In this document: piece by piece, positions 1-64,000 of the stretch
Numbering within the stretch: position 1 is the first letter of the stretch
Layout of the letters: each line of letters starts with the position of its first letter
Assembly: GCA_016648135.1 (NCBI GenBank)
Contig: JADDOH010000477.1
Span: 62,001-126,000, forward strand
Direction of reading: 5' to 3'
Source: Agrypnia vestita
Lineage: Eukaryota; Arthropoda; Insecta; Trichoptera; Phryganeidae
Length of the DNA: 64,000 nucleotides
Made by a program: the position numbers and the translations under genes
The notes under the pieces: model-generated
The model's input: only the letters and a program-made list of their open reading frames with translations
Databases searched by the model: none
Told to the model about the DNA's origin: nothing

Positions 1-480
1 ACATAATCTATTGCATATTCTTTGTATTTCCTTTTGTGCAAATTTATATTATAGAGCATAGTACCTATTGGTAAATTCTATGCCATTTCTTAAAAGCCAT
101 GTAACCATTTTAGCCTTTTTAGAATTTGAGATAGAAGCAGGATCGAGGACCTTATTATGATAAGATGCATTGTCAATGACTACTACTAACCTAGACTGTA
201 AATTTGGGATTAACATTTCAGATAGGTATCTATTTTTCATAATTTTTATAATTGATATCCTCATGATAGTCCCCTGTTTTTGATGCGATTTATATTTTGA
301 CAAGGCATTAGGTACAAAACCAGCTTCACCACCAGCATGTACAATTATATGGGTTGATCCTTTAGATACGGGCTTTCTCATGCCATTTTTGGACGAATCA
401 TGACATAGATGACACGTGAGTTGTGTGCACGTATGTTTCGTCAGTGTAGATGATTGACCTTCCTTCTCGCCTGTATCGTA
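1..480 (-). pseudogene. Tc1/mariner-IS630 superfamily transposase relic
   Basis: Read on the minus strand, this is a broken DDE-type transposase that runs off the left window edge. The open part (381 down to 49) contains HAGGEAGFVPNALSKYKS, then LIPNLQSRLVVVIDNASYHN, with the second catalytic Asp in VIDNASYHN, followed by SNSKKAKMVTWL. Just upstream in another frame is IYTDETYVHTTHVSS, which holds the first catalytic Asp. Downstream, past a stop and in another frame, is a KRKYKEYAID-like tail. At least two frameshifts and a stop separate these blocks, so the gene is dead. The order of motifs matches the IS630-like DDE transposases common in insect genomes. No terminal inverted repeats were identified. 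Confidence 0.8.
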
Positions 481-519
481 ATATTTTCCTTAAATATTAT
501 GAGCCTTTTTGTAAAAAAC

Positions 520-668
520 GTCTATTTTTTACGGGGTCAAAGATTTGTGTGCGGCTCCAGAGCCGCACTAACGGGGCCAAAGAGCCGAACTTACGGGGCC
601 AAAGAGTCGCATGCGGATCTGGAGCCGCACTTACGGGGCCAAAGAGCCGCACTATGCCGACCTATGAT
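520..668 (+). mobile_element. hAT-like element end with GC-rich subterminal repeats
   Basis: A GC-rich island in AT-rich DNA. The motif ACGGGGYCAAAGA recurs at 531, 571, 593 and 633, with GCGGCTC/GAGCCGC palindromic pieces between. It ends in TATGCCGACCTATG (653-666), close to the GCCGACCCCTG terminus of one hAT group whose subterminal regions carry GAGCCGC repeats. The opposite end is not visible. The short reading frames over it are by-products of the repeats. Family assignment is from memory of terminal motifs. Confidence 0.5.
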
Positions 669-794
669 GTAAATTATTGAATATGTATATAAAAAAAATT
701 AATCCTCATTCCAATATCTCGTATTGAATAAACTGTCTTCTAAATTAATACAAGTATTCTTTGTTAATAAGGAAAATTTAGTTGATTGATTGGA

Positions 795-798
795 ATCA

Positions 799-841
<43 letters not shown>
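795..841. repeat. (AT)n microsatellite
   Basis: An almost uninterrupted run of alternating A and T directly beside the Penelope-like remnant at 841-940. A similar AT run also abuts the related remnant at 45.1 kb. Confidence 0.95.
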
Positions 842-843
<2 letters not shown>

Positions 844-945
844 GGATTGTTTTCTAGGATAACCCGCGTATTATAGTCTTGCGAAAGACTGTTATATTGT
901 TCCCAACGTTTCGGACAGATAGCACTGGCCATTTTCAAAGGGATT
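841..945 (-). mobile_element. Penelope-like end with degenerate hammerhead (GAAACGT family)
   Basis: On the minus strand, TTGAAAA (938-932) stands where a hammerhead core CUGANGA would be. It is followed by a short imperfect stem, then GAAACGTT (912-905). Downstream is a GTCTTTCGCAAGAC hairpin and TACGCGGGTTATCCTAGAAA. The same order (core, GAAACGT, GTCT hairpin, ACGCGAG..ATTCCAGAAA) is seen at 45.1 kb. The C-to-T and G-to-A changes in the core look like ordinary decay, so this copy is probably not an active ribozyme. Confidence 0.5.
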
Positions 946-992
946 TTTGCGCCTTGTATTTCGAGTTCTGTTCAAAACAGATTCTGGAAAGG

Positions 993-1060
993 GAAAGTTC
1001 TAGATGCTTCCAGAAAGTTCTATAAGATTTCGAAATGCTCATGAAAGTTTTGAAAAGTTC
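993..1060. promoter_or_regulatory. Decayed heat-shock-element array
   Basis: Fourteen consecutive 5-bp steps carry alternating GAA-like and TTC-like triplets: GAA 993, TTC 998, GAT 1003, TTC 1008, GAA 1013, TTC 1018, TAA 1023, TTT 1028, AAA 1033, CTC 1038, GAA 1043, TTT 1048, AAA 1053, TTC 1058. That is the nGAAnnTTCn architecture bound by heat-shock factor, with some positions mutated. The DNA resembles the intact arrays in the Helitron end at 48.4-48.6 kb, so this is probably an older copy of the same module. Confidence 0.55.
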
Positions 1061-1126
1061 TCTCTAGAGTGTTATGATTGTGTGCTAAAATATCTGTTGA
1101 TATTTTGGCAAAGCGAAGGCGGTCCA

Positions 1127-1417
1127 GCAAGGAAATCCAATCACAGGTGCCGAAACCGGCAAAAAAGAGACGTCAACACAATTCTATGCTTACCGAATTA
1201 TGGTCCCGAGCGAAGCCGGGCCAGCAAGGCAATCCAATCACAGGTGCCGAAACCGGCAAAAAAGAGACGTCAACACAATTCTATGCTTACCGAATTATGG
1301 TCCCGAGCGAAGCCGGGCCAGCAAAGCAATCCAATCACAGGTGCCGAAACCGGCAAAAAAGAGACGTCAACACAATTCTATGCTTACCGAATTATGGTCC
1401 CGAGCGAAGCCGGGCCA
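1127..1417 (+). repeat. 97-bp tandem repeat, three units, with Helitron-like hairpins
   Basis: The marker AATCCAATCACAGG starts at 1134, 1231 and 1328, an exact 97-bp period with very few differences between units. Each unit carries GCCGAAACCGGC and CCCGAGCGAAGCCGGG, GC hairpins like those found just before Helitron 3' ends, followed by CCAGCAAG. A degenerate hairpin precedes the first unit near 1110. The overlapping reading frames here are open in several frames only because of the repeat. Reading it as an amplified Helitron 3' region is inference. Confidence 0.8.
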
Positions 1418-1494
1418 ACCAGCAAGTATTTTATAAATACAAATTTTAATTTCGTAACATCGACTTACTATCATTAATTATATACGAAAACGTA

Positions 1495-2080
1495 TTAATT
1501 TAAGTAAACACATTTAACTAGTAATAAGTAGATAACTAGTTGTGATCTGTAGTTAACTAGGTAATAGGTAAGTAGTAAGCATAAGTGAGTAACAGTTTCA
1601 AACTCCCCAATCAGTAATATAAAGATAGTGAATTTGTGAAGTATATTAATTATCGTTTCATTGAGAAAAACACGTTCAGGGAAATGTGTGGCTAAATTTA
1701 TGTACAGTTTGTCGTAAGCAATGGGTACACGTTCAAACATTTTGCTGAGAACGGATAGAACGAAATGGGTCTTTAGTTTTGTATCTGTTTGCGAACCCCT
1801 CTGGTGAACAGAGATCCTAAATGCTTTTAGAGATACGTTTAGCTAAAGATATTCACTACCGGTTGTTGGTACTATTCGGTACGTCTAAGCAATATTATTT
1901 CTTACAATGTTTCGTCATTGCGATTTCAACAAATATTAAAATAGTGATGGGATATGTGACTCGTAAGTGATGTAATTTTATTTCTGTATTGTGTAGTATT
2001 TTAATACGCATAAACAACTGTTTATTATTTTATTTTAATTTAAACAATTTTGTAATGCACACAAGTTGAGTTAAATATAT
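1495..2080. other. Unassigned AT-rich stretch
   Basis: An 81-codon minus-strand frame (1740 to 1495) opens with a protein-like stretch, MFERVPIAYDKLYINLATHF, and then becomes hydrophobic and low in complexity. I do not recognise it. It could be a scrap of a mobile-element protein or chance. Nothing else is visible. Confidence 0.3.
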
Positions 2081-2083
2081 CAC

Positions 2084-2119
2084 TACTAAAGTTTCGAGAG
2101 AAGCAGTCCCTCTCATTGT
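2084..2119 (-). ncRNA. Hammerhead-like motif (GAAACTnTAGTA family)
   Basis: Minus strand: a degenerate core ending in ATGA, stem II GAGAG...CTCTC, then GAAAC TTTA GT A with the presumed cleavage site after A at 2084. The minimal helix III (AC paired with GT) and the order of parts match the small type-I hammerheads known from Penelope-like elements. Relatives lie at 13190 and 28448. The first core positions are changed (CTG to ACA), so activity is doubtful. Confidence 0.5.
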
Positions 2120-2768
2120 CTGCTCTGCATAAATTTGCCACTGCTATAGTAAAACGGTATTGTATTCAAAGTTTTACCAATTTACCAGTAATGCCATTTT
2201 CCGTTTGATTTGCATGCCCTAGTTTAGCTAGAGAATGACTACTAAAATAAGGTACATACATTGGTGCTATTTTCTTCTTCGAGCATATAATATACTTATA
2301 TATATATAAACCCCTGTGGATTTTTTTGACACCAGAACTATTTTTTGCATTAATTTTCTAAAATTTTTAGTTTCTAATTTAAGATTTATTTATGTAATAG
2401 ATATAGGACATATTATTTATGTAATTGGTTTTGGTTTGATTATGTGCCGTTATGCTATTGAAATTTAAATATTAATTTAAGCATGTTTTAATTAATTTAA
2501 CCAATTATTCCTTAACCAGAATTAATTGCTTCTTTTTTATTTCGACGATAATCCAATAATTACCGGTTACTCGTTACATTGGTGGATAATATTTAATAAT
2601 CACATTAAATTAAGTATTTTATTAGTGGATTTATTAATGTTAATTTCATAATTTCTTAATTATTTACATCTTTAATTTAACGTGAAATTTTTAATATATA
2701 TTTTCTTATTTCATTTTTTTTTTATTATTTCTATTTTCTCTAGTAATCTGTTTCCCGCTCTCCGTACG
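2120..2768. other. Unassigned AT-rich stretch
   Basis: No reading frame, repeat or motif that I can name. A short palindromic TCCGTACGGA (2761-2770) sits at the left edge of the satellite block. Confidence 0.5.
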
Positions 2769-3727
2769 GAATTTTTTATTTAATTTAATGAATTGCTACA
2801 TTTCAATCTCAAGTTGAAGATTTTCATAAAAGATATACAAATTTCCATTATAGAATATTTTGCGAATTATGTTGTTGAGTAATTAAGTTACAATTGGTAC
2901 AAATTTTTACAAAAAATTTTAAATTGCAAAAATTTCACTATTTATATAAATATAATATAATATGTTTGCTCCATAAATCGGACTGACTTTTGTTTGTCTT
3001 ACTTTAAAATTTAATTTTTATTTAATTTAATGAATTGCTACATTTCAATCTCAAGTTGTAGATTTTCATAAAAGATATACAAATTTCCATTATAGAATAT
3101 TTTGCGAATTATGTTGTTGAGTAATTAAGCTACAATTGGTACAAATTTTTACAAAAAATTTTAAATTGCAAAAATTTCACTATTTATATAAATATAATAT
3201 AATATGTATGCTCCATACATCGGACTGACTTTTGTTTGTCTTACTTTAAAATTTAATTTTTATTTAATTTAATGAATTGCTACATTTCAATCTCAAGTTG
3301 TAGATTTTCATAAAAGATATACAAATTTCCATTATAGAATATTTTGCGAATTATGTTGTTGAGTAATTAAGTTACAATTGGTACAAATTTTTACAAAAAA
3401 TTTTAAATTGCAAAAATTTCACTATTTATATAAATATAATATAATATGTATGCTCCATACATCGGACTGACTTTTGTTTGTCTTACTTTAAAATTTAATT
3501 TTTATTTAATTTAATGAATTGCTACATTTCAATCTCAAGTTGTAGATTTTCATAAAATATATACAAATTTCCATTATAGAATATTTTGCGAATTATGTTG
3601 TTGAGTAATTAAGTTACAATTGGTACAAATTTTTACAAAAAATTTAAAATTGCAAAAATTTCACTATTTATATATAATATAATATGTATGCTCCATACAT
3701 CGGACTGACTTTTGTTTGTCTTACTTA
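2769..3727 (+). repeat. 242-bp tandem satellite, four units
   Basis: GAATTGCTACATTTC starts at 2790, 3032, 3274 and 3516, an exact 242-bp period. Units are nearly identical, differing by a handful of substitutions. The last unit has a 4-bp loss in an AT run. The unit is AT-rich and contains CTCCATACATCGGACTGAC. High identity means recent amplification or homogenisation. Whether it belongs to a larger genomic satellite cannot be told from here. Confidence 0.95.
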
Positions 3728-4740
3728 AGAATTATGAGTTTTTAATCAATAATTACGTTGAGATCGGAGTACCATAAAATAAAGGGAATTATATTCGTAT
3801 TGTGTCTTGAATGCAATTCAACTTGCGTCATGATTAAAAAGCTAAATTCTGGAATATTGACGTAGGTTTATTTTTTAGTTTTCATTTTAAAAAATAATAC
3901 ATATTATTTCAACATGTGGAAGTTAAAAAAAAAAATATTGGTAAAAAGCCCAAAAAGTAAATCAATTTTCTTAATTTCCAAAACATTGTTGGTTTAGAAA
4001 TTCACTAATTAATAAATAGTTTGGTTTGTGTCATTATGTAACTTAATTGATAAATTTAAATTTGATACTTATCCATACGAAAGTGCATGAATGCTATGAG
4101 AAAAAATTGTGAATTTTGCTTGTCTCGCCTTAAAGTGTCTGGCAAGATTTTTAGCTAAATTTGTGAGGGATGTGAAAATGCAGAAAAGTCGTCAAGTACA
4201 CGAAAACGATAAAGAATTCCGCAGTAGGTACCCTGACCGTAGGTTGTATCGCAGGTAGCCTCCCCATTAATAGGTTACCGGTTACCGTTAGGGGTAGAGG
4301 GTGGATGGTAGAGGGAGGGGGTAATGCTTTGAAGTGGTACCTGGCGGACGGGCAGTAATGATGGGGCGAGTAAAGCTACTCGAGCAATTCACTGTGCGAT
4401 CAATCTGCCGATTTATCGAGCGATCACGTGTTTACGAGTTTATGGAAGAGTAAATCCTGATATTTATTTGCGATTTTTGGGAGCGTTTGTTATGTTATTG
4501 TTGCAAATTGCGCGGCAATAAAGGTCTTTCTGAAAACGCGTTTACGACTGACAAAAACTATTAATACTTTATTTTATGCGTGATGAAAGCTAATAAAAAC
4601 AGTAAAGGATATTATAAATCAAGAATTTAACTAAAAGATATATCTAAAATATAATATAGTTTACCCGCAGAGGAAAAAATTATTTAGTAAAAATTTTACG
4701 TGAAAAAATACACAAGCATTAAATTAGAATCAGGAGCAAC
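3728..4740. other. Unassigned; contains a GC-richer patch at 4215-4440
   Basis: Mostly AT-rich. The patch at 4215-4440 is less AT-rich, with short direct repeats such as GGTTACCGGTTACCG and a purine run GGTAGAGGGAGGGGG. It has no coding signal and no clear splice sites. It could be a regulatory element or an old transposon end. I cannot decide. Confidence 0.35.
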
Positions 4741-4741
4741 A

Positions 4742-4960
4742 AGATCACATTGCCTCCTTCAAATATCTACAGCTCGCACCAACTTTGGATTGTGTTCACC
4801 CAAAGTGGGAATGTACCAAGCTTAAGTTCATAAATGTGGATTATTTTTTTATAATAGATTATATACATAGAACCCATGGTAATAATACTTAGCATCGTTA
4901 CATTTAACAAATATTTCAATATGTACATAATACTCTGCGACGCAAGTAGGTACTAAATTA
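4742..4960 (+). repeat. Dispersed repeat, partner of 52055-52235
   Basis: TTCACCCAAAGTGGGAATG...CCAAGCTTA, followed further on by CTCTGCGACGCAAG, is matched in the same order at 52 kb (CTCACCCATAGTGGGTATG...CCGAGCTTA and TTCTGCGTCGCAA). Two diverged copies in the same orientation imply an interspersed element. I cannot name the family. Confidence 0.5.
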
Positions 4961-5594
4961 AGTTTAATTTATCTTACTATGTTTTTATTTACAATTGTTA
5001 TAACTATTGTCTATTATTTATTTAATTTTCTTATTATTATGTAAATTTCAAAATTATTGTCTATGTGAAATATATTAGGATATAAAAGTTAACATTTTCG
5101 ATACTCTTTACTTATACTCTTATATATTTATTTATACTTATACTACTTATACTCTTATATATACTCTTATATACTTATAACTTAGGTACCTACCTTTATG
5201 TGTTATATTTCAAAATAAATAAAAAAAATCGGAAAAGTTTCAGTGTCCCTTTTTTTTAAAACTAGGCTAAACTTTTTTATTGCATATAAAAATATGAAAA
5301 TGTTTAAGAAAATTAAAAAAAATCTTTTTGTAATTGATTCCGTGTATTATTTGAATTTTTTTCTACATTTTTCAGAAAAGTTTGTTTGAGGTTTGCTAAT
5401 AAACTTTGAAAGTTATTTTATTGTATGCATACAAAACGCGGTCTCCCAGTTCATGATAGAAAAAAGCATTACGAGATCATCTGTAATACACAGTATAACT
5501 TCTGAAATCTACCTAACGTTTTTTCTCTAGACATTTTTAATAAAAGGGATTTAATAATAGAGTGGATGAAATTTAAATCACAACAGGAATTTTG

Positions 5595-6060
5595 CGTGAC
5601 CCAAAAATGCCTTTAAAACTTAGTGGAAAGGTTTACCACACTATTGTTAGACCCGCGATTACGTGTAGCTCCGAATGCTGGACTATGCATAACTCCTATT
5701 CTAGACAACTTGAAACAGCAGAAACGCGAATGCTTATATGGTCGATAGGAGCATCACTATAATATAGGATAAAATGGTCACAAATATAAACAGTAACCAG
5801 GAAGAATGTCAGCTGTGATGGTACTGGCAAATGAGACGGAGACCACTAGACCACCGGTAAAACAGGCAAATCTGTGGAACTTCATCCACAGTCATGAAAA
5901 AGACCAAAAAACTCACGGATGCCTCAATGCTCCAAAAACCTGCAGTGAAATAGCCTAGATGAAAGCAACATCAAAAACCGAAGAAATTACAGCCTGAAAA
6001 TGAGACGAACAGACCCCAACAACATAACTAGGCAACGAAATGGAACAGCGCCAGGAGGAA
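5595..6060 (+). pseudogene. RTE-like LINE reverse transcriptase C-terminal remnant
   Basis: One frame reads PLKLSGKVYHTIVRPAITC, then SSECWTMHNSYSRQLETAE, TRMLIWSIGASL, which is the usual fingers-to-thumb region of RTE-type reverse transcriptases (consensus RPALLYGSECW...MRMLRW.AGVT). After stops and frame changes, RWYWQMRRRPLDHPVKQA and KMRRTDPNN continue the known C-terminal order. Several stops are present, so the copy is dead and truncated at its 5' side. Confidence 0.8.
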
Positions 6061-6349
6061 GCGCATTTCCAATAAATCCATTGATTTGTCCATTCGATCC
6101 AGGTAGGTCCATACTTGCCAATTTAATTTTATTTCAAAATCATAACATATATACAAACACATAAGAAATATATAGTAACAAATAAATAATATTGTAACTC
6201 GCTTAATAATATGTTTCGTTTGAAAAAAATATATTTAAAAACATATAAAATATATTGGTGCTTTGAATGCAATAATTTCTAATAGAAATATGTCTACCCA
6301 GGCAAACTAGCATTACATAATGGAGTTCATAATGGAGCTCGCAGAAGAG

Positions 6350-6775
6350 AAACGAAAGTAGATTGAATGGAGTGGAGATGAGGTCCTTTAGACGTATGTG
6401 TGTAAATCCATGTATGATAGAGTAAAGAATGTAAAGATATTAGGAATGAATGTAAAGCTGATCGTAGCATAATACACAGAATAAAAATAGGGTCGCTCAG
6501 GTGGTTTGGGCATGTTGAGCGAATGAATGAGGAAAGAATGGTAAGAAAGATATATGATGCAAGTGTTGACGGCGCCAGAAAGAGAGGGCGACCACGGAAG
6601 ACGTGGCATAACCAGATTAACCAGATACTGGAAGATGGTCCTGTTAGAAGCCTGAACAACCGTCGAGCTTGCAAGCGAAGATGTATGAATGTAGACGAAG
6701 CGAAAGTTGTATGTTAGGACAGAAGATTATGGCGCTCTATCCTCTCTGTCTACCCCCACGGGGAAACGGCGTGAT
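6350..6775 (+). pseudogene. LINE ORF2 C-terminus (LRWFGHVERM family)
   Basis: VEMRSFRRMC near 6375 leads, after a frameshift, into SLRWFGHVERMNEERMVRK, then RKRGRPRKTWHNQINQIL, NNRRACKRRCMNVDEAK, and after one TAG, DRRLWRSILSVYPHGETA and a TGA stop. This is the conserved tail of a widespread insect non-LTR retrotransposon polyprotein (GRPRK and the RRAC/WRS blocks). The frame from 6523 to 6717 is intact, the rest broken. 30222-30490 carries an upstream part of the same protein type. Clade is left open. Confidence 0.85.
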
Positions 6776-6784
6776 GGTAAGTTA

Positions 6785-7660
6785 GTTAGTTACATAGTTA
6801 TAAAAAAAATTGATGAAAAAAAACCCACTCATTAATGACGGACCTCCACCAAGTTACATCACAATTGATTTAGAATTAATTTGACGTTTTTAATTGGTAA
6901 TTTAAATGCGTAAGCGAATTCTTCTGAAAACGGCACGCTCTGCAATTTTAAATTCAAATGATGATATGGAACATTCGAGCCTCTACGACCATTTCCGAAA
7001 CGCCAATTGGCATTTTTAGCGTTAATTAACTGAAAAAACTACCGAACGTGCTCCGGCATACCAAACATTTGCTTCATTTGAAATGAAATGGGTATTTTAT
7101 ATGCAATATTATTCGAGTGACTGATAAAAGTAAAAGCCTTTTATAATAATAATACGATAAAAGTAAATGTAAAATGTTTTACGTCGACTGGATGTTGCCT
7201 ACTGCCCCAGTTGTCACAAATAAGCACGTAAATGTTTTTAAGGCGTATTTTCATACCTCCATGTTATTTTAAGTTACAATATATATAATCAAGGAAAACT
7301 ACACTACGTTATTTTCACTTCACGATTTGCACTATTTTAACCGGTCCGAGGGAATACGTATTCTCAGTAAAACTTTAATTATTGGTGTTTACAAGCGCAG
7401 GTGCAAAAGATGACTTGACATAGGCAATCAGTCATGGAATTTTCTGACATTATAACTATTTTTTATATAGTTTGACTTAAAATTATTATTTTTATGACAC
7501 ATATTTTTGTAAATTTTTTAAGTTTTTTCAGATGAGGCTATGATGTGACGTCTCCAGTGAAACGTCAAGAATCGAATCTCAACACATGCATACAGTTTGT
7601 ATAAAATATCTATTGTTATACTTCTTGAACATATAAAAAATGTTAATTTAAATAATAAAT
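6785..7660. other. Unassigned AT-rich stretch
   Basis: No coding frame or repeat recognised. Some short GC-richer patches (near 6955 and 7560) show no motif that I can support. Confidence 0.45.
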
Positions 7661-7663
7661 TCA

Positions 7664-8165
7664 CTAGCTGTAACCCGTCAAAAATGTCGGACTTTTTACT
7701 CCCTTTATATTAACTCGTGGCGTCTGGTTGCTTGACGAAAATTTTTTTGAATCGATTTTTAACCCTTTTTCCGTGATTCAATCGAGCTGAAACTTTGCAA
7801 GCAGACTCGTGACGACGATCAAGAAGATTTATCAAATTTTCTTTAAAAAAAAAAATAATTATAGTATAATTTTGGATTTTTCAAATTTTTAATGGTTTTT
7901 CATACAACTCAGTAAGTTATTTGGAGATTCCGACGCATATGGTATACACGAAACCCGAACATGCGAAAGGGAGTATTGTAAAAACTTGGTTTTTATGGGT
8001 TACTTTTTTTAAATTTCATCTTAACACTAAGTAATTAAATATTAGTTAAAAATTAATTAGTCAAAACAAAAAAGCGTATTGGGAAATTTAAAATCAAATT
8101 ATAACATTTTTTGAAATTATTCTAATTTTGAACACGGAATAATGTTTTAAAATTCATTTTTATAA
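7664..8165 (-). mobile_element. Possible older Helitron-like fragment
   Basis: On the minus strand the segment ends in GACGGGTTACAGCTAG followed by T, the CTAG|T style of Helitron 3' ends seen repeatedly in this window. GAGCTGAAACTTTGCAAGC inside is a phrase typical of insect Helitrons (from memory). The hairpin is weak and no 5' TC end was found. It abuts the next Helitron. Confidence 0.3.
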
Positions 8166-8169
8166 TCTA

Positions 8170-8702
8170 CTAGCTGTTCGTACCCGGTGTTGCACGGGTT
8201 AAGGATTAAGTTGAAAATAAATTTGTAGGGGGAAACAAAGGTTTGATTTGAACGGTACAGATTTGCATCGAAAATAAATCAGGGGGAGGAGAAAAGGTAA
8301 AAGGGGAGTGAGGAAATATAGCCTATGTCCTAAATAATAAGTTTCCAAATTTTGAGTCCGATCGGTCAAACGGTACGGATTTGCATTGAAAATATATCAG
8401 GGGGAGTGGAAGGGGTGTGAGAATAGGGGAGAAATATCACCTATCTTACCCGCCGAGTCCTAAAAAATTGTTTCCAAATTTTTAGTCTGATTGGTCAAAC
8501 GGTACAGATTTCCATCGAAAATATGTCAGGGGTGGGTAAGGATAAGGGGTGGTCGAATAGGGGGGAAATGTTGCCTTTCTTACCCGCCGGGTCCCAAAGC
8601 ATAAGTATGCAAAATTTGAATCGAATCTGACAAACGGTGTGGATTTGTATAGAGAACAGACAGACAGACAGATAGACAGACATTGAGTTTTATAGGTATA
8701 GA
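8170..8702 (-). mobile_element. Non-autonomous Helitron, copy 1
   Basis: Minus strand 5' end TCTATACCTATAAAAC follows an A. The 3' end is ACCCG-loop-CGGGT hairpin, a short spacer and CTAG followed by T. These are the Helitron hallmarks: 5' TC, 3' hairpin plus CTAG, insertion between A and T, and no target duplication. The interior is a diverged tandem array: CGGTAC/CGGTGT-type markers at 8253, 8371, 8500 and 8635 give units of about 118-135 bp. A CAGA microsatellite (8656-8682) lies near the 5' end. There is no coding capacity. A second full copy is at 28573-29089. Confidence 0.85.
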
Positions 8703-9147
8703 TAGTTTGTATTTGCTTAAGACATTTCGAAAATATTACTTTCTATTAGAAATAGTTTGCTGCTGTAAGGGTAGAAAAATAGACTTATATCTGTTTCATT
8801 TAATGATTCGTTAAAAATTTCGAAGTACTTCAAAAACAAATAACTTAGTTAAGTGCTCAAAATTCTTCTCGTCTCTGCCTTAATTCACCTTTTAAAAAAG
8901 TACCGCCTCTCATCTTAATGTCGTACCCTCCACAGTTGAACTAATGACTAATGACGTTGACCTTTGAACGAAAAACTTGTTAATCTTTATTAAATATTTA
9001 ATTTTGCTAACACACAAAGGATATTGTTTATTTTTTAATTTACAAAAATATGTCATACGACATGCTTGAGACGAAGTATACAAAAATTTCTTGAAAACTA
9101 TAGATTAAGTATAAAAATATACTCGTATCCACGTGTAACGCATTAAA
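8703..9147. other. Unassigned AT-rich stretch
   Basis: Nothing that I can support between the Helitron and the inverted-repeat element. Confidence 0.5.
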
Positions 9148-9148
9148 T

Positions 9149-9684
9149 CGAGGGTAGAAAGCCAAAAGGTCGTTAGAGATTATTTCGAACTACATAGGAG
9201 AGCAAAATAATGTTTTGTTATTTGATTTTGTCAATATTTCTTTTATTATTAAGCTATATATGTATTTTGTATAAACGAAAATAGAAATTTTCTAATAATA
9301 TTTCAGGAGCGACGAGCAAGAGGTGACCTCATCGAGACATTCAAGATTCTATCGGGCTACTACAATATTCCTAATATGACAGATATGTTTGCATTTAACA
9401 CTAATGTGGGCCTTTGAGGACATAATCTGAAGTTGAACAAGTCTCATGTCAGGTCAGGTCAATATGTGGAACAGTTTGCCCGAGGGTGTTGTGTCTGCAG
9501 CCAGTGTCAACCAATTTAAGAATAGGCTGGATATTCAAATGAGAGACAGTGATATCAGCTTAAGCTGCCTGCCCATTATCAATAATAATAATAATAATAA
9601 TAATATTTATAATAAACATTAACAAAATCAGACTCCTGTAAAATTCGAAATAATCACTGACACCCTTTTGGCTTTCTACCCTCG
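9149..9684. mobile_element. Terminal-inverted-repeat element carrying a LINE fragment
   Basis: The left end CGAGGGTAGAAAGCCAAAAG (from 9149) and the reverse-complemented right end (to 9684) match over about 40 bp, through GATTATTTCGAA. A third copy of the same terminus, CGAGAGTAAAAAGCCAAAAG followed by GGCGTTAGTGATTATT, occurs at 20366, so the ends belong to a family. The CR1-like fragment at 9307-9606 is inside the ends, so either it inserted into the element or the element captured it. The superfamily is not known to me. No clear target duplication is visible. Confidence 0.6.
9307..9606 (+). pseudogene. CR1/Jockey-like LINE ORF2 C-terminus with (AAT)n tail
   Basis: The frame reads ERRARGDLIETFKILSGYYN then IPNMTDMFAFNTNVGL, a TGA in place of Arg, GHNLKLNKSHVR, and after a frameshift MWNSLPEGVVSAASVNQFKN, RLDIQMRD. 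This is the standard C-terminal block of CR1-like LINE polyproteins (RGDLIETYK..., WNSLP..VV.A.S...FK..LD). It ends in an AAT microsatellite (about 9582-9606), as LINE tails often do. At least one stop and one frameshift make it a relic. Confidence 0.85.
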
Positions 9685-9934
9685 ATATTATTGATGGATC
9701 TTGTGTTAACAATGTAGAAATTATTCATGATGATAATTAAATAAAATTAACCTTATTACCTTAACCTGAGTTTTATAATAGTTTCATCATAGATGGTAAT
9801 AATTATTTTCATTCAAGTCCTATTAAACTTCTCCACCCTGTCACAAGTGAGGGTAATAAAATGAATAATTTTGAAATTAAAAGAAAAATAAACTCGGGTA
9901 TTAGGTACTTTACTTAATAATATTAACTTTTTTA

Positions 9935-10012
9935 ACTCTTTTCTTCTTCTCTTAATATTCCTACTTCAATCGCCCTTACACCAGTAATTTCGGCTCATTT
10001 TTTCAATGTAAA
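9935..10012 (+). repeat. Dispersed repeat, partner of 28270-28345
   Basis: A stretch with CTTTTCTTCTTCTC, then CGCCCTTACACCAGTAAT and TTCGGCTCATTTTTTCA, is matched almost letter for letter at 28270-28345 in the same orientation. At 28 kb it lies about 100 bp before a hammerhead motif, so it may be part of a Penelope-like element. That link is inference. Confidence 0.6.
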
Positions 10013-10349
10013 AAAAACGTAAAAACAATGGATGATGGAAGTCTTTGTTTTATCCCTAATTTAGCCCTATTTTGGATAACATGCTTATTACATTTGCTCC
10101 TTGTCTGATAGTGGTGGTTAATATTTATTCAACTCTCTTTGAAAAAATAAAATAAAATATTTCTTTATAGAGCGAAGATAAATTAGGAACAGTAAAATCA
10201 TTTAAAACCTGATCGGTTGAGTATTTCATGCCTGAAATAAATGTAGTTAAATATTTATATCATTTAGCGTAAATTAGAAATTTGAGAACTTTGGATGGAG
10301 AACCAAACTAATTTCTATCAACTCTCAAAATAGTATTAGTACTCACTCA

Positions 10350-10357
10350 TGACGTCA
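10350..10357. promoter_or_regulatory. CRE-like palindrome TGACGTCA
   Basis: A perfect 8-bp CREB/ATF-type palindrome in otherwise unassigned DNA. It can occur by chance and no promoter was found next to it. Confidence 0.2.
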
Positions 10358-10598
10358 CGGAAAGTGATTTTTTTCAAAATTTATCACATCAAAATTGATG
10401 AATGTCAAGACATGTTTGTTATGATACCGCAAACGAATGAGATTTTTCGTTCATTCATGAAAATAAGTTCGTGAAAAAATGCTAAAATATTTAAAATGAA
10501 CCCAGCAAAAATCTTCCTGGGTAAAAATGGATTGCTTCCGCCCATTGGCGATCTTTCACAACATCATTTTATGGGTCTTACCCATTGATATTTTCTCA

Positions 10599-10665
10599 AC
10601 ACATTTTATGTCGGAAATTACGCACACAATCGAGAAGTGTGCCTAATTTCCGACATAAAATGTGT
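10599..10665. repeat. 29-bp hairpin, one mismatch, 9-nt loop
   Basis: Left arm 10599-10627 and right arm 10637-10665 are reverse complements except for one position. The loop is AATCGAGAA. The arms contain ATTTTATGTCGGAAATTA. The size is like a small-RNA precursor, but the pairing is more perfect than usual for a microRNA. A MITE remnant or hairpin-siRNA source is also possible. Confidence 0.85.
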
Positions 10666-10669
10666 GCTT

Positions 10670-12600
10670 AAAGTGCCCAATAAAGTTAATTCTCCGTTCT
10701 TTTTGTTTTAGTTCCATTTATTATATACCGCCTCTGATTTGCTGCCTCTTAAGCACCACCTGACATACTTGCGCCCTTGAGACTTGGGTGGAGGTTTTTC
10801 TTAAAGAAGCCAGGACACTTAACCGGATGTACATACTTGAATGATGAAAATATTTGTTTACTTATCGCCGTATATTAAAAAAAATTTGGTTGACACACTT
10901 TTTATTATTATTCCTATTTCATAAACTTTTACTAGGTTAATTTTTTTCGTACTCATTGTGTCCCACATTTGAGCTTAATTCAGGCATTGGAGAGGTATTT
11001 GTGATGTATCGAATCGGAGGTGTATGAAGTAGTTTGTCCCTACCATACGGCTTCTTTTTATTTAGTGAATCATTGCGTTATTATTTATACGTAAATTTTA
11101 ATTGGCAATAAGATTGATTCACAAATGTTATATAAATAATAAATATTCTTGAACATTATACTACTGGAAGAGCACTGTCTGCTATAATACAGTAAATTAC
11201 TAGTGTAGCAGGCAGGGCGTCAAATCAATTTAGTGTTTACTTGCTGCCAAGACACTCAGCAACAATGAAAAAAGCTTAATTTAATTTTGTAAACTCTGTA
11301 AACATTTGTAACATTGAACATTGAATAAACATTTATTAATTGAAAGGATAGCGAGAAAGTAAGAAAAGCGGGCAGCTATGAATTTAAAAAAATTCCACTA
11401 TCAAATCCACCGCCGCGATTCCATGACAAAATCAATTTTTAGATTGATTTGTGTTCACTGAATTATCTGTATTATCAAAATTGAATTCTTTGATCACTGT
11501 TAATATCTTAGTTTCATTTAAACAAGTAAATGAATATTTTTTTTTTTATCACAAAATGATTTTAAATTGTACGTTAATGTCGTACTATAGACCTGTTGAT
11601 AAATAATCTGTACGTCAAAAAATAAAAGATAAAAAAAATTACATGTGCGATCGGGAGACCCCCGTCGGGCAAGAAGTCCCTTATGCCTTTTTTACAATTC
11701 CGAATGTAATTCGATCAGTAAAAAATACTATTTTGTTACTTTTCCAAGTTTGCATTACAGATATATATATTTTTACACATATTTGTTACACAATCTGTCG
11801 CGCACGATACTCATCTATTCGAATCTCGATACTCACACCCACGCACGTACGCTCCCACGCTCGCACATGCGCACATGCACTAGTATAATAATAAAAAGAG
11901 AGAACGAAAGTCGCATGGAGGGAGCATAACGCTTTTACGTGATAATTTATACCAATCAACTCCATCGCAAGCCGCGTTAAGGAACTTCTTTCTAAAAATA
12001 AAATAACAAACCCTTAGTTTAGAAATTGAACCAAATTAAATTAAAATTCGCTAGTTACATTTTAATTTGCAAGTTACATTGTACCAGCTAATGGGGTATT
12101 CAATATCGTAAACTTTTACTGGTGCGTTATTAAATTAAGCCGACTGGGAAATTTTGCTCTTCCAAAGTATTTGGAGTGTCTCTGCCATATTAGAATCGAA
12201 TTTTAAATTAGGTTGTTTGTTCTTTAATTAAGTACATAATCGTCTCGGGACGCTCGTACCATCTAATGTGGATGTACTAAAATTGCCTGAATTTTGTGTC
12301 ATCAATCATTCGCCCCATGTGTCCAATTTATGTAGCGCCGTCACTGGCTGGCACCCAAGAAAATTTTTCACGGGGGAAAATGCATTCATGAAGACGAAAG
12401 TTCACGTTCAAATATCTGACATCATGCTGCCCTGAATACTTTTCCCGGGTGGTGGTGAGTAAAACGCGTAACGCATTTTAATCTTTCGCAATATATCTCA
12501 AGTTTTAGTTTTTACTCAATTTTGAAAAAACCTAACCCTTTTAACTGTTCGAAGAATATTTTTTCTTCTTTATGAAGTCTTGAACTTTGTGGTGACATTA
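10670..12600. other. Unassigned; purine/pyrimidine patches and a CA/CG-rich run
   Basis: No supported gene. 11820-11880 is a run rich in CACACG/CGCACATGC steps. The overlapping short frames there look like chance. 12240-12480 is less AT-rich and ends in GGTGGTGGTGAGTA, which resembles a splice donor, but all frames before it contain stops. Confidence 0.4.
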
Positions 12601-12606
12601 TTATTT

Positions 12607-12835
12607 AAATAAAATACAAATTACTTTGTTTTCACCACTTTATTAGATTAAATTACACCAATAATACACATTATTATTAAAATAAAACACAACTCACTTT
12701 GTTTTCACTACTTTATTAGATTTAATTACACCAATAATCCTGAAGAGAGAATATTGTTCTCGAAACTTGTAGATTATTTAATCTAATAAAGTGGTGAAAA
12801 CAAATTTATTTGTGTTTTATTTTAATTACCCTTTT
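12607..12835 (+). mobile_element. Penelope-like terminal repeat with duplicated arm and hammerhead
   Basis: CTTTGTTTTCACYACTTTAT recurs at 12624 and 12697 (73-bp direct duplication, extending through TTACACCAATAAT). The reverse complement of the same segment follows the ribozyme (about 12774-12830, AATCTAATAAAGTGGTGAAA...). The ribozyme at 12740-12771 therefore sits between long complementary arms that would extend helix I. Direct duplication plus inverted arms around a hammerhead fits the pseudo-LTR of Penelope-like elements. No reverse transcriptase is present. Confidence 0.65.
12740..12771 (+). ncRNA. Hammerhead ribozyme, consensus core intact
   Basis: All core parts are present: CTGAAGA (12740-12746), stem II GAGAA-TATTG-TTCTC (12747-12761) fully paired, GAAAC (12762-12766), minimal helix III AC/GT around TT, and A at 12771 as cleavage nucleotide. 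Flanking DNA pairs as helix I. The short helix III is the form known in Penelope-like elements, which are thought to work as dimers. It is the best-preserved copy in the window. Self-cleavage is predicted, not shown. Confidence 0.75.
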
Positions 12836-13189
12836 CCCTTGTTTACTTTAACAGAATACCTCAAATTATTAAGTGAAAGTTTCTAAATTTTACCTTAATA
12901 TGTCTTTAATATTATACAAAAGCATTATATTTAGTTGCTTTTAATCAAATTTATACTTAAATTTGGTTTAAGGACTTCACTTTATTAATTAAAACCAACT
13001 AGTTTCCAAAAATAATATATTCTTTAGGATTATAAAAACCTAAATCAATTATGTATCTTCTCTTAACGAAATTCTTTTCATTTGAAAAACAATATTGAAA
13101 GTCACGAACATGTCTAGGGATAGTTAAGTGATGCCATCCAACAACAAAAAAATAAAACATTTTTTTAAGTTAGTTATAAACTATATCCG

Positions 13190-13225
13190 TTGATGAGAGG
13201 AATTGCACCTCTCAAAACTATAGTA
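13190..13225 (+). ncRNA. Hammerhead-like motif (AAAACTATAGTA)
   Basis: TTGATGA (C-to-T in the first core base), stem II GAGG...TCTC, AAAAC (G12 changed to A), loop TATA, GT and A at 13225. It belongs to the same subfamily as 2084-2119 and 28448-28481. Two core changes suggest it is inactive. Confidence 0.5.
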
Positions 13226-13229
13226 GATA

Positions 13230-14290
13230 GTTATCAATAACTTATATAGTGTATGTAGTGGAAAGTTAATTAAAAACCATATTTTAAATTAAAATATTGC
13301 ACCACGAAGTAACTGCAAATTCTTCGGTTTATTTTTTTGTTTTCATTATTTTTATTTTATACGATATTTTACGTGATTCTTTGTTAAAAAAACATTTAAA
13401 AATATTTTTTGAAGTTATTATTTTTATAGCAGTTACTTTTTGGTTCCATAGGATTTTTGATAATAACACTAAACTAAACAATCTAACTTGTAACTATCTA
13501 ACAATAACACATTATCAGCACATAACTTGTGACTATCTAACAATAACAGTAACACAAAAATATTACTGTAGACATTAGAATTTCTGCAAAAATTCATTTC
13601 CCGAAATAGGCTCAAAGGCTTCATATTTTTTCCAATACATTTATTTTTCTAAATCAGTATCCGTGTCTTAGACCCGTATTTTTAAATACTAGTTTCATTT
13701 GCCATATATTTTCAGGTCGTAAAACTCCTGTGCAGTTTGGCAAACGAATATATTATGTATATCAATAATAAAGATACAAAATAAATATTGAAAAAAAATC
13801 GGAATTTTTGGATAGAAGAAAACAAAAATATTAAGTTGAGTGAGGTGATTAGTTTTTTCTCGATGGAAAAAATTTACAGTCTGAAAATATAATTTATTTA
13901 CCATTTAAAACAAGCCTTTAAAAATAATAAAGCTGTAAAATGTCACATATCAAAATGTAATTCCACATATATCAGTCAAATCTGTTGGAAATATTTATAA
14001 ATCACATTTATCCATACGCAACATGAAAAACGACGCCTTAGAGGCCTAGGAGTAAGCAACCCAAATCGATTTTGTTCCAATAAATTTGGCCATTGAAGAC
14101 AACTTTGATAAAATTTCAGTACCTACGGAGCAAAACACGAATTTACGAATTATGTTTATTTGAAGTTATTTATCTGTCTGCACACTCTACTTCCTTTTAG
14201 AAAAAGAAAAAAATTCTACAAAAGATGTTACATATTTTTTATAATCAACAATATTTGTAGTATAACCGTTGGAGTTAATATTTTTAAAAT
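13230..14290. other. Unassigned AT-rich stretch
   Basis: Short frames here (for example 13297-13578) are rich in Phe, Ile, Tyr and Asn as expected of random AT-rich DNA. ATAACTTGTGACTATCTAACA-type phrases repeat imperfectly near 13485-13545. Nothing else is visible. Confidence 0.45.
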
Positions 14291-14294
14291 GTTC

Positions 14295-14372
14295 TCGGGT
14301 TTTCATGTTTTCATGGCCGTTCAAAAGTCAGAGAGAACGGATATATACGACAGAATATCAGCGCAGAATATT
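14295..14372 (+). mobile_element. Penelope-like remnant (GTCAGAGAG family)
   Basis: TTCAAAAGTCAGAGAGAACG, then GATATATACGACAGAATAT, parallels the post-cleavage region at 49857-49910 and the arms of the foldback at 46.3 kb (GTCAGATATATACGGCAGAA). The expected GAAACGTC has decayed to AAAAGTC, and the core before it is not recognisable. Confidence 0.45.
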
Positions 14373-14639
14373 TAAATATTTCTTCAAATTGAAAATTGAT
14401 AAAATTTTATATTTTTTCATTAAGGTGATAAAAAAATAATTCTCAATATCAGGTACGTGCAGTCAGTATATTGTTGAGCAAGAGAGTATAGACATATTAT
14501 AATATATATTGGAGAAAAAATAAAAAATATTTATCTCTGAGAGAATATTATGATGTATCACAATATATTTAAAAAAAATAGATGAATTAATTAGAAATAT
14601 ATTCAAAATAATATTATAGATATCAATTTTAATAAAATA

Positions 14640-15160
14640 GATTCATTCAATCACTTATAAGTATTATCCGTTTCCGATTATCATACATGATCCAATTTCC
14701 ATTACAAGTAATAATTTTATTCAGAATTTCGTCATTTTCTACCAATTCAACAAATCAAGGCAAGCCTCGATGTGAGTTTGCTATTCTCTTTCAGTGAGTT
14801 CTTTCGATACCCACTTTGCGAGCTTCTTTATTTTCCCAATTTGACGCAAATGAATCAATATCATTTTGTCACTGACGTTGACGGTTGTTGCTAATTCTGA
14901 CGTTGTTTGAGATGAATCTGCTTCTACCCTGGCTTTCAATTCGTCATTACTACTGTAGTCTCTGGTCATCTATGGACTCGTTGCAGAAGTCGAAATTTCC
15001 AGAACGGAAGCGATCAAACCAAAAACGCTTCGTACGTTCATTCGCGCTACCTCTTCGATATACTTCGTTGCTATGCATGCCGTCTGCACAGCATTAGTGC
15101 TATGACGGAACTCGTATTCAGAAATAACGAGAATTTTCATAGTCGCAGACTCGCAGCGGT
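14640..15160 (-). pseudogene. mariner transposase remnant
   Basis: Minus strand pieces in several frames follow the order of a mariner transposase N-terminal half: EYEFRHSTNAVQTA (helix-turn-helix start), ANERTKRFWFDRFRSGNF, then the open segment NDELKARVEADSSQTTSELA, VNVSDKMILIHLRQIGKIKK and WVSKELTERE. After more frameshifts comes KIITCNGNWIMYDNRKR, which corresponds to the TGDEKW...YDNRKR block, with the first catalytic Asp changed to Asn. At least three frame breaks are present and the C-terminal half is missing. No terminal repeats were found. Confidence 0.85.
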
Positions 15161-15169
15161 ATAAAAAAA

Positions 15170-15980
15170 TCTGCAGGAAAACATCAATTTAAATTTAGTG
15201 AAATGCAAGTTCATTTGGAATTTCAAATTTAATGGTTTGGAATTCCAATTGTTTGGAATTATAAAACATTAAATTTGGAATTTAATCTATTTTCTATTAA
15301 TTGCTCCATTTTTTCGAATGCATCATCATCAGAAGACATCAGTCCTAAAAATTTTATATCAAACGTCATTTAAATATTATATTTTGTTCATAAAATTAGC
15401 AAGCAACGCGAGGCGAATAAGGGGTCCGAGATGTAAAGTTGTAATAATGTATTTTCTAAAATATAATTCAGTGATGTTGGAATGTAAAGGTTGAATTAAT
15501 CATATTTAAATAGGTCTGAATTCAGTATAATATATTAAATTTAATAGTTTCAAACACATCTAACAGAAGTTCTTTAGATTTTGTTTTGTAAGTTGGTTTT
15601 AATGAACAAGTTTTATTCTCGTAATGTTATATTTAGACTATAATGTGTAGGCTTTTGGAATCTGAACCATATTTGAGATATAAGGGAAATTAATGCTCCA
15701 TCTAAATGTTTTTTTTGTGTGCTTGTTTAATTTGTGATTATATTTTTTTTTTTGTGAAAGGATGTACAAATTGTGTACCTATTATTTTTTTATATAAAAT
15801 TAATTGTAATTTTCTGTCAACCAACATTTTCATTTGATTTCACAATATTCCCATATAACTACAGAGCTTATGTGTTTTATATGCTAGCAGACATCAACAT
15901 AATTCAAGAACCCACATTTTTTAAGTTTTACTGCTGGCTAATTGGAATACCGAAGTGAGCTTTGGTACTGGTTACATTTA
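15170..15980. other. Unassigned AT-rich stretch
   Basis: No recognisable gene. The short frame at 15773-15958 is hydrophobic and AT-driven and is probably chance. Confidence 0.45.
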
Positions 15981-15983
15981 CAT

Positions 15984-16060
15984 ATGACGGATGGCAGCCA
16001 GGACCGAGTTGAAACGTCGCATATGGCGACGTACTTCAAACTAGCCCGAATAAGAAAATG
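15984..16060 (+). mobile_element. Degenerate hammerhead-like GAAACGTC remnant
   Basis: ATGACGGATGGCAGCC...GTTGAAACGTCGC resembles the CTGACGATGG-stem-GAAACGTC order of the GAAACGTC subfamily, with one extra base in the core and a poor stem. It is listed because of the GAAACGTC block and its position after GATGGC. Confidence 0.3.
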
Positions 16061-17635
16061 GCAACAACATAGGTAAGGCACTAATATTATTTATTTATAT
16101 TATTTTTATTTATTTCATTTCTTTACTTACATTTGTTCGAGTTAGATTATACTATGCCTGTCTCACTAGAGAGCTCTGTGTTGAGACAGGAAAAGTTTTA
16201 TTTTATTATTTTATTTTATTTTATTTTAAATCGGTGATAACAATCACAGTTTTTATGTACTTTTACACTGGTTTGGCAGATTTGGTGAAGACGATGGTCA
16301 ATTCTATGAAGTTTGAGAAAGGAATCTGACTCTACCCATGAAATCTTCCAGTGTTCATGTATCCAGTCGCTTGCCCCGCATTTTTACAAAGTTAGAATTG
16401 CCCCGGACCACCTAACAGCCGTCCGCGCAACTTTTCATCTCGTTCATTTTTTAAAATAATTTAAATAGTTAATTAATAAATGTATATAAATACATTCTCG
16501 GATGTTACTGTCTTAAAAAATCTCTCCGGAAGTCCACTATTTTGATATGAGTCGTAATGTAAAAGTAAGAAAAGCACAAAGTTGTTACCCTAGTTCATTT
16601 TGGATGATTCTATATGTACAGTAAACGATTATAATATAAATTGTACAAGTTAGTGGAGCTTACTAAGTTAAACGCGTGTAAACAGATTTATGGTAAAATA
16701 ATTAATAAAAAGGTGTGGGTCCCGCTTCCCAAGTATGTTGGTAAGGCCTCCGATTGGTCACCCCACGCCACTTTAGAGCCCGTCTACACTATAAACACCA
16801 AGTCACCAAACTAGCATAAGAATAATTGCCGGCAATTTCGAATAGTTGATTCTATCCTTTTTCTGAGCCAAATAAAGCCAGTTGGCACAAATTTTATTTT
16901 TAAATAACTTTAGTATTTTATTAAAAAGGGTGTGATATAACGGAAATGGGGTGACGTATGGTTTCAAGGAAATGAGGCATTTAATAAAAGAAACCCTTAT
17001 TTTTCAACAGTAAACAAGACGCGAGTACCGACACACAAAAAATAGAGATAAAAGTACAAAAAAGGAAAAAAATATTTGTATCAATTACTTATCGCTCCGT
17101 CTGAGCGGGTAATTGGTTCAGACGAACAAAAAACAAGACTTTTGCACCAGAAAAATACTAAGGGAGGAAAAAAAGATTATGTAGTCTGCCTGTAAGCTTT
17201 TAGTCTAGTAAGATACGTTATCCCCGAGAAGTTGAAGATAATGTCGGCTTCTCGAGAGGCTTAGACAAATTTCGGGGGAAAACTTAGGGGAAAATGAAAT
17301 GATAAAATAATGATAGGTTGACATTTTTTACGCAGAAAATGGGTATTGCTTACTTAGTCTCCTTTGAACGTTTCAATTATTAAAGGCTTTTTGAACTGAT
17401 CTTCTGAATATCATATTGGTAATCTACAACACATTATAATTCAGTAAATAAAATAATACGAAAATACATTTATAAGTACTTTGAGGGTTAAGTTTTTTTT
17501 GGGATATTGACAATATTGATCTATGTTTATTATTAAGCGTACTTTTATTTACATGTTTTTTATATATTTGAATAAAGGCTAGTGTTTATTTTGCATATTA
17601 TTAATACTAATAAATTTTTATTTTGATCATTAAAT
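16060..17635. other. Unassigned; TTTTA-rich run and hairpins
   Basis: 16198-16227 is a TTTTA/TTTTATT run. CTGTCTCACTAGAGAGCTC...GAGACAG near 16160 can fold into a hairpin. 16730-16870 is less AT-rich with no coding frame. CTCCGTCTGAGCGG near 17095 and TCTCGAGAG near 17250 are small palindromic patches. No feature family could be assigned. Confidence 0.4.
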
Positions 17636-17664
17636 GTGTGAAAAACTTAAACCTTGTTATCCCT

Positions 17665-17765
17665 AAATGAAACAATAAACACTTTATTTTAACCGTGATT
17701 AATTAAAAAAAAATCACATTATTTATTACAAAACATGTTTCGGGAGCGACGGTATTTGTGTCTAT
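17665..17765 (-). mobile_element. Penelope-like remnant with GAAACATGTTT
   Basis: Minus strand: CGCTCCCGAAACATGTTTTG, followed by TAATAAATAATGTGATTTTT. The GAAACATGTT block with preceding CTCCC matches the 58.4-kb ribozymes, but the 5' core is not recognisable. The AT-rich downstream part resembles their helix-I arm. Confidence 0.35.
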
Positions 17766-18157
17766 CTAGTGTTTCTAAATATTACTTCACACAAAAATGA
17801 TTTTGTTTGTGTAAATATATTTTTTTGGAAGTGCCATCTCCTATCTGATGTCAGCGATTATATTGGCAATCATGATTCTATTTTTTTTTATTATTTTTTA
17901 TTTATTTATTTTACACATAAATAATTTTGGTCTGAAATTGAATAATTTAGAATCATTAGAAATTAATAAAGCGTTTAAAAGTAAACAAAATATTATTAAT
18001 AATAAATTTTTTTCTCGTTTATTTTTTCTTTTCTAAAAATAAGTGCGAGTAATCAAGAACTGCAGTAATAATATTTTTTATATAATTTTTCAAATGATTT
18101 GGAAAAGCAGGGAACAAAAGACATTTCATTCGAATTTTCTGACAGTTATACAGCACC

Positions 18158-18190
18158 CTGATGATGGAATGGTAATTTCTGAAACATGTT
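18158..18190 (+). ncRNA. Hammerhead-like motif (GAAACATGTTGG)
   Basis: CTGATGA (18158-18164) is perfect. Stem II, GGAAT...ATTTC, is paired with one wobble and flanked by a T-T mismatch. GAAAC follows at 18181, then AT and GTT, giving AC/GT helix III and T as cleavage nucleotide. No long flanking arms are seen. Confidence 0.5.
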
Positions 18191-18194
18191 GGTG

Positions 18195-18710
18195 AAAAAA
18201 CTCATATAAAAGTAGATATGTACAAATAAAATAATCAATATTTTTTAATTATACTATTTACCGCCGCACGGAACAACTCGGGCAAGTTACGTCGGTACCA
18301 GTCCCTCATGTTACGCAGCCATGAGATTCGGTGCCTCTTTTTTTGTTGCTTATTTTTCCCAAGAGGACGAATTGGTTTAACACTATACTTTATTCATTAA
18401 TAATGTAAGAGATACTCAAGCTTTTTAATCTTGATGGTCCACAGAATTTCTCGATCTTTTTCCCTACACCGGAGGTCTTTGTCACCCTATCTACCAAGGA
18501 AACTTTCAGTGTGCATCTATAAAGCCATATTCAATCGTTCTTTATAGATAAGTTCTTGGTGTAGTGTCCATGCCTCCTCCACTTTGTGTGAGAGAATGGT
18601 GAAAATATAGCATCAGACCATAATATGCTTTCTTAGTTGCAGGCTATAATAAAGGTATAATTTTGAAAAACACACTTGTTACCATCTCTATTCAAACTCA
18701 TTCATGTCGT
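18195..18710. other. Unassigned stretch
   Basis: Moderately AT-rich, no supported feature. A GC-richer patch at 18265-18330 has no open frame. Confidence 0.45.
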
Positions 18711-18714
18711 ATGG

Positions 18715-19070
18715 ATCTGATTTCGCATTCATTCCTTCTTTCCTGGGTTTCAATCCGTGGGATTGGTTTGCAGCAAAACACATCTCCTTCTCCATTCTTC
18801 TCGGTCTCCGGCGATCCTCTTCAGCTCTGTGTAGGAGGCACAATTCATATCTTGGCACACTTGCTCAAGATATTCACGGCGAGGGCGCCCTCTGGCAATC
18901 TTTCCCTCTACCATTCCCTCCAGTATATTTTTGAGCAGATTTTCATGGCGTAAGGTATGCCCCATCCATTTTGCATGCCTTTTCGATATGGTAGTCATCA
19001 TGTGCCTGGTTTCATCGATCCTGCTGAGAACCTCTTCATTTGTAATGTGGTCTCTCTTACATGACGCTTT
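18715..19070 (-). pseudogene. LINE reverse transcriptase C-terminus (WMGHTLRHENLL)
   Basis: Minus strand from about 19066: RDHITNEEVLSRIDETRH, MMTTISKRHAKWMGHTLRHE, NLLKNILEGMVEGKIARGRP, RREYLEQVCQDMNCASYTEL, KRIAGDREEWRRRCVLLQTN. Blocks GH.LRH, EG.I.G.R.RGRP, and DR..W match the C-terminal domain of RTE-like LINE polyproteins. The segment is continuously open for over 100 codons, so it is younger than the other LINE relics here, but it lacks the catalytic domain. Confidence 0.85.
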
Positions 19071-19074
19071 CTAA

Positions 19075-20360
19075 TGGTTGATTATTGATGATTTTATTTG
19101 AAGTGGGAATGTTTAATGTCTGTTAATAATTCCGTTAAATTATATTTCCCGACTTTCGAATCCCGGGAGGCTCACGAGGTCATCGATTTTTAACCCATCC
19201 AGAAAATTGGCCTCGTTTTATTTGTTTTTTTTTTCACTTTTGGCTCCGTCCAATGTTAACAAAGTTGGAGCGAAGAGGTTGTAACAAAGTGCTTGAATAA
19301 AACGGTAATAAATTCCAGTCAACAAACTGATTTATAACGTGCGATATTCTGGCAACTTTTATCTGCAACTCTGCATCTGAAACCCTTATACCCTCGACCG
19401 TTGTGTTCTTCCCTTCCTGAATATTTTTCACGTACTCCTCGCACTGCGGGTGAAAATTTGTAAATATTACGAATTTTGAAAAACAACAAAGAAAATTCAT
19501 ATTATCTCGCATCGGGGATAATATCAAGTTCATTGCTTTGTTTTCAAGCTTTATATTAAGCGCATTGTTGCAAGCGTTGATTTTTTAAATATTTTTATTT
19601 AAATTTGATATATTTATGTAGCACTAACAATTTGAGGACAATTTTTTTTTTAAATATTAAAATTGTCTTCTCATGCTCAAACAAATGCTCATACTCAACA
19701 AAAAAATATTTTGTAAAAATTTGGTGTTTGCCTAAAAGATTACGCTTTATATTGGTAAAATTTACACACCTTTACTCTTCTGCTTAGTCTTTTACGTTCA
19801 TTTTTATCAAAACGCATTTTTTTGGTGTTTTTCACTTATTTCTCCGAGAGTTGTAAGCATATATTCATTTATAATGGTATCTACACGTAAAGGATAATCG
19901 CGCACCTTGTGTAATTTTTTCAGATTTGTCATTCACTTATTTCTATTTTTAATCTTCACTAAAATTGTCAAAATATCGATTAAGTACCTATCCACAAATT
20001 GAAATTTATCGACGAACACATCGACGTTTTCTATGAATTTGTTCCATTTGACATCTGACAACGTTGAATGCTATTTTCTAATAAAAATGCGGTACGGTTA
20101 ATTAGTGAACCTGTTTTCTGATTAAAATATTGTTTTAGCAGTAAAAAAAGTTGAAAAAATGCAAGTCTAATATGTTTCTTATTGATTTTTATAAAAAAAT
20201 CTTCGCGTCCAAGGGATTTTTTCACATGTGAACCGGTTCAAAATATCCCCTATCCCGAAAATTTTCCGAATATTTAAATTGTTAGTATAATAATATAACC
20301 AAAAAATGCTTAAATATCTTAGCATGGATATAGAAAGTAATAAAGCATTTTAAATTAACA
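19075..20360. other. Unassigned stretch
   Basis: The frame at 19533 to 19234 (minus) includes CEEYVKNIQEGKNTTVEGIR but has no domain that I recognise. The rest is AT-rich without features. Confidence 0.4.
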
Positions 20361-20365
20361 CAGCG

Positions 20366-20410
20366 AGAGTAAAAAGCCAAAAGGGCGTTAGTGATTATTT
20401 TTTCTAACTG
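20366..20410 (+). mobile_element. Isolated terminus of the 9.1-kb inverted-repeat family
   Basis: GCGAGAGTAAAAAGCCAAAA followed by GGGCGTTAGTGATTATT matches both ends of 9149-9684. The matching second end was not found within the next kilobase, so this is probably truncated. Confidence 0.55.
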
Positions 20411-20914
20411 ATTTTGAAAATGTTTTGGATTAACAAATATGGAAATCGTTGAAAAAATCAGATCGACAGAACTTTCTTTGCTCTCCTGTAAAGTTCTTAA
20501 TAATCATTAACTTGTATATAAAAAAAAAATATTATACGTAAGCATATCCAGAAATAAAGAAAAGCAAAAATGCTAAAACAGATATTTTAAGCAAACCATA
20601 ACATATGAAAAGTAAGAGTGTCTAGTAAAAGTGGAACATACAAAAAAAATTATAAAAAATTAAAAATTCAATGATTACCTAAATATTAAGCAATAATTAA
20701 TAAAAGTACAAGTAACCAACCAGGAACATAAAACTAAAAATAAAATAAATATTAAGCAAACCAGATGTCAAACGACGGATATATTGACGAAAAGATGTAA
20801 ATTATGGAAAAATACCCCAAATCATTTAACAAGAGATTTTAGCAAATATTAAATAAGGATTGCCATTAATAACCGTCATATAAGTAAACTAATATTTTAA
20901 ACCAAGAAAGATAG

Positions 20915-21121
20915 CCGATAGAAGATGATCTCCGCCCGGTACGGCTGGTTGAGGTAACTTCTTCAGAAATTAATAAAGTTGAAAAACATGTGGTGGTACT
21001 CTACGCAAGATTGAAGAAAACTCTGCTTTCAGAGAGAGTCAAAGAAAAAGCTGCGCCCATTTTGAGTAGCCTCCATCAGCATCTAGGAATAAAAACAAGA
21101 AGCGATTTTTCAGATATATAA
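20915..21121 (+). pseudogene. Coding-like 68-codon frame of unknown origin
   Basis: The frame from 20915 (after a TAG) to TAA at 21119-21121 reads hydrophilic, balanced protein: EVTSSEINKVEKHVVVLYAR, LKKTLLSERVKEKAAPILSS, LHQHLGIKTRSDFSDI. The composition is unlike chance AT-rich frames nearby, with amphipathic Lys/Glu-rich helices. There is no ATG and I cannot place it in a family. It could be an exon, a gag-like or ORF1-like scrap, or a broken gene. Confidence 0.35.
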
Positions 21122-21124
21122 CAA

Positions 21125-22250
21125 AGCTTTCAAAAGCGATGCAAGGTCCTCGATTTAACGTAAATATTCATAACAATATCTTGAACTTAAGAATTCATAA
21201 ATATATATAACTGGTATATTCTTTGTCCTGTTTCTTTGACAATTTGACTCTAGTTACTTTAAACTCTGCTGACTCCTGCTTTAAGTCATGTAAAGTGTGT
21301 GCAGAAAATCTTATCATTTCTTTAAAAAAACACCTTTACAAAAGAGCACTTTTAAATTATCTACTTTTCATGTTTGTGGCTTCCAAATAAAACACTCTCC
21401 CTTCAGTCCAGATATGGCTTCGTCTGTGTATAATTTATTCCTGAAGATGCAAATGTACCGGGACGTAAGGCAGCCTACTCTAGGAGCATTTATCAGGGTC
21501 AATATGACCAGTTCACTGTCCGTTCGTGAAAAAAAAAAATTGACAATAAAGTACCCGCTGGTAAGCCATTTTAAAAAATTTAACATCTTTAAATGTGAAC
21601 GAAGAAAAACCGTCTGCAGGCTATTAAAGGACGAGACACATAAAATCAGATGAATCAATAGAGATTTTACGAGCAGAGGTCCGGCCATAAACGGTACATT
21701 CCTGTTTCTCTAAAGTGCTATTATGGACCAATAAATAACTGCTCGCGGAGGTACGGAAAGCCATCGATGAAAGTTACAAAATGTAAGAAACGGACCGAAG
21801 AAACTGTTACATGTATCTATGTGTCTAGACGTCGTTATAAAGTTTGATTTGTGTTCGGTGGAGCAGAAATTTTGACGAAAAACGTTAAAAGTTTTATCGG
21901 ATGTTTAAAAAATCACGCAGTGCGTCAACTAGATTACCCATATTATCCGTGATTTATTTTTATTTCGGTCGCGCCGACAACATTTTAAGCTAATTACAAT
22001 TTTGATTGTTGTATTTAATAAATAATTGAACAATATTTTACGTGAGAAATTAACATGCATAGCCATATCAAATTCAAGTAACATATTATTAGTGGATTTG
22101 GCGTTATCGCATATAGTATTCATTCTATTAGGTGAAAAAAATTAACTTTGTTACCTTTTATGTGAGTGAGAGAAAACGTTTGAATAGAATTCGGAATTTT
22201 TGACCAACTGAATTTATAAACAATCAAATTTCATATTATTAATAAAAAAT
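21125..22250. other. Unassigned; overlapping frames at 21297-21688
   Basis: A less AT-rich block with overlapping open frames on both strands. The minus frame ends RNKLYTDEAISGLKGECFIW, where TDEA recalls the first catalytic Asp region of Tc-type transposases, but the remainder does not confirm it. On the + strand CCTGAAGATG at 21440 is followed by GGGACGT rather than GAAACGT, so a hammerhead was not called. Confidence 0.3.
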
Positions 22251-22254
22251 TACA

Positions 22255-25200
22255 TTGTTTTCACCACTCATATTGAAAATACCACCGTGTGTCAGGGCCA
22301 ATTAAAAATCAGAAATCTATGTGAAGGTAATGAAAATTTAAAAAAAATAGTTAATATATGGGAAAAGAAAAAAAACTAAGGCGGCACATTCACTGCAAAT
22401 GCATATTTCGGCGTTTATTTACGAAAATGAGAGTTTTATTATTTATTTATATCAGAATGTATAATGCAAAACCGCATTTTTTTAGGGCGATAACATAGAT
22501 ATAACTTTTGTTATTATAAAAAAGGAATAAACTGAACATTAATTATAATAATTAAGAAAATGTAAGCATAAATCGAGAGTCCATGGCCAAAAAATCGTTT
22601 TTAGTGTCTGAAGCGAGACTAATTTTTACAAAATATTTATATGCACGCAGTCTTATGACTTTAAATCTAGCATTTTGATGAATAAACCGTACTTAAATAA
22701 TTAAGAAATGTTAAATATAAATAAATTTATAATATTTTAATTTGCAAGAAGTTTTTTGATGATTTTCAAAAGCTTTTTTTCATATAAAGAGATGATTTTA
22801 AACAATATATTGTATTTACTCTTGCACTTTGAGAGTTCAAGTTTTTTTTTTAAAACACGTTCATTAATATATAAAAATTAGATTGTATTAAATATGTCAA
22901 CAAATGATGCAGTTTTAAAATCAGATTCCGTGTGCCGTCGGGAGGGGGGAACGTCCCTTCGTTGCCGATTTCCTTTTTCATAAAAAATCACTATCAAACG
23001 TGTTTATATGCCAAATTTGACATTAGTTAGAAATATTATTATATTATACTAACGAAAGCAATTGATGTCTCCCATATAATAAGGATTTATATGAATTTGT
23101 CGAAAGGGTTCATTATTTCGAGCCTTGAACTTCTTCTCCGTGAATATGCCTCCGTTTGCTGCGTTATTTTGTGATCGTCATATTTTACCATATGCATAAC
23201 GATTTAAAAAGGAGTGCAGAATTATTAATATGTTTTTTTAAATTCTTTACGGAAAATAATAATTCGACTCAAATAATATACGAGCATTTGTCATATAAAA
23301 ATTAAAGATATTAATCATTTTGACTATTATGACTATGCGCTCGACACGAGCTGCTCTCGGTTGTTTCTGCTCTCGGGTATATTTAAGCATCGGCATTCCG
23401 TATGGTTATCTCTTTTTCTCTTCTTTCTGTCTCAACCTTCCTATTTTGCAACGAATATGTAAATTTACGTGCTAGTGCAAATTTTATCCAATATTAGATT
23501 TGTTGACGTCTCTTTCTCATCTTGAAACAGCACGATCCAATGACACCGTACATCGGCATTTGACATTTGGAAAATGGATGTCAAGCCTTAAGTACTTCCG
23601 CGAAAACAAATTTAAATGATAACTCTTTGTCAAAAAGACCTGATTATATATAATATTCAATTTACTATAAACTTTTTCCTTTTTTCCAAAATTTCTAATT
23701 AATCAAACTGTAATTTTGTAAAATTTTTACGAAAAATTTGTAAACCCTTATTTATATAGAAGGAATGATCCATAATCGAAAGACGATTTGCAAATTCAAA
23801 ATAATTATTACTCCCTAAACATCTCAAGTGTTCCTTAACTATAACACCAAAATTTCGACACGTTTTCCCTAAATAAATAAAGATTTTTTAAAATAAACAT
23901 CCATATTATATATATATATATATATACTATTGAATTTGAAATTTGATAACTTATGGCTCTATGTATTTATTTATAAGGTAACTATTTCACCTATATAGAA
24001 CCATAGACACTTTAAAATATCTATTCTAAGAAATAGCCAAACAAACAGCAATACACTATAAAACATTTTTTTTAACTGCGGCAGCATTTGACGTATAAAA
24101 AGCTTGAAGTAAGCCATTAGACAAATGGTAATACACATGAGTCATGAGATTTTCCTTCTTAGAGATTGTTACAAGACGAAAATCTAGTAAAATACGGCAA
24201 GTATACAAAACTATATTTTTTATTTATATTACACAATAAAATGAATTGTAACAACTAATACTCATGAGAAATATTCTTGTAAAAATCCACATGGACACGT
24301 TAGTAAGTAATTAAGAACATAAGACCCATTATCGCGTCAGAATTCTATAATATATTGAATAGCAGGGAAACATTAAAATCCAGTTTCCTGGCATCATATT
24401 ATTAATTAATTTTAGAGTGGAAAGTTCTAGTTTAGCTGAGAAAAGTGTATGTAGTTTACGTTCCAACGATTTGTAGAGATTATCAAAATCATTGTTACTA
24501 TTATCCTCCTTAATTAGTTGAAAATTTTCTTCTCTAAGGACAGGGAATACTTAAGGTTTATTATATTATCCAAAGAATTTAATCCGCAGGCCAAGGATAA
24601 TTTAATTTTACTTTTCTTGAATAAAGATCGTCATTTATCCTTAAATTCCAAAACTAATAAGCTCTAGGTATATTAAAATTATATTTTGAAAGTTTTCTTT
24701 GAACCTTAAAATACCTTTAAAAAAATTCGTTCTTTTGTACATATTTAAACTTTTAAAATTTTAAATAAAATCATAAAGCATAAAAATGTAAAATGATCAG
24801 CTTAACCCTTTACGTATAAAATAGGATAGGTCACAATAGATAAAAATAGAGTATATTCATTCCAACCCCGGGAAAAAGAAACTTATTTATCAATCTCCGC
24901 GATTAACAAATCTCTTCCCGGTTCCCGGCTGGAATCAACCGATTCTTTTATCGTACGATACGAGGAAATTAAAAAATGAAAAGCTTTTACAATTTCGGCT
25001 TCAAAAAGTAAAATTATTCAAATAATTGTTATCAAAAGGAGCAACGAAAGTATCAAATTTCAGACGCGCAGCCACGTTGTAAAGATTTTACGAAAGAGAG
25101 CTATTTTTCTCAAAAACTTTCCCTGCGATATTTATTTTTTCAGAACAAAAAATATATAGTTAAAAATTAACATGTTCCAAATATTTCTTCATTCACATTT

Positions 25201-25980
25201 TTCAGTAGATAAATTGTCGAGTTCTTACTCGCACGAAATAACAAATAAAACACAATTTTTATTAATCCATAAAAAATATATACAAAATGTGAAACAATTT
25301 CATTAAGACATTTTAGTTATATACTACATTGCCAAATCATTCGATAGATATTTTGGAGGAAACATGAGTCTGTAAAGAAAAACGTGATAACATTTGTAAT
25401 GAAGCGTTATTTATTTATAAATTCATTATACCTTTTAAGAGTATTTACATAGTTCGATATTTTCTTAATTGTTTTAAAATTAGCAAGCTCGTTATAATTT
25501 TTTTTTTAAATTGTTATAATGGCAGAAGAATATAATCTATTATATTTAATGAGAATAAATTGGAAAACCATCAAGCTTTGGCTCAAAAAAATCTCAATTA
25601 TTGGTTAAGTAATATTGGTAAATGATTAATAATTTAATGTATTATTTGGATGCTGCACGGACACTCGCCTAGTCTAGCAAGCAAACTGTCAATATTTCTA
25701 TTATTTAACAAAAAATGGTTATAATTTATTATTTGGACACTTTGGAAGAAAAAAAAACATTTGTGTAAACAAAACTGACTAAGCGATTTGAAACGGAATA
25801 ATTTGATTTTTCATTTACACAAGACGATATAATAAGTCTCAAATATTTCATTATCGTAATGTAACTAGTGGTAGAGCGAAATCAATATCGCAGTTTTCGG
25901 TGTATGATTTTATCATGTTTTATTTAAATCAATTTCACCAAATATTTTTAGTGAATTTAACAACGGTTTTTTTCTCAATT
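22255..25980. other. Unassigned AT-rich stretch
   Basis: No gene or named element seen. TTGTTTTCACCACT at 22257 matches the arm of the Penelope-like repeat at 12.6 kb but nothing extends it. 23909-23931 is a short (TA)n run. 22915-22960 is a brief GC-richer patch (GTGCCGTCGGGAGGGGGG) without coding signal. Confidence 0.4.
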
Positions 25981-25984
25981 TTGT

Positions 25985-27460
25985 ATGTATTTCAGGGCTT
26001 TTATTCGGGGGTGGGTCTCTTGCTGGGAAATTCTTAGGGGGCTTCTAAGAGAATCTGTGAGAATATGCGTGAGTGCTGGAATGTAACTGCTGTCTACTGG
26101 TTTTTATCTTCCACTAGCGATTTCCATTAAGGTGAAATTCTTATAGACGCAGACGTAACTAAATTAGTTAGGATCACTTTCGTGGTTGTATCGGCCGGCA
26201 TTGGATCTTCGTACTGGCGAGTCCCTTAATGTTTGTTATTTTATTTTAATTTTTCCCTGACGGGAGTGTATTAATGTTATATCTGTCTCTAAGGTGTAAT
26301 TCTACATTCATTTTAATTAATCTGGCTGCTAAGTTGCATGTATACATGTTGTGTTATTATATTTATGCTTATTACTATGAACACTATGGACTTTTTGCAT
26401 TCATATTTGGTACTTAAACTGTAGCACATGTAATTTGTAATTTCCACTTAATGGATGATAAGTATGTTTGTCCCTGCGCCTTGGAGGCAGAGAAGAGGTT
26501 TTGTGTGGACGCCTCCCGAATGCCGAAAAAATGCCGAAAATGGGTGGCGAAAGTGTAGTGCCGATATGGGAGATATTGTTCACAGAACGGCCCGGGATAT
26601 GTGGTGGGTTCTTCTTCCCTGTTCCGCTGTAAATATACATACTTTTGGTTTAAAGTCGATGAAATTAGTTCGTTAGTTAATTTTCTCTTAATACATTTTT
26701 AGCTTCAAAATCTTGCAATTATTTTGTCCCTTGATTTTTCACGGGTTTTTTGCTGGTTATATTTAATAGCTCCGATATTTTCATATTTATAATGAATTTT
26801 TGTGTACATGTAATCTAAACAGGAACTGAAGTGATATCGACCGTGTATTGAAATAGTTTGGTTAGAAGGAGAAATACAAAAGTCAATAGAAAGTCCAGGT
26901 TGGGACAGAGATAAATTTCAAACAGTCTGTTAAAGATAAATTGTTTGCTTATTGTGTCATTATTTACTCTAAAAATAAGGCTTTCGAGTAAATAGCTGAA
27001 ATATCTTTAAATCCATCGTCCGCCGAAAGCCTCCAACCTTCGGGGGTAAGCCTTCAGGCACATAAAAGTGAAAGGGATTGTTTGGCCGCAAAGTTGGAAA
27101 ACAAATCGACAGCATCTTGTCTACCCTTATCAGGGGAATATAAACAGGAACATAGGCAGGAGTGATCACACCAGCTCAGCGAGGAATTATTTGAAATGAG
27201 AAGGATTCAAAGAGAATAAACCGCATTGGACTGTTTTCAGAGAAATTAATTAATTGAAACACGAAGTGCCTATGTTACAGTACATACGAAAACCATTTGA
27301 CAGACGTAATTAATCATTATTAACCCTGATTATAGTAAACCATTTTTTGGGTATGTATTATTAAAAACAAAGTTAAAAATGTGGTTTACATTTCAAGTAG
27401 AATTCGCGTTCCATGTTTAATAAATAACATACCTTTATTCAAATTTATGTTACCAATTAG
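25985..27460. other. Unassigned GC-richer region
   Basis: Distinctly richer in G and C than its surroundings at 25985-26235 and 26455-26635. The + frame 26455-26676 (MISMFVPAPWRQRRGF...) and the antiparallel frame are both open, with no recognisable domain. GGGGGTGGGTCTC and GTACTGGCGAGTCCC recall untranslated or LTR-type sequence, but no long repeat pair was found to prove an LTR element. Confidence 0.3.
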
Positions 27461-27465
27461 GAGTA

Positions 27466-27645
27466 GCTTTTTGGTCTTGTGGTTAGGACTCTTGCCTCGT
27501 AATCTAAAGATCGCAGGTTTGAATCTCACTCCAGACCAGCAAGTTAATCCTATTTTCATAGCACAGGCGTTTAGCTTAATTTGAAAATAGTAAGAATATT
27601 GGTATGACACGTTTTTCGTGTTTACATCTATATTAAAAAAAAAAA
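27466..27645 (+). mobile_element. tRNA-derived SINE, copy 1
   Basis: The tRNA-like head GGTCTTGTGGTTAGGACTC (A box) and GGTTTGAATCT (27516-27526, B box) is followed by a tRNA-unrelated body: AGCAAGTTAATCCTATTTTC, ATAGCACAGGCGTTTAGCTT, AAGAATATTGG, and an A-rich tail to 27645. Three more copies of the same body occur at 30.6, 37.4 and 59.2 kb on the other strand. Confidence 0.85.
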
Positions 27646-27662
27646 GAGATTTATGTTTATCC

Positions 27663-27700
27663 AACCGGTTTCGGAAATATTAATTTCCTTCCTTCTCATT
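27663..27700 (-). ncRNA. Possible hammerhead remnant (GAAACCGGTT)
   Basis: Minus strand: a perfect GGAAAT/ATTTCC stem followed by GAAACCGGTT, where ACC/GGT would form helix III. The 5' core before the stem does not match CUGANGA, so this is either degenerate or chance. Confidence 0.25.
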
Positions 27701-27719
27701 TTCATTTCTGAAAATAAAA

Positions 27720-28265
27720 AGGAATCAAAATTATACAATCATTACATTTTGTTTTTAGAATTCAATTAAAAAGTATACCTGAATGTATAGTAAAAAAACT
27801 AGTATGATGAAAATTCATATGAGGAAATGACTGAAATATTTAAGCATATGACTGGTGGTTTAGTTAAATGATTGATTGAACTAACTGGGTAAATTGGTTT
27901 ATTGAAAAAAAAACGGATACGAATAGTATGGTTGTGTAGAGATTCAATCTCAACTTTTCGCTGGAGTAACACTACAGCGTCGTCTGAAAAGTGCCCTTTC
28001 AAGGATAGTTACAAATTATCAAGTATATGGCGACCGATTTTCACTACTATACTCTCACTAAAATTATAACATACGGTTCGTATAAAATTCGGTTGTTGTT
28101 TCGGTATCTAAATATGACCGTAATGTAAACCATAAATCGTAAAGTGGTTTTATTTTGTTTGTCTAGTTTTACTTTATTATTTATATTTTATATATCAACT
28201 TTAGTTATTTCAAATGATTCCAGATTAAACAACATAAGACGGGTAAAAATTTAAAAACATTACCT
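27720..28265. other. Unassigned AT-rich stretch
   Basis: No supported feature. The minus frame at 28002-27799 has no recognisable domain. Confidence 0.45.
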
Positions 28266-28269
28266 TCAT

Positions 28270-28345
28270 TAACACTTCTCTTCTTCTCTCAATATTCCCG
28301 TTACATCACCCTTACGCCAGTAATTTCGGCTCATTTTTTCAGTAC
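28270..28345 (+). repeat. Dispersed repeat, partner of 9935-10012
   Basis: CTTCTCTTCTTCTCTCAATA, then CACCCTTACGCCAGTAATTT and CGGCTCATTTTTTCAG, the same order as at 9.9 kb. Confidence 0.6.
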
Positions 28346-28447
28346 CTAACCACTATTTATTTTTGAACTTAATTATTGAAATTTTAACTGAAGCATTGTT
28401 AAAATTCATTATTTAAAAAATACGTATTCAGTTTGAAATTTCACACC

Positions 28448-28481
28448 TCCATGAGAGATTCTGATTCTCTCAAAACAAGTG
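28448..28481 (+). ncRNA. Hammerhead-like motif (AAAACAAGTGG)
   Basis: A degenerate core ending CATGA, stem II GAGA...TCTC, AAAAC (G12 to A), AA and GT. The cleavage position is G, which hammerheads do not tolerate. It is followed by GGTGAAAAAATAAAATAA, resembling the arm after the 12.7-kb ribozyme. An inactive remnant of the 2.1/13.2-kb subfamily. Confidence 0.45.
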
Positions 28482-28572
28482 GTGAAAAAATAAAATAATT
28501 TTAAAAAATTAAGCAAATATAACATAGTAAATATAACAAAATATTTTTAAGTATATAAGTTGTATTAATTTA

Positions 28573-29089
28573 CTAGCTGATCGTACCCGGTGTTGCACGG
28601 GTTAAGGATAAAGTTGAAAATAAATTTGTGGGGGAAAACAAAGGTTTCATTGTTTTGCCTCTAATTAAAACAATGTTTCCATTTAATCAAGACTGGGATG
28701 ATCAAGATGTCTGGGGTAGAAATGGGGCTTTTTTTCGTCGGGAATATGTAAACAAAATTTGGGTCTGATCGGTCATGTGGTGTAGATTTGTACAGGATAT
28801 AAGTCTGAGGGGAGATGGGTTAGAGGGGGAAGAGGAAATGTCGTCTATGTTACCCGCTGGGTCGTAAAGAATAAGTTTCAATATTTAGGTCAGATCGGTC
28901 GAACGGTACAGATTTGCTCCGAAAATATATCAAGGGGAAGGGAAAGGGTAAAAGAGGAGGGAGTAAATGTCTCCAATGTTATCCACTGGGTCCTATAGAA
29001 AAATTTTGCAAATTTTGAATCGAATCAGACAAACGGTGTAGATTTGTATAGGGAACAGACAGACAGACATTGAGTTTTATGGGTATAGA
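28573..29089 (-). mobile_element. Non-autonomous Helitron, copy 2
   Basis: The same family as 8170-8702: minus-strand 5' end TCTATACCCATAAAACTC after an A, 3' end ACCCG-loop-CGGGT hairpin then GATCAGCTAG followed by T. The internal array (GATCGGTC.AACGGTACAG phrases) is more diverged. A short CAGA run lies near the 5' end. No coding capacity. Confidence 0.85.
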
Positions 29090-29094
29090 TCTAC

Positions 29095-29760
29095 CAGAGC
29101 GCAGAGATATTACAGATTTTCCGTTTTATCCGCTCTGCACAAAATGCATAAATGTGGATAATTTCGCCACGCTTGCGACAAACAAGAGCTGACAATTAAG
29201 TTTGTATAATTATTACATACATATGCCGGTACAAGTGGGGTGAAAAAATGACATATTTGAAATAATATATGTAATAAAGTATTTAAAAAATAATTAAATT
29301 CATAGATTTGCTAACAAAATTGAATAATGATAGGAGAGTCAGCTCTTAAACGTACGCAAATTAAACAAAACATTTTGTTTAATATGACACTGTCACGTGT
29401 CATGGCTGTGGAAGGACAAATGAGAACACTAGAAATTACTTAGCGACTTATAAATTAATGATTAATTAATTATTCAATGTACAAAAATTAGTTAATATGA
29501 TATAAACTTAAGGAATTCTCTAATCTAAACTATTTCGCAATATATCACTCTTATAAGAACTCTTTATTATTGCTGGGTCATTCATATTTATCGCTCGTAG
29601 AATATTCAAGTCTCGCTTGTAATAGTCGCATTGATTTATTTCACCACTTAGGTACTTCGCTCGATTATTTCGCTTTATTTATCGTTTCAAAACGAAAAAA
29701 ACGACAACTGCATGGCGGCCTAGATCCGCACTATTTAATGGATTATTCAAGTGTTAAGGA
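29095..29760. other. Unassigned stretch
   Basis: The + frame 29570-29821 has no recognisable domain. No other feature apart from the periodic motif that follows. Confidence 0.4.
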
Positions 29761-29765
29761 TAAGG

Positions 29766-29818
29766 TTCTCGTCGCTTCTCTGTTGTTCCAGTCGTTTCCC
29801 AAATGTTTTAGATCATTC
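29766..29818. promoter_or_regulatory. Possible decayed HSE array (TTC every 10 bp)
   Basis: TTC occurs at 29766, 29776, 29786, 29796 and 29816, with TTT at 29806, an exact 10-bp spacing. The half-way positions, where GAA would stand in an HSE, read GTC, TGT, GTC, AAA and GAT, so half the signal is lost. The phase is suggestive only. Confidence 0.25.
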
Positions 29819-30221
29819 TAGATTGATAGAGGCTTTTTCGATCCTTCGATAGTGTTGTTACACATGACAAGGTAAACTGTGCGCAATCTATTTTGCCATT
29901 TCGTTACAATACGTTTAATATTATTTAAATATAATTAAAATATAAAAAAATATGATAATTTTTAAAATTCGCGTTGGAATTGATATCTGCCGAGCATAAT
30001 AGAGGGATTTGCGTCTAAAATTATTTCCGAAACAAATGAAAATGTATAATAAAATTTCAGATTATCCCAATTTAAACCCTTAAATTCTCCCTAGAACCAT
30101 TTTTTTGCATATCTAAGCACGATACGCCCCAACACAGACAATCCTTGAAAACTCTTTTCGTCAGAAATAATATTTCGTAATTTTTAAACATATATATATG
30201 TGATATGTGATATGTAATATA

Positions 30222-30490
30222 AGAACAAGTGAACGAGTTTGTATATTTGGGAATTATGATTACTAGGGATGGCAAATCTGAGAAGGAATCGAGAGGAGGA
30301 TAACTACGGAAGTAGGGTAAATGGGGTTAATAAGACTAGCGGTTCATACGGGAATTCCGGTGCCAACCCTAATGAATGGAATTGAGACCTGGAATTTGCA
30401 GAAAATAGTGAAAGCAGTCTGAACGCGGTGGAAATGCGATCGCTAAGGCGAATGTGTGGAAATCTTTGTCTGAAAAATCGCTAAGGCGAA
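30222..30490 (+). pseudogene. LINE reverse transcriptase fragment (FVYLGIMITRDGK)
   Basis: NEFVYLGIMITRDGKSEKE is the conserved ...FVYLGS..T.DG...EI.RR block of insect LINE reverse transcriptases. After frame breaks, SLNAVEMRSLRRMCGNLCLK matches the block that also begins the 6.35-kb relic. AATCGCTAAGGCGAATGTGTGG is partly duplicated at the end (30450 and 30480), a local duplication. Dead copy. Confidence 0.75.
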
Positions 30491-30497
30491 TGTGTGG

Positions 30498-30562
30498 CTG
30501 ACGTAGGTGATCACTTTACACAATGTAACCTTCATCATTTTCACCCATGATAGAATACCACA
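30498..30562 (-). repeat. Unidentified dispersed repeat, fragment
   Basis: The reverse complement reads TCTATCATGGGTGAAAATGA then GGTTACATTGTGTAAAGTGA and TCAC, matching 60067-60125 closely. It is joined directly to the LINE fragment. Confidence 0.6.
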
Positions 30563-30577
30563 TTTATCAATAAATTT

Positions 30578-30780
30578 TACTGTTTTTTTTTTTAAATAGA
30601 GATGCGATCACTTAATACGTGTTACATCAATATTATTACCATTTTCAAACTAAGCTAAACGCTTATGCTATGGAAATAGGACTAACTTGCTAGTCTGGAG
30701 CGAGGTTCGAACCGGCGACTTTTATAAGTGTATTGTTATAATCATGAGCGCGACCGGCACCAAACGCTGGTAGACGTTTC
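30578..30780 (-). mobile_element. tRNA-derived SINE, copy 2
   Basis: The reverse strand has B box GGTTCGAACCT (30713-30703), then ACTAGCAAGTTAGTCCTATT, CATAGCATAAGCGTTTAGCT, and a tail shown on the + strand as a T run at 30582-30593. The same body as copy 1. Confidence 0.85.
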
Positions 30781-31040
30781 CCGAAGTTTAGTTAATTGTA
30801 GATCAATCTAGAGCCTTCTATAGTTTTTTTTCAAAGTGACATTACAAGAAATTTGTACGCAATTCCTTCTGCTTGCCATTTTGTGACAGTATAATTACCA
30901 AAATTTTTTCGTAAAGAGATATTTTAAAAATTATTAATTGATAAATTTTTCTTTTTAAGTTCTTTAATCTAAGAACGTGCTCGTTTTAAGATTTGATTAA
31001 ATATTTTCGTAGTATATAAAATTACAGTATAGGATGTATC

Positions 31041-31073
31041 CTGATAAATGGTCTATTAGCCCCGAAATATGTT
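31041..31073 (+). ncRNA. Degenerate hammerhead-like motif
   Basis: CTGATAA, weak stem ATGG...CCCC, GAAAT, AT, GTT, then GATATTACAACAC. It follows the GAAACATGTTGATT subfamily with changes in core G8 and C15.2. Confidence 0.35.
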
Positions 31074-31079
31074 GATATT

Positions 31080-31980
31080 ACAACACATTTACGACCGTAT
31101 TCAGAAACAAGTAATATTGGTATTTCGGTATCTTGACTTTTTGATTGATTGAATTCATTAATTTCAAACCTGTCAAATTTAAAACGACAAAATTGACGGC
31201 ATTACAATATCATACAATAACTGTTAAGTTTAATTGTTTATTTCAGATAACGTCCGATAATATATTATTGTTGACTATATAAATATAATTATATATATAT
31301 ATATAACTATATAAATATAAATATGTATTTTACTCAATGATATCTAAAAGAAATCGATTACTTTCAAACGCCATCTATTAGATCAAAGGTTGATGCTTTA
31401 TCGCATTAACCTTTATCTATCTACCTTTTTAATTTTTTTATTTATTGAAATCAACGGACATAGTCTAATAAAATATTAAACATAACATGAACCAGATAAA
31501 ATACATCATAATAAAGGTTATAGTAATTAAAAAGCATGGACAAATGAAAAGTAATAACAATAACTAATTATCTTATTGTCATAACAAATTTGAATTATTA
31601 TATTAAAAATCCAAACGAATTATTAATTCATTAAAAAAATGCACAATAGAACAATAAAATAAGACAAATAAGGATTATTTATAAATTACTCATCACATAT
31701 AAGCATATTCATATTTTGCAGTTATAAAATGTTAAAAGAGACAAATTATAGTACAACTGGACTTCACGGAGCTTGGAGGAAACTTAAAACTATTTATCAG
31801 AAGGCAGAATAGCCACCAAAGGATGAATAATAATCAGAAAAGTACTGTAAGCTTTACTAGTGATTTTTGAGATGTTTAGTCATTGATCCCACCTCAGAAA
31901 ATTCAACGAAATTTCAGGTAAACGAACCATGCAGCAAAACCCTCAATGATCTGCTTTGTGCATATAATAGATTAAAAAGG
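31080..31980. other. Unassigned AT-rich stretch with TATA runs
   Basis: 31280-31320 is an AT-rich imperfect palindrome built from TATATAA units. Nothing else is supported. Confidence 0.45.
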
Positions 31981-31984
31981 AAAA

Positions 31985-32104
31985 ATTAATTAAAAAAAAT
32001 TACCGGTGCGTGGAAATTTATTTACCGGTAATTTGTTAATGTAATTTACCATTTTTACCGGCATATCATTTTATCGAAAAACGGTAATGCAAGTCCTAAC
32101 CCTG
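31985..32104 (-). mobile_element. hAT-like element end rich in ACCGGTAA
   Basis: Minus strand begins CAGGGTTAGGACTTGCATTA and continues with repeated ACCGGTAA/TTACCGGT motifs. CAG at the tip and ACCGGTA-type subterminal repeats are a known pattern for hAT elements. The other end was not located. CTTTCGACA adjoins the tip and recurs 62 bp further on. Confidence 0.45.
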
Positions 32105-32109
32105 CTTTC

Positions 32110-34895
32110 GACATAGTATTGGAAGGCATTATAATATATCAAAATACTTCAACGACATACCTTGCTTTCGACACTGTGTTGTAAGTCAATACTTAACCAC
32201 AACACTCACATGGACGTCATACCTGATAATAAGCCCTGCAATAGGAATCCGATGGACTTGACAGGTTGTATGCACACAGAAAAATAGCTCAGAAATCTGT
32301 TTATAGTAAATCTAACTGGAGCACCCATCATACCTGGATACGAATGCAAAACAATCGTTGAAACAGGAACAAAACAGGATAAAGGAATCTTCCTATATAT
32401 TCTAAATTCGTGAATTCCTTCAATTGTAATTTAAGATATAGTATACAGAAGCAAATTCATTATCAAAATTTCGATTAGATCAATGATTAAAGATGATCGC
32501 TCACAATCAAATTACAAAAGAGAAATAGACCCTTAATTTCCTTCAGAAAATCCTCAACTTTCTCGATAAATAAATAAATGTGCTTTTCATGGTGTTTTTT
32601 ACCAGTCGAATTCGAGGTAAGTAATGATCCTTTTGTCTTTTGTACATTTTCAGATATCGGCATGGGATAGTGCGAAATTCAAGACATTTATAAAGTACAT
32701 GTTAACAGAATTCCTTTGAAATGTTCATCTCATCTTTATCAAAGGGTGAATATTTTTATTGCTTGTTTTATATTACATAACACAGAAAATATCGTTACTT
32801 TGTCGACTTTATTTAAATTCTAGATCATGGGCTAAAGGGATTATGTATAAAGTTGTCGATTTTTATTCCCTTTTCACTTAATCGCACGTCCATTAAAGAC
32901 CGGCTTTGTGCTTGGTTTTTTCTTTTTGTAGGCAAATTTCACTTTATATCGCTTATACTTCTATTGCTTATATTGCTTCTACTCATTTGGTTAGTATTTG
33001 AATAATAAATTTATATTATTTTATAAAAGGAATTGTCAGATAATAAATAAATTTAAAGCAGAAATTTCTCAGTGCAATATTGTTTTTTGGTCAGAATAAA
33101 TAATATACACTCATAAATTTGCATCATGTAAATATATGTGTTTGATTGAGGTGGTCATCACCACTGTATTAAAATATATTAAAGATTTTAAAGATTTTAA
33201 AAGATACTTTATTTAAGCAGATTTTTGATCATGGTTTCTCATTTTAATCTGAGAAATCATATGGCAGGTATTCCAAAGTAATGTTTGACGCAAGATTCAT
33301 GATCCAAAACGTGATAATCTAACCGGAGAATGAAGGAGGTTAGTGATTTTGGAACTTTATGTAAAAGCTAGGATAGGACACAAACACAGGGCAGGACAAC
33401 AAAAAAATTCTGAAGTTGCGTGATCAAAATTAAATAATTAAGAAAAATTAAGAAATGTATGGCCCTTTAATAAACGGGTTTCCATGAAGGGGCCTAATGG
33501 AATGTTTTTTTTCAAATCACTACACTTACAAAAGTGAAACAATTTTTAGGTTATTTTTTTATAAAGATACATTTCATTATATTTTTTTAAAATATCATTA
33601 TATAAAGTAGTAATGTTTTTAAGTTTTTAAAAACAATAATAAAGTTTTAAGGCATGTTTAATAAAAATGGCCCTTTCATGGAACTCCTCCCCCACATTTT
33701 ATCAGTTAAGTTAGTTTAACTTTGTGACAATTAATTTAAAATACTGATTTTTAATTCAAAACCCCGAAAAATACTAATCCAGAAAATACCAGCCAAAAAA
33801 ATGTTGCAAGCAAAAGGAAATATGTTTTTGAGCATGGGTGGTCAAACAGATAAAAATCTTTTTAATCCCAATTATTTTCAATGGAAATAAAATTCTCGTC
33901 GGTACTAAAATACTTTCAATTGTTGAATATTTTTCTCTTTTGACATTTTACCTTCAGTGTGAAAATAATAATTCGTTTGCAAAAAACATTTTCCATCCGA
34001 AGCGAAATTTTTGAAATTCACGTAACCCTTCGAATGCCGCGCGTTATTTTGGTGAAAATCCGCGAAATGAGAGTGGCACGCAAGACACGGTAATGCTCGA
34101 TTTCGATACACATAAAAATATTTTCATCTATCTAAAACGAATAAAGGTATCGAAATGGAATATTATTTTTCAATTTATGACATTCGATATTGATAGCACA
34201 GCTTTAATAAATGTGTTTCGTCTCCCTCACTCACACATTTCAGACGCATCTTTTTCTCACTTTTTCAATTACCTTTATTATCTCGCGTTTTCTTTCGCAC
34301 TCTTCTGCGTTATGATGAATTTTTCTTTTGTTTTTTCGCGTATTTCGTCTAAAAATGAATTTTCCAATGTTCGCTTATCTTATCCTGCAATTTAAACGTT
34401 CGAGAGCGGAAATTCATTTCGACTCTTAATATAATAAAAGACGATAATGAAATAAAAAACAAATAAGCCATGATAAAATACTTTTGGTATATATATAAAT
34501 TAGAACCTTTCTTATTGTCTGAACATTGCACTTATCAAAAGAAATCATATTGTTTAAACATGCAAACCAATCTACACCATTTGATAAATCAGTGCAGCCA
34601 TCTTATACAGTCCGTACCTCAATTAACTCACTCTTATTCAATATGTATAAACAGGTCTCACCAAATTTGAAATCCAAATAACGAAACACTTTCTTGCGTA
34701 GTGTCTTAAAATCAAATGCGCAGTGTCTTATAAACTAACTAGATAAAGGATTACGAATTAACTTTTATTCATATCGATTTCTTAACCCTCGTACGGGGCG
34801 TGGAGTTTTGAGTTATTAGAAAAAATAAAGAACCAAAAAGGATAGTTATAATGTAGAAAGTAACGTATTATATATGTATTTTTTTATATTTCTCT
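32110..34895. other. Unassigned stretch
   Basis: No named element. The frame 34093-34395 (+) and its antiparallel neighbours contain no recognisable domain. 33980-34090 is slightly GC-richer with no splice-bounded open frame that I can defend. Confidence 0.4.
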
Positions 34896-34900
34896 TAGAA

Positions 34901-35242
34901 CAGCGGTTTCCAAAGTATGCACCACGGTGTCCTTTGTTTCTGCGACTGGACTAGTAGAATATCTTACATCTTATGAAAACGAGAAAATTTTCATCTTTAG
35001 AAAAAAAAATGGGTATGGAAAAGAAAAATTAATAAAAAATGTGAAAAATATTGTTTTTCCATATTCCATTAATTTATGATCACCGATGAAGATAATTTTC
35101 TTGAAGATCATTAATAGCATTTATTGTCCTACGTTAAAAATATTTTCAAGGAAATAATATCAATAATATTTTGCACAGAGTAAGGAGACAATTAGGACAC
35201 CCGTAAAAGAGAACTTAAATCCAAAAAGTTTAAGAGTCGCTG
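34901..35242. mobile_element. Short hAT-type MITE
   Basis: The left end CAGCGGTTTCCAAAGTATGC, then ACCACGGTGTCC, matches the common hAT terminus CAGYGGTTCCCAAAGTGTGC. The right end, CCAAAAAGTTTAAGAGTCGC then TG, is the reverse-complement counterpart with several changes. Length is 342 bp, interior AT-rich and non-coding. The flanking 8-mers no longer match, so the insertion is old. Confidence 0.55.
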
Positions 35243-35244
35243 AT

Positions 35245-36095
35245 CAGGGCTAGTATCAAAAGTGTTACGAATTTAAAATGTTAAAAAAATTGGACTGGGT
35301 ATATTCAGTTCTATAGCACGAGGAAAAGAAATAGGAACGTTTCTACTTTTTCCTCTAGGACACACTCCCATCTCTAACATGATTTAAGTCCAGTCAAATA
35401 CGATAAATTTCTTAACTTTGAATTAGTTTTTAGAAGTAGTAAGAATCTTGATGCAAAGTTTTATGCTGATATCTTCAAATTCATTCATTTTTTCCAGATC
35501 CCATATCTTTTTGGGTCGAGGCTGAAGCTTTTGGCCCAATGATGTTACACATTCATTCTAACCATTATTGATTGCAAGTTTTCCGATCGCCTTGTTCCAT
35601 TTTTTCAAATGTCAAGATATTTTCCTAAGATTTGCTATGAATGTCAACATCAAGAGGAATTATGGAAAACATGTCCTGACTAGAATATATGATGCTTCTC
35701 AAAATTGAATAGTAGAGGTCTAGTAAATAAGTTATATATTTATATTTATTGTTTAGTTCTAGGCCTGTTCTAGAGAAACCGCCTGTCATTTTAATGTATT
35801 TTCTATATTTTATGGTAATGTAGGTACTGTAAAGAGTATTACAGAAAAACTATAAAACATAAGTAATAAAAACCTTCTATAAGAAAACAGTAAAAAATTA
35901 TAAATATTAACAATATAACAAATATATAAGAAATAAACCAAATTAAACAACAGATACACATAAATTAGAAACAATATCGTAGTGACAAGTAAAATAATCG
36001 GTAAATAAACATATAGAGTAAACAAAATAAATATTATAAAAATGTATGAAATATTAAACGCATTTCACAATCAAACCATTTGGTTTGTAGATATA
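35245..36095. other. Unassigned AT-rich stretch
   Basis: The minus frame 36025-35810 is Leu/Tyr/Phe-rich and reflects AT content. No supported feature. Confidence 0.45.
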
Positions 36096-36101
36096 TTATG
36101 T

Positions 36102-36300
36102 GTCACGTATATAAAAGGCGCCCAAAATCAATTTGTGTTCAGCTTAAACTACTATTGAAAACCACTGAATTTTTTGAAATTATTTCTAGCAGACGATTAC
36201 CATTACCGAGACCAAAACCTTTGTCACGTATATAAAAGGCGCATAAAATCAATTTGTGTTCAGCTGAAACTACTATTGAAAACGGCTGAATTTTTTATAA
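36102..36300 (+). promoter_or_regulatory. Tandemly duplicated TATA plus initiator module
   Basis: GTCACGTATATAAAAGGCGC occurs at 36102 and 36223 (121-bp duplication). In both copies TATAAAAG (36110 and 36231) lies exactly 31 bp before the A of TTCAGC (36141 and 36262), the spacing of arthropod TATA-initiator core promoters (TCAKT-like). The segment after the initiator is also duplicated through ACTACTATTGAAAA. No convincing coding exon follows, so this could be a gene promoter, a small-RNA promoter or a mobile-element promoter. Confidence 0.45.
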
Positions 36301-36309
36301 TTATTCCGT

Positions 36310-37410
36310 TAAATGAATTTATTTTTAAATACAGTTTTGATTTTAATGCACAAAAATGAAACATTTAGAACTAAAAAAGAAATGTATTTATATTTTTACA
36401 TGTGTAATATATTTCTTAAATATGTAAATTGTCATTTATTAGTCGTTCAGATTCAACGTCTCTCCAATAACTAATTTTAATTCTATATGCCGAAATTTTA
36501 AAGAGAACTTACTATTTAGGATGCTTTAGCTATAAATATAATATAATATATATATATATATATATTAGAAGCATAAGGTACAAAAATAGTTATAAGCTCT
36601 GTTAGGCATAATTTTTATAATATTTTAAATATAAAATGTTTTTCACGGCGTCACAAATTGAAACTTTTTTCTTGTCAAAAGAAGTGAAAATTATATTTTT
36701 AGATTTTTATTAAAGATCTAATAGTAATTTGATTTGTTTTTTTCTTTGTTTTGCTTCCATAAATTTTTCCAATGCAAAATATTACAGTGTTAATTATTTA
36801 TTCTATTACATATAATTGGTTACAAGATGCATCAGTTATATAGAATTTTAGACAGCGTCAGAATTTTGTATATCTAAATTGTGTCGTATTGGCATATAAC
36901 GTCATATATTTCTAGAATACCATAAGGTCCAGAATACCTAGAATACCTAGAATCCAGATAAACGCTGGACCTCTATTCATGTAGACTAATATATAGTAGA
37001 ATCGCCACCGTATAAGGATGCACATAAAAAACATTGATAATATGGTGTATAATGCGCATTACGTAAATATATTTGTTGCCACCGTCCTGCGATGGGCTGA
37101 AACATGAGACTGCATGACCTCAGTATGGATTTGACAGTCAAAGCGACAGTTAGTTGAATTTTTTGTAAAAAAAATCCTATCGATTAGTATCGTAAACTCT
37201 ACTCAAACAGATTTTAGTGCTTACCAACAAGATAATATACAATATATTAATTCATTTAATTATTTTTGTAACCAGTAATACAACAAAGAAAATAAGTATT
37301 ATTTATTATTTAAATGAAATATTAAATATCATTGACAATTATACAACCACTCAACATTATCTTCTTAATTCTCAAAAGTAATCGATCGCCAGAAAAGAAA
37401 AACGATGTAC
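36310..37410. other. Unassigned AT-rich stretch
   Basis: 36538-36565 is an AT microsatellite. AGAATACC/CTAGAATACC phrases repeat near 36915-36955. No gene is seen. Confidence 0.45.
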
Positions 37411-37416
37411 AAGAGA

Positions 37417-37605
37417 TTTTTTTTTAATAGAAATGCGGACACGGAATACATGTCGCATTAATATTCTTATTATTTTTAAACTAAACTAGGCGCTTGTGCT
37501 ATGCAAATACGACTAACTTACTGGTTTCCTGGAATGGGGCTCGGGCCACCAACGACAAGATCACCAGGCAAGCATCATGACTACTACACCAACACGCTAC
37601 TCGAA
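37417..37605 (-). mobile_element. tRNA-derived SINE, copy 3
   Basis: Reverse strand: TGGTGTAGTAGTCATGATGC (A-box region), GGTGGCCCGAGCC (mutated B box), CCAGTAAGTTAGTCGTATTT, GCATAGCACAAGCGCCTAGT, AAGAATATTAATGCGACATG, and an A tail (T run at 37417-37425). The same family as copies 1, 2 and 4. Confidence 0.8.
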
Positions 37606-37609
37606 CCAA

Positions 37610-38480
37610 TGAAAAAACCTTTAATAACTTTAATACTTAATAATAAGTTCATTCCAGGGAAAACAGGTTGTGCAAGACCTGGTCCGTCATATTATAAGTA
37701 GATATATAAGTTACATAAAAAATTCTACATATAAAACAGAGGAAGAGAATGATATATAGAAAAAGAGAAAATAAAAAATGACTAATACCTAATAATAAAA
37801 ACTAATACGTATAAAAATGCGGCACTGAGGGTTTAAACAATTTGAAAGACCTTAAATAATAACAGCTATTACCAAATTGAAAAATAACTAATAAGCATTA
37901 AAATGCGACACTAAAAAATTAAACATTTTGAAACATCTTAAATAATAGCTTTAAAAAATATATAAAGTAATGTACGAGTATTTATAATGCTTAATGTTAA
38001 TGTTCACATACATATCTGTTATTATTCTGGGTAAACTCATTAGTCTACCAGATATCGTGATCATTTTTATAAGCTTAGTACCAAATGAATATAAAATCTA
38101 GGTTTGCGAAAAACAGTTTAAGATTTGCAATAGTTCTGTAAGTTTCACTGTGTTTTGTTGGGTAACATTTAAACTTCACTTAACACTAAGACGGAGTTAA
38201 ACTCGGATTCTGCACTTAAGCCGAACACGTCCCGCGACCGCAAGTTCATGTGACCGGTTAACTACACGCGGGGCAGATTAGCAAGTTAAATCCCCCGCTC
38301 ACCACGCATGTTAAAACGGGTCTTACCCACGACTGAGAACAGAGATGTACCACAACGGTTATGTGCGAATGCTAAGCATTTGCATGCCATCATCACAAAA
38401 TTTATTTAATTTGTATTAGACTGTCCCGAAGTAAATTCGTCGATAATATATCATGTTCCTGCTAGGTCTACCAGGAAAAA
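37610..38480. other. Unassigned; GC-rich patch at 38195-38345
   Basis: The patch contains CGTCCCGCGACCGCAAG, ACCGGTTAACTACACGCGGG and CCCCCGCTCACCACGC, rich in CpG compared with the surroundings. All frames contain stops, so it is not an evident exon. It could be a promoter, a transposon end or an ncRNA. Confidence 0.3.
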
Positions 38481-38486
38481 CATATC

Positions 38487-38575
38487 TAACAGAATGTTAG
38501 TAAACTTAGTAAAAACCACTACCAGAGTAGTGGAGTAGAGTAGTGGTTTTTACTAAGTTTACTAACATTCTGTTA
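38487..38575. repeat. Perfect 36-bp hairpin
   Basis: The left arm 38487-38522 (TAACAGAATGTTAGTAAACT...CCACTAC) and the right arm 38540-38575 are exact reverse complements with a 17-nt loop. There is not a single mismatch, so the structure is recent or maintained. No terminal repeat of a known element was recognised in it. Confidence 0.95.
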
Positions 38576-38952
38576 TTATGTCTAACCACAAAGTTAATGA
38601 TTTAAATATTAATAATAAAAACATATCTTTTCATTGCCAGCCTGAAAATACAAACCTATATATTTAATTCATGGAATAATATATTACACAGGCGTGGTAA
38701 CGAATATGCTTATCTCTAAGATTATAAAAAACGATATAACTTATCAGATCATTAATTGTTAACTTTTAAACAGGCTATGATGCCCAAATACTGTAGTGAA
38801 ATACATCACAAAAATACTCAGGTGTGAGACAATCACATAGATGTATTGTGATGTTACTTAATATGATAAACCAATGCAATGCCCACTGGACTACGGGGAC
38901 CGACGGTAAAAAATAGGACAATGGAAAAACAATCTTTAGTACTCCAAGACAG

Positions 38953-39284
38953 AAGGGAGGTCATCTATGTTACCCGCCGGGTCCTAAAGAGTAAGTATGC
39001 AAAATTTGGATCAGATTGGTTAAAAGTTATAGATCTGTATAGAAAATATATCTTGGCGAGGGGTGTGGTAAGGGGGGTGGGGGAGATGTCGCCTATGTTA
39101 CCCAAAAGGTCCTAAAGAATAAGTATGAAAAATATGGGTCTGATCGGTCAAACGGTACAGATTTGCATGAAATATATTGGGGAGAAAGGAGGGGTAAAGG
39201 AGAAGGGAGGAAGTGTATTTTATTTTATCTGTCGGCTCCCAAAGAATACGTCTTAAAAATTTGAATCACATCGATCAAACGGTA
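38953..39284 (-). mobile_element. Internal fragment of the 8-kb Helitron family
   Basis: Units CTATGTTACCCGCCGGGTCC, AAAGAATAAGTATGAAAAAT, and GGTCTGATCGGTCAAACGGT repeat about every 110-130 bp as in the two full copies. Neither the CTAG nor the TC terminus is present. The open + frame at 38879-39115 is a by-product of this repeat. Confidence 0.7.
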
Positions 39285-39289
39285 CTACT

Positions 39290-41612
39290 AGCAGCGAATC
39301 GGTGCGATAGTGATGGCGTAAATAAAATATTCCACAGAAAAATTGGATATTCTTGAGTGACAATTAGTACGAATTAATTAAGTTTGTGTCCAGTGACTTT
39401 ATGTAATCAGGAAAAGTTTAAATTATTTATTTACAGAAAACCCATCACACACTCAAAAAATACGGAATTCCCGAAGAATAGAGACCATTTTTTGCATGAT
39501 TTTACATATTTGCTTGCATACGATGCCAAAACCACACGTTAAAGGCACTCAACTTCATACAAATCTATGGACAACACGAAAGCTTATTTAACGCGACTTT
39601 TATGTTCATTGAGATGGAGCGATTTTGGTTTGCTTTGAAATACCAGACTAATTGACAAAACTAAGCGTAATTTTGGTTTGCTTCGACATAGCAAGATAAT
39701 TTTGGTTTGCTTTGACGCAACAGACTATAACATCTTATTATTATTCATTATCTTTATCCCAATCAGTTTGTGGGTCTAACGCTTGGACCAATCTTCCATC
39801 ACTATTTGACATGCGCTTTTGCAATTAATTGAGGCTACTGGTAGTTTAATTGCAACGTATATATTTGTAAATAATAATTACATTTTTATACATTATTTAG
39901 AATCGATTCAATAAAAATGTCAAATTCCACATAAACGGCCATTCTTCAATTGTCCCAATCTTTTTTTGGTAACAAAACAACATTATCTACAACAAGGAAA
40001 TCCTTTGAAACTTTTCGTATTGTTCCAGTTGAAGGTATCTTTTTTTTTGTTACAACGCCAAAAGTTTTTCGTCTCAGTTACTAACTAATCTTATCTTTCT
40101 TTCGACTAAAATTCACTGAACACCTAAGACCATTTATTTTTTTGTGAGCTTAAATATTTTTCTCTTTAAGTGTATCGTTATTCATGCATTTATGCAGAGT
40201 AAAATTATTTAAAAAATTAGGTTTGTTATTTTTATGTTTTACTTACTCATTTTTTACCTTGTATTACCTGTAATCTGCCAAAATCCTCCAAACTCATATA
40301 TCATTATGTCCAAATCTTCTTACCTACTTCAGTGAACATGTTCTGAAAATATTTCAGGTTTGATACTATTACGTGGTCGCTGGCAGGAGCCAGGTAGGAA
40401 CTCTATTATACTTTGGATGAAATGTCAATAGTTTAAGAAATATTTGCAGAAATTTTAACCACATTTTTATTATTTTATTTATTTAAGATATAAATTCTGA
40501 CATTTTACAGAAATCAGATATAGAATACAGGTCAGAAATATTGAAAAAAAATACAATATTTGATATTGCTAATCTCCATAACTGTTGACATTTTAAAGTA
40601 TTTTTTTTATTTCACCATTTTTTATTTCCATTTTTATTACATATTAAACCACTTTTTTATTTCAAAATTGGATGAAAAAGACTCCCAAAGTTTTTGCTAT
40701 GAGCTACATCTTGTTTATTCGTATAAAGATGGTCAAGTTAGTTTACTGATCAATTTATTTCAATTTTATTTATTACTCGCTTTATCACTGGACTTCTTTA
40801 GATCTTTTTATATACAGCAATTTCAGTAGATGAAGTAATAAACTTATTTTTGATTTCACTTAACTTATTTGCTGGGATTCGCCAAGACGATATTACTTTA
40901 CTCTGAATTTATATTACACCACAAAAAAGCTTTTAAATTAAACCATCTTCATTTAAATAATATAAGACTTTTTTTCCAACCTGTATAATACTTGTATTTA
41001 TTTAAGGAGAGCGTCATTAAATATTTTCTTCAGTACCATTATATTCAGGTAAGTAATGTATGTCTAATTAAACAATTTTTTTATTTGTAATATTGCTTAG
41101 ATGCCTGAAAGTTAAAAAAAAATATTGATTCTGAGGAGAAATTGATCATTGAAGTTTTCGATAAGTTACTTTAAGTACTCTCAGAAAAATGGAACATCTC
41201 AGCTTCTAATTCTGCCATTTCATCTGTACGCTCAGCTATGTGTCTGTAATGTTTGGTTCTTGCTCTTGTATTTATGTGAAACGAAGAAACTCTTGTGTCA
41301 GTTCTGAACAAGTTGAAGGCCTTCGAGATATTGTTTATTAATACTTTAGAAAGAAGCAACTATCGTAGTCAATTTCCATAGGAAATAAAGCAGTTCAAGA
41401 TAACCTTCACGACGAACGGGAAATTTTGAGAGTATGTATCTATGTCACGATCTAAAGTTATCAAGTGTTTAATTCGCGATCTAAATGAACAAAGTAATTT
41501 AGTAAAATTATGTTATTTCACATTTTTTTTTCTTTTCAATATTTATATATGCAGTGGAGATGGTCCGCAATATTGATAAATTTAAGCTCTTTACTATCAA
41601 GCGTGCTTTACT
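39290..41612. other. Mostly unassigned; small TTTTGGTTTGCTT repeat
   Basis: TTTTGGTTTGCTTYGA occurs at 39623, 39671 and 39700, a minor imperfect repeat. The rest, including hydrophobic short frames at 40560-40829, shows no supported feature. Confidence 0.45.
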
Positions 41613-41616
41613 GAGA

Positions 41617-42151
41617 CTAGCTGTGCCCCCAGTTTCGCTTATGTGGAATTGAGTTTGAAAAAAGCAGTGAAAAATCTTTATAATTTAAACGTCCAAACAA
41701 TGTTGTATAAAAGGAAATTTTTATCAACATAAAATTTTCCTGACGATAAGAAAATTTATTTTGATAAGAATTTAACATTACCTACTATTAATTTTTATCA
41801 ATTTGTGAAATAATCTTAACATTTAGATGTATGTTATTGCAATTTTTTTACAGGTTTTTTGAGTTTTTCAACTTCTCTATAGAAAGCATTAATTTATCTC
41901 TTACTGTTAAGGCAGCGTTCGTAAGAAACGCATTCGCTTGACCGTTTTTTTGTCGACTTGAGTTGTATAATAGGTCACCATGAAAAGCTCTTTTATTTTA
42001 ACTGAATAATATATAACCTATAGTCACCCTGAAAGTCGATTCTAAATATTGGTGAAAGAGTTCTTGAAATCAAATAAGTAGTTTCGGAGATTACCTCCTA
42101 AATCCAAACTTACAAATTCATAAACATTACTTCTTTATATATTAGTATAGA
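41617..42151 (-). mobile_element. Non-autonomous Helitron (TCTATACTAATATATAAAG type)
   Basis: Minus strand starts TCTATACTAATATATAAAGA after an A and ends GGGGGCACAGCTAG followed by T. The phrase GTAATCTCCGAAACTACTT near the 5' end is typical of this insect Helitron group. The 3' hairpin has decayed. Length is 535 bp, with no coding potential. Confidence 0.8.
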
Positions 42152-42154
42152 TAT

Positions 42155-42970
42155 AGATGCTTACGCCTTAGAAATGTATTATTGGTTCAAAATATTGATG
42201 GCCCGCTAAATTGATAAAAAAATTCCCTTGTTTCCTTTACGATTTATTTTTTACACACAAAAAACATATTTTAAGAGAGATTTTCTTAACCCTTTTAACC
42301 AGACGTGTGCAGTGAGAACATTGAACCATGAGTTTTACACAAGCGTATATTTTGAAAAAAAAAAATTGAAAAAATATTTATCTGACAGAATATTGCGTTA
42401 GTTTATAAAATTATAAATATTATAATACTTGTGAAAGGAATATTACGGGGTAAATGATTTTTTTTATAAATATATGGTTACGTTAAAGTCATACTCCAAC
42501 GTTCCCACTGCACGCACCTGCTTTTACATAGATGACAACTTTTAACTTTTTCAGTTAATTTTAAAAATTAATAATTAAACTTAATGTTAATATTTTAACT
42601 TTTTTTACCAGATATACATTTTTAGTCATATTCAAAGAGCTGTTGGGATGCCCCCAAGTTGGTAATTTTCAAAGGGATAAATATTATCTGAACAAAATTG
42701 GAAGCGCCTTCTCAGACTTGTTCAACCCTTCTCAATAAATACTTTCGACACAACCTTCCTCAAGTTCATTCATTTAAAATAACTGTGTATATATAATAAA
42801 CCTTGAGTTTTTACGTATAATGTAAAGAATATCATATAGCTTGAGTAATTTTATATTTACTTGACGAAATAAACCGACATAATAATTTTTTGGTTTTAAG
42901 TTACATGAACTCGTAAGTAATATATTTAGATTTATTATGGATGTCTCATAGAGATGAAGCCTTTTTTCAA
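42155..42970. other. Unassigned AT-rich stretch
   Basis: Nothing that I can support. Confidence 0.5.
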
Positions 42971-42984
42971 TATGGATGGAGCGG

Positions 42985-43135
42985 ATCTAACATGGTGGAC
43001 ATCGTGTAAAATGATCACTTAAGCCAGCCGTGCGTTAGGTTGTAAGTCCTATGAACACCCATAAACCACATTCCTATATAAAAAAAGAAAATGGCTTTGT
43101 CTCTACGAGACATCTATAATACATGTTGATTAATG
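42985..43135 (+). repeat. Unidentified dispersed repeat, copy
   Basis: TCGTGTAAAATGATCACTTA, AGCCAGCCGTGCGTTAGGTT, GTAAGTCCTATGAACACCCA, then CTTTGTCTCTACGAGACATC. The same order of blocks is at 44835-45235 and 60067-60262. No frame is open across copies and no RNA polymerase III boxes were noticed. Confidence 0.65.
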
Positions 43136-43139
43136 ATGT

Positions 43140-44825
43140 CTGGCTGTAATGACCATCATAAGATTCGACTACAGTGATCTCTTCATAAGTAATGTGCCAG
43201 AAAATTATATAATATATAATATTATATATATATATATAATAAAATTTTACTATTTAATAAGTTACACACTCTTTATGATCCTGCACAAAAAATCAATGTA
43301 TACGATTTGATGTTCACTTCCATAATTGCGCACATCGTAAACAAATTGTGAAAATGCTCCATGTTTAGACGGATTGTGAGAAAAATTCGCTAGATTTCGT
43401 TGAAATATGAAAATAGGGCGTGTTTTGACGAAGCGAAGTGTGGTGATTAAAAAATAAGAGCATGGGAGAGAAACAGCGAGATAATAATATACCTAGTCAG
43501 AAAAAAACAAAACCTGTCAACGGTGCTCATTTAGGTAGGATAGAATTTTATGTAAATAAAAATTATTCTGTGTGTAAAATAGATTTTTAATTACATTGCT
43601 ATTTTGAAGTGCGTTTCACCGATCGGGATTCTCTATAAAAATCTGGTTTAACCTGGCCCCGGTTTTCAACGTTTCTATATTTCTTGCTGAGTTATTCATT
43701 TTGCGATTGATTTTTACAAATTATCTCTTCTGCACGGCCAATCAACTTAAATATTCAAATTCCGAGGTAACAGAGCTATTACAGGTAGATTTTTGTCTAA
43801 GTTGTGAATTGTATTATTGCCAACATCATTTTCCTGACATCAAGTTATAGAGAACGACTTCAAATTTTACATTTTTTTTTCAATTTTACATATTTTCTGT
43901 AAAACCTTGGAATAAAATTAAAGTAACTTATAAGAATTTTATAAATTCATTCACTTAAATATAATATGAATCAAATGATAACGAATTTTCTCTGTTTCTC
44001 TTTTAGGATCATTAATTGTGAGATACAAAAGCAAAGGAACCAATGTCTTATGAAAAATTTAATGCAATCATCGAGGAAAACTAATTTTTAATGTACTGAA
44101 TTCGAGATTTTATAGTAAACGTAGCCTATAAATTTATAGGAAACATAATTTTGGAAGAAATATTTACATAAATTGTTGAATACAGTATATTTTAAATAAG
44201 TATTCCTATGTGACTGCATTCAAAACATTTTTAGAATTTTTAGGATATTGCTGCTTTTGCTTTTATATCGCACAATTTAAATTGAATTCTCTTAATAGAT
44301 CACGCAATAAATCATTGAGAAAATCCAATATTTAATCTTCAGTTTCCTTTAATTTACATAAAATCTAGCCATTACATCAATAAAATATAACTCTCGTGAA
44401 ATAACTTAATATGCTTACAAAACTGGATAGAAGGATTCTGATGAACTTAATATTCTTATACAAAATTATTTATTCCCTAATTGCCGGCTGTGCTCTTCTT
44501 GTCGAAACGTTTTAGGGTCTCCGCGTTAACGCGTTTAAGAAATATATTCTACAATGAAAATTCAAGCTGCCATATTCACACACCATTGCCCAGGCTACAT
44601 AGACTTGGCAAAGACTACAGTGTAGTTACTGGCATATTTTACGAAAGCATGAAAACATTTAAGAGAAACCTTTTGTGGATTCTTAGACGTTGATAATTTT
44701 ATGGTACGAAATCAGTTTTATTTTTCAATTTAGAAGTATTTATATTATTTTTAAAGTACACCAAAGTTAACTACTACACAATTTGCGTTAATTTATCATT
44801 ACAAGATGTAATTATATGAAACAAG
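43140..44825. other. Unassigned; AT palindrome
   Basis: 43205-43250 is a TATAATATTATA-type palindromic run. The + frame 44481-44693 ends HRLGKDYSVVTGIFYESMKT, FKRNLLWILRR, faintly like a LINE C-terminus, but too weak to call. Confidence 0.35.
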
Positions 44826-44929
44826 TTGGGTAAAAATGTGAACGTTACATTATATAAACACTTTAGCAAGCCGTTCGATAGGTTATAAGCCCTGTGAACA
44901 GACAAAGACTTCCATACCTACTTTCTCAT

Positions 44930-44939
44930 AATATATATA

Positions 44940-44979
<40 letters not shown>

Positions 44980-45014
44980 ATATATATATATATATATATA
45001 TATGTGTATATATA
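44930..45014. repeat. (TA)n microsatellite
   Basis: About 80 bp of alternating T and A with few interruptions, directly beside a Penelope-like end, as at 795-841. Confidence 0.95.
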
Positions 45015-45081
45015 CGGAAAAAAGTAGTTTCTGGAATATCTCGCGTCTCCTGTAAATGGTCTCCCTGAGAAGACCTATGCC

Positions 45082-45115
45082 GACGTTTCGGAACGGTATC
45101 ACGTGCCATTGTCAA
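45082..45115 (-). ncRNA. Hammerhead-like motif (GAAACGTC family)
   Basis: Minus strand: TTGACAA (decayed from CTGACGA by C-to-T and G-to-A), stem GGCACG...CGTTCC with one mismatch, then GAAACGTC (45089-45082). Downstream comes GGCATAGGTCTTC...GGAGACC hairpin and ACGCGAGATATTCCAGAAAC, shared with the copies at 0.9 and 49.8 kb. Both CpG sites in the core have decayed, so activity is unlikely. Confidence 0.55.
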
Positions 45116-45269
45116 GGCTAAAAAGGCCTCAAAAGTTACGGAATAGCCATACTTGTATTATATAATATATATAATTTCTTCTCTGTGAGACATCTACACT
45201 ATATCTTACTTAATCTTGTTAAACATCCTCCAATCAGCTTTACAATCTCCTACATGCACCACGTTTTCT

Positions 45270-45640
45270 TAACCCTGTTAGCGTCGCTTCTCAGACCTCA
45301 TTTGCTAATTCTCCCCGAGCTGTAACGTACCCGAGTCTGAAAGGTATTTGGCGATACAATTATTGATTGTCATCGAGCGTTGTGTGCACCGACACCCGGT
45401 AAAGCTAATTTTAATCAGCGCGGTACAACAGTATCGAGCTCTACACGACAACGTGTTCACGAGAGATCCCGAGAGAGAGAGAGAGAGCAGTATGCAGCTT
45501 TGTCAAATTGACCCAACTGCAGTAGATGCGGTTTCAAAGGTACATAATTTGTCGGCCGCGTTCAAAGCAGACGTGTCCCGATACACCCCAAGGCGAAAGG
45601 AGAGGCTCACACAGCCCTCATAGGGGATGTCCCAAAATGC
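45270..45640. promoter_or_regulatory. CpG-rich, GAGA-containing island
   Basis: A sharp rise in G+C and CpG (GCGTTGTGTGCACCGACACC, GCGCGGTACAACAGTATCGA, GGCCGCGTTCAAAGC) with a (GA)n run at 45470-45488. A + frame of 91 codons (from a non-ATG start at 45348) contains MQLCQIDPTAVDAVSKVHNL, with no family recognised. It could be a promoter, an enhancer, an exon or 5' untranslated DNA. It stands out clearly from flanking AT-rich DNA. Confidence 0.35.
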
Positions 45641-45654
45641 ACTTTATCAGATAA

Positions 45655-46225
45655 CTAGCGGCCAGCGCTGGCTTCGCATGGGTATAAAACAAAAATTTCA
45701 AAAATTATAAATTTGGTTGGAGGTTGGAGCGCGTACGTGATGTAGTAACATCCTAAGATAAAAACACCTTGATTGAAAAGGATGTACACCGTAGACTCTT
45801 CCTAAAGCTGCATCTTTTTTTATGCCTGTGGCCTAGTTTGTACCGGAGGTACTATTGAATATTTTAACATGAAAAAGTAGTTATTTTAACATAACTGTAA
45901 TAGTTAGACATATGGTATTCCAGACTTTTTTGTAGATATTAATGTTCTCCGTAAAACTGTAGTACATTACTTTGCTCTATTGTCAATAATTTCCGCAGCG
46001 CACGCGATAAAAGGTTTTTTTTTGGTATTTTATTCATACATTGCGTTACATTATCGAAGTTTTCATACGGATCCCTAACATTTTTGAAAATATTATACAG
46101 CCTATGTACATCAAGAATAATGTAGAATTCTAAATGTGAAAGAATTTTTCAAATCGGTCCAGTAGTTTCGGAGCCTATTCAATGCAAACAAAGAATCAAA
46201 TCTTTCCTCTTTATATTAGTATAGA
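45655..46225 (-). mobile_element. Non-autonomous Helitron
   Basis: Minus strand 5' end TCTATACTAATATAAAGAGG, then AGGCTCCGAAACTACTGGAC, typical for this group. The 3' end carries CCAGCGCTGG palindrome, CCGCTAG, followed by T. About 571 bp, non-coding. It is immediately followed by the foldback at 46272. Confidence 0.8.
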
Positions 46226-46271
46226 AAAAAATAATTAAAAACGTTCTCAGGTATTCACAGTCGTTCAAGAT

Positions 46272-46377
46272 TTTTTGCGTGTAATTTTCTGGGATATTAT
46301 TCCGCGCATATCTGACGTCTCTGGACAGAGAGGTCAGATATATACGGCAGAATATCCCAGAAAACTGCACGAAAAAA
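46272..46377. mobile_element. Foldback made of two head-to-head Penelope-like ends
   Basis: Arms 46272-46323 and 46326-46377 are reverse complements at roughly 85 percent, with a 2-nt spacer. Each arm reads outward CAGAGAGGTCAGATATATAC, GGCAGAATATCCCAGAAAAC, the region that lies just 3' of the ribozyme cleavage site in the copy at 49829. The two copies therefore meet close to the point where the hammerhead would cut. Confidence 0.7.
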
Positions 46378-46379
46378 GA

Positions 46380-48370
46380 ATAATTATTTACAGACACTTA
46401 CATGTTTGAATTTTCTAGTTCTATATTAATCCAAACACAGAAAGAAGGCCAGAAAATATAAGAAAGAAGCAAAAATATCTCAATAAATCTTCGAATGTAT
46501 GTTTAGACAGGTACCTATATTATTTTTTAAATTTTTATTATTATATATTATTTATTTATAAGTAATAAATGAATGTGTGCTTTAGAAAATTAATAAATTA
46601 ATGAATGTTGTTTATATATTACAGCATTTCAAGGACATTTTTACCAAATAATTTACAAAATAATTAAACCGGACCACCCTTTAAAAATTCCATATACGTT
46701 TTCCATGTGAATAGCTTCGTCTGTGAGACCGTTATAATTTTAATAAATAATTATCCCTTTGTAGACAACATCCATTAATTGTGTTCTCAGAACATACATA
46801 TAAATATTGTTAATAATATATTTTTTATATGAAGATTTTCGTTCACGACAATATAAAAAAATGATACGTAAAACAAATATTTATATACATTGTACCTACC
46901 TACGAATACCTACCTACGAAGTGCCAAAAAAGGCAATTTTCTTGAATTTTTTTAAGGAAACCTATATAAATTATGGTATCATTTTTACATAAAAGTAAAT
47001 ACTTTTATGAATAAGTTTTTTTTTATTAAAAAATATTCAACACTGGCGGAAAACTTATGGGGTTTGTCGACCGCCGAAAAAAAGGTCCTCCGTGGGGACC
47101 ACTCCCATTTCACCTGTAATCATCAGAATAAAAAATAAAAAAAATGATGTAAATTGATACTATAATTAAGTGTTTGATGTAGAAGTTTTTGAAAATATAG
47201 ATTTTTGATAAAATGACGATCGTTTGAATTTAAAATAGCGTTTTTTTAAGGAAAAATTCGGGTTTATTATACCGATTAATAAAACTAAGCCACTTAAAAA
47301 ATTCTATGACCAAGACTAGATAATTATGTATAAAATAACCACTAGAAATTTCAAGTTGATCGGTTTAGTGGATGCCGAAATATTTTGGTCATCAATTTTT
47401 AAAACATGTTTTGAGTAAAACATATTTGAAAATTGGGTAATGAATAAATCGTAAAATTTTTCAACTAACATAAAATAATCAATTTCAGATCCATTATATA
47501 AGTGCTCCACCTTGTTTTGAATCCCCATATCATCAAGCACTCTTCACGAACATAATACAAATATGTTCAAGGTTTCTATTATGAAAGATCCCGACTAGCA
47601 GCTACCTGCGTGTATCGCGATGCCGTGTGGCGAGGCGCGTAGTTAGCAAAAGGATGCCACTATTATCAGCTATAACTCTGTAATTTTTTTGAATTTTTGC
47701 TTAAAATTTTCACCAGACATTCAAAATTTAAAAATCTATTTTTTCGAAATGTCTAGGTAGGTATTCCCCCTTAAGTAAAAATTGAATTACTGAATTGAAA
47801 ATTGAAATATATATATACCAAATCCTTTATTTGCAAAACAACCTAATTCTTCATTCATTATATTAATTCAATTTAATTTCCTAAACTAAGGTGACCTTAA
47901 AAATACAAAATATATTTGGGCCCAAAAATATTTTGATAGAATTATACCTGGATCGCATTAATGTCGAAGATAAACTTGGGATCAAATAAAACCTTCGGCC
48001 ATATCAAATTTGTCGATACCTTTACAAAGCTAAATTGAAAGTAGTGATTCCATTAAGTCTTATCAACTGAAACGTAAAACATCGTTCGGTCTAAACAGGT
48101 GATGTTCACTTGAATCCAGGAATGAGAGTTTTAGAAATGTATGCATATATATATATTAAGAAACCCGTGTTTTCCTACCTGCCAAGTTTTCTCCACAACC
48201 AGCTACAATCACCCACCGGTGGATAGCCCTTGGTGTCACATCGAAAATATGCGAGTTTGGTGGGGGTGGCTGTGCGTGGGTGGGAGTGGTTGACGAAAAT
48301 GTGCTTTCTAGCACATTATTTTGTTATGGGATGGCCGCAAATGCTTCAGATTATTTCAATATAGGCGCGC
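46380..48370. other. Unassigned; possible DNA-transposon interior at 47040-47775
   Basis: 47040-47110 and 47585-47660 are GC-richer. The right edge GGTAGGTATTCCCCCTTAAG recalls TTAAGGGGG-type piggyBac/MITE ends, but no matching left end was found. The minus frame 47540-47316 lies in it and has no recognisable domain. Confidence 0.3.
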
Positions 48371-48438
48371 TGACTGTGTCGGTGAGTCTAAAAAAGGTTC
48401 CGGAAAAACCTGCTCTAAAAAGTTCTGGAAGGAGAAGG

Positions 48439-48471
48439 TTCTAGAAAATTCCCGAAAGTTCTATAAAGTTC
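48439..48471. promoter_or_regulatory. Heat-shock element array 1
   Basis: Perfect alternation at 5-bp steps: TTC 48439, GAA 48444, TTC 48449, GAA 48454, TTC 48459, then TAA 48464 and TTC 48469. Five consecutive exact pentamers exceed the three normally needed for heat-shock factor trimer binding. Further upstream, TTC 48398/GAA 48403 and TTC 48423/GAA 48428 are additional pairs. Confidence 0.75.
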
Positions 48472-48504
48472 TAAACTGAGTGGCGGAACGTGTCGGTGTG
48501 TCTA

Positions 48505-48578
48505 GAAGGTTCCGGTATATTCGATAAATTTCTTGAAAGTTTTGGAAGGAGAATGTTCTAGAAGGTTCGCGAAAGTTC
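48505..48578. promoter_or_regulatory. Heat-shock element array 2
   Basis: The first run is GAA 48505, TTC 48510, GTA 48515, TTC 48520, TAA 48525, TTC 48530, GAA 48535, TTT 48540, GAA 48545. The second run is perfect: GAA 48551, TTC 48556, GAA 48561, TTC 48566, GAA 48571, TTC 48576. Six exact pentamers in register are extremely unlikely by chance. It lies about 60 bp from the Helitron 3' terminus. Confidence 0.8.
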
Positions 48579-48639
48579 TATGACGATCCAAACAGTGTTC
48601 TAAAAATCTACGCGCGAAGCCGCGCGGGCACAGCTAGTC

Positions 48640-49490
48640 GTTTTATAAATAGTTTTATTGCAAATCATGTATCGACAGTGATTACCAATAGATGACATGC
48701 ATGCTCATTCCATCTCGCGTAACAAGAAGTCATGCAGGTTTTGCCTTGGAAACTGCAACCACCAACATTTTCTTACTGCGAAGGCATTCTTATAGTAAAA
48801 AAAGCAAAAATACGAGTAGCTTGACGTCGTTGACACCTCTTATTACGATCTGATACGACTTGTAAAAGTGGATGATATTAATGTTTTATTTACTGTTAAC
48901 TGGTGAAGGAATGCTATACACATTCAACCCAATAACAAGTGCCGCCCTTGATTTAGGCATAGCAAAAATTTCGGATATAGAATAAAACAAAATGCCTTCT
49001 TGGACAACTGGAATACAGATTTTCTGAAGGGTATAGTTGTTTTAGATGAGAACAATTTGGTGCATGTCTACCCGCCGTGTTGTATGGAACACGTTGTGTG
49101 ACGGCGACATTACAGGGATATGTATTGAAAAGGACAGATAAGGTGATTATATTTTACATATTTTATCTAGCTTCTGTTGTCTGTCTGTGGGAGATATGGA
49201 CAAATCTTGTAATCGATATTTGACCCACTTCTATGCGCTTCTGGTCATTTCTCCGCATCACCATAATTTGGATTTTTGCTGTGCTAATCCTCTCTGGTAT
49301 TAGTGCAGTGTAATTTTAGTGAATTCATATTCCACAAAAATAAAATATTCATAAGAAAAAATATTATTCAAATATAGGCTATTTCTTACATATTTTAAAA
49401 TATATATTGAAAGATTACTCGTATTAGTCAGATTGGACATAAATAAGTGGAGTGTATGTCAGTTGTTGATGGGGTTAGATAATTAATTGT
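48640..49490. other. Unassigned stretch
   Basis: ACAAGTGCCGCCCTTG near 48938 recalls a hAT-type end but stands alone. No gene seen. Confidence 0.35.
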
Positions 49491-49499
49491 TAAGTAAAT

Positions 49500-49725
49500 G
49501 TTTTATTATATCATGCTTTTCTAAGTCTGTGCTATTGCTGTGTATTTGCTTCTACTATTTTTTTGTAGTTTTTATTGTATAATGCTTTATTGAAGTTTCT
49601 GATGTTGCTATATACTTGACTTCAACAGAATATTACATATTGTTTGAAGTATTCATTCATTTAATTTATATTTGTTTAATGTAATGTTGTAAAAGCCCTA
49701 AAGGGCCTAAATAAATAAATAAGTA
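49500..49725 (+). mobile_element. LINE 3' untranslated tail
   Basis: AAAGCCCTAAAGGGCCTAAA followed by (TAAA)n to about 49725. This GGGCCTAAATAAATAAAT ending is common in insect CR1/Jockey-like LINE 3' ends (from memory). No coding remnant precedes it clearly. Confidence 0.45.
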
Positions 49726-49828
49726 AAAAAATATGATTCGTTATTAGATTAATAGAAATGTGATTTCGATACGGTATTGCAAGCCATTAATTAGCCTTCA
49801 TTAACATCACAGAATCATAAAATCAGCC

Positions 49829-49915
49829 CTGATGGTTGATCCTGCAAAGGGATCCGAAACGTCAGCCAGAGAGGTCAGATATACACGCCAGAATATTCCA
49901 GAAAACTGCAGAAAA
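49829..49915 (+). ncRNA. Hammerhead and downstream end (GAAACGTC family)
   Basis: CTGATGG (last core A changed to G), stem II GATCC...GGATC, GAAACGTC (49856-49863), then AGCCAGAGAGGTCAGATATA, CACGCCAGAATATTCCAGAA. The best-preserved member of this subfamily. One core base is non-consensus. Confidence 0.55.
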
Positions 49916-49919
49916 TATT

Positions 49920-51770
49920 ACGTATTGCTTCACCAATCTCAATCAATACAAATAAAACATGATCATTCATATTTTAATAAAAACCCGATCGAAAATGTTT
50001 TTATGTGTTTTTATTAAATTATGGTAGAATTTGAGTTTAACATTTATTAATTTAATAACATTTATGAAAATATTTGTGTAATATAAATTATTCGATGCGG
50101 CATAATTTAATTTATACCGTTCATACTTGCCTACGTATCATCTGAGTGTTTTTCCACAAGACTAGGCAGAGATGTTTATTTATTTATTTGGGTTCATTTA
50201 TTTACTTAGGTTTATTTATTTCATACATTGTCTCATTCATACTCGTCGATTACTGAAATAGTTCCAGTGGTGTAACCAGGATTTAATCTTGTGGAGGTGG
50301 TTAGTTATACGACCATTGATTCATAAGTAAAAGAACTGACTAAAAAATATAAAAATTTATTGGAAAAAATAATTGGGGAAAAGTGTTTTTATTTTCTTGA
50401 ATGTTTTTATGAAATGGCTTATGGAGATGATTCATTTCGCCTTTTTTCTTTTTATATGTTGTATATTTTATTTGCCTGGATATTTGTATTTCAGTGTTTT
50501 TTCAGCAAAATAAAAGGGTGAAATTAGTATAAACAAAAATAAAATGTATGAAGTTTATATATTTTAAGAAAAATGATCATTTCAATACATATGTACATAC
50601 ATAAAAGCATATTTAGTAGTTAAGAAGAGGAATATTTAGTAACTATATAGAAATAATTTAAAAAAATATTTATAAATTACAAAAATGAATTTAACCCCTT
50701 TTAGAGAAGTCAAATGAACCCACAAATCTTTTTAAGACATTTAACACATTCGTAGACTAAATATCACGGGGGATCTGGTGTGTCTGTTAACCTTTCCTAA
50801 GCCGTGTAGTAATAGGTTGACAAAACTAATTGAACCTGTAACATTTTGCTGAACTCGTGAAAAGTAAAATTACAAATTTTTAATCATAAAAAAAACATTT
50901 TTGCTTATAAAAACCATTGAAAAATCAACTATTTTGAACGAAGCATTTGATTTAAAACCAAATTTATTAATCAATTAGAAAGATATGCAGAAAAATCAAA
51001 TCAACGAAAAAATATTTCGGCTTACTTTGTTTTGAAAAAATTGTAACATAATAAGAATGTGTTCTTTAGTATGAAGCGTTTGATGTTAGTCTTGATAAAA
51101 AAGTTACTTCTAGTCAGACAGAAAAATATATTAATTCCACGTTAAATGAAAAGAAAAAACACGCGAAAATAAATATGTACCAGAAACTTTTTCTTTAGTC
51201 ATTCCACATGAAATTGCTTGAACATTTTTTATTTTTTTATCTTTGAAAGCCCCATCAGTGTGAAGGTCAAAAGAATTTTATTTTGGGCTCAATTATAACA
51301 GGAAAAAATGGAGCTTTGCAGAAGTTCTGAGACCAAAATATTGTATTGCTACCATAAAAATTAAAAGGTTTTGGTTTTCACTATCATATAAAATACATAA
51401 TAGGGTTAGAAAAAATTTACAGAAATTATAAAAAATATTATAAATACTTTGACTTAAAAGCCCTTGAAACTAGCGCGTACAGTGAGAAGCATGACTTTTT
51501 CCTAAGCATTTATGTGGGAAAAAATATATAAAAATATATGATTAGATTCGGGAGCATGGTTATTTATTTTCATGACCTTTTGAGGTGACTTGGCATTGGA
51601 ACAAGATTTAAAAAAAAGGTTTATAACTATGGTTAGTGTAGTTTCCAGCTACGTAGATTTGAAGTCTGATTTAGGATCCTTTCCTGTCGTTTTTGGCACA
51701 TAAGTTTAAAAAATTTCAATTTTCTTCAACGAGGTCGGAGATATTGGAAGGTGATGGTGTAGGGAAGGTT
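49920..51770. other. Unassigned; possible isolated TE ends
   Basis: 50170-50220 is a (TTTA)n-rich run. CAGTGGTGTAACCAGGATTT at 50266 resembles a widespread transposon end but nothing confirms it. The remainder is AT-rich and featureless. Confidence 0.4.
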
Positions 51771-51777
51771 ATCTCAG

Positions 51778-51862
51778 GCGGTGACCGAAGCACGCTCTCG
51801 CTGGCACGGGCGCGGTGGCGCGTGGCATCCTGAGCACGCCATCAAGAAGATCCGAGACAGTA
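51778..51862 (+). other. GC-rich candidate exon
   Basis: GGTTATCTCAG precedes a strongly GC-rich segment read AVTEARSRWHGRGGAWHPEH, AIKKIRD, ending before GTAATA. One frame is open throughout and continues open to about 51915. Base composition is unlike the surroundings. The acceptor-like tract is short, the donor is weak, and no family is recognised, so it could also be a transposon fragment. Confidence 0.3.
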
Positions 51863-52054
51863 ATACCTGCTCATCTGCATGCGCTCCTCCATTACCCACA
51901 AGTTCACCATTAATATTACAGTCTTAGTGGTTAACAAACGTCTGGGATTCATATTCCATTATTAACCACAAAAATCTTGTAATTTCAATTCAGAGCAGGG
52001 GCGGATTCCACTTGATATTTTTGTAGACTGGATGTCGATTATAGAAAGACCTCC

Positions 52055-52235
52055 AAAATTACTATAGCTCAACACAACCGTCACGTTATTACGCTCACCC
52101 ATAGTGGGTATGCGCCGAGCTTACAACGGTTCATTCACCGACATTGATATCTATCTTTTGTCTTCTTACGAACTAAGAGTACATGTGAATATTATTCTGC
52201 GTCGCAATATTTAATCAATATCCAAACACATGGGA
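52055..52235 (+). repeat. Dispersed repeat, partner of 4742-4960
   Basis: TACGCTCACCCATAGTGGGT, ATGCGCCGAGCTTACAACGG, later ATTCTGCGTCGCAATATTT, in the same order as at 4.7-4.95 kb. CAGGGGCGGATTCCAC at 52007, just before it, resembles a hAT-type tip and might mark the element end. Confidence 0.45.
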
Positions 52236-52269
52236 AAATGCTCTTCGACGCAAGATATGAATGAAGCAA

Positions 52270-53185
52270 CACTTAGGTGTCTAATTATGTCTTTGTTTTA
52301 TTGTCTCTTTTGTCATTTTGTTTATTTTTTATATATTTATTTATATATATTTTAATCACGTATTTATTTATTTATATACATTTAATTACTGACTACTTTA
52401 TTATAAAACATTTTATTACGTTATTATTCATTACTACTTCATTATTTCATTATTTTAAGTTTTTACATTCTACTTTAGTTAGCAAAAATTAAGATTGAAT
52501 GACAACGTCCTCAAAGACATCTCTACCTTGATGCTTCGGAACTGGAGAGATTTGCATGAACATGAACAATTTTCCAATAAAAAAAAAATATATATATATT
52601 CATCGAGATTATGCGAGGTTTTAATTATTTTTTATGTAATTTATTTTATAAGTATAATTTTGAAGTTAAAGAAAATAGTAATAAATAATATTGTGAAAAA
52701 ATGCAAACTTTGCCAATTTAAAATTGGTAAAATATCTTTCTTACAGTAGTTCCAGAACTAAGGAAACCAACTTCACGTAATTCCGGCTAACTCCCAAACT
52801 TTTAGGAAATTATGAGTATTAGATCTCATCTCTAGGACAAGGTACGGTTTTATCGTGAGAAAGTGTAATAATTCAGCGGTAGATGAATGAATGTTGGCCA
52901 ACTCGCCGGGAAAATAAATGGATACATTAAGATGCAAGTGCACGGAATCTTCCGCCCAAACTCCCGGGACAAAAGAGCTTAAATAAAATCTCCTTCCGCG
53001 GAAATTCTCGAACTTTCCATCTGAGCGGGAATAAATTTGAAGAAAGATTTTGTTAACTTTGAATTTATCCAATTTTATCACCTAGAAAGATTAACGATTT
53101 CCAGTGCAAATATACATACAAACATTATATCAATGGTTTTCTTTAACTAAATAATGCATCACACGCTTCATAAAAATATTGTTTT
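52270..53185. other. Unassigned stretch
   Basis: 52315-52400 is TTTAT-rich. The minus frame 53081-52773 is of mixed composition with no recognised domain. Confidence 0.4.
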
Positions 53186-53191
53186 GAGAAA

Positions 53192-53660
53192 TGGTTACGG
53201 AAGGCAACTAAAACACTTAAACAGTTTAAAGAAACGAATTTAATTAGAGAACTGTTTTGAGAACTGAATTTGCAAAAATTATCTCTAGTCACTTGTCCGT
53301 GACACTTTTGTATTCAATTTTTCTTTCGCTAAGATCACTTTCAAGAATATTCCGCTCCATTTTACACGTAGGTGCTCGCCCGATATCTGTAACTCAGCTT
53401 ACAGTGCTCTTTATGCGCTTTATCGCTGGCAATGACGCGTTTTTACGTCGCATTTGTCAAACGTCAAAAGCAATGAATTATCGCGCGGTACTCGCTCCGC
53501 CTTTTTATACAAAACATGTTGGTTTCGCGATGCCTCGAGAACTTTTTCCACATTTCTAGCGGCGATTCAACTTTTTCAGTATTTATGAGAATGTTTCAGT
53601 CGACTCCATATTGTTCCGGAGTATAAGGGAGTACTCGAGAGATTTCGATACTGTAACTCG
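53192..53660 (-). mobile_element. LTR (solo or fragment) with decayed HSE near TATA, copy A
   Basis: Minus strand: HSE-like pentamers TTC 53524, GAT 53529, CTC 53534, GAA 53539, TTT 53544 (+ coordinates) lie just upstream of TATAAAAAG (53509-53501). The presumed end at 53192 reads CCGTAACCA on the minus strand. Copy B (55714) shares CGCGAAACCAACAT plus TATAAAA, and the end-proximal GTGTTT...TGCC block. Further GAG/CTC-type pentamers lie near 53610-53645. The region is less AT-rich than its flanks. No internal retroelement genes adjoin it. Confidence 0.55.
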
Positions 53661-53664
53661 AATC

Positions 53665-54390
53665 TAAAATTTTGATTATGTAAAGATGTTTTGTTTTTGA
53701 TTGGCATAAATTGAAGGTAAAATTTAAATTAAAAATAATTTACTTCCACACTTCAAAAACTTTCAAAACGTCCAACTAGCTACGCTGCCGTCGTGGGGCC
53801 GAGATTCTTAGATTTTTATTAGCTCTAGTGTTACGTATTTTTTCCATATTATTAAGATATTTTAGATTTATTTATTTATTTCAAAAAATCCTTGTTTACA
53901 ATATATAGGTACTTAATAATAATTTTACAATATAAATATAAGATAAGATAACACAATTTTTTTTTTGTTAGATTTGTGGATTATGCCACTCTACTAGGCT
54001 ACGCCTGTCCCAGAGTGGCGTTATAGAACACAATTATAATCGTTTTTTGAACTCGTCAATAATATTTGTTTTCATAAGGTAATAATTATGTATCTACAAA
54101 GTATCAAGTGCAATGATAGTGATAAGTTGAGTGAGTCATAAGTCCAAGTATAAATATGTGTAGAATATTGTTTAATTTAAAAAGTTTTGTTTAAGATTAT
54201 TTTTTATTTTCCTTAATTAATTAATTTTTTTGTTATTAAAAAGTTTTGTTTAAGATTATTTTTTATTTTCCTTAATTAATTATTTTATTTATATAGGTAT
54301 ATATTTTTATTTATAGACATTATTATGCAATTACAGTAAGTAAATTTTCAGTTGCTGTTCTACCTTTAGATGTAAGCCAGTTGTTTGTTT
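53665..54390. other. AT-rich; 59-bp direct duplication at 54181-54290
   Basis: AAAGTTTTGTTTAAGATTAT, then TTTTTATTTTCCTTAATTAA, is repeated at 54181 and 54240. This may be the 3' untranslated part of the LINE that reads toward it from 55.7 kb. Confidence 0.6.
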
Positions 54391-54394
54391 TATT

Positions 54395-55680
54395 TTATTT
54401 TTTGTTTATTTTATTAATTGAGTATATTCTGATTGTCGGGAAGTCTGTTTTAAATATGTTAGGCTCTATGTATGAGTAATTTTTCTGTCCATGTGTTGAC
54501 TTAGTTTTTGGTATTTCGTCAAGGTTTCGTAATGCTTGTCTAGTATTATGTGAATGCGAGTTACTGTTTGCTGTTAGGTGGTTTGTGTTTTTGATGTAGA
54601 AGAAGAGGGTAGACTTAACGAACAATTCTTTTCCTATTATTTCTTACTAACTTATTATTAAAGGTTCCATATGACGGATTCTTTTACAAAAATATCAATG
54701 AATATTTTAAATATGTAGTATGTAATTAGTATTGAGGGCGATATCATTCGTACAAACAAAAATGAACATTAATAAAAAGAAAACACCTTGAATAAAACCA
54801 CTATTTACTGAATAATCGTAATGCTTCAGAGTCAACGTATACGTTGAATCTTTATGAAGGGACCACTGGCTTCAAAACATGTTGATTATTCAATAAATAG
54901 TGGTTTTGTATAAACTATTCTCATTTTATTAATATTAATAATATATTTCTAAGATCACCCTTTGATTGACAACAATTGTAGTTGTCGAAAGTAGTCGTGT
55001 AGTTATAAACTCACAAGTGGTCTTAGACAAGCGCTTTATTTATATATAATTATAGTTTGATTAGTAGTCTCGGAATTTCTGCGACTATTGTTCTGTCACC
55101 ATAGAAGTTATATGTTTTTCTACATATCATTACTAACGTTTCATTTCTTTGTTGCCGAGTTTTATAATTATGCATGATTCTATTTTATATTTCATAAAAT
55201 TCATCTATTGTTAAAAAAAATAAGTTTGTTATGAATTGACAAAAAATTAGGTAATTTAAATGGTTTGTGGGGGTCGTCTCTACCTATTTCCATTAATATA
55301 TTGTTTGCAATTATTTTAAGATATCATAGTTGTAATTGTTCAATTTTATTAAGGTAAGTTCAAATGTCAGTCCCAGCTACTGAAACCATAGGTAATCAAT
55401 GATTCGACCGTTGCATAGTACAGAAAGTACAGTATGTGTTTGGAAACAATATTTCTGATAATAAAATTCATGTAAAATTGATCGCAGTTTAGTAAATATA
55501 TTGTATATGTGGTGACTCCAGTTAAAATGTACCTCTATTGTCAGTCCTAAACATGTGTATTGATACCCCCTTTCCAGTTGTTGGAATTGACAATACAAAA
55601 TGTTTCTGAGAATTCATTTGCATGTTTGTCGTTTTATATTTCAATTTGATATTGTATATATTATTGGTTTCATATGTCTG
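54395..55680 (-). pseudogene. CR1/Jockey-like LINE ORF2, RT C-terminus to end
   Basis: Minus strand: YTCLGLTIEVHFNWSHHIYN, IFTKLRSILHEFYYQKYCFQ, THTVLSVL, then in other frames VLYYATVESLITYGFSSWD, TYLNKIEQLQL, LKIIANNILMEIGRDDPHKP. After the insertion at 54.8 kb come SHNTRQALRNLDEIPKTKST, HGQKNYSYIEPNIFKTDFPT, IRIYSINK. These follow the order of a Jockey/CR1-like reverse transcriptase C-terminal region (YLGLTID..L.W..HI, ESII.YG, HNTR...K). Frameshifts and stops break it. It is interrupted by the Penelope-like piece at about 54770-54920. Confidence 0.8.
54793..54907 (+). mobile_element. Penelope-like end with hammerhead between inverted arms
   Basis: Arms TAAAACCACTATTTACTGAA...TAATC (54793-54817) and GATTATTCAATAAATAGTGG...TTTT (54884-54907) are reverse complements with one or two mismatches. 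Between them TTTATGA, a GAAG/CTTC stem and AAAACATGTTGATT (to 54887) make a degenerate hammerhead (54850-54883). The layout is the same as at 12.7 kb. It interrupts the LINE relic, so it is younger than that LINE. Confidence 0.6.
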
Positions 55681-55713
55681 GAATGTATTAATATGTACTT
55701 ATTCATTAAATAT

Positions 55714-56010
55714 TGTCACGGGATCGTGGCTGCGGCAGTCAAATGAAACACCAAATTAATTAAATTAAAATAATAAATTAATTCAAATAAATTTACACTC
55801 GATTGTTTCTAGAATATTTCCCACAGCTACACTTCGCTGTACTTTTTGTATATCGATAGGTCGTTGTATCTATTTATGGCAGAAATGTCACAATAACTCT
55901 GCTCTTGCGTGCGCCGGGCGTTACTTTTATACAAAAATGTTGGTTTCGCGAATGTTCGAGAACATTCGACTAGTTTATCCATATTTCTAGTACTTAATGG
56001 TTTTTTCAAA
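55714..56010 (-). mobile_element. LTR (solo or fragment) with perfect HSE upstream of TATA, copy B
   Basis: The presumed 3' end reads CGATCCCGTGACA on the minus strand (TG...CA type, 55714). Reading the minus strand, an HSE block (55967-55945) is followed after 13 bp by TATAAAAG (55931-55924) and a GC-richer leader with GTAACGCCCGGCGCACGC. Another TTC-GAA-TTT set lies at 55807-55819. It is homologous to copy A at 53.2-53.66 kb. No gag/pol frames adjoin it, so it is probably solo. Confidence 0.6.
55945..55967 (-). promoter_or_regulatory. Heat-shock element, five perfect pentamers
   Basis: TTC 55945, GAA 55950, TTC 55955, GAA 55960, TTC 55965, exact 5-bp spacing, 13 bp upstream of the LTR TATA box on the minus strand. 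This promoter-proximal placement is like that in hsp promoters. Confidence 0.75.
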
Positions 56011-56011
56011 C

Positions 56012-56560
56012 GTAGTGTTGCTTCCAATGCGCATTTACTGTTGTTTTAGACTCTCTGATAATATTTATAATAATGCCATTATCATGAGCCCATTTTGCTT
56101 TATGAGCAAAAGCTCCCATATCGGCTTCACACTTTCGTCACTCAATTCGGTATTTTTTTATGCTAAAATGGTCATCCTCCCCGCAAACTTAAACTCATAT
56201 GAGTGCATGTGGTGCGGAGAGACGTCCACTGCCATCAAAATCAAACCATACAAAACAAAACAATAGAATGAGATATTATACAATGATATACATATATATC
56301 ATTGTATAATACAAAACAATAGAATGAGATATAATACAATGATATACGTATATGTGAGGAAATACCGTAGAGAAAGTCAAATTAGGTACAGTAGACACTC
56401 CCCTGAGGGAAAAATGAAAATAAAGTTTTACTAAACAAACGGAGGACTCGCTCTTACGGATCTTAATGGACCGACAATCGAAAATAGGAAAATGTTGATT
56501 GTAAGTCTAAAATTTGTCGGAAAACTAAGAAAAAATATTTAAGTAGTATGATGATTAATG
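56012..56560. other. Unassigned; hairpin and local duplication at 56255-56350
   Basis: TATTATACAATGATATA (56274-56290) and its reverse complement (56295-56311) form a 17-bp hairpin with a 4-nt loop. ACAAAACAATAGAATGAGAT is repeated about 57 bp later. The + frame 55997-56266 has no recognised domain. Confidence 0.6.
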
Positions 56561-56564
56561 CAAG

Positions 56565-56765
56565 ACCGTAGTAACCCAGTGGGCGTGTCACTGGATTTTC
56601 ACACCGAAGGTTTCGGGTTCGATTTCCGTTGAGGTAACATTAATTGTGATTTACTTGAGCCTGGGTATTTTGTGATGGGTTTCTTTTTGTAATTGGACCT
56701 CCTGACCTATAGAAGCCTTAAATACTCCCGGCAACGGAGGGTTTTCGGTTCATATCCCGGTGACA
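56565..56765 (+). mobile_element. Second tRNA-derived SINE family, probably two heads
   Basis: GTAACCCAGTGGGCGTGTCA (A-box region) and GGTTCGATTTC (56616-56626, B box) make a tRNA-like head, followed by CATTAATTGTGATTTACTTG and TGGGTATTTTGTGATGGGTT. A second B-box-like GGTTCATATCC (56747-56757) follows, so a dimeric SINE or two adjacent pieces are possible. It is unrelated to the 27.5-kb SINE beyond the tRNA part. Confidence 0.6.
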
Positions 56766-56769
56766 GTCA

Positions 56770-58405
56770 AATTGTCATAATCGTAGAATAACGACGCATG
56801 TGATTTTTCTCAAATTTTCAGGAGAGCAGTTTGAAGTTTTATTTAGACACTTTACGTCATAGCTCGATAACTTCAAAAGATTTTCCTTTGAAGCTTGGGT
56901 TAGTTATTTAAAGTTGGTACCTTTCAAACCTCAAATATTGTCAGCACAGTACAACGAAATTTTTACACACGCTGCATTGTTCTACGATCGCAAATCAGAA
57001 CCGTCGTTACACCGACTTCGTATAACGACGGTTAAATTAATGAGAAAAAATACACTTTTTATATACCATTGGATGGTTTCTTTTTTTCACTTTTTAACGA
57101 TCCAAAAAAGTCAATATGGAATTTTTCGAACATCCATCATTGTTCAAGATCATGACGAAATTTTAAATATAGATTTTTTGTTCTCACGTATGCACACCCT
57201 TTTTATTGGTTTATCTTATTTGTATTAAATATAAAAAAATGTGTTCTCAAATTGAACCATAATAATAATATGTATTTTAACTAAAAATATTAATAAGTAT
57301 TAAAAGTACTTGGAAAAAAAATATAATTTAATTTTTGCTTAGCTGCCAAAAACCATTAACTTGATTACAATGCGACAATTTTTTTTTTCCATGGAACTGC
57401 TTCATTTATTAAACCTCAAACAAATATTTTTATCCATTGGAAACCTTCTACACTTGATGGTCCTGTGTTTCATCCGATTGATTTTCCAGAGGTTTAATAC
57501 ATTTGTTCTGTTGGCTGTGGAATTTTTTTCTTCGTAAATACGATATTTTTCAGTTAGCCTCCCGATTTGCGTATCACATTTTTATAATATCTTTTTTGGC
57601 AGCATAGGGTGTTTTGATCATTCGCAATTTTTTTCGTTTAAAATCAAAAAACATTTTTTGTTTATTCATAAAACCATGAAGGTAATGTAGAAAACATTAA
57701 AATATATTTCAAACGAGTTGTGGTTGGCAATATAACATTTTTAAGCTGGAATTTATTTGTTATTATAATTATTCCTATCAGACTTAAAATATAATTCTTT
57801 TTTAATGAGCTGAATATTGAAGAATTTCATGTCTTAAACATTTCAAGGAATGACCATCTCATATAATATTTTTATACTGAGTAATTTAATACGATGTAAA
57901 TCTTTTAAGAGTATTAACATAAGAAGTAAGTAACATTACCTGTATTGCTTTTCATAATTGTGAAGGTTTTTCGTATGAAATATATAATTTTTAAATTTAT
58001 TATATTTTAAAGAAATTCCAAATTTATATAATATACATATAAAAAATTACTTTTTATTTATATTAGAATTTCAATCTAAAAAATATTGCTTTTAAAGAAT
58101 ATTTTTCTTTTGAAAACTGCAATTAGGCTTAAAATACAGGTAATATACTAGTAATTTTTTTAATGAGCGGAACGTCGAATAATTTTTTATCTTATACATT
58201 TCAATAAATTACCATCTTATGTATATAATATTCTTTTATATGAGTAATTTCATAAAATGTTACTTTTTTAGTGTACCACATTGCCTATATTGCTTTTCAT
58301 GATTATGAAAGATTTTGTATTAAATACTTATTTTATTCTCAAGGAAATCATAACATAAATAATATAAAAACAATAACATTTATATTTATATAAAAATGAA
58401 ATTAT
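56770..58405. other. Unassigned AT-rich stretch
   Basis: The + frame 56914-57228 has mixed composition but no recognised domain. Two long AT-rich stretches near 57830-57960 and 58190-58320 share phrases (CTCATATAAT...GAGTAATTT, TATTGCTTTTCATAATTGTGAA), an old direct duplication. Confidence 0.4.
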
Positions 58406-58470
58406 TTCGTTTTTATATATAAATAAAAACTTTAACACTTTGTTCATACCACAGATAATTTAATTAAATC

Positions 58471-58503
58471 AACATGCTTCAGGAGCTAAGCTCCCTTCTT
58501 CCG
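58471..58503 (-). ncRNA. Hammerhead-like motif, left arm of foldback
   Basis: Minus strand: CGGAAGA (CTGAAGA with T to G), stem AGGGAGC-TTA-GCTCCT with one bulge, GAAGC (A15.1 to G), AT, GTT. Two core changes make this copy probably inactive. Confidence 0.5.
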
Positions 58504-58742
58504 GTAATTTACTAAAACTTTTTACTATGATTTTTCGTCATTAAATAAAGCAAGAAATCTAAATGCCAATAATTATTAATTACTTGATTAATATACTTTT
58601 AGAATGAAACCTTTTACCACATTATTGTCTAGTGCCAATTAATTACTTTGTAACCACGCCCCCTTTTTAACCCCTCCCACAATAATGTTCATAATTGTTT
58701 TATACCGTCAAATTAGTTTTAGTAGATATTACATTACTAGTC

Positions 58743-58775
58743 CTGAAGAAGAGAACTTAGCTCTTGAAACATGTT
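58743..58775 (+). ncRNA. Hammerhead-like motif, right arm of foldback
   Basis: CTGAAGA is perfect (58743-58749), stem II AGAGAAC...GCTCTT partly paired after mutation, GAAAC (58766-58770), AT, GTT with T at 58775 as cleavage site. Downstream it reads GATTTAATAAAATTATGTGT. Confidence 0.55.
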
Positions 58776-58829
58776 GATTTAATAAAATTATGTGTGGTAT
58801 AAACAAAGTGTTTAAGTTTTTATTAATGT

Positions 58830-59190
58830 ATAAAAATGGTTTAAAATTGAAGAAGTGATTTCGTTTTTGTATATAATTTTTGATAAAAATAGTCTGATTG
58901 ATTTTTGTAGGCATTTTTCATCAATAATTTCGAAAATGTGATTTTGCGCAAATGAGGTGTTACAATTTTGTGGTAGGAATATTAGTTTTTATTGTATGCG
59001 ATTTTTAGTTATTAAACTGTGTTTATACATTATTTATTTTATTATTGTAGTTCTCCTTAAAGATCAATATATTTTAACACTTCAAACTTGTCTCTGATAA
59101 TCCATTAATTTTTTACTAACTATTTCGATATTTATTAATAAAACCTGTTTACTACGGATTTTTAAAATTTTTTAATATAAAATTTTAATA
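58830..59190. other. Unassigned AT-rich stretch
   Basis: Nothing that I can support. GATTTCGTTTTTGTATATAA at 58857 still resembles DNA next to the left foldback arm. Confidence 0.45.
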
Positions 59191-59194
59191 TAGC

Positions 59195-59350
59195 GAACAT
59201 GGAACATGCGACGCATCAATGTTCTAACTATTTTCAAGCTAAACGCTCCTGCTGTAAAAATAGGAAACTTGCTGGTGTCCTAGAATGGGGCTCATTGACC
59301 ACCAGGTAACTAAGCGAGCTCCATGACCACTACACCAACAAGCTACTCTT
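59195..59350 (-). mobile_element. tRNA-derived SINE, copy 4
   Basis: Reverse strand: TTGGTGTAGTGGTCATGGAG (A-box region), TGGTCAATGAGCCCC (mutated B box), CACCAGCAAGTTTCCTATTT, AGCGTTTAGCTTGAAAATAG, ATTGATGCGTCGCATG. The same body as copies 1-3. The A tail is short. Confidence 0.75.
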
Positions 59351-59354
59351 GTTG

Positions 59355-60062
59355 GTATTGGCCTTGAATTGAATCGTATATGATTAAAATAATTTGCAAA
59401 CAATTTTTATTAACATTCAAGTAAGTGGGAAATATAGATAACAATTGGCTCATACTAGACATAAAAAACATTCGTCCCGAAGTATACTGAGCTGGATATT
59501 TTTGTAAAGTGTTTCGCTATATTAATTGGATCTTATGGTCTGTTGATGCGTTAAAAATATTATTAAAAAATATACACTTTGAGGGTAGCTTAATTCCGCA
59601 ACTGTCGACATTTCATCTAAAGTGTAAAAAATATTTTCTACTCAAAATTGAATGATGAAAAACACCCTGTATAGTTAAAAGTACCTACGTCACTTTTGAC
59701 GGGTTGCATGTGTTTCATTTTTAATATTTTTTTAGTTTCGTATTATTTACACATGGCCTAAAAGATTAATTTATAATAAATGAACTTAATAAAAATAGGA
59801 AATAATGTTTCCTGGCGTATCCTAGTGTAATGTTAGTAATTCGGATGAATTTCATTACACAGAAAAAGTATATTGCTTTCAAAAATTCCGTAAAAATCAA
59901 TTGTAGATTTTCTCATTAGCGAAATTTAACGACATCTGTGGGGATTTAGGGGAATGAAAATGGCTTTGTTCAGGCCGCATGGAAAGGTTGTTACAATGCA
60001 TATGTGAAGTGTGCCATGTAATTCAAATGTATACAACTTCCAAAAAATTAGTAGGCATGTTA
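59355..60062. other. Unassigned stretch
   Basis: AT-rich. TCACTTTTGACGGGTTGCATG at 59691 resembles a phrase at 61301 (TCATTTTTGATGGGTTACAG). No feature was assigned. Confidence 0.4.
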
Positions 60063-60066
60063 TATT

Positions 60067-60262
60067 CTATCATGGGTGGAAATGGCGAATGTTACATTGT
60101 GTAAAGTGATCACTTGAGCCAACCATACGATAGGTCATAAGTCCTATGTACACCCAAAGACTTCTATACCTACTTTCCCATAAAAAACTACAGTTTCGTC
60201 TTTGTGAGACACCTATAATATACATGAACTTATTTATGATTTTAATTTTTGCAAAGCAGCCA
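60067..60262 (+). repeat. Unidentified dispersed repeat, most complete copy
   Basis: TCTATCATGGGTGGAAATGG, GAATGTTACATTGTGTAAAG, TGATCACTTGAGCCAACC, GATAGGTCATAAGTCCTATG, CACCCAAAGACTTCTATACC, TACTTTCCCATAAAAAACTA, then GTCTTTGTGAGACACCTATA. Other copies are at 42985, 44835 (split) and 30498 (fragment, minus). Not recognised as a known family. Confidence 0.65.
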
Positions 60263-60264
60263 AT

Positions 60265-61035
60265 GGAAGAGAGATAAATTTAATTACCTCCTTTGAAAAT
60301 GTCTAAGGTAGGAAACAATGTATAGCTGCTCCGCCTTGTGTATCGGGTTTCCAGCTGCATTCCTTCCGCCAGCAGCGGGGGCGGATGCCACGCCCCACCG
60401 AAATGTAATTATCATAATTTTCCCTCCCTCGCTGACGTGTGCTACCTGAATTCCGATGAAGAACGGCTTCGTAAACTGGAATGACGTCAAATTATATGCA
60501 TTCGGGATTCACCACCCTTTACGAAGAAATATGAGTTTCGCATTTTGTTATTCATATTAATGGCATTCTGCCGTCAGACGGCTCGAGGTATGTATTAAAA
60601 ATATTTTTAAAATGTCAGTCACAAATAAACTAGTAAATAATTGAACGTGGAGGAATTAACTAATTATTAAGAATGAAAAAACTATTTTTTTTGTTTCGCT
60701 TCTATGAAGCTTATTTGAAAATATCACTACTAAATGTAGGTATAGAATATATCAGTTTTCTTTTTCAGGTGAGTGTAAACTTGTCTATACTTGTAGTCTA
60801 CATAGCTTTAGAAGAAAACGAACGTTTCCTTAGCATATTGTAGTGATATTCAAAAATGAAAGTAGTGAAAAAAAAATTGCTTTCATTCGTCAAACATAAT
60901 TATTTAGTTGAATGTCCGTCTGTCCGTCTGTCCGTCTATCCATCCATTCGCATATCTGTCTTTCTGTTCCCGTAACTTCGTGTAACGTCCGTAATTTCAT
61001 TTGAATTCACCGCTAAAACGGAATTAAACGGCCGG
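60265..61035. promoter_or_regulatory. GC-richer region upstream of the candidate gene
   Basis: 60290-60480 is GC-richer and CpG-bearing (CCGCCAGCAGCGGGGGCGGA). TGACGTCA, a perfect CRE-type palindrome, is at 60482-60489. GTCCGTCTGTCCGTCTGTCC repeats occur at 60915-60940. The open minus frame 60490-60284 has no recognised domain. Its position before two candidate first exons makes promoter or 5' untranslated function plausible (inference). Confidence 0.35.
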
Positions 61036-61037
61036 AA

Positions 61038-61124
61038 ATGGAGTATGAACTCAGGGCCAGCAAACCCGAAGGCAGCAACTATAGCGATGTTGCCACTGAA
61101 CCTGCATTACCCATCAAAAATACG
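61038..61124 (+). CDS. Candidate first coding exon A (29 codons)
   Basis: ATGG start at 61038 in context CCGGAAATGG, with an in-frame TAA at 61014-61016. It reads MEYELRASKPEGSNYSDVAT, EPALPIKNT, a hydrophilic N-terminus typical of a cytosolic tail, and stops being needed at a GTAATT donor (intron from 61125). The exon ends in phase 0. Base composition is GC-richer and codon-like compared with flanks. The protein family is unknown to me. A transporter-type N-terminal tail would fit but is a guess. It shares reading phase with exon B, so both could splice to one downstream exon outside the window. Confidence 0.45.
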
Positions 61125-61561
61125 GTAATTATAGGAATTAGCACGTGAACCATTTCCTGTTTCGCCCAATCGCCGGCAGGAGAAATACAAAAAAAAAAAG
61201 TTCAAATATTTTGGTAAAAATCATTATGACTATTTCAGGGGTGTCAGCTATAAATGAGTGGTAAATACTTATTCTTTAGGAATCAGCATGTAAAAGTAAC
61301 GTCATTTTTGATGGGTTACAGCTATTTTATGTTATAATACTGAGAGATGTCAATTTATCTAAAGCTAGCTCGCTTTTGCACGGGGAGAAGTGTGTTAAGA
61401 AAGAAACGCACTTACTTGATTATTGTTGTTTTATTTTTCTTCCACAAAATAAAGATTACAAAAATATGCTGGAAAAAGTTAGAGCAAATTACACGCAATT
61501 TAATAAGAGTAAAATAAAAACCCGAGAAGTCAACTACCGCGTTGGTGCCTAACGAACCCGG

Positions 61562-61645
61562 ATGGAGACTGTGCCAGCAGAGAGGAACATTGGTCGTGTA
61601 GCCGCGCTCGGGTCTCTGCTCCGGTTCATCCTGGCGGCGGGTTCG
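61562..61645 (+). CDS. Candidate first coding exon B (28 codons)
   Basis: ATGG start at 61562 in context CCCGGATGG, with an in-frame TAA at 61550-61552. It reads METVPAERNIGRVAALGSLL, RFILAAGS: a short charged head and then a hydrophobic helix, as in a signal peptide or first membrane segment. The frame ends exactly at GTAAGT (intron from 61646), a consensus donor, in phase 0 like exon A. The exon and its neighbourhood (61550-61740) are markedly GC-richer than the AT-rich flanks. No second exon is visible before 64000, so the gene would have a first intron longer than 2.3 kb. Family is not recognised. Confidence 0.5.
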
Positions 61646-61649
61646 GTAA

Positions 61650-64000
61650 GTTTCTTCCCATCAACTGGACTGGTTCGTGTCAGCGCTAATTTAACTTCCG
61701 AGGTCCGCCGCTAGATGGTTCCATCTATCCGTAATGATATTCCACGCGAGTAACTTAATGCGTATTATCTGCCTAGATTTTCAGTTGTAGCGATATATCT
61801 TCTTGCAGAAGTTCTTGGAAACATTTGTGGTTATGATTATTGGTAAAACATCGAGTAATTCTGTTATCGAAAATCGAACATTTTAGAGATTTTATCTCTT
61901 TCTACCAGCCGCAAGCCAACTCTTGAGTTTGTCTCCAGATCGAATTTCTACATGAGTACATAGTATCGAGGTTTATCTCAATTAAACCTCGAAATTTACC
62001 TCATAGCGTCTTATAACGCGGATACGGATCAAAATGTCTAACATTTGAAAAATAATATTTTTTCATATTTCTATATTATGTCAAAACATTTTTATTACGA
62101 AAATTGGATTGACTTGGATGGCCGCTAGCTACATGTAACTGTCAACTTTTGCAAAGAGCAGACAGTATTTCCACTCAATCACATAAACTAGAAAAATATT
62201 TTTTATATATATTTAATATATCAAGAGACCTGGATAATTTGACACTTCTCGTGTACCAAATGAGTCTTAGTCGTATTCATCCTTTAAAAAAAAAGAATGC
62301 GTAAAAGAGTACGCATTTGTCTCAAACCCTTTTATAGGTCTAGGATTTGTGGGTTCCAAGCTGACTAACAATCTTTAATTTTATACATTCCACGATCTTA
62401 TTTAAATACCTTTAACAAGGGCAAGCACTGTCTAAATGCAATTGTGAAATTCAGTTTTTATTGAATTATACAAAAATAATTTAATTATAATTATATGAAA
62501 AAAAACGCTCTACATAAATATTTCAGACATTCACCATTGCAAAGAATATGAATATTTATTTTAAAATAATGTTCATGAATTTGTTTAAATAAATATAAAA
62601 ATTAAGCGTTCCGCACAACAGGAGAGGCTACTTGCAATTACACTAAAAGAATCACATGAAAGTCATGAAATATTGGTAGCTAACAATTGTTTTAAGCTTT
62701 TTGCCTTCACCACGGAAAAATATTAAAAAACAAAGAAGACAAAAACATAAAAAAATGACATTGTTCATCAAAAATATAAAGCAATGCATCAAATTTTAAC
62801 CCAAAATATTAGCATTATATTCTCATACGATAATTTGGCACCATTTTAATTATGGTCTACTATGCTAATTAAGACAACAGATATTTGCAAGGTCTAGTAT
62901 TAACCGTTGAATCGGTAAAGGTGTAAATACATATTATGTAAAACAAAAGGTATAAGTGAGACTTTTTTATTTTTATTTAAATATTACAAAATTTTCTGAC
63001 ACGCTATTAGTAACAAATTAAATTATTAAACAACTGACTACTGACAAATTCAAAACATATGTGACAAAAATGCTAAAACTCAGCCAATTATAAAACAAGA
63101 TTTTATATCTCAATTATATTATTATTATATTCCTATATTGAATCATGTAAAAAATGTTATCCATAAACCGTTTCAGGTTTCTATTATATTTTTAAATAAT
63201 TAAAAAAAAACACATATCTGTGTTATAAACAAAATATTTTTTTTTTAATTTTCCAAAATAATACTTTTTCCGATGAACTTAGCAAAGTAAACCTTATTTT
63301 TTTCAAAATAACAAAGTGGGATGAATAAAACAAACATGTTACGTAACGTGCAAAGAATAATTTCCGACAGACAAATTATTTTGATTAATGTAAGTAATTA
63401 CCAGTGTCTAAGAATAATTGAAGAAAATTCATTTTAATATAAATTATTACAGGAATATTCAGACTGCGAAGCTTTTAAGTTAAATGCCCAAATTTCAGGG
63501 TAAAAAGCCACGAGTCATGCTCAGGCTTCTTAGAAAACTTTTTAATTAACGACTGAGATAAAATTTCTTTTAAATTTGTAATTATAGTTCACTTCAAATG
63601 TGGAGATAACGGTTTAATTTCCATTTGTTTTAATTAATATTAAGCATTACGTTTGAGATTACGAAACATTTATATTTATTAAAGAAAAATATAATGTTTA
63701 TTACTTATGGCACTTAATAAAAGGAAAATTAATTTAGGGTAATATTCTATTTTCTTAGAATAATTACTTTTCGAGAATAATTATTTTAACGTAAAAATGT
63801 GCGGTTATTACAAAATAAATATATAATTTAACGCTTATTAAATATTTAAGTAGCTTTGAGATTGATAAAACATGCAGGAAACATTTGTATTATAAGAAAA
63901 TATTTTTTTCGTAATAACGCGTTTCCTTCTAAATCTTCAAATTCTTTGCCATGTTCGCCATGCCATTTCTAAAGACTACATTCTTCTGAAAATAACTACC
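61650..64000. other. AT-rich, probably intron of the candidate gene
   Basis: After a GC-richer tail to about 61740, this is uniformly AT-rich with no reading frame of note, no recognisable element end and no exon-like island. It fits a long first intron, but intergenic DNA is equally possible if the exons are not real. Confidence 0.35.

Follow-up and report, generated by a model that had tools for sequence, protein, structure and literature searches.

Helitrons that carry heat-shock elements (HSEs) are known from Caenorhabditis. The available text of Garrigues et al. (2019; PMC6927752) reports that HSF-1 binds HSEs within Helitrons in C. elegans and that these are enriched near induced genes, in agreement with the Caenorhabditis precedent mentioned in an earlier reading of the present locus made without database searches (the sequence-only reading). 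The elements named in that text are Helitron1_CE, Helitron2_CE and HelitronY1/Y1A/Y4_CE, the motif is given as NGAANNTCCNNGGAN in the results and as NGAANNTTCNNGAAN in the methods, and among the animal genomes tested the enrichment of HSEs in Helitrons is described as confined to Caenorhabditis. Induction of Helitron1_CE depends on HSF-1 according to the accessible part of Schreiner et al. (2019; PMC6765114), and a preprint (PMC13104882), as far as its open text goes, merely cites the worm case. No insect case of an HSE-bearing Helitron was found among the listed titles and abstract openings of the open-access literature.

The element described here resembles the Caenorhabditis elements, as these are presented in the available reports, in being a Helitron with dense, overlapping HSEs, and the Helitron share of HSEs, dominant in C. 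elegans, is dominant here among the first 50 listed places with six-pentamer HSEs. It differs in its host organism and in its layout, the arrays being placed in 115-bp modules towards the 3′ end of a non-autonomous element of ~0.5 kb. Moreover, the Rep/helicase mRNA of Helitron1_CE is induced by HSF-1 in the published accounts, whereas none of ten Rep regions here (of 102 matches) has HSEs, and the Caenorhabditis Helitron HSEs are reported as bound by HSF-1 whereas the present ones are predicted HSF sites. DINE-1 has internal repeats, as does the HSE Helitron, and the ONSEN-type elements of plants are heat-activated LTR retrotransposons with HSEs in their own promoter; ONSEN and the present element are both HSE-carrying transposons, but the present one is a non-coding DNA transposon and ONSEN is an LTR element. 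In being short, abundant and non-coding the HSE Helitron is like DINE-1 and the oyster Helentrons as portrayed in the open parts of the corresponding papers (PMC4067079, PMC7492417), and it is unlike them in having a canonical CTAG/hairpin end and a repeat module that is an HSE array.

From its sequence, the element appears to represent a second, non-Caenorhabditis instance of HSE-loaded Helitrons, in a host lineage that is plausibly insect-like. The published case, in its accessible text, concludes that such Helitrons may be restricted to Caenorhabditis (PMC6927752), and a second case elsewhere, with thousands of perfect six-pentamer sites, would imply repeated capture of the heat-shock response by Helitrons. 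Transposon rewiring of stress responses becomes testable in a new animal, with an array-free Helitron of the same terminus as a built-in control, and the element could carry heat responsiveness to new genomic sites.

An HSE-bearing Helitron copy

The window is the whole analysed stretch of 64,000 bp, positions 62001–126000 of its contig in a genome of 1.32 Gb. It contains one decayed copy of a ~0.5-kb non-autonomous Helitron at ~48142–48637 on the plus strand, with the following features.

48142–48637, plus strand: decayed copy of a non-autonomous Helitron, ~495 bp; the family consensus aligns to 48158–48637 at 92.9%
48369–48482, plus strand: HSE module 1, 114 bp, marked by a 25-nt direct repeat at spacing 114
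48483–48596, plus strand: HSE module 2, end approximate, placed by the 25-nt direct repeat and alignment to module 1
48434–48461, no strand: exact run of six perfect alternating GAA/TTC pentamers, the third consensus array
48551–48578, no strand: exact run of six perfect alternating GAA/TTC pentamers, the fifth consensus array
48611–48626, plus strand: 3′ terminal GC hairpin with a 6-bp stem and 4-base loop, folding at −9.3 kcal/mol
48634–48637, plus strand: Helitron 3′ end CTAG, followed by T at 48638; 39 of 40 copies end in the same CTAG

The 5′ boundary of the copy is approximate, the 5′ end being AT-rich with no clean TC visible, and pairwise homology to it begins at 48137–48147 in 17 of 20 other copies. 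The 5′ end expected of a Helitron is TC after A; by eye, TCAATATATA precedes the shared part in several rows of the alignment (including L025, L027, L028, L029, L032, L035, L038 and L039), and it is not clean in the window copy. No reading frame of at least 120 aa is present within ~48142–48637.

The two 114-bp modules proposed by the sequence-only reading are borne out by the 25-nt direct repeat, which starts at 48369 and recurs at 48483, and positions 48376–48476 of module 1 align to 48490–48593 of module 2 at 74.5%. The two six-pentamer arrays are 117 bp apart and stop 176 and 59 bp short of the 3′ terminus. The second had been described as six perfect pentamers at 48551–48578, exactly as we find it; the first had been described as five (48439–48461), and its pentamers are indeed perfect, but there are six of them, at 48434–48461. 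The alternation of GAA and TTC at exact 5-bp steps is real: when the 262-bp stretch is shuffled 100,000 times with its dinucleotides preserved, a six-pentamer run never arises, and the maximum of five was reached once. An HSE can be defined as three or more GAA pentamers in alternating orientation, spaced 5 bp apart, and the arrays of the window, the consensus and the genome are HSEs by that definition.

The 3′ end had been called a textbook Helitron terminus, and the GC hairpin, the CTAG and the T beyond it are present in the window copy, with the CTAG and T recurring in other copies. The window copy has the canonical arrangement of CTRR behind a short GC hairpin, and the hairpin (z −2.2) is equalled in folding by 7 of 200 shuffles. 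Among the 40 best-scoring copies (see below) the alignment reaches CTAG in 39, with L047 ending one base earlier, and a T directly follows the 3′ end in all 40, as it does in 20 of 20 termini taken regardless of HSEs. The flanks of 21 aligned copies are mutually unrelated by eye, with the exception of L026 and L031.

Family consensus and its arrays

A search of the genome with the 262-bp segment, which the sequence-only reading had suggested, gave 4,315 first-look candidates, and the 40 that were scored are all significant and include the window copy. These are the best-scoring copies of the 4,315 and thus a biased sample; they comprise 20 copies taken with long flanks, 19 with short flanks and the window copy itself. 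A majority consensus was built from 21 of the 40, and all 40 were aligned to it. Similarity spans ~495 bp in the longer matches, and some copies share just the 3′ 267–384 bp.

The consensus contains five arrays (of 3, 3, 6, 4 and 6 pentamers), amounting to 22 pentamers in ~190 bp, within modules of ~115 bp that lie just inside the 3′ end, and the six-pentamer runs are ~60 and ~177 bp from that end. Two of the five consensus arrays are retained in the window copy and all five are intact in 8 of the 40 best-scoring copies. At least one is intact in every one of the 40, and at least one six-pentamer run in 37, so the GAA/TTC periodicity is found in other copies, where its lack had been named as evidence against the sequence-only reading. 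Because the consensus is richer in arrays than most single copies, the arrays were present in the source element, and the HSE arrays are an ancestral property of this Helitron family.

At L043 (4778–5566) two HSE Helitron copies lie head to tail, with 3′ ends at C95:326644 and C95:327022 and the second copy truncated where the locus ends; the arrangement can be a product of rolling-circle transposition. In another copy (L095, 32–69) eight perfect pentamers follow one another without a break, and a small deletion appears to have joined two consensus arrays.

Genome-wide distribution

The genome has 8,508 places with six perfect alternating pentamers, compared with none for the reversed control and an expectation of ~0.05 from the base composition of the window; this genome-wide survey covers six-pentamer HSEs. 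The places inspected are the first 50 of the 8,508 in contig order, which is not a random sample, and all 50 are assigned to the family or to a relative, on spacer sequence for 46 and on flanking homology for four. The 46 have no more than two mismatches to the family's two arrays over the ten spacer letters, and blastn aligns the surroundings of the other four (C4:131155, C6:407081, C7:116935 and C7:117616; L092, L095, L096) with the Helitron consensus. Since spacers or flanks match in 50 of 50, each listed six-pentamer HSE is Helitron-borne or in a Helitron relative. Twenty hand-picked stretches that span 22 of the 50 listed places all match the consensus, and the CTAG terminus is found by a strict expression in 11 of them. 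In the window together with 20 stretches of ~5 kb, all selected for holding copies, the 10.3 kb of element contain 51 arrays with four or more pentamers and the 164.6 kb outside it two, and runs of three pentamers number 37 and seven, respectively.

The 24-base 3′ terminus has 3,089 exact occurrences in the genome (1,599 + 1,490), and none in the reversed control. Dispersal of the arrays by the Helitron, as had been claimed, accords with the 8,508 places and with the assignment of all 50 listed ones to the family or a relative, and on these counts the HSE Helitron family is evidently dispersed to thousands of places.

Fifteen viral contigs also have six-pentamer runs, with no Helitron end seen by eye in the 160 bases around each, so such runs also arise outside Helitrons. 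Among viral and bacterial/archaeal sequences nothing matches the exact and degenerate 3′-end patterns or the module pattern, and the blastn hits to phages and plasmids are all short (E ≥ 0.9).

An array-free Helitron with the same terminus

The first 20 listed 24-base termini were chosen regardless of HSEs, although the copies of six of them are also in the hand-picked six-pentamer sample. Of the 20, 18 have an array with three or more pentamers and 13 have a six-pentamer run, and the periodicity thus recurs in this set as well. In the two that are array-free (L111 and L123) the family match is confined to the last 42 bp, and their surroundings (L125 and L126) share 420 aligned bp at 85%. The corresponding HSE-free Helitron of ~0.4 kb is at L125 1870–2270 and L126 1853–2265 (repeats of 401 and 413 bp). 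It starts with TCTATACTAATATATAAA after an A, which we take to be typical of insect Helitrons, and finishes at the same CTAG with the same T junction. The existence of an array-free Helitron with the same terminal 42 bp shows that the arrays are not required for use of the terminus or for mobility. The earlier description of a 3′ end built from HSE arrays is therefore right as to their position near the terminus and wrong as to the 3′ end as such, which in this second family has the same 42 bp without HSEs.

A related HSE-bearing family

A further element is present near the left end of the window.

968–1450, plus strand: degenerate relative, separate from the window copy, with an HSE-like module and then a 97-bp tandem array; 982–1029 matches the consensus

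The relative has a three-pentamer run at 1008–1020, and the unit of the 97-bp tandem array (1112–1417) includes a Helitron-3′-like hairpin sequence. An exact 32-base tail (window 1087) is common to window 968–1450, L092 and L096, where it is reversed, and these three constitute a second HSE-bearing Helitron-like family. L096 (at C7) has about ten modules of ~115 bp, with 15 arrays and 59 pentamers in 1.7 kb.

Rep/helicase elements and HSF DNA-binding domains

The Helitron Rep domain (PF14214) has 102 matches in the genome, with four open frames of 1,565–1,605 aa, and two of the long Rep ORFs carry Rep, PIF1 and Pif1_2B domains. These uninterrupted frames belong to Rep/helicase Helitrons (L075–L078), of which L077 and L078 are 99.6% identical over 5.4 kb, which indicates recent activity of such elements. 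One Rep protein has an STPR domain, known from silk-moth proteins. Ten Rep regions (L075–L084; 10 of the 102 matches) have no array of even three pentamers; a recognisable terminus is present on four, different from that of the HSE family, and none was recognised on the other six. Among the twelve shorter Rep loci (L063–L074) the seven scanned contain no arrays, and one locus, L065, has a 20-bp consensus match (E 0.005). An autonomous partner with the HSE family terminus was not found among the ten Rep regions, and the true Rep partner may lie outside these 10 of 102. HSF DNA-binding domains are encoded at three places in the genome.

These regions bear on the idea that the arrays are a subterminal signal needed by the Helitron Rep/helicase at the 3′ end, their likeness to HSEs being coincidental. 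Such a signal would fit the window copy and the consensus, in both of which ~60 and 177 bp separate the six-pentamer runs from the terminus, but the ten Rep-bearing regions do without arrays, and the family with the same terminal 42 bp is array-free and yet recurs with an identical CTAG/T junction (two of the 20 termini). We regard a structural role of this kind as very improbable.

Conservation of the motif

Single insertions show no protection of the motif. In 18 unselected copies, non-CpG changes from the consensus affect 3.9% of GAA/TTC positions, 4.5% of spacers and 5.3% of the rest of the 3′ part (core versus spacer p = 0.58; core versus all the rest p = 0.13). The corresponding values in the 40 best-scoring copies are 2.9%, 2.2% and 1.8%, with more change in the core than in the remaining 3′ part (p = 0.004) and no significant difference from spacers (p = 0.23). 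A different pattern is seen between modules. In the two consensus modules, positions that are core in either differ at 2 of 39, compared with 13 of 60 others, which is a weak effect (p = 0.04); a comparison limited to positions that are core in both was dropped as circular, identity there being forced. When nine diverged L096 modules are compared with module 2 of the window family (one 31-bp fragment left out), agreement is 199 of 230 cells for the core (86.5%), 74 of 120 for spacers (61.7%) and 452 of 592 for other positions (76.4%), with p = 3e-7 for core versus spacer, although the cells are non-independent. In a phase control the L096 six-pentamer array scores highest in the true phase (0.885, next 0.867), but for the four-pentamer array a one-base shift is slightly higher (0.879 versus 0.843 at the true phase). 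Taken with the diverged modules, these values suggest that source elements retained the GAA/TTC motif.

An alternative is that the source element contained HSE-like sequence by chance, and that this was multiplied with the element and has no HSF role for either element or host. In its favour, the core letters are unprotected after insertion and, among the 40 best-scoring copies, are changed more often than the remainder of the 3′ half, and the modules are tandem duplicates, so that one lucky array yields several. However, the diverged modules keep GAA/TTC better than their spacers, with the phase control in agreement for the six-pentamer array and not for the four-pentamer one, and a chance origin sits poorly with a relative that has accumulated 15 arrays in 1.7 kb (L096). 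A purely neutral passenger is an unlikely alternative.

Possible role of the arrays

The account we favour, and think probable, is of a non-autonomous Helitron with five HSEs in two ~115-bp modules that has spread to thousands of sites, in which HSF binding aided the source lineage and the copies decay neutrally. We infer HSF binding of the arrays, and an effect on genes, from the motif. Under heat stress HSF trimers would bind the arrays cooperatively, and HSF so bound would open the chromatin and possibly activate flanking transcription. HSF binding may have exposed the donor DNA to Rep/helicase acting in trans, which would be why the source lineage retained and amplified the modules. Dispersed copies would then decay neutrally, a minority being free to turn into heat-responsive enhancers of nearby genes.

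The reader of the arrays could also be another protein that recognises TTC/GAA palindromes, such as a STAT-like protein, given that TTCNNGAA is a generic palindrome. STAT sites have a spacing of 3–4 bases. The strict 5-bp steps over six units, and over eight in the fused L095 array, fit HSF trimers better, and we consider such a reader very improbable.

A bolder version of the favoured account, in which HSF binding aided the source lineage, is that HSF dependence arose independently in a single Helitron lineage of a large genome, probably that of an arthropod, and that this lineage planted more than 8,000 six-pentamer HSF sites, nearly all of those in the genome. These would form both a heat-inducible enhancer network and an HSF sink that reshapes the heat-shock response, and heat would drive the spread of the element. 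We offer this as speculation that is doubtful as a whole.

Other features of the window

A DDE ORF is present at 49–489, with matches to four unnamed proteins and a DDE_3 match below the cut-off, and a 242-bp tandem repeat at 2773–3733 has four copies that are 98% alike. Elsewhere in the genome, L033 contains a TTAGG-like repeat, and this repeat and the STPR domain of the Rep protein suggest that the host is an insect or another arthropod. On the minus strand of the window at 55924–55967 there are five perfect alternating pentamers (55945–55967) with TATAAAAG 13 bp later, a layout that resembles that of a heat-shock promoter. Further along the same strand is the sequence ...CCCGTGACA (to 55714), which could be an LTR end.
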